This document shows, piece by piece, positions 1 through 48,836 of a stretch of DNA of 48,836 nt. The DNA is taken from the NCBI GenBank assembly GCA_003164895.1, contig PLUL01000019.1, positions 1 to 48,836 on the forward strand. The letters run 5' to 3'. Position 1 is the first letter of the stretch. Each line of letters opens with the position of its first letter. The position numbers and the translations under genes were made by a program. This DNA comes from Bacteroidota bacterium. Lineage in GTDB: Bacteria; Bacteroidota; Bacteroidia; Palsa-948. The notes beneath the pieces were generated by a model. The model was given only the letters and a program-made list of their open reading frames with translations, ran no database searches and had not been told where the DNA came from.

Positions 1-1
1 G

Positions 2-715
2 ATAAGTCCTGAAAATGGCAACTTATTTTTCACCAGTAATTTTCAAAATACACCACCACCGCTATATTCATTTTTATTTATTCCTCAAGCATGGTCACTT
101 GGAATTGAGCTTTGTTTTTATCTTTTAGCACCCTTCATTTTAAAAAAAGGATTCAAAATTGTTTTTCTTCTGATTTGTTTATCATTTTTATTAAGGCTTT
201 TTATTTATAATGTTTTAGGGTTGTGCAATGACCCATGGACATTTAGATTTTTCCCAACCGAAATTATGTTCTTTTTATTTGGATATGCATCATATAAAAT
301 ATATTTAAAAATAAAAGTGTATAAATTTAATAAGCTTGTGTATTTATCAGTTTTATTTTTTATTCTTGCTTTTGTATTTTTTTACCTTCATTTACCATCA
401 TATGCTGTAAAATATTTACCATTTTCTTTAAAGGACATATTTTATTTTCTAACTATAATTTTGGGTATTCCTTTTATCTTTTGTTTTCTAAAAAAGAATA
501 AATATGATGATAAAATTGGAGAATTATCATATCCTATATATATAAGTCATTTACTTGTTATTATTATATGTTTTGAGTTTTCTGGCACATTAATAAAGTC
601 TGGTTGGTTTATTGTCTCAATAACAATTATCATAGCATATTTGTTAAATAAATTGATTGCTAAACCAATTGATAGCTATAGACAAAAAAGGATAAAAAAC
701 AATGCCAGCCTCTAA
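2..715 (+). CDS. Acyltransferase-3 (OafA-like) membrane protein, 3' part
   Basis: The reading frame is open from the first bases of the window, so this is the C-terminal part of a gene that begins upstream; an ATG at 221 is internal. The early residues include QAWSLGIELCFYLLAPF, the hallmark of acyltransferase-3 (OafA/NolL) integral membrane enzymes that O-acetylate or O-acylate surface sugars. Several hydrophobic helices follow, with a conserved-looking SYPIYISHLL segment near the C-terminus and a basic tail. The gene is much more AT-rich than the dcw genes and lies convergent to ftsA, which suggests horizontal transfer or a rearrangement. The family call is firm; the acceptor sugar cannot be read. 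Confidence 0.85.
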   Translation: MSPENGNLFFTSNFQNTPPPLYSFLFIPQAWSLGIELCFYLLAPFILKKGFKIVFLLICLSFLLRLFIYNVLGLCNDPWTFRFFPTEIMFFLFGYASYKIYLKIKVYKFNKLVYLSVLFFILAFVFFYLHLPSYAVKYLPFSLKDIFYFLTIILGIPFIFCFLKKNKYDDKIGELSYPIYISHLLVIIICFEFSGTLIKSGWFIVSITIIIAYLLNKLIAKPIDSYRQKRIKNNASL

Positions 716-821
716 CTGTGTATTGGCGTCAGGCGGGTAGATGGCATCTGAGCTATTGAGCTATGATCGCAACCTCTCCAAGGCGGCAGGACTTTTCTAA
801 ATTAACGGGAGCCAGCAGCTA
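716..821. other. GC-richer junction between acyltransferase gene and ftsA
   Basis: These 106 bases separate an AT-rich acyltransferase gene from the stop of ftsA and are visibly richer in G and C than either flank. They contain an 8-bp direct repeat (TGAGCTAT twice) but no convincing ORF, tRNA or hairpin terminator. In most bacteria ftsZ would start here on the minus strand. It reads as a rearrangement scar or cassette boundary; an assembly join is the alternative. Confidence 0.4.
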
Positions 822-2138
822 TTACTCTTTGAACTCCTCATCTCCCTCATCAAATATCTTTTTCATGGGAGTGAAAAGTTTTTCAAAGAAATTGCCTCTT
901 GATTTTTTAGAGTGAGTGGTAACGGTTGCCGTCTGCGGATTTCTTGTCTTTTCAACTTCCAGTTCCTCGTATCCTTGTAATACCAGACCAACTCCAGTAG
1001 AGAAAAGTGGGCTTGTTACATCTTCAGTGCTTTTACCAAGGTGTTCGTTCGGATAACCGATGCGTGTATCTAACCCAATAGTGTATTCGACTAATTGCTT
1101 TATGTGTTTTAACTGAGCACCACCGCCCGTAACAACAATTCCTGCTATGAGTTTTTTCTCATAACCGGAATTTTTTATTTCAAACGCAACTAGTTCCAGA
1201 ATTTCTTTCATCCTTGCTTCGATGATGGATGCAAGATTCTTTGTAGAAATTTCTTTTGGTGTTCTTCCTTTCAATCCGGGGATGACAATAATTTCATTAT
1301 CCTGATTTTCTTTTGCCAATGCAGAACCGAATTTTATTTTCATCTCTTCCGCATGTTTCTGCAGAATAGAACATCCTTCCTTTATATCTTCTGTAATTAC
1401 ATTTCCACCAAAAGGAATTACTGCAGTGTGACGAATAATTTTATCGTAGAAGATTGCAATATCAGTTGTTCCTCCACCGATATCCACCAGCGCAACTCCT
1501 GCTTCTTTTTCTTCTTCGCTCAAAACTGCTGCTGAAGATGCGATGGGTTCAAGAACTAAATCGACAACTTGCAGTCCTGCTTTCTCCACGCACTTCTTTA
1601 TGTTTTTTGCCGCAGCCATTTGTCCGGTGATGATATGAAAGTTCGCTTCCAAACGAACGCCTTCATGACCGATAGGATTTTTAATTCCTGTTTCGCTGTC
1701 AATGGTATATTCCTGCGGAAGCACGTGAATAATTTCTTCACCGGGAAGCATCACGAGTTTATACATGCTGTCAATAAGAGAATCAACATCTTTTTGCGAA
1801 ATAGGTTCATCAATGCTTTCGCGAATGCGCGAACCGCTGTGCTTCAAACTTTTTATGTGCTGCCCTGCAATTCCAACATGCACGGATTTAATTTCCACGT
1901 TCGATTTTTTTTCTGCTTCATCAACCGCAGCGCGAATGGATTGAACAGTTTGTTCTATGTTTGAAACCACTCCGCGCCTCACACCGAATGAAGGAGCTTT
2001 TCCCACTCCGAGAATCTCGATCTTACCATGTTCATTTCTTTGCCCTACCAATACGGCAATTTTTGTTGTGCCTATATCCAAACCGACAATAATGTCGAGA
2101 TGTCCATTGGACGGAATTGATTTTTCAGGAGTTGACAT
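822..2138 (-). CDS. ftsA: Cell division protein FtsA
   Basis: FtsA is the actin-like ATPase that tethers FtsZ filaments to the inner membrane and recruits the divisome. The 438-residue protein shows the phosphate-1 loop GLDIGTTK (19-26), an SHS2/1C subdomain roughly 85-175, the phosphate-2 motif VDIGGGTTDIAIF (218-230) and the adenosine motif VVTGGGAQ. The C-terminus ends in a linker and an amphipathic stretch (NFFEKLFTPMKKIF) expected to be the membrane-targeting helix. It is the last gene of the minus-strand dcw cluster, one base after ftsQ. Oddly, ftsZ does not follow. Confidence 0.97.
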   Translation of the reverse strand: MSTPEKSIPSNGHLDIIVGLDIGTTKIAVLVGQRNEHGKIEILGVGKAPSFGVRRGVVSNIEQTVQSIRAAVDEAEKKSNVEIKSVHVGIAGQHIKSLKHSGSRIRESIDEPISQKDVDSLIDSMYKLVMLPGEEIIHVLPQEYTIDSETGIKNPIGHEGVRLEANFHIITGQMAAAKNIKKCVEKAGLQVVDLVLEPIASSAAVLSEEEKEAGVALVDIGGGTTDIAIFYDKIIRHTAVIPFGGNVITEDIKEGCSILQKHAEEMKIKFGSALAKENQDNEIIVIPGLKGRTPKEISTKNLASIIEARMKEILELVAFEIKNSGYEKKLIAGIVVTGGGAQLKHIKQLVEYTIGLDTRIGYPNEHLGKSTEDVTSPLFSTGVGLVLQGYEELEVEKTRNPQTATVTTHSKKSRGNFFEKLFTPMKKIFDEGDEEFKE

Positions 2139-2139
2139 A

Positions 2140-2997
2140 TTAATGGTGTGAGGTATTATTGATTTTCTTTTTTTCTACTGTTTTAAAATTTGCTTTCGAG
2201 CACACCACCTGATTATTGAATTTCAGATTCAATGTATCGTAGTTTGCCCATCCTGTATAGTTCAATCCTTCTTTGTAAAATGTTTTCAGTTTCCAAAATT
2301 TTTCTTTCATCTCATCCGCGCTTCCGAAAATAATTTTGTGGTTTCCCACTTTCGGAACCAATTCGATCTCAGAATTCTTATTCAGATAAATCTGTTCAAT
2401 ATGTGCCGACCAGAATTCATCAGCCAAGATAAACGAAGCCATCGCATATAAATCATAGAGCTTGGTGCGAGTTTTCAGCGTATCGTTGTTAATTGTTTCA
2501 GAATAGGAAAGAGAATTGCGCACATCGTAACGGTCATTAATATTTCCGGTTGCAACGATCGTTCTCGGAGTAAAATCAGCAGACCAAGGCATTAGTTTTC
2601 CCTTGTTATCCAGATAAAAACTTTCTCCGTTCGAATTAATAACTCTGAGAATCGGCTGCCGTTGTTCCACTTCAATATCCACCACACCGTCAATGCTCAT
2701 ATAAACATCAGCCCGCGAAACCCAAGGATTAGAATACATGAGTCGTTCCAGATGATTGATGTCTATATTTTTTATAGGAGTATTATCAACCTGCCCGAAT
2801 TGTTTTGCAATCAGCTGGCGGATTTGATCTTCGTCAACAAAATAATTCTCGTGCATGGGGTCGCGCAGAACAGTTATGTTTACTTTTCTGCATAACATAT
2901 CGTTCTCTTGCTTCTGAACAAATGCAAAAAGTGTTGTGACTCCGGCAACAAGCAGAACCCAAAAAGAGATGCGCAATATTTTCTTAAACAACTCCAT
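2140..2997 (-). CDS. ftsQ: Cell division protein FtsQ/DivIB
   Basis: FtsQ is a bitopic inner-membrane protein that links early and late divisome proteins. The 285 residues comprise a short cytoplasmic N-terminus, one transmembrane helix (about 8-27), a POTRA-like region (about 38-115, with NPWVSRADVYMSIDGVVDIEVEQRQP) and a periplasmic beta domain. The position between murC and ftsA is the canonical dcw place and supports the call, because FtsQ sequences are weakly conserved. Separated from ftsA by one base and from murC by two, so certainly co-transcribed. Confidence 0.92.
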   Translation of the reverse strand: MELFKKILRISFWVLLVAGVTTLFAFVQKQENDMLCRKVNITVLRDPMHENYFVDEDQIRQLIAKQFGQVDNTPIKNIDINHLERLMYSNPWVSRADVYMSIDGVVDIEVEQRQPILRVINSNGESFYLDNKGKLMPWSADFTPRTIVATGNINDRYDVRNSLSYSETINNDTLKTRTKLYDLYAMASFILADEFWSAHIEQIYLNKNSEIELVPKVGNHKIIFGSADEMKEKFWKLKTFYKEGLNYTGWANYDTLNLKFNNQVVCSKANFKTVEKKKINNTSHH

Positions 2998-2999
2998 CT

Positions 3000-4418
3000 T
3001 TAATTGCTTTTAATTCTCGTCATCAATTCATTTTTGATCGGCTCCACCAATGCATCAATATCACCTGCTCCAAGCGTAACAAGAACTTCCAATTCTCTAT
3101 TTTTAATTTCATTCACCAATTCTTTTTTAGAAACCAGTTTTTTATTTTTTGTTCCCACCAGATTCAGTAGCATTTCCGAATTCACTCCGGCAATTGGTTT
3201 TTCTCTCGCAGGGTAAATATCAAGCAGAATCACTTCGTCAAGCAATTCCAAACTTCGGGCAAATTCATTGGCAAAATCTCTTGTCCTTGTAAAAAGATGC
3301 GGCTGAAATATTCCGGTTATTCTTTTTGAAGGATACATTTCTTTCACTGCCGATATACAAGCGCGCAATTCTTCGGGATGATGCGCGTAGTCATCAATAA
3401 AAACCAACTTATCTGTTTTAATATGATATTCAAATCTGCGCTTTACTCCTTTAAAAGTGCTAAGCGCATTTTTAATATTGCCCGAGAAAACATTCATCTG
3501 CTGAGCTACCGCAACAGCCGCAACAGCATTTTCCACATTGTGCTTTCCCGGAACTCCAAGAAGCATTCCGCGTATTGCCTGCTCAGGAGTTACTACATCA
3601 AAAATATATTGTCCTTTCTTTATCGCAATTTTCCTCGCATAAAAATCCGATGACTGATGTAAAGAATAAGTAAACAATTTTTTTCCCGTCTTTTCAATGA
3701 CCAAAACTTTATCCACTCCTTTTTTTATTATAAGCACTCCTCCATCCTTCACCTGATTGGCAAATTGTTTGTACGAATCTTCCATTTGCTTTTGATCGCC
3801 ATAAATATCCAGATGATCGGCATCCACAGAAGTTATCACGGCAATATCAGGATGAAGAGTAAGGAACGAGCGGTCGTATTCATCTGCTTCCACCACCACA
3901 ATAGGTTTTATTTTCGATTTCTTTTTCTTCAACTTCTCGCTGAGCAAAAGATTGGTTCCATAATTCTGAGTGATACCGCCAAGAAAAGCGGTGCAATCCA
4001 CTTCTGACGATCTTAAAATATGCGCAACCAATGAAGACGTAGTTGTTTTGCCATGAGTTCCGGCAACGGCAATCGTGAAACTCTGTTCAGTTATCATTCC
4101 CAGAACTTCTGAACGTTTTTTTATCACATAATCGTTCTTCTGAAAAAACTTAAACTCCACACTATCTTTTGGAATTGCAGGAGTAAGCACCACAAGAGTT
4201 TCATCCTTATGATTTCTGGCTTCTATTGAAATGGATTCAATGCTATCGTCAAAATGCACGGGAATGCCTTCAGCAACCAACTCATCCGTAAGAGATGTTT
4301 TTGTTTTATCATAACCGCTCACACTTTTTCCCATGGCATTGAAATAACGAGCTAGTGCGCTCATGCCAATGCCGCCTATTCCTAAAAAGTAAACGTATTT
4401 TATATTATCAAAATTCAT
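3000..4418 (-). CDS. murC: UDP-N-acetylmuramate--L-alanine ligase
   Basis: MurC adds L-alanine to UDP-MurNAc in the cytoplasm, the first step of the peptidoglycan stem peptide. The 472-residue sequence has the N-terminal UDP-binding glycine loop FLGIGGIGMSALA (11-23), the ATP P-loop AGTHGKTTTSS (119-129) and the central ligase motif with EADEYDRSF. A downstream DDYAHHPEELRA segment matches the C-terminal domain of Mur ligases. The THGKT form of the P-loop is typical of MurC. It starts three bases after the murG stop and is part of the minus-strand dcw operon. Confidence 0.97.
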   Translation of the reverse strand: MNFDNIKYVYFLGIGGIGMSALARYFNAMGKSVSGYDKTKTSLTDELVAEGIPVHFDDSIESISIEARNHKDETLVVLTPAIPKDSVEFKFFQKNDYVIKKRSEVLGMITEQSFTIAVAGTHGKTTTSSLVAHILRSSEVDCTAFLGGITQNYGTNLLLSEKLKKKKSKIKPIVVVEADEYDRSFLTLHPDIAVITSVDADHLDIYGDQKQMEDSYKQFANQVKDGGVLIIKKGVDKVLVIEKTGKKLFTYSLHQSSDFYARKIAIKKGQYIFDVVTPEQAIRGMLLGVPGKHNVENAVAAVAVAQQMNVFSGNIKNALSTFKGVKRRFEYHIKTDKLVFIDDYAHHPEELRACISAVKEMYPSKRITGIFQPHLFTRTRDFANEFARSLELLDEVILLDIYPAREKPIAGVNSEMLLNLVGTKNKKLVSKKELVNEIKNRELEVLVTLGAGDIDALVEPIKNELMTRIKSN

Positions 4419-4421
4419 TTT

Positions 4422-5507
4422 CTACTTTGAAACTAATTTGACTACTTCTTTTGCAATCACTTCCGCTGAATTAGGAAAAGCCAGCAGAGAAATGTTTGCA
4501 TTTAATTTATTTTGCAATTGAAAATCATTCATCAGAGAAATAATTTCTTTGCCGAGTTTTTCTTTTGCTTCACTATCCTTCACAAAAAGAGCCGCATCAT
4601 TTTTTACCAGTGACATAGCATTTTTCGTTTGATGATCTTCCGCCACATTGGGAGAAGGAACAAGAATGCAAGGTTTTTTTACGATTGCCAACTCTGAAAG
4701 AGAAATTGCGCCAGCGCGTGACACAACAATATCTGCTGCTGCATAAGCCATGTCCATCTTTGAAATAAATGCTCCAACCCAGCCATTTTCTTTTGTAAAT
4801 ACTTTTTCCGCAGTGGATATATATCCTTTTCCTGTCTGCCAGATGATCTGAATATTATTTTGAGCAAGCAACTTAAGCGATAACATGATGCTTTCATTGA
4901 TTGTTCTTGCGCCCAAACTTCCTCCAATGATCAGCAGTGTCTTCTTCTGAGGATCCAGTCCAAAAAACTTCATCGCTTCATTTCTTTTTCCTTCGAGCGA
5001 TAAAATATCCTGCCTTACAGGATTGCCTGTAACAATTATTTTTTCTTTTGGAAAGTATTTTTCCATTCCTTCGTAAGCGACACAAATCTTACTCACTCGT
5101 TTTGCCAAGAGTTTATTTGTAATGCCGGGAAAAGAATTCTGCTCTTGTATCAGTGCAGGAATTTTCATTCCTGTTGCCGCACGCAGCAAAGGTCCGCTTG
5201 CAAATCCACCCGTGCCAACCACAACGTTCGGCTTAAAACTCCTGATTATTTTTTTCGACCTCATTATACTTGATATTACTTTAAAAGGAAAAGACAAATT
5301 ATCCAAGGTCAATCTCCTTTGTAATCCGCTTATCCAAAGTCCTTCAATTTTATATCCCGCAGCAGGAACTTTTTCCATTTCCATTCTTCCTTCTGCACCA
5401 ACAAAAAGTATTTCCACACTCTTGTCAATTTCCTTTAGCGCATTTGCAATAGCAATAGCCGGAAAAATATGTCCTCCTGTTCCACCACCGCTGATAATTA
5501 CTCTCAC
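4422..5507 (-). CDS. murG: Lipid II synthase (UDP-GlcNAc:lipid I GlcNAc transferase)
   Basis: MurG is the peripheral membrane GT28 glycosyltransferase that turns lipid I into lipid II. Its 361 residues show the N-terminal glycine-rich loop GGGTGGHIFPAIAIA, an internal GTGGFASGPLL motif, the second loop IIGGSLGARTIN and the UDP-GlcNAc-binding region ISRAGAISLSELA read here as VVSRAGAISLSELAIVKKP. Length and motif order are normal. The gene lies between ftsW and murC, as in other Bacteroidota. Confidence 0.97.
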   Translation of the reverse strand: MRVIISGGGTGGHIFPAIAIANALKEIDKSVEILFVGAEGRMEMEKVPAAGYKIEGLWISGLQRRLTLDNLSFPFKVISSIMRSKKIIRSFKPNVVVGTGGFASGPLLRAATGMKIPALIQEQNSFPGITNKLLAKRVSKICVAYEGMEKYFPKEKIIVTGNPVRQDILSLEGKRNEAMKFFGLDPQKKTLLIIGGSLGARTINESIMLSLKLLAQNNIQIIWQTGKGYISTAEKVFTKENGWVGAFISKMDMAYAAADIVVSRAGAISLSELAIVKKPCILVPSPNVAEDHQTKNAMSLVKNDAALFVKDSEAKEKLGKEIISLMNDFQLQNKLNANISLLAFPNSAEVIAKEVVKLVSK

Positions 5508-5519
5508 ACTAATTTATTT

Positions 5520-6701
5520 TTAAACTGTCGCGGCAATTGCCTCTTCATCACGAGAAACAATTTGCTTTGGCACTTTTTCTTTTTCAAGTTCCCTGCTTGT
5601 ACTTAATATCATTCCGATTGCAATGCTCGTGAACCAAATTGATGTTCCGCCCATACTGACGAGTGGTAAAGGCTGTCCGGTAACCGGAACTAAATTCACG
5701 GCAACAGCCATGTTTATCATCGCCTGAAATACCAGACTGAACGAACATCCAATCGCAAGAAGGCTGGGAAAAATTTTCTGACATTTCGTAGCTATACGAA
5801 TTGCTCTATATAATAATATAAGGTAAAGAAAGATTACGATGAGTGCCACGATCATTCCGTATTCTTCTATAATGATTGCATAAATAAAATCGGAGTAAGG
5901 ATGCGGCAGAAAATTCCGCTGCGTGCTTTTACCAGGTCCTTTTCCGAACATACCGCCGGTTGCAATGGCGATCTTCGCTTGCTCCACCTGATAATTTCCT
6001 TCACTTTTTCCTGCAGAAAAATTTTCAATCCTCGCTTTCCAGGTTGCAACACGATTATTGACATGAGGGAAAAGAAAAATAAATAAAATAAATAATCCAA
6101 AGAAGACCACACCCATTCCCATTAATGAGAGTATATATTTGATCTTGATCCTGCCGATGAACATAAGTATCATGCTGGTCAAAAAGAGAATTGCCGCAGT
6201 AGAAAAATTTGCCGGCAGAATTAAACCACAAATAACAAGTACAGGAACAACAATCGGCAAAAATGCCGAACGAAAATCTTTTATCACATCCTGTTTTACT
6301 GCAAGCGTGCGCGCCACATACATTATCAAAGCGATCTTTGCAAAATCGGAAGTCTGAAAAGTAAGATTGACTACAGGAATTTCCAGCCAGCGATTTGCAT
6401 GGTTGATACTTGAACCTGTGAGAAGCGTTAACAGTAAAAGCGGCACTGCTGCAATTACAGCAATGATCGCAAACCTGGAATAAAATCCGCTTCTAACCTT
6501 GTGTGCAAGAAACATTAAAAACAAACCAAACAAAATAATCATTGCATGTTTCATCAGGTAATATTCGGTATCGCCTGCTTTGTATTTATAGGCCAGCGTT
6601 ACGATAGAACTATAAACAGAAAGAAGAGACAATATGGACAGCAGCACTACAACCGCCCATATTGTTTTATCTCCGTTTATGTTTTTTAGAAAATTTTTCA
6701 T
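5520..6701 (-). CDS. ftsW: Peptidoglycan glycosyltransferase FtsW
   Basis: This is a 393-residue SEDS-family polytopic membrane protein with about ten hydrophobic helices. SEDS proteins polymerise glycan strands from lipid II; FtsW does so at the septum together with its class B PBP partner. The segment VEQAKIAIATGGMFGKGPG and the C-terminal motif PVTGQPLPLVSMGGTS are diagnostic. Its dcw location, in the same operon as ftsI, favours FtsW over the elongation paralogue RodA. Confidence 0.96.
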   Translation of the reverse strand: MKNFLKNINGDKTIWAVVVLLSILSLLSVYSSIVTLAYKYKAGDTEYYLMKHAMIILFGLFLMFLAHKVRSGFYSRFAIIAVIAAVPLLLLTLLTGSSINHANRWLEIPVVNLTFQTSDFAKIALIMYVARTLAVKQDVIKDFRSAFLPIVVPVLVICGLILPANFSTAAILFLTSMILMFIGRIKIKYILSLMGMGVVFFGLFILFIFLFPHVNNRVATWKARIENFSAGKSEGNYQVEQAKIAIATGGMFGKGPGKSTQRNFLPHPYSDFIYAIIIEEYGMIVALIVIFLYLILLYRAIRIATKCQKIFPSLLAIGCSFSLVFQAMINMAVAVNLVPVTGQPLPLVSMGGTSIWFTSIAIGMILSTSRELEKEKVPKQIVSRDEEAIAATV

Positions 6702-6724
6702 TGCTGAACTTTTAATTTTTCCTC

Positions 6725-8062
6725 TTACAATGATTTAACTGCCTGCTTGAATTTTCTTCCTCTCTCTTCATAATTATCAAACAAGTCAAAACTTGCGCAG
6801 CAAGGTGAAAGAAGAATAGTATCTCCTTTGCTTGCAAAACGCGAAGCAGCTTTCACAGCATCGTTTGCAGATTGCGTTTCAACAATTGTATCAACAACTT
6901 TTGAAAATGCTTTAATGATTTTTTTGTTATCAGTGCCGAGACAAACAATCGCTTTCACTTTCTGTTTCACCAGATCTGTAAGCATATCGTAATCATTCCC
7001 TTTGTCAACTCCTCCAACGATCCAAACCGTAGGATTTGTCATGCTTTCAAGAGCATACCAAGTAGAATTCACGTTGGTTGCTTTTGAATCATTGATATAA
7101 TCAACGCCATGAACTTTGGAAACAAATTCCAGGCGGTGTTCAATGTTTTGAAAGTCAGATAAACTTTCACGGATCTCGCTCTTTCGAACGTCAACAAGTC
7201 TGGAAGCGATTCCCGCTGCCATTGAATTGTAAATGTTGTGTCTTCCTTGTAGTGCTAATTCTTCTACGAACATATTGGTTTGGTTTTGTTGGTTTATATG
7301 GATATTTATTTTATTCTTTATTAAGTATGCGCCTTGCTTTACTTTTCTTTCTATTGAATAAGGAAACAGATGCGCTTTAAATTTTCTTTTCCTTATTTCT
7401 TTTTTTGTTATTTCATCATCGGCACAATAGATGAAAGCGTCTTCCTTCGTTTGATTCTGTGTGATGCGGAACTTTGAATTGATGTAGTTCTGCACTTTGT
7501 ATTGGTAGCGGTCGAGGTGATCCGGAGTGATGTTTGTGAGAACTGCAATGTTTATCCTCGTCCTGAACATTCCGTCCAACTGAAAACTGCTCAACTCAAG
7601 CACGTAGTAATCAAAGTTGCCTTTCGCCACCTGCAATGCAAAACTTTTTCCGATGTTTCCTCCGAGTGCTACTTTTAATCCTGCATTTTTCAGGATGTGA
7701 TAGATGAGAGAAGTAGTGGTTGTCTTACCATTTGTTCCGGTTATTCCAATGAGTTTTGCGTTAGTATATCGTGCTGCAAACTCAATTTCAGAGATGATTG
7801 GAATTTTTTTCTTCTTCAATTCCACAATCATTTCCGATTTATCAGGAATCCCCGGGCTTTTCACCACTTCGTCCGCATTCAGAATCATACGTTTGGTATG
7901 CTTTCCTTCTTCGTACGCGATTTCATTAAGAGAAAGAACTTTTTTATACTTATCTTTTATCTTTCCAAAATCAGAAACAAAAACATCAAATCCTTTTTTC
8001 TTCGCCAGCACTGCCGTTCCTGTTCCGCTCTCACCCGCTCCAAGAACAACCAATCTTTTCAT
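6725..8062 (-). CDS. murD: UDP-N-acetylmuramoyl-L-alanine--D-glutamate ligase
   Basis: MurD adds D-glutamate to UDP-MurNAc-L-Ala. The 445-residue protein has an N-terminal nucleotide-binding loop (LGAGESGTGTA), the ATP P-loop [13 protein letters not shown] (106-118), the NITPDHLDRY region and the C-terminal NDSKATN motif typical of MurD. A stretch near residues 256-263 is Asn/Gln-rich (INQQNQTN) and is encoded by DNA containing two identical heptamers 14 bp apart, perhaps a small in-frame insertion. The gene is followed by ftsW after 23 bases. Confidence 0.96.
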   Translation of the reverse strand: MKRLVVLGAGESGTGTAVLAKKKGFDVFVSDFGKIKDKYKKVLSLNEIAYEEGKHTKRMILNADEVVKSPGIPDKSEMIVELKKKKIPIISEIEFAARYTNAKLIGITGTNGKTTTTSLIYHILKNAGLKVALGGNIGKSFALQVAKGNFDYYVLELSSFQLDGMFRTRINIAVLTNITPDHLDRYQYKVQNYINSKFRITQNQTKEDAFIYCADDEITKKEIRKRKFKAHLFPYSIERKVKQGAYLIKNKINIHINQQNQTNMFVEELALQGRHNIYNSMAAGIASRLVDVRKSEIRESLSDFQNIEHRLEFVSKVHGVDYINDSKATNVNSTWYALESMTNPTVWIVGGVDKGNDYDMLTDLVKQKVKAIVCLGTDNKKIIKAFSKVVDTIVETQSANDAVKAASRFASKGDTILLSPCCASFDLFDNYEERGRKFKQAVKSL

Positions 8063-8065
8063 TTT

Positions 8066-9325
8066 CTATCTCAGTTTCAGTGTTACAATCGTCATTATCG
8101 CCAGAAATATTCCGATGATCCAGAAGCGCGCTACTATTTTTGATTCATGCATTCCCAATTTCTGATAGTGGTGATGAAGCGGAGACATTTTGAAAATCCT
8201 TCTTCCTTCGCCATATTTTTTCTTAGTGTATTTGAAATACGAGACCTGAATCATCACAGATAAATTTTCGATAAGAAAAATGCCGCACATAATCGGAACC
8301 AATAATTCTTTTCTGACAGCAATAGCGAATACTGCGATGATTCCTCCTAGAGCAAGACTTCCGGTATCACCCATAAAAACCTGAGCTGGATATGCGTTGT
8401 ACCAGAGAAAACCTACGCACGCACCGATGAGTGCACTTGCAAACACCACGAGTTCTCCCGTATTCGGGATGTACATGATGTTGAGGTAATCAGCAAAAAT
8501 TGTATTACCTGAAACGTAGGCGAACACCGCAAGCACCACTCCGACAATTGCGGAAGTACCGGTTGCAAGTCCGTCAATTCCATCGGTAATATTTGCTCCG
8601 TTGGAAACTGCTGTGATAATGAAAATAACTATGGGAATAAAAATTAACCAACCCCATTTTCTGCAATCTTCGCAAGTCCATGAAATTATTTTTCCATAAT
8701 CGAATTCATTATTTTTCAAAAATGGGATCGTAGTTTTCAAAGACTTGCTTACTTCCGGAGAATAAATTGGTGTTTTTTCTTCCGTCATAGCCACTTGTGC
8801 AGAATCACTGACTGAAAATGTATTCTGTGACGGACTGTAAAGTTTTTCTTTGATCACAACTTCTTTATTAAAATAAAGTGTTGTTCCTACTAAAATTCCT
8901 AAACCAACTTGTCCTAAAACTTTAAATTTCCCCGCAAGACCTTCTTTATGTTTTTTAAAAACTTTAATGTAATCATCCAGAAAACCAATGATACCAAGCC
9001 AAACAGTCGAAACAAGCATCAGGATAATATATATGTTATGAAGTTTTGCAAGCAGAAGCGTGGGAATTACTATTGCGGAAAGAATAATGAGTCCGCCCAT
9101 AGTAGGCGTTCCCTGTTTTTGTTTTTCTCCTACAAGTCCGAGATCACGGATGGTTTCGCCAACTTGTTTTCTACGAAGAAGTGAAATGATCTTTTTGCCG
9201 AAGAGCATGGAGATGATGAGCGAGAAAATGATTGCCATTGCAGCACGGAAAGAAATGTATTGAAACACTCCAGCTCCGGGGAAATTATGATACTTGTGCA
9301 GATATGTAAATAAATAGTACAGCAT
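8066..9325 (-). CDS. mraY: Phospho-N-acetylmuramoyl-pentapeptide transferase
   Basis: MraY transfers phospho-MurNAc-pentapeptide to undecaprenyl phosphate, making lipid I in the inner membrane. The sequence has the polyprenyl-phosphate transferase motifs [29 protein letters not shown] and PLHHHYQ, with about ten membrane helices. At 419 residues it is longer than the roughly 360 of the proteobacterial enzyme. The extra length is a polar segment around residues 150-215 containing a CEDCRKWG motif, a feature also of other Bacteroidota MraY proteins as far as I recall. Start overlaps the murE stop by one base (TAATG). Confidence 0.97.
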
Positions 9326-10788
9326 TATCCGGCAAACATTTCTAAGTTTTCAGTTAATATTTTTACATCGTCAAAAGGATGTTTCACGCCTTTTATCTCC
9401 TGATATTTTTCGTGACCTTTTCCCGCAACAAGAATTATGTCTCCCGCAGAAGCAAGCGAGCAGGCAGTTTTAATTGCTTCCCTTCTATCCGTGATTGACA
9501 AAACTTTTTTCTGATGAATCCTTTCCACTCCTTTCTGCATCTGATGGATTATTTCTTCCGGATTTTCGCTTCGTGGATTATCGGAGGTAAGAATTACTTT
9601 ATCGCTTTCTTCGCAGGCAATCGCTGCCATCACAGGTCGCTTGAGCGCATCACGATCTCCTCCGCATCCAACAACGGATATAATCTTTTCTTCACCTATT
9701 CTTATCTCTCGAATCGTTTTCAAAACATTGAGTAATGCATCAGGCGTATGCGCGTAATCCACAATGCCGACAATTCCACTCTGTGTTTTCACCTGCTGAA
9801 ATCTTCCATCTACTGAAGCGAGATTGCTGAGCGCAGTGAGCACTTTCAATTTTTCCTGACCGAGAAGAATTGCTGAAGAATAAACAGCGAGTAAATTGTA
9901 AGCGTTAAAAGGACCAATCAGTTTGCTCCACATTTCGGTTCCGTCCATGTTTAAAAGCAATCCAGCAAACTGGCTTTCCATTATTTTGCACTTGAAATCA
10001 GCAGTAGATTTTAATGCGTACGTTTTCTTAATGGCATTTGTGTTTTGGGTCATCACGATTCCGTTCTTATCATCCTTATTCACAAGCGCAAAAGCATCAC
10101 TGTCTAAATCGTCAAAGAATTTTTTCTTCGCTTTGATGTATTCATCAAAAGTTTTGTGATAATCCAAATGATCGTGAGTGATATTGGTGAACACCGCTCC
10201 GAAAAATTTTAATCCTGAAATTCTTTTCTGCACCACTGCGTGAGAACTAACTTCCATGAAGCAGTACTTGCAGCCCGCATCCACCATTTGCTTCAACAAT
10301 TTGTTAAGCTGAATTGCGTCTGGAGTTGTATGAGTGGCAGGAAATTCTTCTTTACCAATTTTATAAACCACAGTGGATATCAATCCCGAATTGAATCCAA
10401 GGGATAGAAAAAGATTGTGAAGCAGTGTTGCAGTTGTGGTTTTGCCGTTTGTTCCGGTAATTCCAATCAGTTTTAGTTTCTCAGAAGGATTATCATAAAA
10501 ATTTGAAGCAATAATTCCGAGGGCTGCTTCGCTATCCTTTACTTTAACATAAGTCACGTTCTCATTTTTCTGTTTCGACAATTCTTCACAAACAACTGCC
10601 ACTGTTCCTGCTTCTACAACTTTCGAAATGAATTTATGACCGTCATTCTGTGTGCCGCGCACAGCAATGAAAAGAGAATCCCTGCCTGCTTTTCTTGAAT
10701 CGAAGCAAATAGAAGAAATAGAAATCTCGGTTGAGCCAATAATTTCAACGAGTCCCGCTTTGTATAATATGTCTTTCAGCAATTTCAT
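9325..10788 (-). CDS. murE: UDP-MurNAc-L-Ala-D-Glu:meso-diaminopimelate ligase
   Basis: MurE adds the third stem-peptide residue. The 487-residue protein has the substrate motif [11 protein letters not shown] (30-40), the P-loop GTNGKTTTA (112-120) and the [11 protein letters not shown] motif. Near residue 400 it carries DNPR (in SDNPRSENP), the signature of enzymes specific for meso-diaminopimelate rather than lysine, so the cell wall is probably the A1-gamma mDAP type. Stop and start overlap by one base with mraY downstream and the start overlaps the ftsI stop by one base, implying translational coupling. Confidence 0.97.
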
Positions 10789-12926
10789 TATGACAACTCA
10801 AGTGTTAGTTCTGTTCCTTTTGAAAATTTTGTACCGACATTTATTGATTGTTTCGTAATTGTTCCTTTGCCAACAATTTTCACTTTAAAGCCGGCATTCT
10901 CCAATAAATACAGCGCATCTTTCAAACCCATTCCCAAAATATTCGGCATTACCCGGTTTGTAAGGGCTTGATTAATATTGTTTCCGATAAAAACTGTGGA
11001 AGAATCTTTTTGCACAGCTACATTCACATATTCAGATGATGAAGTATTGGTGTTTGCTGAAATATTCAGATTGCGGCAAACCGTTTCAATATCTTTTCTT
11101 GAACCATTTTTTATGGCAGGAGTTTTTGTTGCGAGATTTTGAATCTCATTTACTTCGCTATGAATATCCAGCAGCGAAGAATAAACTTTATCTGAAATTT
11201 CTTTGAAGATTGGACCCGCCACAGCGTTTCCATAATACACTCCTTCTGAAGGAGCATTCACCACCACGATGCAGGAATATTTCGGATTGTCAGCAGGGAA
11301 ATATCCAACGAAAGATGCCTGATAGGTTGTGCTTTTGCTGTTCTGTCCGTAACCTCCGCCTCCTTTTGCAATTTGCGCAGTACCAGTCTTTCCTGCAATT
11401 TTATAATCAGCATTTTTCAGATTGGTAGCAGTGCCTTCAAGTACCACCCCTTCCATCATTTCTTTCGCTTTCTTAATTGTAGAAGCTGATGCAATGTGCT
11501 GATGAATAACTTCCGGCTCAAACGCTTTGATTGCCTTTCCCTGCTTGCGAACTTCGCGCACGAAACGCGGTTTCATCATCACTCCATTATTTGCAACTGC
11601 ATTGTAAAAAGTTAAAATCTGTAGCGGAGTCAAACGCAATTCATAACCAAATGACATCCACGGAAGCGATACACCTGACCATCTTTTGTCTTTTGTGGAT
11701 TTCACATCTGGATTTCCTGAACCGGAAATATCAAGTTCGGGATTGAGATTAATTCCCATCTTATATAACCTGTCAATAAACTGCTGAGGAGTTTTAGAAT
11801 AAAATTTATTAATGAGTTTCGCGGTGCCGACATTAGAAGATTTTTCAAACACCTGCTTAACGGTGAGTTTTCCAAGTCCGCCTTCATGTGCATCCCGCAC
11901 TTCCTGATTCAAATATTTCCATCTACCATTTCCTGTGTTAACCGTATCGCTTAAACCAAATTTTCCATCTTCCATTCCTGCCATAAGCGAAACAAGTTTG
12001 AAAGTGGAACCCGGCTCGGTGCTTTGTCCGATTGCATAATTATAATTTTCATTATATGTTGCTGTGTCAACTTTTGAAAGATTCGCTATTGCACGTATCT
12101 CTCCGGTCTTAACTTCCATCAACACCACACATCCCCAACCTGCCTGATGTTTTTTCAATTGTTGATACAATGCATTTTCCGCAACGTCCTGAATATTTAC
12201 ATCAAGCGTGGAAACAATATCACATCCGTCCTGAGGTTCAATTTCATTCTCATCGTTCACAGGCATTTCAATTCCGCCTGCAATTTTTCGAACAAGACGC
12301 TTTCCGCCAATTCCTGTTAATTGCTGATTATAAGAACCTTCTAACCCGACAGGTTTTGCGGTCTCAGAATAATATCCGATGGTACGCGATGCAAGAAATT
12401 TGAAAGGAAGTTCTCGTTTTCCTTTTTGAGTATAAATTAATCCACCTTTGAATCTTCCTTTTCGGAAAAGAGGAAAATGTTTTAATTTTTGTAAATCTTG
12501 ATAGGAAACATTTTCGCGCAGCGCATAATATCTGTCACCCGAAGCTCGTACTTTGATAAGCTCCCGCTTGTAAATAGATTTTGTTTTATCCGAAAAAAGA
12601 TTTGAGATACAAAGTGAAAGCGAATCAATGTTGTCGTCAAAAATGTCATCGGTGATGGCATCAGAGTTAAGGTCAAGCGCAACATCATAATAAGGAAGAG
12701 AAGTTGCGAGCAACTGCTCGTTCACATCAAAAATATTTCCGCGCAACGCTTCGATGTTCGCATAATGCATGGTGAGTTCGTTCGCGCGTTGTTTCCAGAA
12801 TGCTCCTTCCACGATCTGAATCTTTACCACTCTCGACACAACAAATCCCGCAAGCACAAAAACGAGCAAATACACCAAGTAAATTCTCCACAAAATATCT
12901 TTCCTGATGTCTAAAGCCATTTTCAA
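10788..12926 (-). CDS. ftsI: Septal penicillin-binding protein FtsI (PBP3-like) with PASTA domain
   Basis: This class B PBP is the D,D-transpeptidase that cross-links septal peptidoglycan. Its 712 residues comprise a cytoplasmic stub, a membrane helix (about 13-34), a dimerisation domain (LRGNIFDVNEQLLATS) and a transpeptidase domain with nucleophile motif STFK (307-310), SSN (363-365) and KTG (513-515). One PASTA repeat follows at about 650-712 (NILGMGLKDALYLLENAGFKV). PASTA-bearing PBPs in the dcw cluster are usual in Bacteroidota. The start overlaps the ftsL-like stop by four bases. Confidence 0.96.
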   Translation of the reverse strand: MKMALDIRKDILWRIYLVYLLVFVLAGFVVSRVVKIQIVEGAFWKQRANELTMHYANIEALRGNIFDVNEQLLATSLPYYDVALDLNSDAITDDIFDDNIDSLSLCISNLFSDKTKSIYKRELIKVRASGDRYYALRENVSYQDLQKLKHFPLFRKGRFKGGLIYTQKGKRELPFKFLASRTIGYYSETAKPVGLEGSYNQQLTGIGGKRLVRKIAGGIEMPVNDENEIEPQDGCDIVSTLDVNIQDVAENALYQQLKKHQAGWGCVVLMEVKTGEIRAIANLSKVDTATYNENYNYAIGQSTEPGSTFKLVSLMAGMEDGKFGLSDTVNTGNGRWKYLNQEVRDAHEGGLGKLTVKQVFEKSSNVGTAKLINKFYSKTPQQFIDRLYKMGINLNPELDISGSGNPDVKSTKDKRWSGVSLPWMSFGYELRLTPLQILTFYNAVANNGVMMKPRFVREVRKQGKAIKAFEPEVIHQHIASASTIKKAKEMMEGVVLEGTATNLKNADYKIAGKTGTAQIAKGGGGYGQNSKSTTYQASFVGYFPADNPKYSCIVVVNAPSEGVYYGNAVAGPIFKEISDKVYSSLLDIHSEVNEIQNLATKTPAIKNGSRKDIETVCRNLNISANTNTSSSEYVNVAVQKDSSTVFIGNNINQALTNRVMPNILGMGLKDALYLLENAGFKVKIVGKGTITKQSINVGTKFSKGTELTLELS

Positions 12927-13342
12927 TTTTTATTTTCTGCCGGTGTTGAGCTGTTTACTTTCACTACAATTTTTTTCGGAGGAACTACTGATTCCTTCAA
13001 TCCCATCGGAGCAACTGCATGCGCCACTTGGCTCTGATTGCTCATAAACATGAGTTCAGATTTCGCGATGATATATTCCGATTTAAGTTCTTTGAGCTCG
13101 GTATTGATATGGCTTATCTCGCGAACAGATTTTTCAGCGTAGTAACCATTTGCTATATATCCGAGACCAATAAGGGTTAAAAAAAGAATGAAAGGAAGCA
13201 GCGCAATTACGTTGTCTTTGGAAAGAAAATTTCCACTAAAAATGTTTAGAAATGAGCGGGCAATTTTTTTACCCCGGCTTTTGGGGATGAACTTTTTTTC
13301 GGCAGGCTGTTCCTGTGGCGGAACTTCTTTAAACTTATTCAT
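12923..13342 (-). CDS. ftsL: FtsL-like divisome membrane protein
   Basis: This small bitopic protein of 139 residues has a basic cytoplasmic N-terminus (about 1-43), one membrane helix (about 45-66) and a periplasmic stretch that looks like a coiled coil (about 70-105, HINTELKELKSEYIIAKSEL). Sequence identity to E. coli FtsL is not visible. The call rests on topology and on its position between rsmH and ftsI, where Bacteroidota encode a divergent FtsL-like protein. It would bridge FtsQ to FtsW/FtsI. Overlaps ftsI by four bases. Confidence 0.85.
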   Translation of the reverse strand: MNKFKEVPPQEQPAEKKFIPKSRGKKIARSFLNIFSGNFLSKDNVIALLPFILFLTLIGLGYIANGYYAEKSVREISHINTELKELKSEYIIAKSELMFMSNQSQVAHAVAPMGLKESVVPPKKIVVKVNSSTPAENKN

Positions 13343-13352
13343 TAAAAAAAAT

Positions 13353-14258
13353 CTACTTATTTATTCTTTCTGCTATTCTGAGTTTTGCACTTCTTGCCCT
13401 GTTGTTCTGCTGTATCTCTTCTTCACTTGGCACTATTGGTTTTCTATTTATCATTTTGAATGGTGCCATTACATTTCCATAGATGTCTTTCTCCGATTCT
13501 CCTTCAAATTTTCCTGAACGGAAAAAGTTTTTTACAATTCTATCTTCCAGCGAGTGATAAGAGATAACTGCAATCCTTCCGCCTTCCTTCAAAACTTCTG
13601 CGCTTTGTATCAGCAAATCTTTCAGCGCATTCAGTTCATCGTTCACTTCTATTCTTAATGCCTGAAAAACTTTTGCATAGAACTGATTTTCTTTTCCTCG
13701 TTCAGCGCAGTTTGCAATCGTGTTTTTCAAATCATTTACAGTTCTTATGCTGTTTCGGTTTGCTGTAATTTTCTTCACAACTTGTCTTGCGTTATTCAGT
13801 TCTCCGTACTCCCAAAAAATCTTTCTCAGATTTTCTTCAGAATAGGTTCTGATGATTTCTTGCGCTGACATTTTCGCTTCTTTATTCATTCTCATATCGA
13901 GTTCCGAATCGAAACGTGTGGAGAATCCTCTTTCTGCAGAATCAAACTGATGAGAAGAAACTCCAAGGTCAGCAAGCAAACCATCTATCTCTGTAACATT
14001 CTGTTCAAGGAGCGAGTCTTTCAGATTTCTGAAATTGCTGGCGATAAGTGTAAATCGTTTGTCGTCCGGTTTATTCTTCATCGCATCTTCATCGCAATCA
14101 AACCCAAACAATTTTCCTGTAGAAATTTGTTTAAGGATTTCCCGCGAATGTCCTCCTCCACCGAATGTTGCATCCACATAAATTCCTTCCGGTTGGATGT
14201 GCAGGGCTTCAATACAATCTTTCAAAAGAACAGGTGTATGGTAAACTTCGTTCACCAC
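13353..14258 (-). CDS. rsmH: 16S rRNA (cytosine1402-N4)-methyltransferase
   Basis: RsmH (MraW) methylates N4 of C1402 in 16S rRNA using S-adenosylmethionine. The 301-residue protein has the SAM-binding motif DATFGGGGHSREIL (29-42), the LADLGVSSHQFD region and the C-terminal ISYHSLEDRIVKNFF motif, all diagnostic. It is the second gene of the dcw operon, seven bases downstream of mraZ, as in nearly all bacteria. Confidence 0.97.
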   Translation of the reverse strand: MVNEVYHTPVLLKDCIEALHIQPEGIYVDATFGGGGHSREILKQISTGKLFGFDCDEDAMKNKPDDKRFTLIASNFRNLKDSLLEQNVTEIDGLLADLGVSSHQFDSAERGFSTRFDSELDMRMNKEAKMSAQEIIRTYSEENLRKIFWEYGELNNARQVVKKITANRNSIRTVNDLKNTIANCAERGKENQFYAKVFQALRIEVNDELNALKDLLIQSAEVLKEGGRIAVISYHSLEDRIVKNFFRSGKFEGESEKDIYGNVMAPFKMINRKPIVPSEEEIQQNNRARSAKLRIAERINK

Positions 14259-14265
14259 TTATTTA

Positions 14266-14724
14266 TCATTTGTCATTTTTCTTAGAACCCATCACCTTCT
14301 CAGCAAGAGAAGCATAGTCAACTGATTTATCTGAAATCATCTTATTAAATTCTGTGAGCGACCAGATTTCAATTCTGTTCGCGTATGCATAAAAAACCGC
14401 GTCCTTTTTAATTCCTGCGTAGCTCAAAAGCCTCTGAGGGAGAAGAAGTCTTCCTTGTCCGTCTAAAAACATTTCGGTTGCTCCATCGTGAAACTTGCGG
14501 TAGAAAATCCGGCTGTCAGTTTCAAATAAATTCAACTTGCTCATCTCACCGGTAATTTCCTTCCATACATTAAATGGATAGAGAGTAAGATGTTTTTCAA
14601 AACCGCGATTGAGAACAAATTTTTCACCTGCTTCGGGAGATACCTGTCGCTTTAACGCAGCAGGAAAAAGAACTCTTCCTTTTGAGTCAACCGAACATTC
14701 AAATTCTCCTGTGAAGTGCGACAT
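14266..14724 (-). CDS. mraZ: Transcriptional regulator MraZ
   Basis: MraZ is a ring-forming double SpoVT-AbrB DNA-binding protein that binds tandem repeats upstream of its own operon. The 152-residue protein has the two expected half-domains: DSKGRVLFPAALKRQ (13-27) and DGQGRLLLPQRLLSY (88-102). It is the first gene of the dcw cluster. A TAnnTTTG -7 box lies at 14774-14781 and candidate MraZ boxes at 14793-14807, fitting autoregulation. Confidence 0.96.
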   Translation of the reverse strand: MSHFTGEFECSVDSKGRVLFPAALKRQVSPEAGEKFVLNRGFEKHLTLYPFNVWKEITGEMSKLNLFETDSRIFYRKFHDGATEMFLDGQGRLLLPQRLLSYAGIKKDAVFYAYANRIEIWSLTEFNKMISDKSVDYASLAEKVMGSKKNDK

Positions 14725-14773
14725 GATTATTTCTTGTGTTCAAGCGTAAAAGTCTCGCTTGATTATGTTGGGA

Positions 14774-14781
14774 CAAATGTA
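14774..14781 (-). promoter_or_regulatory. mraZ -7 promoter box (TACATTTG)
   Basis: On the minus strand the sequence is TACATTTG, an exact match to the Bacteroidota housekeeping -7 consensus TAnnTTTG. A TTG lies 25 bases upstream, longer than the usual spacing of about 19. Transcription would begin near 14768, giving a leader of roughly 44 bases before mraZ. Confidence 0.5.
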
Positions 14782-14792
14782 AATAAATATTT

Positions 14793-14807
14793 CCCACTAA
14801 TTACCAC
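14793..14807 (-). promoter_or_regulatory. Candidate MraZ operator: tandem GTGGT / GTGGG boxes, 10-bp period
   Basis: On the minus strand GTGGT (14807-14803) and GTGGG (14797-14793) occur exactly 10 bp apart. MraZ in E. coli and Mycoplasma binds direct TGGGN or GTGG-type repeats with 10-bp phasing just upstream of mraZ. The pair sits between the -7 box and the likely -33 region of the mraZ promoter, an ideal place for repression. Confidence 0.5.
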
Positions 14808-14891
14808 AATGTTGATAATATTTTTGAATATAATATATAAATAGAATTTATGATTATTGATTTCACTATGAATTATTCATCAAAATTGATG

Positions 14892-14906
14892 GTGGTAAAA
14901 TATGGG
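14892..14906 (+). promoter_or_regulatory. Second candidate MraZ operator, opposite orientation
   Basis: On the plus strand GTGGT (14892-14896) and ATGGG (14902-14906) are again 10 bp apart. The flanks match the first site closely: GTGGTAA, then TGGGAA, then an AT run ending in TTT. The site lies about 85 bp upstream of the -7 box of the divergent acyltransferase gene, so MraZ may touch both promoters. Confidence 0.4.
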
Positions 14907-14987
14907 AATATTTTGTTAATAACGTGTTTATTGATGTTAATTCAACTTTTTGACTGATTTATTATCTGATTGCTAAACACAAAAAGT

Positions 14988-14995
14988 TATTTTTG
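14988..14995 (+). promoter_or_regulatory. glsA-like gene -7 promoter box (TATTTTTG)
   Basis: TATTTTTG matches TAnnTTTG and ends 16 bases before the ATG at 15012. No well-spaced -33 TTG was found. Transcription starting near 15000 would exclude the upstream in-frame TTG at 14970 as a start codon. Confidence 0.4.
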
Positions 14996-15011
14996 CGGAG
15001 AAGAAAAAAAC

Positions 15012-15881
15012 ATGATCAATAAAATTGATATAGATGAAATATTCAAAAGCAAAAATGCTGCGCTGTATAAATTACTTCCCGGATTTATTTTCTCATATTT
15101 AAAAAAAATCATTCATCAGGCTAAAATCAATTCATTCCTTGAAAGACACAAAAGCGAATACGATTTTGATTTTGTAAAAGGAATTGTAAATGAATTTGGA
15201 ATAAAAACAAAAGTTATTGGAATTGAAAACATTCCTTCGTCAGGAGGGAAAATTTTCGCCAGCAATCATCCGCTCGGGGCATTGGATGCAATGGCGTTTC
15301 TGAATGAAATAGGAAATACGAGAAAGGATGTGAAGGTATTTGTAAATGACATCCTTCTTAATCTCGATAATCTTAGAAATCTTTTCGCAGGAGTGAACGT
15401 TACCGGAAAAACGTCTGCAGATGCACTAGCAGAAATTGAATCTATCTATGCAAAAGATATTGCTGTATTTACTTTTCCATCAGGACTTGTTTCGCGCAAA
15501 CAATTTCCTAACGGCTTATTTGGAAAATCTGTCATTGAAGATCTTGAATGGAAAAAAAGTTTTATTTCACGGGCAAAAAAATACAGGAAGAATATAATCC
15601 CCGTTTACATTGACGGACAAAATTCAAATTTCTTTTACAACCTTGCCTTATGGAGAAAAAGATTTGGCATTAAAGCGAATATTGAAATGCTTTATCTGGC
15701 AGATGAAATGTATAAGCAGCATGGCAAAACAATAACCATTATCTTTGGTAAAGAAATTCCCTTTGAAACATTTGATAAAAAATTCAGCGACAGCAAGTGG
15801 GCGGAAAAAGTGAAGCAGCATGTATATAGAATGGGGAAAGAAAAACAAAGTTTAAATTTTCAAGTCACAAATCACAAGTGA
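15012..15881 (+). CDS. glsA: GlsA-like lyso-aminolipid O-acyltransferase (PlsC superfamily)
   Basis: The protein (289 residues from ATG 15012) belongs to the lysophospholipid/glycerol acyltransferase superfamily. It has the catalytic His-Asp block SNHPLGALDAM, the VFVNDILLNL region and FPSGLVSRK. In Bacteroides thetaiotaomicron an adjacent pair, GlsB (N-acyltransferase) and GlsA (O-acyltransferase), makes glycine lipids; GlsA adds the second, ester-linked acyl chain. The GNAT-type gene directly downstream reproduces that pairing, which is the main reason for the call. The last codons (FQVTNHK) are made of three tandem heptamers and are probably not conserved. A generic 1-acyl-glycerol-3-phosphate acyltransferase is the alternative. 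Confidence 0.75.
   Translation: MINKIDIDEIFKSKNAALYKLLPGFIFSYLKKIIHQAKINSFLERHKSEYDFDFVKGIVNEFGIKTKVIGIENIPSSGGKIFASNHPLGALDAMAFLNEIGNTRKDVKVFVNDILLNLDNLRNLFAGVNVTGKTSADALAEIESIYAKDIAVFTFPSGLVSRKQFPNGLFGKSVIEDLEWKKSFISRAKKYRKNIIPVYIDGQNSNFFYNLALWRKRFGIKANIEMLYLADEMYKQHGKTITIIFGKEIPFETFDKKFSDSKWAEKVKQHVYRMGKEKQSLNFQVTNHK
15861..15881 (+). repeat. Heptanucleotide tandem repeat, 3 units
   Basis: CAAGTCA, CAAATCA and CAAGTGA follow each other without gaps at the very 3' end of the glsA-like gene. They supply its last codons, its stop and the GTG of the next frame. Confidence 0.6.
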
Positions 15882-15892
15882 ACAGCCGACAC

Positions 15893-16825
15893 ATGCAACC
15901 AATCATTCCACCGATAGACAGAAATTTACTTCTTGCCGAACTCACGAAGGAAAGATTTGTACGAACTACAAATTATGGTTCCAACGAAATTTATGTTGTA
16001 ACGCATCACGATTCTCCAAATGTTCTGCGAGAGATTGGAAGATTGCGTGAAGTTTCTTTCCGTGCCGGTGGCGGAGGAACAGGATTGGATTGCGATTTGG
16101 ATAATTTTGACACCGATAAAATCTGCTACAAGCAATTAGTGGTTTGGAATCCGGCAGACAAAGAAATTGTTGGTGGTTATCGTTACATGCTTATTCGCGA
16201 TGCAGAAAAAGATGAAAAAGGAATTCCAAAACTTTCTACTTCGCACTATTTTAAATTCAGCTCAACCTTTTTGAAAGACTATGCTCCATATACGATTGAA
16301 CTTGGGCGGTCTTTCGTTCAACCATTATATCAGCCAAGTGCAGGAAACAGAAAAGGATTATTCTCTCTCGATAATTTATGGGATGGACTTGGCGCGGTTC
16401 ATGTGGATAATCCTGACATGAAATACTTTTTCGGAAAGATGACGATGTATAAAGATTTTAATCGTGAGGCAAGGGACATGCTATTGTATTTTCTTGACAT
16501 TTATTTTCCTGATACAGAAAAATTAGTCGTTCCATTTCATCCGCTTCCTATTGAAACTAATATTTCAGAATTTAAATCGCTCTTGAAAAAAGGAATGTCC
16601 TATAAAGAAGGATACGCAATTCTCAATCAACATGTACGAAAATTAGGCGAGAACATTCCACCCATGTTCAACTCCTACATGAATATTTCTCCTTCCATGA
16701 AAACTTTTGGCGCTGCGGATAATCACGATTTTGGAAGCGTGGAAGAAACCGGAATTCTTGTTACGATTGCAGATATTTATCCCAGCAAAACTGAAAGGCA
16801 TATTATTTCGTACAAGAAGAAATAA
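15893..16825 (+). CDS. glsB: GlsB-like amino-acid N-acyltransferase (GNAT/OlsB-type)
   Basis: This 310-residue protein resembles the GNAT-fold acyltransferases (hemolysin/OlsB-like family) that N-acylate glycine or ornithine with a 3-hydroxyacyl chain. Visible motifs are THHDSPNVLREIGRLREVSFRAGGGGTG, GGYRYMLI and YTIELGRSFVQP, which recur in the Bacteroidota family. I chose ATG 15893 (MQPIIPPIDR), which fits the usual N-terminus; a GTG at 15878 overlapping the upstream stop by four bases is also possible. With the preceding gene it should make an acyloxyacyl aminolipid of the membrane (glycine lipid, flavolipin or ornithine-lipid type). The head-group amino acid cannot be read from sequence. 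Confidence 0.8.
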   Translation: MQPIIPPIDRNLLLAELTKERFVRTTNYGSNEIYVVTHHDSPNVLREIGRLREVSFRAGGGGTGLDCDLDNFDTDKICYKQLVVWNPADKEIVGGYRYMLIRDAEKDEKGIPKLSTSHYFKFSSTFLKDYAPYTIELGRSFVQPLYQPSAGNRKGLFSLDNLWDGLGAVHVDNPDMKYFFGKMTMYKDFNREARDMLLYFLDIYFPDTEKLVVPFHPLPIETNISEFKSLLKKGMSYKEGYAILNQHVRKLGENIPPMFNSYMNISPSMKTFGAADNHDFGSVEETGILVTIADIYPSKTERHIISYKKK

Positions 16826-16827
16826 AA

Positions 16828-16857
16828 AAAACAGAGTCCCTTTCGAAACTCTGTTTT
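16828..16857. terminator. Bidirectional intrinsic terminator
   Basis: A perfect 10-bp stem (AAAACAGAGT / ACTCTGTTTT) with a 10-base loop lies between two convergent genes. Its A-tract and T-tract give a U-run in either direction. Confidence 0.85.
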
Positions 16858-16875
16858 CCAAACCACAAACCAAAT

Positions 16876-17799
16876 TTATTGAACCAAAATCTTTCTTACT
16901 ATTTGCTGGTCATTAATTGTAGCTTGTAAAAAATAAACTCCTTTATCTAAACCTTCTGGGAGTTTTATTGTGTTTGATTGCGCTCCTGATGATTGATTTT
17001 CATTTAACAATTCTGCCACTGCCTGACCGTTCAAATTAATCAACTTTATTGATACAACGCTTTTTGAATCGAGCTTATAAGTAAGATTAATATAATCAGA
17101 TGCAGGATTTGGGAACACTGATACATTAAATTGATTTGGTGAAATTTCATTCACAGCATTACCAGAAGAAGTCCACTCATTTATTGTAACATGGTTTAAA
17201 TTCCAAAGATCACCTGCATCTGCACTTCCATTATTATTTATAGCATTCAATACTCCCCAAAAAGATATGGCTCCCGTTCCGGAAGCAGGAGCGGTCCATA
17301 CAAATGATTCAACATAGGTACTTCCATTTCCTCCTGTTCCAGTGGTAGGAGGAAGTTTTGTATTGTGTTCTACAACACCAACTACCATATTTCCTGCTGA
17401 GGGAGCAGCATAATGCGTGCCAACTGGGCAAGTAGTTGACCAAGTTCCTGCATTAGTGGGAGTAGCTACTGCCGAAGTGCCTAGAATAGACCCAATTTGC
17501 AAACCAAATTTAGGCAGAGTGGAGGTCGTATTATTTGTGCCTTTTATGGTTACAGTATATGTCATTCCTCCTTTGTAATGAGTTGTGGTTACTCCTCCAG
17601 CTGAATCCAATGTTAATGAAACAGCAATTCCGGCTGTTGCAGTTGATCCATGACAGGTTGTACAACCAGTAGGGTTGCCAAGAGCTGTTTCAGCACCTGT
17701 ACAATCATATCCATTGGTACCAGGCCCTGCACTATAACTTGAAATAATAAAATAACAGCAAAGTCCAACAAGACAATAAAGTATAGTTCTTTTTTTCAT
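16876..17799 (-). CDS. Secreted Reeler-like (choice-of-anchor V) CxxCH protein with T9SS sorting domain
   Basis: The 307-residue protein begins with a signal peptide (about 1-24), followed by a short region with CTTCHG (near residues 46-51), a CxxCH motif capable of binding heme c. A Reeler/choice-of-anchor-V-type beta domain follows (about 55-210). The C-terminal 80 residues form a type A T9SS sorting domain (VSVFPNPASDYINLTYKL, ending GVYFLQATINDQQIVRKILVQ). It should be exported by Sec, passed through the type IX system and attached to or released from the cell surface. The ligand is unknown. It is convergent with the glsB-like gene and shares its terminator. Confidence 0.85.
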   Translation of the reverse strand: MKKRTILYCLVGLCCYFIISSYSAGPGTNGYDCTGAETALGNPTGCTTCHGSTATAGIAVSLTLDSAGGVTTTHYKGGMTYTVTIKGTNNTTSTLPKFGLQIGSILGTSAVATPTNAGTWSTTCPVGTHYAAPSAGNMVVGVVEHNTKLPPTTGTGGNGSTYVESFVWTAPASGTGAISFWGVLNAINNNGSADAGDLWNLNHVTINEWTSSGNAVNEISPNQFNVSVFPNPASDYINLTYKLDSKSVVSIKLINLNGQAVAELLNENQSSGAQSNTIKLPEGLDKGVYFLQATINDQQIVRKILVQ

Positions 17800-17906
17800 A
17801 ATACAAGTATTTTATGGGGTTAGTAATTAGATGGTATAGCGAATGATAAGGTTGGGTTACATAAAACTTTAATTTTATTCCTTTTTCAATGAATTCACTA
17901 AAAATA

Positions 17907-17936
17907 TTGAAGATTATAAAGTATTATATACTTTTA
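17907..17936 (+). promoter_or_regulatory. Promoter of the ATL gene (TTG-N19-TACTTTTA)
   Basis: TTG at 17907-17909 is followed after exactly 19 bases by TACTTTTA (17929-17936), one mismatch from TAnnTTTG. The predicted start of transcription is within a few bases of the ATG at 17943, which argues against the upstream in-frame start at 17889 and suggests a leaderless mRNA. Confidence 0.45.
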
Positions 17937-17942
17937 CCATTA

Positions 17943-18278
17943 ATGCTAACTAAAGATTTTTTCCATCTGGTATATGAAGTAGCCCGGCATGTGCCGAAAG
18001 GCAGGGTTACATCCTACGGTGCGATTGGAAAATATTTGGGTTCAGGAAAGTCAGCAAGAATGGTTGGCTGGGCGATGAACGCTGCCCATTCTCAGAAAAA
18101 ATTCGTTCCTGCTCATCGCGTTGTGAATAGAAATGGAGAATTAACAGGCAAGCATCACTTCGGTCATCCAAAATTGATGCAGAAACTTTTAGAAAGGGAA
18201 GGGATCAAAGTAAAGAACGATAAGATTGTAAATTTTAAAAATTTGTTTTGGGACCCGGCTGAAGAACTAAAACCGTAG
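17943..18278 (+). CDS. Alkyltransferase-like (ATL) DNA repair protein
   Basis: The 111-residue protein is the MGMT (Ada/Ogt) DNA-binding domain alone, with GRVTSYGAIGKYLG and SARMVGWAMN (recognition helix and arginine finger region). The catalytic motif PCHRV of true O6-alkylguanine transferases is here PAHRV (56-60), so the acceptor cysteine is an alanine. Such ATL proteins bind alkylated guanines without removing the alkyl group and hand the lesion to nucleotide-excision repair. I chose ATG 17943 because the family starts a few residues before the FFxxVYEV segment and a promoter lies just upstream. Convergent with folA, three bases apart. Confidence 0.9.
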   Translation: MLTKDFFHLVYEVARHVPKGRVTSYGAIGKYLGSGKSARMVGWAMNAAHSQKKFVPAHRVVNRNGELTGKHHFGHPKLMQKLLEREGIKVKNDKIVNFKNLFWDPAEELKP

Positions 18279-18281
18279 TCC

Positions 18282-18785
18282 TCATTTTATTTTTTCATAT
18301 ACACAAAACGAAAAAGGAAATTTATTTTTTTCGTCTGGTTGTACATCCTTTTGAATCATTTTCTTCCACCTGTTTGCATCTATTTTAGGGAAAAAAGTAT
18401 CTCCGTCAAATGCGTGGTGTATTTTGGTGAGATAAATTTTATCAGCAACATCAATTGTTTGATTGTAAATGTCAGCACCTCCGATTATAAATACTTCGGT
18501 TTCGTTTTTTTTCTTTGCTTCATTCAAAGCATGCTCAATTGAATTAAACACAATGCAATCTTTCGCTTTAAAATCTTTTTGTCGTGTCACAATTATATTG
18601 GTTCTTCCATTCAACGGGCGATACTTTTCGGGAATTGAATCATAGTTTTTTCTTCCCATGATTACGCAATGTCCCACAGTTGTATCGCGAAAATATTTAA
18701 TGTCTGCAGGTAAATGCCAAGGCAAAGAATTATTTTTTCCTATTACATTATTTTCTGAGATGGCAACAATTAGCGATATGACCAT
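18282..18785 (-). CDS. folA: Dihydrofolate reductase
   Basis: DHFR reduces dihydrofolate to tetrahydrofolate with NADPH. The protein (167 residues from ATG 18785) has the family motifs ISLIVAISENNVIGKNNSLPWHLPADIKYFR, GHCVIMGRKNYDSIP and VFIIGGADIYNQ. An in-frame TTG two codons earlier is a less likely start. A TAATTTTG -7 box lies three bases upstream of the ATG. DHFR regenerates the folate oxidised by ThyA, which is encoded 1.7 kb upstream on the same strand. Confidence 0.96.
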   Translation of the reverse strand: MVISLIVAISENNVIGKNNSLPWHLPADIKYFRDTTVGHCVIMGRKNYDSIPEKYRPLNGRTNIIVTRQKDFKAKDCIVFNSIEHALNEAKKKNETEVFIIGGADIYNQTIDVADKIYLTKIHHAFDGDTFFPKIDANRWKKMIQKDVQPDEKNKFPFSFCVYEKIK

Positions 18786-18788
18786 AAA

Positions 18789-18796
18789 CAAAATTA
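18789..18796 (-). promoter_or_regulatory. folA -7 promoter box (TAATTTTG)
   Basis: An exact TAnnTTTG match on the minus strand lies three bases before the folA ATG, with a TTG 22 bases upstream inside the end of the preceding gene. The spacing predicts a leaderless transcript. Confidence 0.45.
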
Positions 18797-18807
18797 ATCG
18801 TTAATGT

Positions 18808-20409
18808 TTATGCATAAGCAATACTTGCATCAAAAGTTTCTTCGCTGCTGTGCATCATATCGAGTTCCCATCCTTGCGGAAAAGGAGCTTCCAGCAATGC
18901 ACCACGAAGCATATTTGGATACATCTCCGCATAAGTCTGAATCTGACTTGCACTAATTCGTCTGTAAATAAATGAGCGATGCAGTTTTCTCGGATGATCA
19001 ATTCCTGAAGCTGCCATCAATTCCACCGCACTTTTTACTGTTTCATTATGAAAATTCATAACACGAACTTTTTTATCGCTCACGTCAAGTCCTTTCATCA
19101 AATTCAAATCTTGCGTTGCAACTCCCGTAGGACATTTATTCGTATTACATTCCAACGCCTGAATACATCCGAGAGAAAGCATCATGGCACGTGCACTATT
19201 GCACATATCCGCACCGAGCGAAAGATTTTTTACAATATCAAAACCGGTAGAAACTTTTCCCGATGCGATAATGCGAATGTGCCGTCTGACAGCAAAACCA
19301 TTCAGTGTATCGTGAACGAACGCAAGCGCATCGCGCAAAGGCATGCCGACATAATTTGAAAACTCAAGTGGTGCAGCTCCGGTTCCGCCTTCACCACCAT
19401 CAACTGTGATGAAATCAGGCAAGATGCCTGTCTTCACCATTGCTTTGCAAATGGCAATGAACTGTAATTTTCTTCCTACACAAAGTTTGAAACCGATTGG
19501 TTTCCCACCAGAAAGTTCGCGAAGTTTTTTTATGAAATGCATCAGCTCAATAGGAGTTTTAAATGCAGTGTGATAAGGAGGAGAAAGAACATCTTTTCCC
19601 ATTTCAACCAAACGGATATTGGCAATTTCCTGAGTAACTTTTGCTGCGGGAAGAATTCCACCGTGACCGGGCTTCGCTCCTTGAGAAAGTTTTATCTCAA
19701 TCATTTTCACCTGAGGTGTTGCCGCGCGCTCGGCAAATTTTTCATAGCTGAAAGTTCCGTCTTCTTTATTTCTGCATCCGAAATATCCGGTTCCAATTTG
19801 CCAGATGATATCGCCACCCGGTTCAAGATGATACGGGCTCAGTCCGCCTTCGCCTGTGTTGTGTGCAAAGTTTCCAAGTTTCGCTCCTCCATTAAGAGCA
19901 AGTATTGCATTCTTACTCAGCGAACCGAAACTCATCGCGGAAATATTCAACACACTTGCATCGTAAGGTTGTTTGCACTCTGGTCCTCCAACTGTTACGC
20001 GCGGATTTTGTTCCACTTTATGTCCGTCAAGCGGGGAAATACTGTGATTGAGCCACTCGTAACCGACTTCATACACATTCAGTTGAGTTCCGAAAGGAGT
20101 AGTGTCATTTGCTTTTTTCGCACGTTGATAAATTACAGTACGACTCATGCGGTTGAATGGAGTTCCATCAGTATCCGATTCAATAAAGTACTGGTAAATT
20201 TTTGGGCGCATCCATTCTGCCATCCAGCGCATTCTGCCAAGCACAGGAAAGTTTCTTCGCAAGGAATGACTGGGTTGTGAAATGTCAATGATGCCAACTA
20301 AAATTATCGGAACCGTAATCACAAGCGACCACATGAACGGATTCCAAAAATATGTAATGGCTGCCGTGATGAGCAGCGTTGCAATAGAAATATTATAAAA
20401 TGAACGCAT
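18808..20409 (-). CDS. FMN-binding glutamate synthase family protein (GltB-like, membrane-anchored)
   Basis: The 533-residue protein starts with one or two hydrophobic helices (about 7-43). The glutamate synthase FMN-binding domain follows, with SAMSFGSLSKNAILALNGGA, GYFGCRNKEDG, KLSQGAKPGHGGILPA and TVDGGEGGTGAAP. The cysteine pattern C-x5-C-x4-CP (in CIQALECNTNKCP) matches the 3Fe-4S ligands of GltB. No glutaminase domain or GltD-like subunit is nearby, so it is a stand-alone relative whose electron donor and substrate are unknown. This type is common in Bacteroidota. It sits between thyA and folA with its own TAACTTTG box. Confidence 0.88.
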   Translation of the reverse strand: MRSFYNISIATLLITAAITYFWNPFMWSLVITVPIILVGIIDISQPSHSLRRNFPVLGRMRWMAEWMRPKIYQYFIESDTDGTPFNRMSRTVIYQRAKKANDTTPFGTQLNVYEVGYEWLNHSISPLDGHKVEQNPRVTVGGPECKQPYDASVLNISAMSFGSLSKNAILALNGGAKLGNFAHNTGEGGLSPYHLEPGGDIIWQIGTGYFGCRNKEDGTFSYEKFAERAATPQVKMIEIKLSQGAKPGHGGILPAAKVTQEIANIRLVEMGKDVLSPPYHTAFKTPIELMHFIKKLRELSGGKPIGFKLCVGRKLQFIAICKAMVKTGILPDFITVDGGEGGTGAAPLEFSNYVGMPLRDALAFVHDTLNGFAVRRHIRIIASGKVSTGFDIVKNLSLGADMCNSARAMMLSLGCIQALECNTNKCPTGVATQDLNLMKGLDVSDKKVRVMNFHNETVKSAVELMAASGIDHPRKLHRSFIYRRISASQIQTYAEMYPNMLRGALLEAPFPQGWELDMMHSSEETFDASIAYA

Positions 20410-20429
20410 GGTATGGGGATTTAAGAAAA

Positions 20430-20437
20430 CAAAGTTA
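20430..20437 (-). promoter_or_regulatory. -7 promoter box (TAACTTTG) of the GltB-like gene
   Basis: An exact TAnnTTTG match on the minus strand lies 20 bases upstream of the ATG at 20409. No clear TTG at the usual -33 distance was seen. Confidence 0.4.
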
Positions 20438-20468
20438 ATAGTTAATTGGAAATACTAAATATGAAATA

Positions 20469-21263
20469 TCAAACCGCTACAGGAGCTTTGATGTGCGGAT
20501 GCGGATCGTAATTCTCTATCGTGAAATCTTCAAACTTGAAATCAAAAATATTTTTTACTTCAGGATTTATTTTCATGGTTGGAAGCGGTCGGAAATCACG
20601 CGAGAGCTGAAGATTCACCTGCTCTATGTGATTGGAATAAATATGTGCATCGCCAAAAGTGTGAATGAATTCGCCTAATTTTAAATTACAAACCTGTGCC
20701 ACCATCATCGTAAGCAACGCATAGGAAGCAATATTAAAAGGAACTCCAAGAAAAATATCAGCACTTCGCTGATAAAGCTGACACGAAAGTTTTCCATCTA
20801 AAACATAAAATTGAAAGAACGCATGACAAGGAGGCAATTTCATTTTATCAATATCGGCAACATTCCATGCGCTGACAATTAACCTGCGCGAATCAGGAGT
20901 TTTTTTTATCTGCTCAATCACATCAGTGATTTGGTCAATCGTTTTTCCATCTGGCGTGTGCCAGCTTCTCCACTGAGAACCATACACCGGACCAAGATTT
21001 CCGTTTGCATCCGCCCATTCATCCCAGATGCCGACTCCGTTATCTTTTAAATATTTAATGTTCGTATCGCCTTTCAAAAACCAAAGTAATTCGTGAATGA
21101 TTGATTTAGTATGCACTTTTTTTGTAGTGAGAAGCGGAAAACCTTTTGCCAGATCAAAGCGCATCTGATAACCGAAAATGCTGATGGTTCCTGTTCCTGT
21201 TCGGTCAGATTTTTTTGTGCCGTGCTCCAGCACGGTGCGCATTAAATCGTGGTATTGTTTCAC
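20469..21263 (-). CDS. thyA: Thymidylate synthase
   Basis: ThyA methylates dUMP to dTMP with 5,10-methylenetetrahydrofolate. From the GTG at 21263 the protein is 264 residues, the same length as E. coli ThyA. It aligns from residue 2 (KQYHDLM) with [12 protein letters not shown], the catalytic [11 protein letters not shown] with Cys146, and [19 protein letters not shown]. The frame stays open upstream to 21482 but that part is unlike ThyA and overlaps the terminator of the next gene. A TACATTTG box four bases before the GTG supports this start. Confidence 0.96.
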
Positions 21264-21267
21264 AAAA

Positions 21268-21275
21268 CAAATGTA
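21268..21275 (-). promoter_or_regulatory. thyA -7 promoter box (TACATTTG)
   Basis: An exact TAnnTTTG match on the minus strand lies four bases upstream of the thyA GTG, with a TTG 23 bases further upstream. It predicts transcription starting at or next to the start codon. Confidence 0.5.
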
Positions 21276-21306
21276 GAAACTTTTTGAATCTGTTTTTGCA
21301 AAACAA

Positions 21307-21338
21307 AAAAAGCCCTCCACTTTCGCAGAGAGCTTTTT
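21307..21338 (-). terminator. Intrinsic terminator after the Fn3-like gene
   Basis: Read on the minus strand, AAAAAGC and GCTTTTT close a hairpin with an inner GAG/CTC extension, followed by a T-run. It lies 17 bases after the stop of the gene ending at 21355 and separates it from thyA. Confidence 0.75.
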
Positions 21339-21354
21339 CAAATACAAACCCCAC

Positions 21355-21981
21355 TTACTGCGCAAACAAATTATTGGGAGCGTTTTTCCAGAAAACATTG
21401 TTGCTCGAACCCACCGCACAGGCAGCAAACTTATATTGTGTGCCCGAAATGAATCCGCCAAACGTATTAGTATGCTTTGCACTCCATTTAATTGTCCAAA
21501 GATTAGGGTCTTTTTCCGTATTGCTTACAGGAGTAAAGGCAAACAAATATCCCCACGCATTATCTACAATAGCAATATCAATATCAAAAGTATTAGGCGC
21601 AGTTCCATTTGTAATATCTACAGAATCGGGAGGCAAAAGGTCGCCAACAGGAGTGTGCGCTTTAGAAATTTGATAACCGCTTTTTGCCAGCTTTGCCAAA
21701 TCACCTTGGGCAATGCTGTTCACATAAGTTCCGTTTTGCTTAATTGACCCTTCAATAAGTGTTCGGGTATTTTTAAGGTCATTGGCTTTGCCCGGATAAT
21801 CGGGTTTCTTTATTATGCCATCCCACACATCAATCTGACCCGATAAAATAGCCATTGTAATAGGTGGATTTGGATAAACATTAGAGTTTTGAGTTAACTC
21901 GGTTACAGTGAGCCGAGTATCAGTAGAAAAATTGGCTTGAGATACACGGCTAAAGTCGGTAAGAGCTTGTTGTTTGTGCAT
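21355..21981 (-). CDS. Hypothetical protein, helical N-terminus plus fibronectin-III-like domain
   Basis: The 208-residue protein has no signal peptide. The first 110 residues look helical, with a pattern (NPPITMAIL..., [22 protein letters not shown]) that resembles a Bacteroidota family of small proteins pairing a helical domain with a C-terminal Fn3-like beta sandwich. Residues about 140-200 ([31 protein letters not shown]) fit the Fn3-like part. Function is unknown; it may belong to a phage-derived or contractile-structure context, but nothing nearby supports that. It lies 13 bases downstream of a small repeat ORF and probably shares its transcript. Confidence 0.6.
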
Positions 21982-21994
21982 TTTGTTTTTGTTT

Positions 21995-22252
21995 TTAGTT
22001 AATTTTTATTGTTTTCGGGGCATTTTTATCTGCTTTTATTGCATTGTTGTTGCACAATGGCGAATTGTAACACAACAATTGAGCATTGTAATACAACAAT
22101 GAAGCGTTGTTATCTGCTTTTTTCAAATTGTTGTTCAACAAAATGAAATTGTTTACTGCTTTTTTGGAATTGTTGTTCAACAATGGTGCATTGTTATCTG
22201 CTTTTGCGCCAGAAGTGGTTACCATTGAATAATTGTTGCTTTTAATTTTCAC
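21995..22252 (-). CDS. Small ORF of five 14-residue Asn/Lys/Leu-rich repeats
   Basis: After a 15-residue leader the 85-residue frame consists of five consecutive 14-residue units, such as AKADNNAPLLNNNS, KKADNNASLLYYNA and IKADKNAPKTIKIN. The DNA therefore has a 42-bp period, and each unit holds short inverted repeats of the TTGTTG-AA-CAACAA or CATTGT-ACAATG kind. The listed start is GTG 22252; ATG 22225 is an alternative that keeps all repeats. It could be a real repeat peptide or a hairpin-rich leader RNA that happens to be open. It directly precedes the Fn3-like gene. Confidence 0.45.
   Translation of the reverse strand: MKIKSNNYSMVTTSGAKADNNAPLLNNNSKKAVNNFILLNNNLKKADNNASLLYYNAQLLCYNSPLCNNNAIKADKNAPKTIKIN
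22001..22210. repeat. Tandem repeat, 42-bp period, about 5 units with internal inverted repeats
   Basis: Successive units are anchored by CTGCTTTT on the plus strand and are 42 bp apart; the second unit from the left has diverged. Each contains one or two short hairpin arms (CATTGT/ACAATG, AATTGT/ACAATT), giving a near 21-bp rhythm of dyad symmetry. Confidence 0.7.
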
Positions 22253-22339
22253 GCGGCAAAATAAATAAATTGTAAAATAATACGCAATGATCTTGCTTAT
22301 ATACTCAGGTGATAAAAATCACTTTTGAATGGAGGGGGA

Positions 22340-22373
22340 TTGAGGGGCTTTGTGCAAGTATTGTGTAACTTTG
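22340..22373 (+). promoter_or_regulatory. Promoter of the T9SS cargo gene (TTG-N23-TAACTTTG)
   Basis: TAACTTTG (22366-22373) is an exact -7 match with TTG at 22340-22342. Transcription starting near 22378 would give a leader of about 47 bases and rules out the in-frame start at 22350. Confidence 0.45.
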
Positions 22374-22424
22374 TTACCTTATAATAGGTATAAGGAATTA
22401 ATTACAATTCTAAAACTAATAAAA

Positions 22425-23264
22425 ATGAAAAAACTTCTACTCATCCTTACAGCTTTTTTTACATTAACAGTTACTTATGGACAAGTTTCCAATGACAGTT
22501 GCTTGAGCGCAATTAATTTGGGGACGGTTTATGGTAACGGCACACTAAACTGCATTGATGGTACAATTAATTTTGACACAACACTTTTTTCTGGAAATGT
22601 AAATGCGTCAGCAAACTTTCCTTATGTATCAATGACTGGTTGTCAAGGATACACAAATGCAACTGCCAATCCTGCGAATGACACTTGGTTTAAAATAAAA
22701 ACAAAAGATTTTTATATAAAGGTTTTTAATGGAATTTCTCCTGCAATAGATTCTCTTCATTTAAATGTGTGGCACGGAACAAATTGTAGTAGTTTAATTC
22801 CTTCGGGATGTTATACCTTTGATTTAATAACTACAAATCCTTATTATGTATCATTTGCTGGAGATACAACAGGAGGTCAATATACATTTCTACAATTCAG
22901 TGGTAACTCTTTAGGAAAAACCGGTAAGTTTAATTTTTGTTTAAAAGGTGTTAACACAGGTGTTGGTTCTTATTATGGAACAATGGTTACAACTACTATG
23001 GGTATTGCAAAAGAAGAAATCTTTAATACAATAAAAATTTCCCCTAACCCCACGCGGGGTGTATTTTCAATACAAGGAATAAGCCAACAACAAATAGTGA
23101 ATAGCCAGCTGGAAATTTATAACGTGTTTGGAGCAAAAGTTTATTCATCAATAATAAATAGTCCATCATCCATAATCAATCTTGATGTTCCTAACGGCAT
23201 TTATTTCCTCCAACTCAAAACCAGCGAGGGAATTGCTACAAAGAAGTTGGTGATTAGTAAATAG
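22425..23264 (+). CDS. Secreted protein with T9SS type A sorting domain
   Basis: The protein (279 residues from ATG 22425) begins with a clear signal peptide (KKLLLILTAFFTLTVTYGQ). A cysteine-containing beta domain opens with SNDSCLSAINLGTVYGNG and contains NDTWFKIKT, a layout common in Bacteroidota surface proteins with a carbohydrate-binding or PPC-like fold. The last 75 residues are a T9SS type A sorting domain (KISPNPTRGVFSIQG, ending GIYFLQLKTSEGIATKKLVISK). No catalytic motif was seen. The stop codon is the first base triplet of a heptamer array that fills the gap to the convergent peptidase gene. Confidence 0.85.
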   Translation: MKKLLLILTAFFTLTVTYGQVSNDSCLSAINLGTVYGNGTLNCIDGTINFDTTLFSGNVNASANFPYVSMTGCQGYTNATANPANDTWFKIKTKDFYIKVFNGISPAIDSLHLNVWHGTNCSSLIPSGCYTFDLITTNPYYVSFAGDTTGGQYTFLQFSGNSLGKTGKFNFCLKGVNTGVGSYYGTMVTTTMGIAKEEIFNTIKISPNPTRGVFSIQGISQQQIVNSQLEIYNVFGAKVYSSIINSPSSIINLDVPNGIYFLQLKTSEGIATKKLVISK

Positions 23265-23303
23265 CCATCAGCTATCGGCTAATAGCTAATAGCTTTCAGC
23301 CAT
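23262..23303. repeat. Heptanucleotide repeat array, 6 degenerate units
   Basis: The units read TAGCCAT, CAGCTAT, CGGCTAA, TAGCTAA, TAGCTTT and CAGCCAT. They start at the stop codon of one gene and end at the stop codon of the convergent gene, so the array is essentially the whole intergenic region. Confidence 0.7.
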
Positions 23304-25102
23304 TACCTCACAAAATCCGCCTTGTAAGTGCGCACATTGTTTTTTCCATCGGTAACTTCAAGCACAAAAGTGTGCTTTCCTTTTGTAACGTGCTCGTCAA
23401 ACTCGTAAAAGAGCATTGCATTTTTATATTCAAACTGCATGGCTATCCATTTGCCATCCACCGTTCCGCGGTAGGTTTTTATTCCTGTTAAATTATCGGC
23501 AATGGTTACGGCAATCATTTTTGCGTGGCTCAAATTACTGCCGTTCAAAATATTTCGGGGCTTAATGCTTGGCGCAACGGTATCTACCGCCACGGCAAAA
23601 CGCCCAAAGTAACGGGTGTCGGTAGTTACCCAGCCGTCTTTGTAATCTCCTTTTTGGTCTTTCATCTCATTCTTTCCGTCCAAAAGAACAATGGTGGCTT
23701 TGCTTTGCAATTTATCGGGCACAGGTTTTGTCTTTATCGAAAGAGAATAGTTTGCATTCAGTGGAACATCGGTCTTATGCACCGTGTGTATGGGCGAAAA
23801 CTTTCCGGGCAGGGTATCTTTGCTCATGGAATAATCAAAATCAATGTCGTGGTAAAGCGTGCATGGCGCAATCTCTACTTTAATGTTATCGGTTTCGAAT
23901 TTGTTAAGGTCGCAGCATTTAAAATGATGCACCTCATCCCCTTCCCTTCTCCTTAAGGAGAAGGGAGCGAGGGTTGAGGTTGACTTAACCTTGAATTCTG
24001 CTGTTGATGCATTGCCAAAAAAATCTTTCACAATGAATTTTACAGCATGAACTGCATTGTCATCAAAACGAAACAAGCCATCGTTCACCACACACTGATA
24101 AATGGAAAGCATATTGTTCTCGTCCCTGAAACACTTTTGAATTGCCTTGTGGCTCCTCGCCTCTTCGGCATAATCAATGTGCGAATTTATGTAGCGCGAT
24201 TCATCAAAACCAATTTCATTCAGCTCGTGGTAATAAATACGTTTGCCGTCAATATCCAGTTCTATGGAATACGCGCCCAGCCTTCCTGCGGCAGCAACAT
24301 TTCCGTAATCGGTTGTTTCAATCCCAAAGCCAATGTCGCCATGAACCGGAATCGCTTCGGCAGAAACTCTGTACTTTCCTTTTCCACCTGCCACTCCGAA
24401 CTTCCGCATCGCATCTTTTCCGTTCACACGGCTCGAATCGTTTGCAGGATAAATGGCAATGGTTGTAATGCGTGGCGGAACAGTATCTGCTATTTTGAAT
24501 CCGAAAAGAAAAGGATTGTAAGCGTGTTCTGTAATTTCATCCCTGATTTCAAAATGCACGTGCGGTGATTGCGAACCTCCTGTGTTTCCTGAAATAGCAA
24601 CGGTGTCGTGTTGCTTGACTTTCAATAAATTCTTTTCAGGATAAATATCCAGGTCATACGTTTCGGCTTTGTATTGTTCCTGTTTCAGGTATTCAGCAAC
24701 CTTTCCATGCAATCGTTGAAGATGCCCGTAAACAGAAACAAATCCGTTGGGATGTGTGATGTACAAACATTTGCCGTAACCATAAGGCGATATTTTTATG
24801 CGCGAAACATAGCCATCTGCCGCTGCTAAAACATAAGCGCCTTCTCTTCCGTGCGTTTTAACATCCAGTCCTGCATGAAAATGATTCGGACGAATCTCTC
24901 CGAAGTTTCCTGCAATACCAAATACTGAATCTTGTATGGGTGAAATGAAATATCCCTGCGGAAATATTTTCTTAACCGGAGGTTTTATTTCCTGTCCCTG
25001 CATTTTCAAAGATGAATCCTGACAGGCGCCATCAAGCATGGAAGGAATTAAAACAGCTATTCCGATGGAAAGAATTAAAAAACTGATAATGGCTTTCTTC
25101 AT
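23303..25102 (-). CDS. M23 family (LytM) metallopeptidase, exported
   Basis: The 599-residue protein has an N-terminal signal or anchor helix (about 1-22) and a LytM domain (about 65-200). Zinc-binding motifs are HFHAGLD (H76, D80) and HVHFEI (H181, H183), so the site looks intact and the enzyme may hydrolyse peptidoglycan cross-links. Some family members are instead inactive activators, but the full motif set argues for activity. The C-terminal 390 residues are beta-rich and unassigned. Residues about 375-391 (PFSLRRREGDE) are encoded by a 50-bp palindromic repeat inserted in frame. Confidence 0.9.
   Translation of the reverse strand: MKKAIISFLILSIGIAVLIPSMLDGACQDSSLKMQGQEIKPPVKKIFPQGYFISPIQDSVFGIAGNFGEIRPNHFHAGLDVKTHGREGAYVLAAADGYVSRIKISPYGYGKCLYITHPNGFVSVYGHLQRLHGKVAEYLKQEQYKAETYDLDIYPEKNLLKVKQHDTVAISGNTGGSQSPHVHFEIRDEITEHAYNPFLFGFKIADTVPPRITTIAIYPANDSSRVNGKDAMRKFGVAGGKGKYRVSAEAIPVHGDIGFGIETTDYGNVAAAGRLGAYSIELDIDGKRIYYHELNEIGFDESRYINSHIDYAEEARSHKAIQKCFRDENNMLSIYQCVVNDGLFRFDDNAVHAVKFIVKDFFGNASTAEFKVKSTSTLAPFSLRRREGDEVHHFKCCDLNKFETDNIKVEIAPCTLYHDIDFDYSMSKDTLPGKFSPIHTVHKTDVPLNANYSLSIKTKPVPDKLQSKATIVLLDGKNEMKDQKGDYKDGWVTTDTRYFGRFAVAVDTVAPSIKPRNILNGSNLSHAKMIAVTIADNLTGIKTYRGTVDGKWIAMQFEYKNAMLFYEFDEHVTKGKHTFVLEVTDGKNNVRTYKADFVR
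23931..23980. repeat. 50-bp palindromic element inside the M23 peptidase gene
   Basis: A perfect 22-bp palindrome centred on CTTAAG (23944-23965) is enclosed by outer arms ACCTCA (23931-23936) and TGAGGT (23975-23980). The C/G-rich arms are unlike the surrounding gene. It behaves like a dispersed REP-like element that preserved the reading frame. Confidence 0.75.
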
Positions 25103-25129
25103 AATTGTTTAAAAAAACAAGAAATAACG

Positions 25130-25159
25130 TTGCTAAATCGACAATGAATCGTATTTTTG
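25130..25159 (+). promoter_or_regulatory. Promoter of the coiled-coil/zapA operon (TTG-N19-TATTTTTG)
   Basis: TTG (25130-25132), a spacer of exactly 19 bases and TATTTTTG (25152-25159) form the best full Bacteroidota promoter match in the window. The leader to the ATG at 25182 would be about 18 bases. Confidence 0.65.
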
Positions 25160-25181
25160 TCAACAAATATTTTTTGATAAG

Positions 25182-25472
25182 ATGAGCGATTTAAAATCCA
25201 TTGCTGTTTCGCTGGAAGGTAAAATCGAAAAATTAGTAGATTTGCACCATCGGACAAAGAAGGAACTGTCCGCTCTTAAAACACAAAACAACCATTTAAC
25301 TCAAACCATAGATCAACAAAAACAATCAATAAAGGAGCTTGAAGACAAAACCAAGATACTCAGGTTATCCAAATCATTAACAAATACAAACGAAAACACA
25401 CACGAACTAAAATTAAAAATAAACGAGCTGATACGGGAAGTAGATAAGTGCATTTCTTTATTAAATAAGTAA
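25182..25472 (+). CDS. Small coiled-coil protein upstream of zapA (ZauP/ZapB-like)
   Basis: The 96-residue protein is predicted to be almost entirely alpha-helical, with heptad-like spacing of Leu/Ile from about residue 8 to 90 and no membrane segment. It is rich in Lys, Glu, Gln and Asn. It immediately precedes zapA and shares its promoter. In Caulobacter a coiled-coil protein encoded upstream of zapA (ZauP) binds ZapA and focuses the Z ring, and E. coli ZapB plays a comparable part. That role is inferred from position and fold only. Confidence 0.65.
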   Translation: MSDLKSIAVSLEGKIEKLVDLHHRTKKELSALKTQNNHLTQTIDQQKQSIKELEDKTKILRLSKSLTNTNENTHELKLKINELIREVDKCISLLNK

Positions 25473-25496
25473 CACGCAGAAGGTCGAAAACGATTA

Positions 25497-25793
25497 ATGA
25501 AAGACAAACTATCCATAAAAGTTTCCATTGCCGGCAGAATTTATCCGCTAACTATTGAAAGAACGGAAGAAGAGAATGTGAGAAAAGCGGTAAAAACTAT
25601 CAACGAACGAGTGTCTGATTACGAAAAGAACTTTGGAATTAAAGACAGACAGGATTTGCTTGCAATGAGTTCATTGTTCTTCGCATCACAATCGGTGGAA
25701 TTACAGAATACCAATCACCGTGAAGACAAAGTTATATTGGAAAGACTTGAAAAGATCGACAAAGCGATCTCTGCAGAATTAGTTAAAGATTAA
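25497..25793 (+). CDS. zapA: Cell division protein ZapA
   Basis: ZapA is a small protein that cross-links FtsZ filaments. The 98 residues show the family layout: an N-terminal beta-rich part (LSIKVSIAGRIYPLTIERTEEENVRKAVKTINERV) followed by a C-terminal helix (LLAMSSLFFASQSVEL...) that forms the tetramer. It starts 24 bases after the coiled-coil gene. A strong terminator follows before rny. Confidence 0.9.
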   Translation: MKDKLSIKVSIAGRIYPLTIERTEEENVRKAVKTINERVSDYEKNFGIKDRQDLLAMSSLFFASQSVELQNTNHREDKVILERLEKIDKAISAELVKD

Positions 25794-25817
25794 AGAGCGC
25801 AATTTATTTATTGTTTT

Positions 25818-25858
25818 TCCCGTGTTAGTTCTTAACAAAGAACGAATACGGGATTTTT
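25818..25858 (+). terminator. Intrinsic terminator after zapA
   Basis: TCCCGT...GTTCTT and AAGAAC...ACGGGA form a hairpin of about 16 bp with one small interruption and a 4-base loop. TTTTTATTT follows. The stem is stable and well placed, 24 bases after the zapA stop. Confidence 0.85.
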
Positions 25859-25886
25859 ATTTATATATCAATTAACAATTAATAAC

Positions 25887-27443
25887 ATGAACTTAGACAT
25901 AACCACCATCATATTCATCGTCATCGCGGCAATAGTCGGTCTTGGCATTGGAATATTCATTGCAACCAGTTTTCTTCGCAAATCGCTTGAAGGAAAAGGT
26001 ATGCTGAAATTAAAAGAAGCTGAAATTGAAGCCGAGAAGATCAAAAATGAAAAACTACTGCAGGGAGAAAAGAAATTAATGCAGCTAAAATCAGAGCATG
26101 AAGCTTATGTTAGTACCAAAAGCAAGAATGCCATTGATCTTGAATCTAAAGCAAGACAGAAGGAACAGCAAATGGCTCAAAAACTGGAACAGGTTCAGCG
26201 AAAAGAAAAAGAACTGGATACACTTCGCAGCAATCTGACAGGGCAATTGGAGATCATTGAAAAGAAAAAATCCGAACTTGACAAATCGCATCAAAAACAA
26301 ATTGCTCAACTGGAAGTGATTGCCGGTCTTTCTGCTGATGATGCAAAAACCCAGCTGATAGAATCGCTGAAAGCCGAAGCAAAAACAGATGCAATGGCTT
26401 TCATAAATCAGGCGATGGAAGAAGCAAAACTCACGGCAAGTAAAGAAGCTAAAAAGATCGTCATTCAAACCATTCAGCGCGCACCAACAGAACATGCAGT
26501 TGAAAATTCTGTTACAGTATTTAACATCGAAGGTGATGACATGAAAGGAAGAATCATCGGACGTGAAGGAAGAAACATTCGTGCGTTAGAAGCGCTTACG
26601 GGAGTTGAAATTATTGTGGACGATACACCCGAAGCAATTATTCTTTCCTGCTTTGATCCTGTAAGAAGAGAGATTGCGCGTCTTTCTCTTCATCATCTTG
26701 TTTCTGATGGACGTATTCATCCGGCTCGTATTGAAGAAATTGTTGAGAAAACAAAAAAGCAAATTGAAGACGAAATTGCTGAGATAGGAAAACGCACAAC
26801 CATTGATCTTGGTGTACACGGACTTCCTGCTGAATTAATTCGTTTGATAGGAAGAATGAAATATCGTTCGTCATACGGACAAAATCTTTTGCAACACTCA
26901 CGTGAAGTTGCAAACCTTTGTTCACTCATGGCTGCTGAATTTGGATTGAATCCGAAAATTGCAAAACGAGCAGGATTGCTTCATGATATTGGAAAAGTAT
27001 TTGAAGAGGAATTGGAACTTCCGCACGCAGTTGCCGGCATGAAACTTGCAGAAAAATTAAAAGAGAAGCCGGAAATATGCAATGCGATCGGTGCTCACCA
27101 CGATGAAGTTGAAATGACCTCGCTCTACTCGCCTATCGTTCAGATCTGCGATGCCATTTCAGGTGCCCGACCAGGTGCAAGACGCGAAGTTCATCAGCAA
27201 TATATTCAACGCTTGAAGGACTTAGAAAATCTTGCATTGTCTAATAGCGGTGTTGAGAAAGCATTTGCAATTCAGGCAGGAAGAGAGTTGCGTGTAATTG
27301 TTTCTGCAGAAAAAATTTCCGATAAAGATGCAGAAACAATGTCGTTCAACATTGCAAACAAAATACAAACCGAAATGACTTATCCCGGACAAGTCAAAGT
27401 AACGGTGATACGGGAAACAAGAGCGGTGAATATTGCTAAATAA
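25887..27443 (+). CDS. rny: Ribonuclease Y
   Basis: RNase Y is a membrane-anchored endoribonuclease that initiates mRNA decay. The 518-residue protein has an N-terminal helix (about 5-29) and a long coiled coil (about 30-185). A KH domain follows (about 207-270, with [20 protein letters not shown]) and then an HD domain with [13 protein letters not shown] and GAHHDEVE carrying the metal ligands. Length and order are typical. It lies downstream of the zapA terminator and 12 bases upstream of the polysaccharide ABC permease, so it may be co-transcribed with the glycan locus. Confidence 0.97.
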
Positions 27444-27455
27444 TTAATTAGACAA

Positions 27456-28298
27456 ATGTCCAAGCACAGAATTGTAATAGAACCCGGATCAGAAAGTGCA
27501 AATTATTGGAAAGACCTTTGGAATTATCGTGGGCTTTTTTATTTTTTGGCATGGCGCGATATTTTAGTTCGTTATAAACAAACTGCAATTGGTATCGCTT
27601 GGAGTGTGTTGCGTCCTTTGCTTACCATTTTCGTAATGGCATTTATCGGTTGGTTATTCAACTCAAATGTTCCGAGCGGTGTACCGCGCATTTTATTGGT
27701 AACTGCCGCTACTCTACCTTGGCAATTTTTCGCATCAGCATTCAGTGAAGCAAGTAATTCATTAGTTGTAAACTCAAATTTGCTTACCAAAGTTTATTTT
27801 CCAAGATTAATTGTTCCGGCAAGTACTGTTATTGTTTGTCTGATAGATTTTTTAATTTCATTTGTCATTTTGGTTGGCATGATGTTTTATTATAAATTTT
27901 TGCCTGGAATAAATATTATTTTTCTTCCATTATTTTTATTGCTGGCGCTTTTAACTGCGATGGGAACAGGATTGTACATTGCCGCTTTAAATGTAAAGTA
28001 CCGCGATTTCAGATATGTAATTCCATTCATTGTACAATTCGGATTGTATGTGTCGCCAATTGCATTCAGTAGTTCGGATATTTATAACAGCGCAAAAATT
28101 CCACAAACAGTAAAATATATTTACTCGCTAAATCCAATGGTAAGTGTAATTGATGGATTTCGCTGGTGCATTCTTGGCGAAGCATCACCAATTTATTTTA
28201 ATGGTTTTTTCATTTCGATATTGATAAGCATTTTATTTTTATTCATCGGCATTTTGTATTTCCGAAAAATGGAAAAATCATTTGCCGATGTCATCTGA
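27456..28298 (+). CDS. Polysaccharide ABC transporter permease (Wzm-like)
   Basis: This 280-residue ABC-2 type permease has a cytoplasmic N-terminal amphipathic part (FYFLAWRDILVRYKQTAIGIAWSVLRP, the family hallmark) and six hydrophobic helices. With the ATP-binding protein directly downstream it should export a lipid-linked polysaccharide (O-antigen, teichoic-acid-like or capsule) across the inner membrane. It begins 12 bases after rny. Confidence 0.92.
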   Translation: MSKHRIVIEPGSESANYWKDLWNYRGLFYFLAWRDILVRYKQTAIGIAWSVLRPLLTIFVMAFIGWLFNSNVPSGVPRILLVTAATLPWQFFASAFSEASNSLVVNSNLLTKVYFPRLIVPASTVIVCLIDFLISFVILVGMMFYYKFLPGINIIFLPLFLLLALLTAMGTGLYIAALNVKYRDFRYVIPFIVQFGLYVSPIAFSSSDIYNSAKIPQTVKYIYSLNPMVSVIDGFRWCILGEASPIYFNGFFISILISILFLFIGILYFRKMEKSFADVI

Positions 28299-28304
28299 CA
28301 AATA

Positions 28305-29576
28305 ATGAGCAACGCAATTATTACAGTTGAAAATGTTAGTAAAAGCTATATTCTGAAACATCAGAATGCCGAGCGTTATACTGCATTGCGTGATGTTATT
28401 GCCAGTAAAACAAAAAATATTTTTAATCCGAAATCTGAAATCCGAAATCCGAAATCTGAACAGTTCTGGGCATTGAAAGATGTTTCATTTGAAGTAAAGC
28501 AAGGTGAACGTGTTGGTATTATTGGTAGAAATGGCGCAGGCAAATCAACTTTATTAAAAATATTAAGCAGAATAGTTACGCCTACAAAAGGTAGAATTAC
28601 TATCGAAGGTCGAGTGGCAAGTTTACTGGAAGTTGGTACTGGTTTTCATCCTGAATTAACAGGTCGTGAAAATATTTTTTTGAATGGCTCAATACTTGGA
28701 ATGAATAAAGCTGAAATCAAAAAAAAGTTTGATGAAATAGTTGCCTTTTCGGAAGTAGAAAAATTTCTTGACACTCCGGTTAAACGTTATTCATCCGGAA
28801 TGTATGTCCGCCTGGCATTTGCAGTTGCCGCTCATTTAGAACCGGAAATTCTTATTGTGGATGAAGTGCTTGCCGTTGGGGACGCTCAATTTCAGAAAAA
28901 ATGTTTGGGAAAAATGCAGGATGTTTCCGAAAATGGTAAAACCATTTTGTTTGTCAGTCATAATATGGATGCAATAACGAGATTGTGCGATAAAACTATT
29001 CTCCTGAAAGACGGCACTATTGCATTTGAGGGAGAAACAGAAAAAGCAATTACTTCCTATTTGAGCGGGCAATTCGGAGTTTCTTCTAAGAAAACATGGA
29101 ACAACCTGAATCTCGCGCCAGGAAATGATAAAGTTCGTTTGCTTGAAGTAACTGCTCATGATGAAAATTTTAATGTCAATAATAAATTCAATATTACCGG
29201 TAAAATTGGTATCACAATGAAGTATCAAGTTTTACAAGATCAGGAAATCATTACAGAAAGTTTTAATGTATTCAACGAGAACGGCGTGCATTTATTCAGT
29301 TCGCACGATCTTTCTGAGATAAAAAATAAAGTTCGTCAAAAAGGTATTTATACCTCCACCATGTGGATTCCCGGAAACACTTTAGCGGAAGGCACACATA
29401 GTGTTTCTGCTGCCGTAATGAAACTTTATCCATTTGATATTTATTTTCATGAGATGGATGCTGTTGGTTTCACAATTTACGATTCAATAAATGGCGATTC
29501 AGCTAGAGGGGATTATATGCAGCATTTTCCCGGTGTTATGCGACCATTACTTCAATGGGAAACAAAAATTTATTGA
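28305..29576 (+). CDS. Polysaccharide ABC transporter ATP-binding protein (Wzt-like)
   Basis: The 423-residue protein carries Walker A GRNGAGKST (74-82), the signature YSSGMYVRLAFA, Walker B ILIVDEVLAVGD and the H-loop SHN. A C-terminal extension of about 160 residues is beta-rich like the Wzt carbohydrate-binding domain, which reads the end cap of the exported chain. Residues about 42-52 (PKSEIRNPKSE) are encoded by a heptanucleotide tandem repeat lying just before the ABC core, so repeat slippage would truncate the protein. It pairs with the permease upstream. Confidence 0.93.
   Translation: MSNAIITVENVSKSYILKHQNAERYTALRDVIASKTKNIFNPKSEIRNPKSEQFWALKDVSFEVKQGERVGIIGRNGAGKSTLLKILSRIVTPTKGRITIEGRVASLLEVGTGFHPELTGRENIFLNGSILGMNKAEIKKKFDEIVAFSEVEKFLDTPVKRYSSGMYVRLAFAVAAHLEPEILIVDEVLAVGDAQFQKKCLGKMQDVSENGKTILFVSHNMDAITRLCDKTILLKDGTIAFEGETEKAITSYLSGQFGVSSKKTWNNLNLAPGNDKVRLLEVTAHDENFNVNNKFNITGKIGITMKYQVLQDQEIITESFNVFNENGVHLFSSHDLSEIKNKVRQKGIYTSTMWIPGNTLAEGTHSVSAAVMKLYPFDIYFHEMDAVGFTIYDSINGDSARGDYMQHFPGVMRPLLQWETKIY
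28428..28462 (+). repeat. Heptanucleotide tandem repeat in wzt, 5 units
   Basis: The units are CCGAAAT, CTGAAAT, CCGAAAT, CCGAAAT and CTGAACA, contiguous and in the coding frame. The last unit is degenerate. Confidence 0.85.
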
Positions 29577-29612
29577 ACAGTTTGAAGGCAATTTTAAGTC
29601 AAGTAATTCTCA

Positions 29613-30530
29613 ATGAAATCAATTTGTTTTTTCAGCAGTTATTTTCAGCAAAATCAAATTCCGCTTTATGTTAAAGTTTATTTGGAAGAATTAAGCAGGC
29701 ATTTTAGTGAAGTTGTTTTAATCACTAATGAAAAAAAAATGCTTAATACAGAAATTCAATATCTTGATAAAAAAAATATTAAATATTTACAAGTAGTTAA
29801 TGAAGGATTTGATTTTGGAATGTGGTACAAAGCCATGAAAGTATATGATGTTTTACAATATGATAGGATAGGACTGATTAACGATTCTTGCATATTATTT
29901 AAAAAATTAGATGAAACTTTCAAATGGATAAATTCAGGAGATTGGGATTATTGTGGCATGGTTGATTCTATCGAATATTCCTATCACATACAATCCTATT
30001 TTATTGTCATTAATAAAAACGCTATACTGCCTGTTTATAATTATTTTATGCAAAACGGAAAAAGAAAGGATATTCTTGATGTGGTAAAACTTTATGAAAT
30101 TGGGTTATCAACTTACTTAATAGAAAAAGGACTAAGCCTTGGCTCATGTTTTAGCATAACATCGTCTCTCAATCCATCACTTTTTTGTGTTACGCAATTG
30201 ATTGAACAAGGAATTCCTTTAATTAAAAAGAAAATTATTTTTAAATCTTTCAGAGAAGAATACCGTGATTTATTAGGTAAAAATTTCATTATTGACCCGA
30301 GGTATTATATAAAATTAATAAAACAAAAAAATACAAGTGCAATTATTCTTAATCTTGATTTACTTATAAAAGATATTGTAAATCCAACTTTTATCTGGGG
30401 AATTTACTGGTTTAAAATTCTTGACTTTTGCACTTCATGCGTAAAGCATGGGTATTCGCTTCTTTTCACCCCATTGAAATTATTCGTTAAACAATTAATA
30501 TTAATCCATAAAAGACCGCCCATTGAATGA
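29613..30530 (+). CDS. RgpF-type glycosyltransferase (rhamnan synthesis F family), copy 1
   Basis: The 305-residue protein resembles the RgpF family (rhamnan synthesis F), glycosyltransferases of polysaccharide assembly. Characteristic blocks are ICFFSSYFQQNQIPLYVKVYLEEL, NEGFDFGMWYKAM, YDRIGLINDSCILF and YHIQSYFIVINK. A second copy lies at 31571. Sugar specificity is not readable. It is part of the plus-strand glycan locus and ends in an 8-base overlap with the next gene. Confidence 0.85.
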   Translation: MKSICFFSSYFQQNQIPLYVKVYLEELSRHFSEVVLITNEKKMLNTEIQYLDKKNIKYLQVVNEGFDFGMWYKAMKVYDVLQYDRIGLINDSCILFKKLDETFKWINSGDWDYCGMVDSIEYSYHIQSYFIVINKNAILPVYNYFMQNGKRKDILDVVKLYEIGLSTYLIEKGLSLGSCFSITSSLNPSLFCVTQLIEQGIPLIKKKIIFKSFREEYRDLLGKNFIIDPRYYIKLIKQKNTSAIILNLDLLIKDIVNPTFIWGIYWFKILDFCTSCVKHGYSLLFTPLKLFVKQLILIHKRPPIE

Positions 30531-31554
30531 ACCATTGATTAGTATTTGCATACCTACTTATAATGGGAGTAAATATTTGGAAGAATGTTTGTTATCCGTT
30601 TTTGAACAAACTTATAATGACTTTGAAATAATTATTTGCGATGATTGTTCCACAGACAACACCCTTGAAATCGTAAAAATATTTCAACAAAAAGATACTC
30701 GAATAAAATTATTTGTCAACGAAAGTAATTTAGGATTAGTTGGCAACTGGAATCGTTGCATAGAATTAGCAAAAGGTGAGTGGATAAAATTTCTTTTTCA
30801 AGATGATTCAATGTCGGCAACCTGTTTACAGGAAATGCTGCAAGTAACAAATAGCAATACTCAAATGGTAGTTTGCGAAAGAGAATATATTTTTGAAGAT
30901 GGCATAACGACTGGCATTAAAAAAAAATATAGTCGTACACCAAGAATGTATCAACTTGTTGGAGATAAAGGGGTGCAACATATTTCAGCAAAATACTTGT
31001 GTTCATTGATAGGAAAATGCTTTCCTTCAAATTTTATTGGCGAACCGACTTCCATTATGTTTAGAAAATCGGTTACAAAAAAAATTGGATTTTTCAATTC
31101 TAAAGTAACTCAACTATGTGATTTAGAATATTGTTTAAGAATAGGAGTTCGCGATGGTTTTGTATACATACCGGATAAATTAGTAAACTTTAGAGTACAT
31201 GGTTTGTCAGCCACTCAAAAAAATAATTCGGAAAAATATTTCAAGTCTTCCTATAGTGACAGAATAATTACATTGTGCTTATTATTTTTTGATTTGGATT
31301 ATAAAAATTTTAGAAAAAATTGTACTAAGACGAACCTATATAAACTTAAATACAACTTACTATACAGCTTATATCACGCAGATTTATACATAAAAACCAA
31401 CTATAAAGATCAACTGCTTTTAAAAGAAATGCAGGATATAATGAACCTTTACCCGAAAATAAATAAATACAAAAAATATTATCCTTTATATGCTACTTTA
31501 AAATCATGGATTCTCCTTATTAGGCAAAAAAATAATTCTCTTATAAAAGGATAA
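30523..31554 (+). CDS. Glycosyltransferase family 2
   Basis: The 343-residue GT-A fold enzyme has the nucleotide-sugar motif ISICIPTYNGSKYLEECLLSVFEQ at its N-terminus, a DDCSTDNT turn and a DxD-like FQDDS. No membrane helix was seen. The best start is TTG at 30523, overlapping the upstream stop by eight bases and giving the usual MNEPLIS N-terminus; no ATG fits. It lies between the two RgpF-type genes. Confidence 0.88.
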   Translation: MNEPLISICIPTYNGSKYLEECLLSVFEQTYNDFEIIICDDCSTDNTLEIVKIFQQKDTRIKLFVNESNLGLVGNWNRCIELAKGEWIKFLFQDDSMSATCLQEMLQVTNSNTQMVVCEREYIFEDGITTGIKKKYSRTPRMYQLVGDKGVQHISAKYLCSLIGKCFPSNFIGEPTSIMFRKSVTKKIGFFNSKVTQLCDLEYCLRIGVRDGFVYIPDKLVNFRVHGLSATQKNNSEKYFKSSYSDRIITLCLLFFDLDYKNFRKNCTKTNLYKLKYNLLYSLYHADLYIKTNYKDQLLLKEMQDIMNLYPKINKYKKYYPLYATLKSWILLIRQKNNSLIKG

Positions 31555-31570
31555 AAAAGAAAGATCAAAC

Positions 31571-32518
31571 ATGAAATCAATTTGTTTTTTCAGCAGTTAT
31601 TTTAGAGATGAAAAAATTCCTTATTATATAAAATTCTATTTAGAAGAGTTAACAAAACATTTTTCCGAAGTTATTTTGCTGACTAATGAAAAAAAAATAC
31701 TTGAGCGTGATATTCATTATCTCCAGAAAACAAATATTAAACTCAAATTCGTCGCAAACGAAGGATACGATTTTGGCATGTGGTACAAAGCAATGAAGCA
31801 GTTTGATATTTTAGCATACGACCGAGTGGGACTTATTAATGACTCGTGCGTATTGTTTAAAAAACTTGATGAACCATTTGACTGGATTAATAAATCTAAT
31901 CTTGATTATTGTGGACTTATTCATTCTCATTCGATTTCATATCATATCCAATCGTATTTTGTAATTGTGAATAAGAATGCGATAAAACCCGTTCATGATT
32001 ATTTTATGACACACGGTATTATAAGTGACTACCACCAAGTAATTTCAACATACGAAATTGGACTGAGCAAATATTTACGAGCGCAGGAATTAAAGTTAGG
32101 CACATTATATTATAGTAAGAAAAATATAAAACAGTTTAATCCTTCTTTCTTGGTAATTGACGAATTAATTAAGGATGGAATACCACTTATTAAAAAGAAA
32201 ATTATTTTCAGATCATACAGAAGGGGAGAATACATCAGTTTGCTGCGAATGGGATTTAATATTGATTACCGTTATTATATAAATCTTATTAAAATGTCTA
32301 ACAAAAATCAAGAGCTAATTGATTTTGATCTTGTATTGAAGCACTCCACAAATAAAAACTTAATCGATGTTTACCTATATAAAATGGTACTTTTTATTTA
32401 TAATATTGCTCGCAGAAGCAATACACTTACGTTTCTTTTCCATAAACTAATCCTATTTAGAAGATACTTAAGAGGCAACACGAATAAAAACATATTAGCA
32501 ACTTATGAAGAGGAATAA
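31571..32518 (+). CDS. RgpF-type glycosyltransferase, copy 2
   Basis: This 315-residue paralogue of the protein at 29613 keeps all the blocks: ICFFSSYFRDEKIPYYIKFYLEEL, NEGYDFGMWYKAM, YDRVGLINDSCVLF and YHIQSYFVIVNK. The first 33 coding bases are identical in the two genes although the proteins overall are clearly diverged. The copies probably add different or successive sugars of the same repeat unit. Confidence 0.85.
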   Translation: MKSICFFSSYFRDEKIPYYIKFYLEELTKHFSEVILLTNEKKILERDIHYLQKTNIKLKFVANEGYDFGMWYKAMKQFDILAYDRVGLINDSCVLFKKLDEPFDWINKSNLDYCGLIHSHSISYHIQSYFVIVNKNAIKPVHDYFMTHGIISDYHQVISTYEIGLSKYLRAQELKLGTLYYSKKNIKQFNPSFLVIDELIKDGIPLIKKKIIFRSYRRGEYISLLRMGFNIDYRYYINLIKMSNKNQELIDFDLVLKHSTNKNLIDVYLYKMVLFIYNIARRSNTLTFLFHKLILFRRYLRGNTNKNILATYEEE

Positions 32519-32536
32519 ATTAAAGATTTGTATTTA

Positions 32537-33364
32537 ATGGCTGATAAAAAAAAATTATTTCTACTAGTTAGCTACTTCAATGAAAAAGAAGTAGCTGAAT
32601 TCGTTACTTCGCAATTAAACAATTTGTTAAATGATACTATTCATGCTGTCATCATTGATAATGGCAGCTTTGAACCTGAGATTTTAGAAAAACTTTGCAA
32701 CTCAAACCTTTCATTAACACTTTGTAAACCAGAAAATAATATCGGATATTTTGGCGCTGCCCACTACGGACTAAACCATTATCTAAAAATTAATAATCTT
32801 CCTGATTTAATTATTATTTGCAATACAGATATTTCTTTTGAAGGGATTTCTTTTATCAAGCAACTCGATAAAATATATGATGAAAAAAAATTTGATGTTT
32901 TAGGTCCGGATATTTATTCTACATTTTTAAAGTATCATCAAAATCCTTATATAGCAAAAAGAATTAGCCGACAAAAAATGCAGATATACAAATGGGTTAC
33001 ATCAAGCCAATATTTATATACTATATTCACATTATTGCATTTGATTAAAACTACAGTTGTAAAATCAAATCAAAATAAAATTACCAACGAAATTGATACA
33101 TATGCTATTCACGGTTCTTTTATGATTTTTAACAAAACTTATTTTACAAAAGGAGGCAGTATCAATTATCCTTCACTGTTATTTGGCGAAGAAATATTTG
33201 TAGCTGAAACTGCTTTGCAAAGAGGATTAAAAGTGATCTATGAACCATCACTCCATATTGAACATCGTCAAAATGCAACCACTAATTCGTTTAAATCAAA
33301 AAAATTAGTTCAATTGATGAACCAATCGTATAGATATTTATTGAAAACATTTTTTATAAAATAA
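32537..33364 (+). CDS. Glycosyltransferase family 2 (rhamnosyltransferase-like)
   Basis: From ATG 32537 the protein has 275 residues. LVSYFNEKEVAEFVTSQLNNL, HAVIIDNGS, NNIGYFGAAHYGL and IICNTDISF form a GT2 fold of the WbbL/rhamnosyltransferase kind, with the NTD triad in place of DxD. EHRQNATT near the end may be the catalytic-loop region. A TTG three codons upstream is possible but less likely. Its stop overlaps the next start (TAATG). Confidence 0.82.
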   Translation: MADKKKLFLLVSYFNEKEVAEFVTSQLNNLLNDTIHAVIIDNGSFEPEILEKLCNSNLSLTLCKPENNIGYFGAAHYGLNHYLKINNLPDLIIICNTDISFEGISFIKQLDKIYDEKKFDVLGPDIYSTFLKYHQNPYIAKRISRQKMQIYKWVTSSQYLYTIFTLLHLIKTTVVKSNQNKITNEIDTYAIHGSFMIFNKTYFTKGGSINYPSLLFGEEIFVAETALQRGLKVIYEPSLHIEHRQNATTNSFKSKKLVQLMNQSYRYLLKTFFIK

Positions 33365-34338
33365 TGCTGCCTGAACCAATAATAACAGTGCTATGTCCAA
33401 CTTACAATGAAGTTGATTCAATAGAAACGGTGCTACGCTTTTTTACTGAATCCCAACCAAAAGAAAAAGAATTATATGTTATTGATGGCGGTTCAACAGA
33501 TGGAACAATTAACATTGTGGAAAGATGGTCACAACAATATGAGTCAATACATTTGCTTTTTAACAAGCATAAATATGTTCCTCAAGCTTTAAACTTAGGA
33601 TTGAGTGTTTCTAAAGGCAAAATCATTATTCGCCTTGATGCACATACTATATATGAAAATAATTATTTTGAAAAAATAATTGAAACATTTGAAAACACTC
33701 AAGCGGATATTGTTGGCGGTCCGATGAGAGCGGCTGGGATAACCGATATACAAAAAGCTATTGCATACGCAACTTCGGGATGGTTTGGGATTGGTGACAG
33801 CAAGTTTCACGATCCAAATTTCAAAGGTTATGTTGACAGTGTTTATCTGGGAGCATGGAAAATAAATATTTTTAATGACGTAGGTTTTTTTGATGAACGG
33901 ATGGTGCGTAATCAGGATGATGAGTTCCATTACAGGGCAAAAAGTAAGGGTAAAAAAATTTATCTTAATCCAGAAATAAAATCAACCTATTTTCCCCGAT
34001 CTACTTATTCTGCCTTATTCAAACAATATTTTCAATATGGGTTTTACAAACCGTATGTGATAAAAAAAATAAAAACAGAAATTAAATTAAGGCATCTTAT
34101 TCCACTGTTTTTCATAATTTATTTATTCTGCTTACCATTTGCAGTGCAATATCCTATAATTTTTTTACCGTTGCTTATATATTCTCTTGCTGATATATTC
34201 TGCTCCTTTTTCAATAGTCAAACTTTTAAAGTTAAGCTATCATTACTTTTTGTCTATCCGACAATTCATATTTCTTACGGCATAGGGTTCCTATTAGGAT
34301 TAGGCAAAATATTATTCATTGGAGATAATACAAAGTGA
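33364..34338 (+). CDS. Membrane-associated glycosyltransferase family 2
   Basis: The 324-residue protein starts with a GT2 domain (ITVLCPTYNEVDSIETVLRFF, VIDGGSTDGT, IIRLDAHTIY) and has an acidic VRNQDDEFHYRAKSKG motif matching the QDDE acceptor region of ExoA-like succinoglycan glycosyltransferases. Two or three hydrophobic helices close the C-terminus (about 240-320). It probably works at the inner membrane on a lipid-linked glycan. Confidence 0.88.
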   Translation: MLPEPIITVLCPTYNEVDSIETVLRFFTESQPKEKELYVIDGGSTDGTINIVERWSQQYESIHLLFNKHKYVPQALNLGLSVSKGKIIIRLDAHTIYENNYFEKIIETFENTQADIVGGPMRAAGITDIQKAIAYATSGWFGIGDSKFHDPNFKGYVDSVYLGAWKINIFNDVGFFDERMVRNQDDEFHYRAKSKGKKIYLNPEIKSTYFPRSTYSALFKQYFQYGFYKPYVIKKIKTEIKLRHLIPLFFIIYLFCLPFAVQYPIIFLPLLIYSLADIFCSFFNSQTFKVKLSLLFVYPTIHISYGIGFLLGLGKILFIGDNTK

Positions 34339-34406
34339 TTTTTCTATAAAACAAGAAACACATTTTCAAAATAAAATTATTTTATCTCATTGCCAGTCAA
34401 ATTACA

Positions 34407-35894
34407 ATGCACGATTATTATCACCATCAATACAATAAAAAAATACACCAGGCAACTATTGCAGTCATGCTGCTTGGAATTATTTTGTCCTTTATTCAAT
34501 TTATATGCAATCGAAGCTTGTGGTTTGACGAATCTCTATTGTCTCTAAATATTATCACAAAAAATTATAGCGAACTTATAAATCCATTAGAATATAACCA
34601 GGTAGCTCCTATTGGTTTTCTGGAAATTGAAAAATTATTCTCTACACTTTTACCAAACTCCGAATTCGGATTGAGAATTTTTCCTCTGCTTTGCTACTGG
34701 GTTTCTATATATTTATTTTATCGCGTGATTGGTTATATATCAAAAGATGGGAAAACAATATTGTTAGCGGTATCCTTGTTCTGCCTAAATTCTTCATTAT
34801 TATATTACTCGTCAGAAGTAAAACAATATATGTGTGATGTGTTTGTTTGTTTGTTGCTATATTACTTGTTTCTAAAAAAATATCAAAATAAAAAAATGCT
34901 ACTCTTATCAATAGTTGGTTCACTATGTATCTTTTTATCAAACATTTCAATAATTATTTTATTTACAATTGCCATAGTTATAATTAGAGACGGCATAACA
35001 CAAAATAAAACAAACCTCAAAAGGTTAGTTTTACCCTTGACAACATGGGCTTTATCTTTTGGTTATTATTATTATAGGTTCATCAATAATCACCCTAATA
35101 AAAAATCCATGCTAAACTATTGGGGCGAGAGTTTTATGCCTATCAATGTATTTAAAATTAGTTTCTGGGATTTTTGTTTCTACAAAACAAAAATGATTTT
35201 TTTTTCCTTATTATCATTTGACTCGGCAGGAATTATAGCTTTAGTCTTTTTCACAATAGGACTTTATAATTTAATTAAAGCGAAAAATAAAAATATTTTA
35301 TTTTTATTTTTATTGCCAATATTATTGCAGTTAATCTTATCCATTTTCAAACTTTATCCTTTTGACTTAAGATTAATATTATACCAAACAGGTTTTTATA
35401 TTTTAATATTATCTGTAGGTATTATAGACATTACCACATGGGGTTTTCAAAAAATCAAGAAAGGGTGGATTGCATGGATTCCAATAATTTTTCCATTAAT
35501 GGTATGTATAAACCTTTTTAAAAACTATCCAATAAAAGTAGAAGAGTTAAAAAATAGTGTTGAATTTATTTCAAATCATATACAGCCAAATGAAACAATC
35601 TACATTTATTATGGAGCTATTCCTGCATACAAATATTACACCGAAACAAAAATAATATCTTTGAAAAATCCAATACTATTTGGCAAAGTATCCAGAGAAG
35701 ATGAAAATAAATATATTAAGGAAATTGAAAACAATAAAAATAAATGCTGGATTATCTTCTCTCATATTTATGATACTGAAAATAAGTATATCACTAATTA
35801 TTTTGACTTGACTTATAAAAAAATATTCAGCTATACTACTATTGGTTCGGAGGTTTATCTCTACGATATGACCGAAATTAAAAAAAATTACTGA
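34407..35894 (+). CDS. GT-C-like polytopic membrane glycosyltransferase
   Basis: The 495-residue protein has about ten to eleven membrane helices. The first extracytoplasmic loop carries WFDESLLSLNI, resembling the acidic catalytic motif of PMT/ArnT/RgtA-type GT-C enzymes that use polyprenyl-phosphate sugars. The C-terminal 100 residues are soluble. The role would be to add a side sugar on the periplasmic face. It is very AT-rich, like its neighbours, and its stop overlaps the next start. Confidence 0.72.
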   Translation: MHDYYHHQYNKKIHQATIAVMLLGIILSFIQFICNRSLWFDESLLSLNIITKNYSELINPLEYNQVAPIGFLEIEKLFSTLLPNSEFGLRIFPLLCYWVSIYLFYRVIGYISKDGKTILLAVSLFCLNSSLLYYSSEVKQYMCDVFVCLLLYYLFLKKYQNKKMLLLSIVGSLCIFLSNISIIILFTIAIVIIRDGITQNKTNLKRLVLPLTTWALSFGYYYYRFINNHPNKKSMLNYWGESFMPINVFKISFWDFCFYKTKMIFFSLLSFDSAGIIALVFFTIGLYNLIKAKNKNILFLFLLPILLQLILSIFKLYPFDLRLILYQTGFYILILSVGIIDITTWGFQKIKKGWIAWIPIIFPLMVCINLFKNYPIKVEELKNSVEFISNHIQPNETIYIYYGAIPAYKYYTETKIISLKNPILFGKVSREDENKYIKEIENNKNKCWIIFSHIYDTENKYITNYFDLTYKKIFSYTTIGSEVYLYDMTEIKKNY

Positions 35895-37135
35895 TGAAAA
35901 ATATTTTCTCCATTCAAAAGATTCACCTTTACTTATGCGTGCTTATTGCTTTTTTTCTTCCTTTTCAATCTCATGATATTCAATTATTATTTCAAACAGT
36001 TCCGATATTAACATGCCTCCTAATAATCAACTGGATTGCAGAAGGAGATTTTAACGCAAAGATTTCAAATCTCAAATCAAATAAATCGGCATTATTATTT
36101 ATTTTATTTTACTTACTTTATGTTATTGGAATGTTATGGTCAAAGAATATGAATTATGGTGGAATTGACCTGCAAATAAAACTTTCACTTTTGATATTCC
36201 CAATAATATTCGGGTCTTCAAAATACTTTATCAAAATCAAATCACTAAAAATAATTTTTATTGCTTTTATAACAGGATGCTTGATAGCAACTATAATCTG
36301 TTTTTCAAATGCAATGTATATTTGGATTACTCAAAATGAAAACGATTTCACATACACTAAACTTTCCGTCTTTTTACATCCAAGTTATTTCGCGATGTAT
36401 CTTTCTTTTGCTATTGCAATTATATACTCGGCACTTATTTCCGAGAAAACAATAACTGGAAAATCAGTTACAGATATTTTTTTAATAATTTGGTTTTGGT
36501 TTTCCATCATCATGCTGCAATCCAAAGCTGGAATTTTGATTACAGGAATTTTATTTATTGTATTCTTTTTTAGAATGGTGTCTGTAAAAAAGAAAATAAT
36601 AACCGCCTTAGTTGCATTCATAGTTTTAGGTTGTATATATTTTGCAGTTACCAAATATATTATCACAGCCAATCATTCAAGAATTTTAAATGCCGAACAT
36701 CAGCTTATAGAAACAAAATTAAACACTACAACAAAAGAAAGTAACCAGGTAAGAATATTAATCTGGAAAGCATCTGCAGATATTATAAAAAATAACTTTC
36801 TCATTGGAACCGGAACAGGCGATGTAAAAGATGAACTGATGAGAACTTATAAAGAAAAAGGTATGACGGGAGCATTCGAACACAATTTAAACGCACATAA
36901 TCAATTTATTCAAACATTTATTGCGTTGGGAGTTCCGGGCATTGTCGGTTTATTATCTTTATTTATCTCCGGAATATGGAGTGGTATTAAAAAAAGAAAA
37001 TGGGTATTTATTTTTTTTATGATTATTACATTTTTAAATTTCATTCCCGAATCCATGCTCGAAGTTCAAACAGGTGTAATATTTTTTGCTTTCTTTAATT
37101 CCTTACTTTTATTTTCTGAAGCAGAACCAATATGA
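35894..37135 (+). CDS. O-antigen ligase/polymerase family membrane protein (WaaL/Wzy-like)
   Basis: The 413-residue polytopic protein has about eleven helices. A large periplasmic loop (about 255-335) contains GTGTGDVKDEL and HNLNAHNQFIQTFIALGVPGIVG, the PF04932-type signature. It could ligate the glycan to lipid A or polymerise repeat units; the two functions cannot be told apart by sequence. A short run TCAAATC TCAAATC (36065-36078) is another small heptamer repeat. It overlaps the aminotransferase gene by four bases. Confidence 0.85.
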   Translation: MKNIFSIQKIHLYLCVLIAFFLPFQSHDIQLLFQTVPILTCLLIINWIAEGDFNAKISNLKSNKSALLFILFYLLYVIGMLWSKNMNYGGIDLQIKLSLLIFPIIFGSSKYFIKIKSLKIIFIAFITGCLIATIICFSNAMYIWITQNENDFTYTKLSVFLHPSYFAMYLSFAIAIIYSALISEKTITGKSVTDIFLIIWFWFSIIMLQSKAGILITGILFIVFFFRMVSVKKKIITALVAFIVLGCIYFAVTKYIITANHSRILNAEHQLIETKLNTTTKESNQVRILIWKASADIIKNNFLIGTGTGDVKDELMRTYKEKGMTGAFEHNLNAHNQFIQTFIALGVPGIVGLLSLFISGIWSGIKKRKWVFIFFMIITFLNFIPESMLEVQTGVIFFAFFNSLLLFSEAEPI

Positions 37136-38349
37136 TTCCATTTTCACCGCCAAAAATTACCGATGAACTGGTTAAAGCCGTTACAGAAGTGCTTCGTTCA
37201 GGTTGGATTACGACTGGACCAAAAACCAAAGAATTTGAAAAACGAATTACTGAATATTGCGGATGCAAATCTACTTTATGTCTTAACTCTGCTACTGCCG
37301 GGCTGGAAATTATGCTGAGATGGTTCGGTGTAACAAAAGGAGATGAAGTAATTGTTCCAGTTTACACTTATTCCGCAACGGCAAATGTGGTTGTCCATTG
37401 TGGAGCAAAAGTTATTTTTGTGGATGTAAACAAAGATGATTTTAATATTTCTATTGAGAAAATTGAAAAAGCAATTACTTCCAAAACAAAAGTGATTATG
37501 CCTGTAGATTTTGGAGGATTTCCCTGCGATTATGATGCGATAAATGAATTAGTAAAACAAAAGAACATTAGAAAAAAGTTCAAAGCAAATTCTCCAGAAC
37601 AGAAAAAATTAAAAAGAATTCTTGTGTTGAGCGATGCCGCACATTCCATCGGTGCAACTTACAAAGGAAAAAAAACCGGTTCGCTTACCGATGTTTCTGT
37701 TTTTTCTTTCCATGCCGTAAAAAATTTAACTACAGCTGAAGGCGGAGCAGTCTGCCTGAATCTTCCAAAACCGCTTGACAATGAAAAGATTTATTCCGAA
37801 CTGAATATCAAATCGCTTCACGGGCAAAACAAAGATGCACTTGCAAAAACAAAAATTGGACAATGGAGATATGACATTGTTGAAGCCGGTTATAAATGCA
37901 ACATGACTGATATTTCAGCAGTGATGGGAATTTGCGAATTGAAAGATTATGACAATGATACGCTTGTGAAAAGAAAAAAAATATGCAACTTATATTCTTC
38001 AGCATTTTCAAAATATGATTGGGCGGAAGTTCCGACACTTCATACTTCAGAAAGAGAATCTTCCTATCATTTATTTCCGCTTCGCATCAAAGGAATAAAA
38101 GAAAAACAGCGTGATGAAATTATAAAAGAAATATTTGCAAAAGAAGTTGCGGTGAATGTTCATTTCATCCTTGTTCCGATGATGAGTTTCTACAAAAAAC
38201 ATGGATATAAGATTAAAAATTATCCAGTAGCTTTTAATAATTACTCGAGGGAAATTTCGCTTCCTGTTTACTATGATTTAACCAATGAGCAAATAAAAAT
38301 TGTGATTGACGCAGTAGTTTCGTCTGTTCAAAAAATTCTTGGATGCTGA
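37132..38349 (+). CDS. DegT/DnrJ/EryC1 family sugar aminotransferase
   Basis: This 405-residue PLP enzyme makes an amino sugar from a keto-sugar nucleotide. It shows SGWITTGPKTKEFE, DEVIVPVYTYSATANVV, LSDAAHSIGA and the PLP-lysine motif SFHAVKNLTTAEGG with Lys197. A lysine-rich insertion (about 143-162) precedes the DAAH block. A 4-keto-6-deoxy hexose is the usual substrate type, giving a bacillosamine- or perosamine-like sugar. The next gene, a phosphoglycosyltransferase, would attach such a sugar to the lipid carrier; the pair overlaps by seven bases. Confidence 0.93.
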   Translation: MIPFSPPKITDELVKAVTEVLRSGWITTGPKTKEFEKRITEYCGCKSTLCLNSATAGLEIMLRWFGVTKGDEVIVPVYTYSATANVVVHCGAKVIFVDVNKDDFNISIEKIEKAITSKTKVIMPVDFGGFPCDYDAINELVKQKNIRKKFKANSPEQKKLKRILVLSDAAHSIGATYKGKKTGSLTDVSVFSFHAVKNLTTAEGGAVCLNLPKPLDNEKIYSELNIKSLHGQNKDALAKTKIGQWRYDIVEAGYKCNMTDISAVMGICELKDYDNDTLVKRKKICNLYSSAFSKYDWAEVPTLHTSERESSYHLFPLRIKGIKEKQRDEIIKEIFAKEVAVNVHFILVPMMSFYKKHGYKIKNYPVAFNNYSREISLPVYYDLTNEQIKIVIDAVVSSVQKILGC

Positions 38350-38933
38350 AAAGAATTTTCGATATTATTTTTTCCCTCCTCGGCATTATCATTCTACTTC
38401 CTTTCTTTTTGTTATTTGCAATTCTAATTGTTTTTGATTCAGGATTTCCCGTTTTCTACTCACAAAAACGAGTTGGAAAAAACGGAATTAATTTCTCGCT
38501 TATCAAATTTCGCACGATGAAAAAAAATTCCGACAAAAAAAGTTTGCTTACTGTTGGCGAAAAAGATTCCCGAATAACAAACATCGGATATTTTCTTCGC
38601 AAATATAAAATTGACGAACTCCCTCAACTATTCAATGTTTTGATTGGCGACATGAGTTTGGTTGGTCCAAGACCTGAAGTGAGAAAATATGTGGAGATGT
38701 ACAATCCAGAACAGAAAAAAATCCTCTCGGTAAAACCAGGTATTACCGATTACGCTTCTATTGCATACGCAAATGAAAATGAAATTCTCTCAAAGTCAGA
38801 AAATCCTGAACAGCTTTACATTACCGAAGTGATGCCTGCCAAACTAAAATTGAATTTAAAATATATCGTAGAGAAAAGTTTTTTTACCGACTTGAAAATT
38901 ATTTTTATGACAATCGGAAAAATTGTAAGTTAA
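38343..38933 (+). CDS. PglC-type monotopic phosphoglycosyltransferase
   Basis: The 196-residue protein starts with one reentrant hydrophobic helix (about 5-30). The bacterial sugar transferase domain follows, with FYSQKRVGKNGINFSLIKFRTM, RKYKIDELPQLFNVLIGDMSLVGPRPE and VKPGITDYASI. The size matches the minimal PglC/WcaJ-core class, which transfers a sugar phosphate to undecaprenyl phosphate and starts glycan synthesis. It closes the plus-strand glycan locus. Its stop overlaps that of the convergent gene in the bases TTAA. Confidence 0.93.
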   Translation: MLKRIFDIIFSLLGIIILLPFFLLFAILIVFDSGFPVFYSQKRVGKNGINFSLIKFRTMKKNSDKKSLLTVGEKDSRITNIGYFLRKYKIDELPQLFNVLIGDMSLVGPRPEVRKYVEMYNPEQKKILSVKPGITDYASIAYANENEILSKSENPEQLYITEVMPAKLKLNLKYIVEKSFFTDLKIIFMTIGKIVS

Positions 38934-39814
38934 TTTCCAAGCGCATCAAGTAACTTCTGAATTTCATCCTGTTTTTCTGCATATCCTAATTTCTTATAGG
39001 AGAAAACCAAATTTCTCAACAATCTTTTCATCATTTCAAGGTTGGAACATGGCTGATAATAAACGGATTGTGCTTCCAAGTTCATCTTTTTCAAATAAAT
39101 TTCCAATTGTTTTTTCCCAAACACTGCTCCACGGCTGAACGGATTAATGTAAAATAAAATTCCTTCGGCAATCATTTCGGCATCGCGTTTTGTTTTTACT
39201 GTCATCAATTGGTGAACATCTTTATAACACAAAACAAAATGCTCGGGAAGATTTACTCCGTAAATCGGAATTTTTAAATCTTGCGCAATGATGAGGTAAA
39301 CTAGCGACAATGAAAGAGGATTTCCTTTTTTACTTTCAAGTACATTATTGATATATGAATTTTGCGGAGCGTGATAGTTTTGAGTATTTCCGCTGAAATT
39401 GTGAACTTCAAATAATATATGATTGATGATTTTCACCTGTTCAAGCGCGGTAAGTTTGTCATTCAGTTCAATCCATACATCCTGTCTTATCTGCTGAATC
39501 TGTCGTTTCAATTTCTCCTCATTCAAATCCGGATATTGGTATTTTGCAATATGAAGCGCGCCGACTAAAAGATTTTGTTCAGGAGTAGATGCCCATTCTT
39601 TTAATGACTGCACCGTTGAATTAAACTGTATGTTATGAATGATGCCTTCTATTTTTGTCTGAATGCTGGTATCAAAGGATTGTTCCCATACGTTTTCCAA
39701 AACAGGAATCACCTGCGCTCCTATTGATAAAAGTTTTTCTCTCACGTGAATAAACACATCTTTATCTGGATCATCCAATAAACTAAGGAGTGCATTCAAT
39801 TCTTGTTTGTCCAT
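38930..39814 (-). CDS. SirB1-like transglutaminase-fold protein
   Basis: From ATG 39814 the protein has 294 residues. The N-terminal third is helical. The central part (SYINNVLESKKGNPLSLSLVYLIIAQDLKIPIYGVNLPEHFVLCY) matches the SirB1 family, a transglutaminase-like domain often followed by TPR-like helices. The usual cysteine nucleophile is not obvious, so it may be non-catalytic. Biochemical function is unknown. An in-frame GTG two codons upstream is an alternative start. Confidence 0.8.
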   Translation of the reverse strand: MDKQELNALLSLLDDPDKDVFIHVREKLLSIGAQVIPVLENVWEQSFDTSIQTKIEGIIHNIQFNSTVQSLKEWASTPEQNLLVGALHIAKYQYPDLNEEKLKRQIQQIRQDVWIELNDKLTALEQVKIINHILFEVHNFSGNTQNYHAPQNSYINNVLESKKGNPLSLSLVYLIIAQDLKIPIYGVNLPEHFVLCYKDVHQLMTVKTKRDAEMIAEGILFYINPFSRGAVFGKKQLEIYLKKMNLEAQSVYYQPCSNLEMMKRLLRNLVFSYKKLGYAEKQDEIQKLLDALGN

Positions 39815-39978
39815 ATTCACAGATTTATCGGTGAAATAATTTTATACAAAGTTCCGTTCAAAAATGAAATGATAAGGAAGCATGAAAGAAAAGATGTTAA
39901 CACAAAGAAGTTAATCGCGGAAAAAATGAGTAACATTCTTACTGAAAAAGGCATTTTTTTCAAAGGGATTATTTTTAT

Positions 39979-39986
39979 TATCTTTG
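39979..39986 (+). promoter_or_regulatory. -7 promoter box (TATCTTTG) of the universal stress protein gene
   Basis: An exact TAnnTTTG match lies 58 bases before the ATG at 40045, with no clear TTG at the usual distance. The rest of the 39815-40044 gap holds no supported gene. Confidence 0.45.
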
Positions 39987-40044
39987 CGCTGTAATTAAAT
40001 GCCTTGAAAACAATTCAGGCAATAAAACAATAAAATATTTTCCT

Positions 40045-40932
40045 ATGAGTAAGAAAAACGAAAGAGATGAAATTCTTGTCCCGATAGATTTCACTGAGCA
40101 ATCGCTGATTGCTTTGGGACAATCCTATAATCTTGCAAAAGAATATAATGCAGAACTGGTTCTTCTGTATGTAATTGACGATGGAAACATGTTACCAACC
40201 TTCATGTCAGGAAAACTGCAAACTGAAATGAAGAAAAATATTCAGAAAAAACTTGACAATCTTGCAACTGACATCGAAAAGAAAACCGGTGTAAAAGTAG
40301 ATACCATGATTGCCAAAGGAAAACCCTACGAAAAAATAATTGAAGTAGCGGAAATGCTTGGCGCAATCATGATTATTATGGGTCATAATAGTCGTAAAAA
40401 ACTCAGCATTCGGTTTATCGGATCAAATGCATTGCGTGTTGTGCGTGAAGCCAACTGTCCCGTAATCACTATCAAAGGTAAACATCACCGCGAAGGATGT
40501 AAAAATATTGTTCTGCCGCTTGACTTAACAAAAGAAACAAAAGATAAAGTGCGTCATGCAATATCAGTTGCAAAACTTGGAATTTATCAAGCAGCGATTA
40601 GAGTTGTTTCTGTTCTGCAAAGTTCTGATGAATTTATTGTAAACAAACTTACCCGTCAGTTAGAACAAGTAAAAAATTACATCCAGCAACAAGGTATTGA
40701 ATGTACTGCTGAAATAATTAAAACTGTGAAAGGGGAAGATTCACCTGCTCAATGTATTATTGATTATGCTAATAAAGTAGAAGGAGATCTCCTCATTATT
40801 ATGACTCAGCAGGAAGCAAACTTTACGCGAATGTTTATTGGATCAACTGCCCAAGAAGTTGTAAACAATTCTGAAATTCCTGTACTGAGTATTATTCCAC
40901 AGATGCGCAAATACAAACCGCTTGTTAGATAA
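40045..40932 (+). CDS. Tandem universal stress protein (UspA family)
   Basis: The 295-residue protein consists of two Usp domains (about 9-147 and 155-288). Each begins with a strand-helix motif (ILVPIDFTEQSLIALGQSYNLA; NIVLPLDLTKETKDKVRHAISVA) and ends in a nucleotide-loop-like segment (FIGSNALRVVREANCPVITI; MFIGSTAQEVVNNSEIPVLSI). Two-domain Usp proteins are common in Bacteroidota and bind ATP or AMP under stress or energy limitation. It is monocistronic, with a promoter at 39979 and a shared terminator downstream. Confidence 0.92.
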   Translation: MSKKNERDEILVPIDFTEQSLIALGQSYNLAKEYNAELVLLYVIDDGNMLPTFMSGKLQTEMKKNIQKKLDNLATDIEKKTGVKVDTMIAKGKPYEKIIEVAEMLGAIMIIMGHNSRKKLSIRFIGSNALRVVREANCPVITIKGKHHREGCKNIVLPLDLTKETKDKVRHAISVAKLGIYQAAIRVVSVLQSSDEFIVNKLTRQLEQVKNYIQQQGIECTAEIIKTVKGEDSPAQCIIDYANKVEGDLLIIMTQQEANFTRMFIGSTAQEVVNNSEIPVLSIIPQMRKYKPLVR

Positions 40933-40940
40933 TTCAATTG

Positions 40941-40969
40941 GTTTGGAGTAGGATATTCTTACTCCAAAC
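40941..40969. terminator. Bidirectional intrinsic terminator
   Basis: A perfect 10-bp stem (GTTTGGAGTA / TACTCCAAAC) with a 9-base loop lies between convergent genes, followed by an AT-rich run ending in TTTTTATTTT on the plus strand. Confidence 0.85.
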
Positions 40970-40976
40970 GCAATTT

Positions 40977-41711
40977 TTATTTTCCAAAAACTCTTTTAAG
41001 GATATCCGTAACCTGCGCTAAAGGATCTTTGCGGATTTTCTTTTCTTCTTCGGCAATGAGTTTAAAAAGTCCATCGAGTGCTCTTGCGGTAATGTACTGT
41101 TCAAGGTCAGGGTTTTGTTTTTGCACAAAAGGAACTTTATTGTAGGCAGTAATAATCGGATTCCAATATTTTGTTACTTCCACTTTCGCAATTGCATCTT
41201 TAATAATTGGCGTGAATTTCACAGTGAGATCGGCAGAAGTTTTATTTTTTAAATATTCAGTTGCCGCGTTATCTGCACCTTTCAAAATAGAAAAACCATC
41301 TTCAAGACTCATTCCTTTTATGGCATCAAGAAAAATTGAAGCTGCTGTTTTTGCCGCTTCTTCCGCAGCACGGTTCATGCTCATTTCAAAATCAGTTACT
41401 TGCTGTTGCATTCCTAAATTAATAACAGTTTTTTTAACTTTTTCCGCTTCAGGAGGAAATGGAATAAAGATGAGAGGGTTTTTATAGTAACCATCTGTTT
41501 TGGATGCAGAACCAGTTGAATTATTTGTTCCAACATTCAACGCTTCACGTAAACCTTGCACCACTTCGTCGTTGCTGAGAGGATTTTTAGTTCCACCGCC
41601 TTCAAGTTGTTTTACATCTTGGCTGGCGTCATTAACTACTTTATTAAAATTAATTTGCGCATTTGCAGAGTAAGCAAAAAAAAGGATTGGAATAAGTTTC
41701 TGGATTTTCAT
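40977..41711 (-). CDS. DUF4197 exported protein
   Basis: From ATG 41711 the protein has 244 residues and begins with a signal peptide (KIQKLIPILFFAYSANAQ). The frame extends nine codons upstream but that would bury the signal. The mature part is mostly helical, with LREALNVGT, YYKNPLIFIPFP, AAEEAAKTAASIFLDAIKGMSLEDGFSIL and YITARALDGLFKLIAEEEKKIRKDP, the pattern of DUF4197. The function is unknown; members are predicted periplasmic. Confidence 0.85.
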   Translation of the reverse strand: MKIQKLIPILFFAYSANAQINFNKVVNDASQDVKQLEGGGTKNPLSNDEVVQGLREALNVGTNNSTGSASKTDGYYKNPLIFIPFPPEAEKVKKTVINLGMQQQVTDFEMSMNRAAEEAAKTAASIFLDAIKGMSLEDGFSILKGADNAATEYLKNKTSADLTVKFTPIIKDAIAKVEVTKYWNPIITAYNKVPFVQKQNPDLEQYITARALDGLFKLIAEEEKKIRKDPLAQVTDILKRVFGK

Positions 41712-41869
41712 GTTGAAAGATTTTGATTTGGTGGTCAAACTTACAAATACTTTGCCAAACCTGTTAACACTTGTTAAGAAACTTCTAAAATAGAGGTTTA
41801 AAACTATTTGTACTTTAGTCCGCTAAAAGACGAACTCCGTATTACATCGGAGCAAAATAAAATTTGAAT

Positions 41870-43300
41870 ATGGATAAAATTAAATTTGGAACCGATGGCT
41901 GGCGTGCCATCATTGCAAAAGAATTCACCACCGAAAACGTAGCCCGCGTTGCAGAAGGCACTGCTCTTTGGCTTCTCAACTCGAAATTCCAAACTTCAAA
42001 CTCCAAACTCTCTATCGTTGTCGGTCACGACTGCCGTTTTGGAGGTGAATTATTTGCCGAAACAGTTTCAAAAGTGTTGGCACATCATGGCATAAAAGTT
42101 TTTCTTGCAAAAGGATTTGTTTCCACACCGATGATTTCTCTCGGAACTGTAAAATACAAAGCCAATCTCGGCATCATCATTACTGCAAGCCACAATCCTC
42201 CGTCATACAACGGTTTTAAATTGAAAGGTTATTACGGCGGACCGCTTCTTCCTGAACAAGTTTCAGAAATTGAAAATCTGATTCCTGATCATGCAGAATC
42301 AAGCACTGCGCATCAAGTAGCAAGTATCGAGAAGATGATTCAGCATGTTGACTTGGAAACTTTATATTGCAAACACATTGAAAAGAATTTTGATTTAAAG
42401 GCGATACAAAAATCAAAAATGACACTTGCTTACGATGCCATGTTTGGTGCCGGACAGAATGTTATTAAGCGATTACTCCCTGAAACAATCATGCTTCATT
42501 GCGAAAACAATCCTTCATTCAACGGAACTTCACCGGAACCGATTGCAAAAAATCTTCAAGAAATTTCTACACTTATTAAAAACTCTCAAAAGAAAAAAGG
42601 AAAAAATAAAATCGAATGTGCTTTAGCAACCGATGGTGATGCTGACAGATTAGGATTATTTGACGGTAAAGGAAATTTTGTTGATTCGCATCACATCATT
42701 CTTCTTTTAATTCATTACTTGTGCAAGTATAAAAAGATGAAAGGAAAAATATGCACTGCTTTTTCCACTACTGAAAAAATTAAAAAGATGTGCAAGCATT
42801 ATGGATTGGAACTTGAGGTTGTGAAAATTGGTTTCAAATATATTTGCGGAATAATGATTAAAGAAGATGTTTTGCTTGGCGGAGAAGAATCGGGAGGCAT
42901 TGCAATCAAAGGACATATTCCTGAACGTGATGGAATTTGGATCGGACTTACAATTTGGGAATTCATGGCAAAATCAGGAAAATCGCTTGACGAATTAATC
43001 AAAGAAGTGTATGCGATTACCGGAAGTTTTGCGTTTGAGAGAAATGATTTACATATTTCCGAAGAACTTAAAAACAAGATTGTAGAAAATTGCAAGCAAG
43101 GAAAATATAAGTCGTTCGGAAAATATAAAGTTCAACGCGTGGATGACATGGATGGATGGAAATACTTTTTCAATGAAGAAGAATGGCTGATGATCCGCGC
43201 TTCAGGCACCGAACCTGTTTTAAGAACCTATGCTGAATCCTCAACCCAGAAAAAAGCATTTGACATTTTAAATTCAGCTAAGAAAATTTTTCTTCAATAA
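41870..43300 (+). CDS. Phosphoglucomutase/phosphomannomutase family protein
   Basis: The enzyme (476 residues from ATG 41870) interconverts hexose 1- and 6-phosphates. It has FGTDGWRAI, the phosphoserine loop TASHNPPSYNGF (Ser107), the metal loop DGDADRLGLFD, the sugar loop GGEESGGIAIKGHIPERDG and the phosphate-binding RASGTEPVLR. Four heptamers encode residues about 37-46 (NSKFQTSNSK), an apparent in-frame insertion between two conserved elements. It could supply sugar nucleotides for the glycan locus. The next gene starts right after its stop. Confidence 0.93.
   Translation: MDKIKFGTDGWRAIIAKEFTTENVARVAEGTALWLLNSKFQTSNSKLSIVVGHDCRFGGELFAETVSKVLAHHGIKVFLAKGFVSTPMISLGTVKYKANLGIIITASHNPPSYNGFKLKGYYGGPLLPEQVSEIENLIPDHAESSTAHQVASIEKMIQHVDLETLYCKHIEKNFDLKAIQKSKMTLAYDAMFGAGQNVIKRLLPETIMLHCENNPSFNGTSPEPIAKNLQEISTLIKNSQKKKGKNKIECALATDGDADRLGLFDGKGNFVDSHHIILLLIHYLCKYKKMKGKICTAFSTTEKIKKMCKHYGLELEVVKIGFKYICGIMIKEDVLLGGEESGGIAIKGHIPERDGIWIGLTIWEFMAKSGKSLDELIKEVYAITGSFAFERNDLHISEELKNKIVENCKQGKYKSFGKYKVQRVDDMDGWKYFFNEEEWLMIRASGTEPVLRTYAESSTQKKAFDILNSAKKIFLQ
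41981..42008 (+). repeat. Heptanucleotide tandem repeat in the phosphohexomutase gene, 4 units
   Basis: The units are TCGAAAT, TCCAAAC, TTCAAAC and TCCAAAC, contiguous and translated. They are similar in style to the wzt array. Confidence 0.8.
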
Positions 43301-43306
43301 GTGCAG

Positions 43307-46300
43307 ATGAAAAAAATTATAAAAACATTTTTAGTTTTTAGTTTTTCATTTTTAACTTTTCATTCTGTATTTGCGCAAGCGCCAAAAACTTTTTCTGCCG
43401 ACTCAGTGAAATTCCTGAATGAAATGGATGATTATTTCAGCTCAGTGCAGGGAAAAGAAAAAGAAGGCCATACTTTTATCAAAGAACAATTCAAGCCGTT
43501 TTGGTTTGGCGGATATATGTCGGATGATAAAAGGCAATTTGTCTACATCACCAGCATTGCTATGCTTCAAAAAAAACTTCGCCCATTTCCTGATTACTAC
43601 AATTTCTTCATGGCAATGATAAATTTTTACAACACGACAAAACTGGAAGAAAAAAGTTTTCAATCATGGAAAACAAGTATTGAAAAACTCATAGGAAAAG
43701 GAAGTTCGAAAAAACTTTCTGATTTTTTGGAAGCATCCAACAATTTATTCAGCACAAATAAACTTTTCAAATCTCCTGCAGAAGAATGGTTTGCTGACAA
43801 CAACAATTACTCATTCGAATTTGATTCATTACCAAAAATCATTTTTTCAAAAACAAATTTATCTTGCGCTGTTAAAGCTGATACTGCAACTATTTTCGAA
43901 ACATCAGGAATCTATTATCCTACAGAAAAAAAATGGGTTGGTAAAGGAGGTAAAGTTACTTGGGCACGCGATGGGATTGACGACAAACAGGTTCATGCAG
44001 AACTCAACAAATACAAAATCAATCTCACCAAACAAAGCTATACAGCCGACTCTGTAAAATTCACCAACGAAATTTATTTTAAAACTCCCATACTTGGAAC
44101 GATAGAAGAAAAAGCAGTTCCAGATGCAACTCCCGAGAATTCAACTTATCCGCGATTTGAATCTTACAGCAGTCGGTTTGAAATAAAAAATATTGCTCAG
44201 GGAAAAGTAGATTTCTCAGGCGGATTTTCTCTGCGCGGCAGTAAGTTCATCGGTTCAGGAAGCAAAACTGCGGATGCATATCTTATTTTCAAGCGCAACA
44301 ACAAACCGCTTGTGAAAGCTTCGGGAAAAACTTTTATTTTCAAAAAAGACAGAATTACTTCGGATGACGCGGCAATAACAATGTATCTTGACAAGGATTC
44401 TATTTATCACCCTTCCATCAATGTGAAATTTGACATTGACAATAAGGAACTTATCCTTATCCGGCTTCTTGAAGGTATTTCAAAAACTCCATACTTCAAC
44501 ACATTTCACAAAGTGGATATGTACATTGAAGAAATTGACTGGAAACTTGACTCAGCCAATATGTATTTCAAAACGCTCATCGGAAGTTCGCAGGGAGTTG
44601 CTGAATTTCCCTCAGCAAATTATTTTCGTGCCGATGTTTTTTACCAGCTTCAGGGAATTGACGATATTAATCCGCTCAGCGCGTTAAAAAATTGCGGTGA
44701 CCAGTTAAAGAAAAAAGAATTTACTGTAGTTGAATTTTCCAAATGCAGACGGCTTGACCCGAACGATATTCGCCCGTCTCTGATTGCCATCGCAAGTCTG
44801 GGATTTATTATTTACAAACCAGATGAAGATAAAATAATTTTAAAAGACAGGTTGGAACAGTTTCTCAAAGCGAAAGCAGGCGCTGTGGATTACGATGTAA
44901 TTGGAATTAAATCCAACGTTCATGGCGGATCAAACAATGCCGTTCTTAATCTTTTGAATTATGATTTGAAAATTTATGGAGTTTCGCAAATTCTCCTAAG
45001 CGATTCCGAAAACGTAACTATTTATCCTGCAAAAAACCAAGTTGTGCTAAAGAAAAATCGCGACTTTACTTTTGGCGGAGTGGTTCAAGCTGGAAAATTT
45101 TCCATCTTCGGAAAAGATTTTTCTTTCAATTACGACCAGTTCAAGATCAACATTAATAATGGCGACTCCATTCGTTTTTCCGTTCGCAGATTAACGCCCG
45201 ATGCGTTTGGAAGTTTTCCTGATGTGCCCGTAAAATCCGTTATCGAACAAGTGCAGGGAGAATTGATTATTGACAAAACAAATAATAAGTCTGGCAGAAC
45301 ATCTTATCCTCAATATCCTATTTTCAATTCATCCAAAGAATCTTTTGTTTATTACAGCAAGCATTCCATACAAAAAGGTGTTTACAAGCGCGATAAATTT
45401 TATTTCAAGATCGATCCTTATACACTCAGCAGTTTGGATAATTTCAAAACGGAAGCGCTGAAACTAAAAGGAATTTTTTCTTCCGCAGGAATTTTTCCTG
45501 ACTTTGTTGACACGCTTTCCATTCAGCCGGATTACTCGCTGGGTTTTGTTCGACCAGCTCCGGGTGGAGGATTTGCTTCGTATGGCGACAAAGGAAAATT
45601 CACGAACAAAATCAAACTCAGCAACGAAGGTTTGCACGGCGACGGTACGATTGATTATCTCACTTCTACTTTAAGTTCAAGCAATATGGTTTTCTATCCT
45701 GATTCGGTGAATGGCATGGCGGAAAAATTTGCAGTGCGCGAACAGAAAGGCGAGAAGGTGGAATATCCTCCGGTGAAAGGAGACAGTGTTTATGTTCATT
45801 GGACTCCCAAAAAAGATGTGATGCAGATATTCTCGCAAGTGAAACCGTTGGATATGTATAAGGGGCAAGCGCAGATGAAGGGAAGAGTGGATTACTCGCC
45901 AAAAGAAATGAATGGAAACGGCAAACTGGATTTCTCCGGCGCAACCATGTCTGCCAACCTGATGAAATTTAAAAATAAAAAAGTATTGTCCGACACCGCA
46001 TCGTTTAGCTTGAAAGCATTGGAAAGTTCGCAATTTGCCTTCTCCACAAAAAACGTCAATGCCATTGTTGATTTTGAGAAACGCACGGGTGATTTTGCAT
46101 CGAACGGAAAAGGTTCCATTGTTGAATTTCCTGTCAACCTGTATATCTGCTACATGGATAACTTTAAATGGAACATGGATGCAGGCGAAATTGAACTTGC
46201 TTCGCGCGACGCGAACAAACCAAAAGATGCACGTATGCTCGAACTTTCAGGACCTGAATTTATTTCTACGAATCCCAAACAGGACTCCTTGCGGTTCAAT

Positions 46301-47788
46301 GCACCAAAAGCTAAATTCGATTTCAAAAATTACATCATCTCCGCGATGGATGTGGCTTGGATAAATGTTGCCGATGCAAAAGTGTATCCCGACAGCGGAA
46401 AAGTTACCATTCTGAAAGCTGCCGAGATGAAAACTTTCTCCAACGCAAAAATTGTTGCCAACAGCATAACTGCGTATCACACCGTTTACAAAGCCAATGC
46501 TAATTTGTTCGGCAGAAAGAGTTATGCCGCATCGGGATATTATGATTACGTGGATGAGATGAAAAACAAACAACCCATTTATCTGGCAAACATCCGCGTG
46601 GATACCACTTATCAAACCATTGCCGAAGCAACCATTCTGGATTCTGCGCATTTTATGCTGAGTCCGAATTACGAATTCAAGGGGAAAGTAAATCTTGCTT
46701 CCAATAATCAGTTCATGGTGTTTACGGGTTCAACCAAGGTTACTCAAACCTGCCCTGCGCTTGGCAACGGAAAAACATGGTTTAATTTCTCCGCACAAAT
46801 TAACCCTGAAAAGATTCTCATTCCGGTTACCGACAAACTGGTGGATGACAGAGACAAAGACATCAGCGCGGCAATTATGGTGGCTGCCGATACATCAGGA
46901 ATTTATACTTCGTTCTTCACCAAAAAAATTCACAAGAACGATCAGGAAGTTATCTCGGCAACAGGATTTTTATTCTATGACAAACCAACGAAAGAATATC
47001 GCATCACTTCGAAAGAGAAACTCAACGAGCCAACACTTACCGGAAATTACCTGAGCTTGAAATCGGATGCCTGCACAGTTTACGGAGAAGGAAAGATGGG
47101 CGGGTTGGGTCTCGACCTTGGACAAGTGAAGATAGACGCGGTGGGAAATGCCTCGCACGATCTGAAAACCGATTCCGCGTCGTTCAATATGATGATGGCG
47201 CTCGATTTCTTCTTCGACAATTCTGCGCTTGATAAAATGTCGGAACTGATTTCAAACACAACATCGCTCACAGGAGTTACCGTGGGCGCCACGTTTGAAA
47301 AAGGTTTGCACGAACTTTTGGACAAAGAAAAAGCCGACAAACTTATTGCCGATGTAAGTCTGTACGGCAAGTTTAAAAAGTTTCCTGACGAACTGGATCA
47401 CACCATTTTCTTAACTGATGTTCATGCGCAATGGGATAAAAAGAATAACGCCTACGTTTCAACCGGAGCCATTGGCATTGGTTTCATTCACAAGAACCAG
47501 GTGAACAAATATGTATCGGGCAAAATTGCGCTGTCGAAGAAAAGAACGGGCGACATCCTAGATATTTATTTAGAAGTGGATAAGAACAACTGGTATTATT
47601 TCCGCTACACAAAAGGATTGCTCACAGCCGTTTCGGGCGACCCTGCCTTTAATAAGATTGTTCAGGAATTGAAAGCCGATAAGCGCACGCAAAAAGGCGA
47701 ACGCGGACAAACTCCTTATGAGTTTTCGATTGGCAGCGAGCAGCAGAAAAATCTTTTCCAGCGCAAGTTTAAGAATACGGAGGAGTAA
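43307..47788 (+). CDS. Very large exported beta-rich protein of unknown function
   Basis: From ATG 43307 the protein has 1,493 residues; a GTG two codons earlier is possible. A signal peptide (about 1-24) leads into a helical region (about 30-160). Well over 1,100 residues follow with alternating short strands and repeated themes such as GKVDFSGGFSLRGSKF, LSNEGLHGDGTIDYL, MKGRVDYSPKEMNGNGKLDFSGA and YEFKGKVNLASNNQFMVF. The rhythm recalls the open beta-groove proteins of lipid transport (LptA/OstA, AsmA/TamB), but no diagnostic motif was seen. There is no T9SS domain, so a periplasmic or outer-membrane-inner-face place is likely. I recall homologues in Bacteroidota annotated only as hypothetical. 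Confidence 0.8.
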   Translation: MKKIIKTFLVFSFSFLTFHSVFAQAPKTFSADSVKFLNEMDDYFSSVQGKEKEGHTFIKEQFKPFWFGGYMSDDKRQFVYITSIAMLQKKLRPFPDYYNFFMAMINFYNTTKLEEKSFQSWKTSIEKLIGKGSSKKLSDFLEASNNLFSTNKLFKSPAEEWFADNNNYSFEFDSLPKIIFSKTNLSCAVKADTATIFETSGIYYPTEKKWVGKGGKVTWARDGIDDKQVHAELNKYKINLTKQSYTADSVKFTNEIYFKTPILGTIEEKAVPDATPENSTYPRFESYSSRFEIKNIAQGKVDFSGGFSLRGSKFIGSGSKTADAYLIFKRNNKPLVKASGKTFIFKKDRITSDDAAITMYLDKDSIYHPSINVKFDIDNKELILIRLLEGISKTPYFNTFHKVDMYIEEIDWKLDSANMYFKTLIGSSQGVAEFPSANYFRADVFYQLQGIDDINPLSALKNCGDQLKKKEFTVVEFSKCRRLDPNDIRPSLIAIASLGFIIYKPDEDKIILKDRLEQFLKAKAGAVDYDVIGIKSNVHGGSNNAVLNLLNYDLKIYGVSQILLSDSENVTIYPAKNQVVLKKNRDFTFGGVVQAGKFSIFGKDFSFNYDQFKININNGDSIRFSVRRLTPDAFGSFPDVPVKSVIEQVQGELIIDKTNNKSGRTSYPQYPIFNSSKESFVYYSKHSIQKGVYKRDKFYFKIDPYTLSSLDNFKTEALKLKGIFSSAGIFPDFVDTLSIQPDYSLGFVRPAPGGGFASYGDKGKFTNKIKLSNEGLHGDGTIDYLTSTLSSSNMVFYPDSVNGMAEKFAVREQKGEKVEYPPVKGDSVYVHWTPKKDVMQIFSQVKPLDMYKGQAQMKGRVDYSPKEMNGNGKLDFSGATMSANLMKFKNKKVLSDTASFSLKALESSQFAFSTKNVNAIVDFEKRTGDFASNGKGSIVEFPVNLYICYMDNFKWNMDAGEIELASRDANKPKDARMLELSGPEFISTNPKQDSLRFNAPKAKFDFKNYIISAMDVAWINVADAKVYPDSGKVTILKAAEMKTFSNAKIVANSITAYHTVYKANANLFGRKSYAASGYYDYVDEMKNKQPIYLANIRVDTTYQTIAEATILDSAHFMLSPNYEFKGKVNLASNNQFMVFTGSTKVTQTCPALGNGKTWFNFSAQINPEKILIPVTDKLVDDRDKDISAAIMVAADTSGIYTSFFTKKIHKNDQEVISATGFLFYDKPTKEYRITSKEKLNEPTLTGNYLSLKSDACTVYGEGKMGGLGLDLGQVKIDAVGNASHDLKTDSASFNMMMALDFFFDNSALDKMSELISNTTSLTGVTVGATFEKGLHELLDKEKADKLIADVSLYGKFKKFPDELDHTIFLTDVHAQWDKKNNAYVSTGAIGIGFIHKNQVNKYVSGKIALSKKRTGDILDIYLEVDKNNWYYFRYTKGLLTAVSGDPAFNKIVQELKADKRTQKGERGQTPYEFSIGSEQQKNLFQRKFKNTEE

Positions 47789-48691
47789 TCACTTCACCAC
47801 CACCAGCTTCTTGCTCAACACACCTTCGTCGGTTTTGAGTTGCAGAAAATAAATTCCGGTTGCTTGCGCAGAAAGGTTAATGGTTAATTGTGTTGATTGC
47901 GGTAATTGGGTGTTACTGTAAACCTTTTCTCCAAGCACATTGTAAATCACTACACTGTTCATTTGCAAATTGGATAATTGATTTATTTGCATATTAAACT
48001 GCCCGTTCGTAGGATTGGGAAATATTTTTATTAAACGAGATTCATCATCTTCTTTCATTCCTGTGAGTAAACCTAAGCAAGTGTCCACCGTATTATATGG
48101 TGTTACAGTAGTATGATGATATAACTGTATTCCGTTTTCAGTATAACAAACTAACGTCCATGCCCATTCAAATTAATAATCAAAAGGCATAAATAAAAAA
48201 TGTGTACTGCCAACACCTTCAATCCATGCATTGTTATTGATTGAACCATTTGTATTAAATCTTTTTCTGTAATTACCATTAATTAATATTGAATCAATTG
48301 AAATTATTTTTTCTGGATAAACTGCGCTAGCAAATTTAATCGGAACAGTATCTCCAACATGAAGACCAAATGTGTACAGCAAAGTATCATTGGCAAAAGA
48401 GCTTTGATAATAACCATGGAAATAGACCGATTTTGTTGTTATATCTTGTCGAATTGCACCGCTATAACCATTGCCATTATAAATTTTATGATATAATTTA
48501 TTATTAATTGTGGTGTCACCTTTCATAAAATAGTTTTGAAGTTGTTGAGAGTAATTAGAAGGACTACTTTGATATTCAAACAAAACTGTCCACACCGCAT
48601 TTGAATCAGGAAACGGATGATAAACATTCGTCTGCGCATCGGCAGAAAAGAAAACAATTGCAAATAATATAAAAGCGTAATGTTTCTTCAT
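47789..48691 (-). pseudogene. T9SS cargo protein gene interrupted by one in-frame stop
   Basis: ATG 48691 opens a signal peptide (KKHYAFILFAIVFFSADAQ) and about 170 residues of a secreted beta-rich protein, ending at TAA 48175-48173. The same frame continues without shift: FEWAWTLVCYTENGIQLYHH, then a T9SS type A sorting domain (IKIFPNPTNGQFNMQ ... GIYFLQLKTDEGVLSKKLVVVK) and the true stop at 47789. Without the stop the gene would encode 300 residues. A tyrosine codon changed to TAA (giving FDYYFEW) is the simplest explanation; a sequencing error is possible. The truncated product would lack the sorting signal. Confidence 0.88.
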
Positions 48692-48695
48692 TGAG

Positions 48696-48703
48696 TAAAG
48701 ATA
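48696..48703 (-). promoter_or_regulatory. -7 promoter box (TATCTTTA) of the interrupted T9SS gene
   Basis: One mismatch from TAnnTTTG on the minus strand, four bases before ATG 48691, with a TTG 17 bases further upstream. It would again give an almost leaderless transcript. Confidence 0.35.
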
Positions 48704-48724
48704 CACATTTTGTAGAAAAACAAA

Positions 48725-48757
48725 AAAGCCCACTCCGCCAAACTCGAAATGGGCTTT
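48725..48757 (-). terminator. Intrinsic terminator of the gene entering at the window end
   Basis: Read on the minus strand, AAAGCCCA and TGGGCTTT form an 8-bp stem followed by a T-run, 11 bases after the stop at 48768. Confidence 0.75.
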
Positions 48758-48767
48758 ATTTATTTCA

Positions 48768-48836
48768 CTACGCTTTTGGCGCAGCGGGTTTTGGCTTTGC
48801 CTTGGGCTTTTTATATTCCGATTTCTTTTTAATGCC
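48768..48836 (-). CDS. C-terminal tail of an unidentified protein (partial)
   Basis: The minus-strand frame is open from the window edge to TAG at 48768-48770 and encodes 22 residues, GIKKKSEY followed by a Lys/Pro/Ala-rich tail ending AAPKA. The tail is basic and low-complexity, as found at the ends of some nucleic-acid-binding proteins. A terminator follows directly, which supports a real gene end. The family cannot be named from this piece. Confidence 0.55.
   Translation of the reverse strand, partial: GIKKKSEYKKPKAKPKPAAPKA

Follow-up and report, generated by a model that had tools for sequence, protein, structure and literature searches.

An exported protein of a widespread family in the Bacteroidia may be a soluble, one-chain, Lpt-like periplasmic groove bridge for envelope lipids, a reading to which we give a probability of roughly one half. 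Its gene lies in the window, by which we mean the whole 48,836-nucleotide stretch of DNA from a Bacteroidota bacterium that was analysed here. In the mechanism that we propose, antiparallel beta rungs of the Lpt type would be piled into a long stack, with a helical N-terminal domain as the entry and one winged-helix module that interrupts the stack. We infer that this stack would form one continuous, open hydrophobic groove spanning most of the periplasm, that the groove would bind envelope lipids, most likely glycerophospholipids, which would slide along it between the inner and outer membrane, and that the protein would dock at both membranes via partner proteins.

The gene occupies positions 43307–47788 of the forward strand, stop included, and stays open for 1,493 codons from the ATG at 43307 to the stop at 47786–47788 (the mechanical ORF start is a GTG at 43301, two codons 5' of this ATG). 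This agrees with the protein of about 1.5 kiloresidues in 4.5 kb that was described in an initial annotation made from the sequence alone. No tandem DNA repeats were found within the gene region. The N-terminus resembles a signal peptide (residues 1–23, 43307–43375; MKKIIKTFLVFSFSFLTFHSVFA followed by QAPK), with a probable A-Q cleavage site between VFA and QAPK and without a lipobox cysteine. Most relatives have the same kind of start and an A-Q-type site; all of these features were judged by eye from the sequence and an alignment of N-termini. The initial annotation had likewise noted a signal peptide and the lack of a T9SS tail. Indeed, with E-values of up to 10 allowed, neither Pfam nor NCBIfam gave a match for the protein, a T9SS tail included, and 32 relatives scanned singly matched no NCBIfam family, the T9SS sorting domain having been looked for at E ≤ 0.01.

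Against Pfam, these 32 relatives returned only scattered chance-level models and no Lpt family at E ≤ 1, and neither they nor the protein itself matched TamB (PF04357) or AsmA (PF05170). A search of the PDB by sequence (phmmer) gave no match for the protein, and a search by profile gave two chance-level matches only, one being an antibody chain and the other an ancestral elongation factor. The protein had no match in phage and plasmid collections; on viral contigs, 22 pattern matches included no true relative. We found no paper on the family in the open-access literature that was searched. These results bear out how the initial annotation described the sequence.

The gene is no orphan and far from a chance occurrence: it belongs to a widespread family that is unnamed in Pfam and NCBIfam. 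It is present in one copy in the window's own genome and was found in all seven species of the genus that were sampled. In a draw of Bacteroidia genomes, 240 of 296 (81%) and 136 of 166 genera had a family match, nearly always a single-copy, single open frame of about 1,480–1,600 aa. Full-length relatives at 32–80% identity came from well over a hundred genera, and an alignment of 57 family sequences contained 43 invariant columns. Several Bacteroidia families lacked the gene entirely, a check with a 32-row profile yielding one marginal match (E 0.004). In a phylum-wide draw, which appears to favour highly complete genomes, many of them from families without the gene, the family was found in only 10 of 247 genomes. 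The class-level figure of 81% should therefore not be taken as the share of cultured Bacteroidota.

The predicted architecture starts with a helical N-terminal domain (residues ~24–150, 43376–43756), which shows alpha periodicity. An AlphaFold2 (AF2) model of residues 24–860 depicts this domain, followed by beta strands and, after them, a small helical patch. AF2 was run with alignments of 8 sequences only. The mean pLDDT was 59, with 76–93 at residues 24–150 and mostly 60–90 at residues 150–253. In this predicted model, residues ~150–273 (43754–44125) fold as an Lpt/OstA-type beta-jellyroll. The stretch aligned to LptC (6mjp_C) with a VIA-align Z of 11.8 (rmsd 2.8 Å over 117 aa) and to the N-domain of LptD with a Z of 10.6, followed by LptH and LptA (8.6 and 8.0), whereas unrelated folds reached a Z of 4.7 and lower. 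Foldseek found the Lpt folds more weakly (LptD at E 0.002–0.2, best 0.002; LptC with probability 0.91). Structure prediction, one of the checks named in the initial annotation, thus recovered an Lpt-like fold at this position. The model of residues 762–1493 had a pLDDT of 41; we treated it as uninformative and did not use it for the main claim. Its best folds were porins and LptC, all at Z ≤ 5.2.

The jellyroll is followed by a further beta region (residues ~274–445, 44126–44641), supported by AF2 strands and coevolution, and by a winged-helix-like insert (residues ~446–530, 44642–44896). This insert resembles OhrR/MarR winged helices (VIA Z 9.1, Foldseek probability 1.00), and at this position family members matched, though weakly, a variety of winged-helix families in Pfam. 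The fold is that of MarR/IclR-type proteins such as OhrR, but here it lies within an exported protein, which is unusual and makes DNA binding unlikely; the module probably has a docking role instead. Next comes the long beta region that would carry the groove (residues ~530–1300, 44894–47206), and the protein ends in a C-terminal domain of mixed helix and strand (residues ~1301–1493, 47207–47785; alpha periodicity at residues 1301–1350, AF2 pLDDT about 50–70). The strand-rich repeats with glycines seen in the initial annotation hold for most of the length, where conserved glycines recur, but not for the helical N-terminal 130 residues or the winged-helix patch, two parts that it had missed.

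How the beta regions are built was addressed with a mean-field coupling analysis of 162 relatives (effective number about 101). We searched for ladders, that is, nested antiparallel couplings sharing one centre, which are the mark of hairpin strands, and compared their numbers with a shift null. At the 1% level, residues 150–445 contained 24 ladder positions where 5.9 were expected, and residues 530–1300 contained 80 where 15.6 were expected (28 against 1.6 at the 0.1% level). The helical N-terminal domain had none (2.4 expected). Ladder centres recurred with a period of 16.5–17 residues in both beta regions (16.5 over residues 150–445, 17 over 530–1300), which 0 of 300 nulls reproduced, and showed no period in the helical domain. 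Moreover, hairpins modelled by AF2 had their centres on ladder peaks (fraction of random shifts 0.0064). TamB and OstA_2, used as positive controls, were also enriched in ladders (40 against 18.7 and 50 against 9.9, respectively), at 30 sequences, which are too few for a period. With the Lpt-like domain as an internal reference, its spacing thus recurs through residues 530–1300. A profile self-comparison with hhalign further revealed an internal repeat of residues 752–899 against 843–1002 (E 1.4e-5). Together, the ladders and the self-repeat support one extended antiparallel stack. By simple arithmetic, ~64 rungs of about 16.5 residues at 4.8 Å each would measure about 30 nm, enough for the periplasm.

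Antiparallel ladders fit an open groove, but they also fit beta-barrels and stacked sandwiches, and the continuity of the groove is our interpretation of them; we regard the evidence for a long groove as good though indirect. Many antiparallel strands in succession, in a surface protein or an outer-membrane beta-barrel, would account for the ladders, and porins are among the weak fold matches of the C-terminal model, unreliable as this is at pLDDT 41. However, the fold matches of the first domain are to Lpt domains of the periplasm, long outer loops at every other turn would hardly fit into the even spacing of 16.5 residues, and to our knowledge beta-barrels have far fewer strands than the about 60 required here. 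We therefore regard a barrel as highly improbable.

The groove reading invites comparison with known envelope systems. Like the Lpt bridge proteins, the protein is exported and built of consecutive antiparallel rungs, and it shares the predicted jellyroll at residues ~150–273 with LptC, LptA/LptH and the LptD N-domain (Z 8–11.8). Unlike LptA, it is about ten times longer and has a helical N-domain and a winged-helix insert; it has no sequence or profile match to Lpt proteins and no lpt genes as neighbours. With respect to the transmembrane anchor of LptC and the C-terminal barrel of LptD, we observed an N-terminus resembling a signal peptide that may be cleaved, and C-terminal fold matches no better than Z 5.2. 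OstA_2 (PF13100), the LptA-like protein of Bacteroidota, is of about 500–590 aa, is exported and is expected to have the same class of fold, but a comparison with the family profile gave no match (hhalign probability 0.3%). The likeness to LptA/OstA proposed in the initial annotation therefore stood for the fold of the first beta domain and for the ladders, though not for the profile. AsmA-like proteins (TamB, YhdP, YdbH) and the bridge-like lipid transfer proteins of eukaryotes are of similar size, TamB here being about 1,500 aa, and also have a long beta-rich periplasmic body that has been proposed as a lipid conduit. The present protein lacks the C-terminal domain of TamB and does not match its profile (hhalign probability 0.7%). 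We saw no inner-membrane anchor, the start having been judged by eye to be signal-peptide-like; this weighs against our reading, in which the protein would have to dock. The proposed likeness to AsmA/TamB failed at the level of profiles. If the groove is as we describe it, the protein would be a bridge that works like the Lpt/AsmA type, while by sequence it belongs to neither group.

Both resident proteins are encoded elsewhere. A gene of its own encodes OstA_2 in 57 of 60 sampled genomes and TamB in all 80 examined, in both cases among genomes with the family as well as those lacking it; in the window's own genome they lie on contigs C26 and C64, respectively. As both occur whether or not the family is present, the protein is neither the resident LptA (OstA_2) nor TamB. 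This bears on a further reading, in which the protein is a second Lpt-type system that complements OstA_2 and carries LPS or uncommon lipids of the Bacteroidota, sulfonolipids or ornithine lipids for instance. The first domain is indeed closest to LptC, LptD and LptA folds, but with OstA_2 already present irrespective of the family, and with PlsY as the usual neighbour, we find a second Lpt system quite improbable.

The gene neighbourhood points to phospholipids as the cargo of the proposed bridge. In relatives, the usual gene order is TpiA, PrmA, the family gene and PlsY, all on the same strand. Among 45 wide loci, PrmA was at position -1 in 32 (median gap 3 bp), TpiA at -2 in 23 and PlsY at +1 in 26 (median gap about 30 bp); no TamA/TamL-type gene was seen adjoining the family gene in these loci. 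PlsY is an acyltransferase of phospholipid synthesis that places the first acyl chain onto glycerol-3-phosphate, and its recurrence as a neighbour is a pointer to phospholipids or envelope lipids. The gene also adjoined PlsY in eight more divergent members, which adds little as these loci were picked for having PlsY. PlsY was present in 43 of 53 genomes with the family and 16 of 47 without, a contrast confounded by phylogeny. These counts, and family f15, which has the gene without PlsY, led us to reject a strict dependence of the family on PlsY.

Four genomes that lack the family have PrmA directly next to PlsY, which we count in favour of the bridge. The adjacency of the gene to PlsY may merely reflect a gene order passed down along with TpiA and PrmA. 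Such inheritance is part of another reading, in which separate globular beta domains make up a protein that is structural or associated with the wall and has no role in transport. The unrelated TpiA and PrmA in the conserved order and a C-terminal half without a reliable model would suit this reading, but the two beta regions have the same rung spacing, and in known relatives of the Lpt-like domain the fold forms a groove. We consider separate domains very unlikely.

The gene directly upstream in the window is a phosphohexomutase (41864–43300, forward strand) with PGM_PMM domains I–IV, as the initial annotation had it. This neighbour is peculiar to the window's genus, where it takes the place of PrmA at -1, and lies outside the conserved setting. 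Three sister loci of the genus still have PlsY at +1, and the window's own species carries PlsY on a different contig. The bridge idea of the initial annotation is supported in part: of the lipid- or glycan-carrying bridge that had been suggested, we keep the lipid, to which the Lpt-like domain, the ladders and PlsY point, and we dropped the glycan role, which came from the genus-specific mutase.

A further contrast concerns the copy number of TamB, counted by hand from distinct frames. At least two copies of TamB were found in 28 of 40 genomes without the family and in 6 of 40 genomes with it (Fisher p 1e-6). The same was seen at the level of families (9 of 12 without the gene, 6 of 39 with it, p 2e-4), although these statistics ignore shared ancestry. 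The copy number of AsmA showed no clear contrast between genomes with and without the family. The initial annotation had named phylogenetic spread and co-occurrence as checks; the spread is broad, and the co-occurrence contrasts for PlsY and TamB are confounded by phylogeny. An excess of TamB where the family is missing agrees with a substitution between envelope bridges, and is as expected if another bridge takes over.

The same excess would also suit a beta-rich rod that serves outer-membrane proteins or lipoproteins as a chaperone or scaffold in the periplasm, similar to TamB with TamL, and that guides client strands and not lipids. In Flavobacterium johnsoniae, which has seven AsmA-like proteins, TamL and TamB are essential, and depletion of TamL raises outer-membrane lipoproteins without substantial changes in lipids, from which the authors concluded that TamL is most likely not an outer-membrane lipid transporter (PMC12045153). 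On the other side, the neighbour of the family gene belongs to phospholipid synthesis and not to protein assembly, and the protein has neither a TamB profile match nor a TamA/TamL-type gene seen alongside it. We thus think a chaperone role unlikely.

Taken as a lipid bridge, the family is a concrete candidate for a phospholipid route to the outer membrane of Bacteroidota: it is unnamed in Pfam and NCBIfam, occurs in most sampled Bacteroidia lineages, has an Lpt-like domain and has PlsY as its neighbour. More tentatively, and with some doubt, it could represent an unnamed class of trans-envelope lipid bridges with a broad distribution in Bacteroidia, set apart from the Lpt, AsmA/TamB and MCE systems. 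Its members would be single soluble chains that begin with an Lpt-like part and comprise about 60 rungs and a winged-helix module for docking; PlsY would tie them to phospholipid synthesis, and a second TamB could replace them. If so, this class would join the known periplasmic lipid bridges, and the TamB copy numbers would suggest that such bridges can replace one another.

Within the exported protein P0001 (1,493 residues), residues 446-530 (window 44642-44896) adopt a winged-helix fold; in most cases, such folds are cytoplasmic and DNA-binding. The gene for P0001 (43307-47788, forward strand) is convergent with a gene for a T9SS-tailed exported protein (47789-48835, reverse strand), which directly abuts its stop and is itself cut off by the contig end. 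A single in-frame stop (..FMPFDY*FEWAWTL..) interrupts this neighbour: the cargo gene is broken, or the stop is an error in the sequencing. Upstream, a polysaccharide/O-antigen-type cluster (~28305-38933, forward strand) contains a Wzt-like ABC ATPase, an RgpF-like protein, and aminotransferase-like and sugar-transferase-like genes.

In four genomes that lack the family of P0001 (loci L124, L125, L129 and L131), PrmA and PlsY, the usual flanking genes, directly adjoin each other. This adjacency suggests clean loss of the family in place, or its gain elsewhere. Among 80 Bacteroidia genomes, second TamB copies occurred mostly in those without the family, where a second TamB may be its functional replacement.
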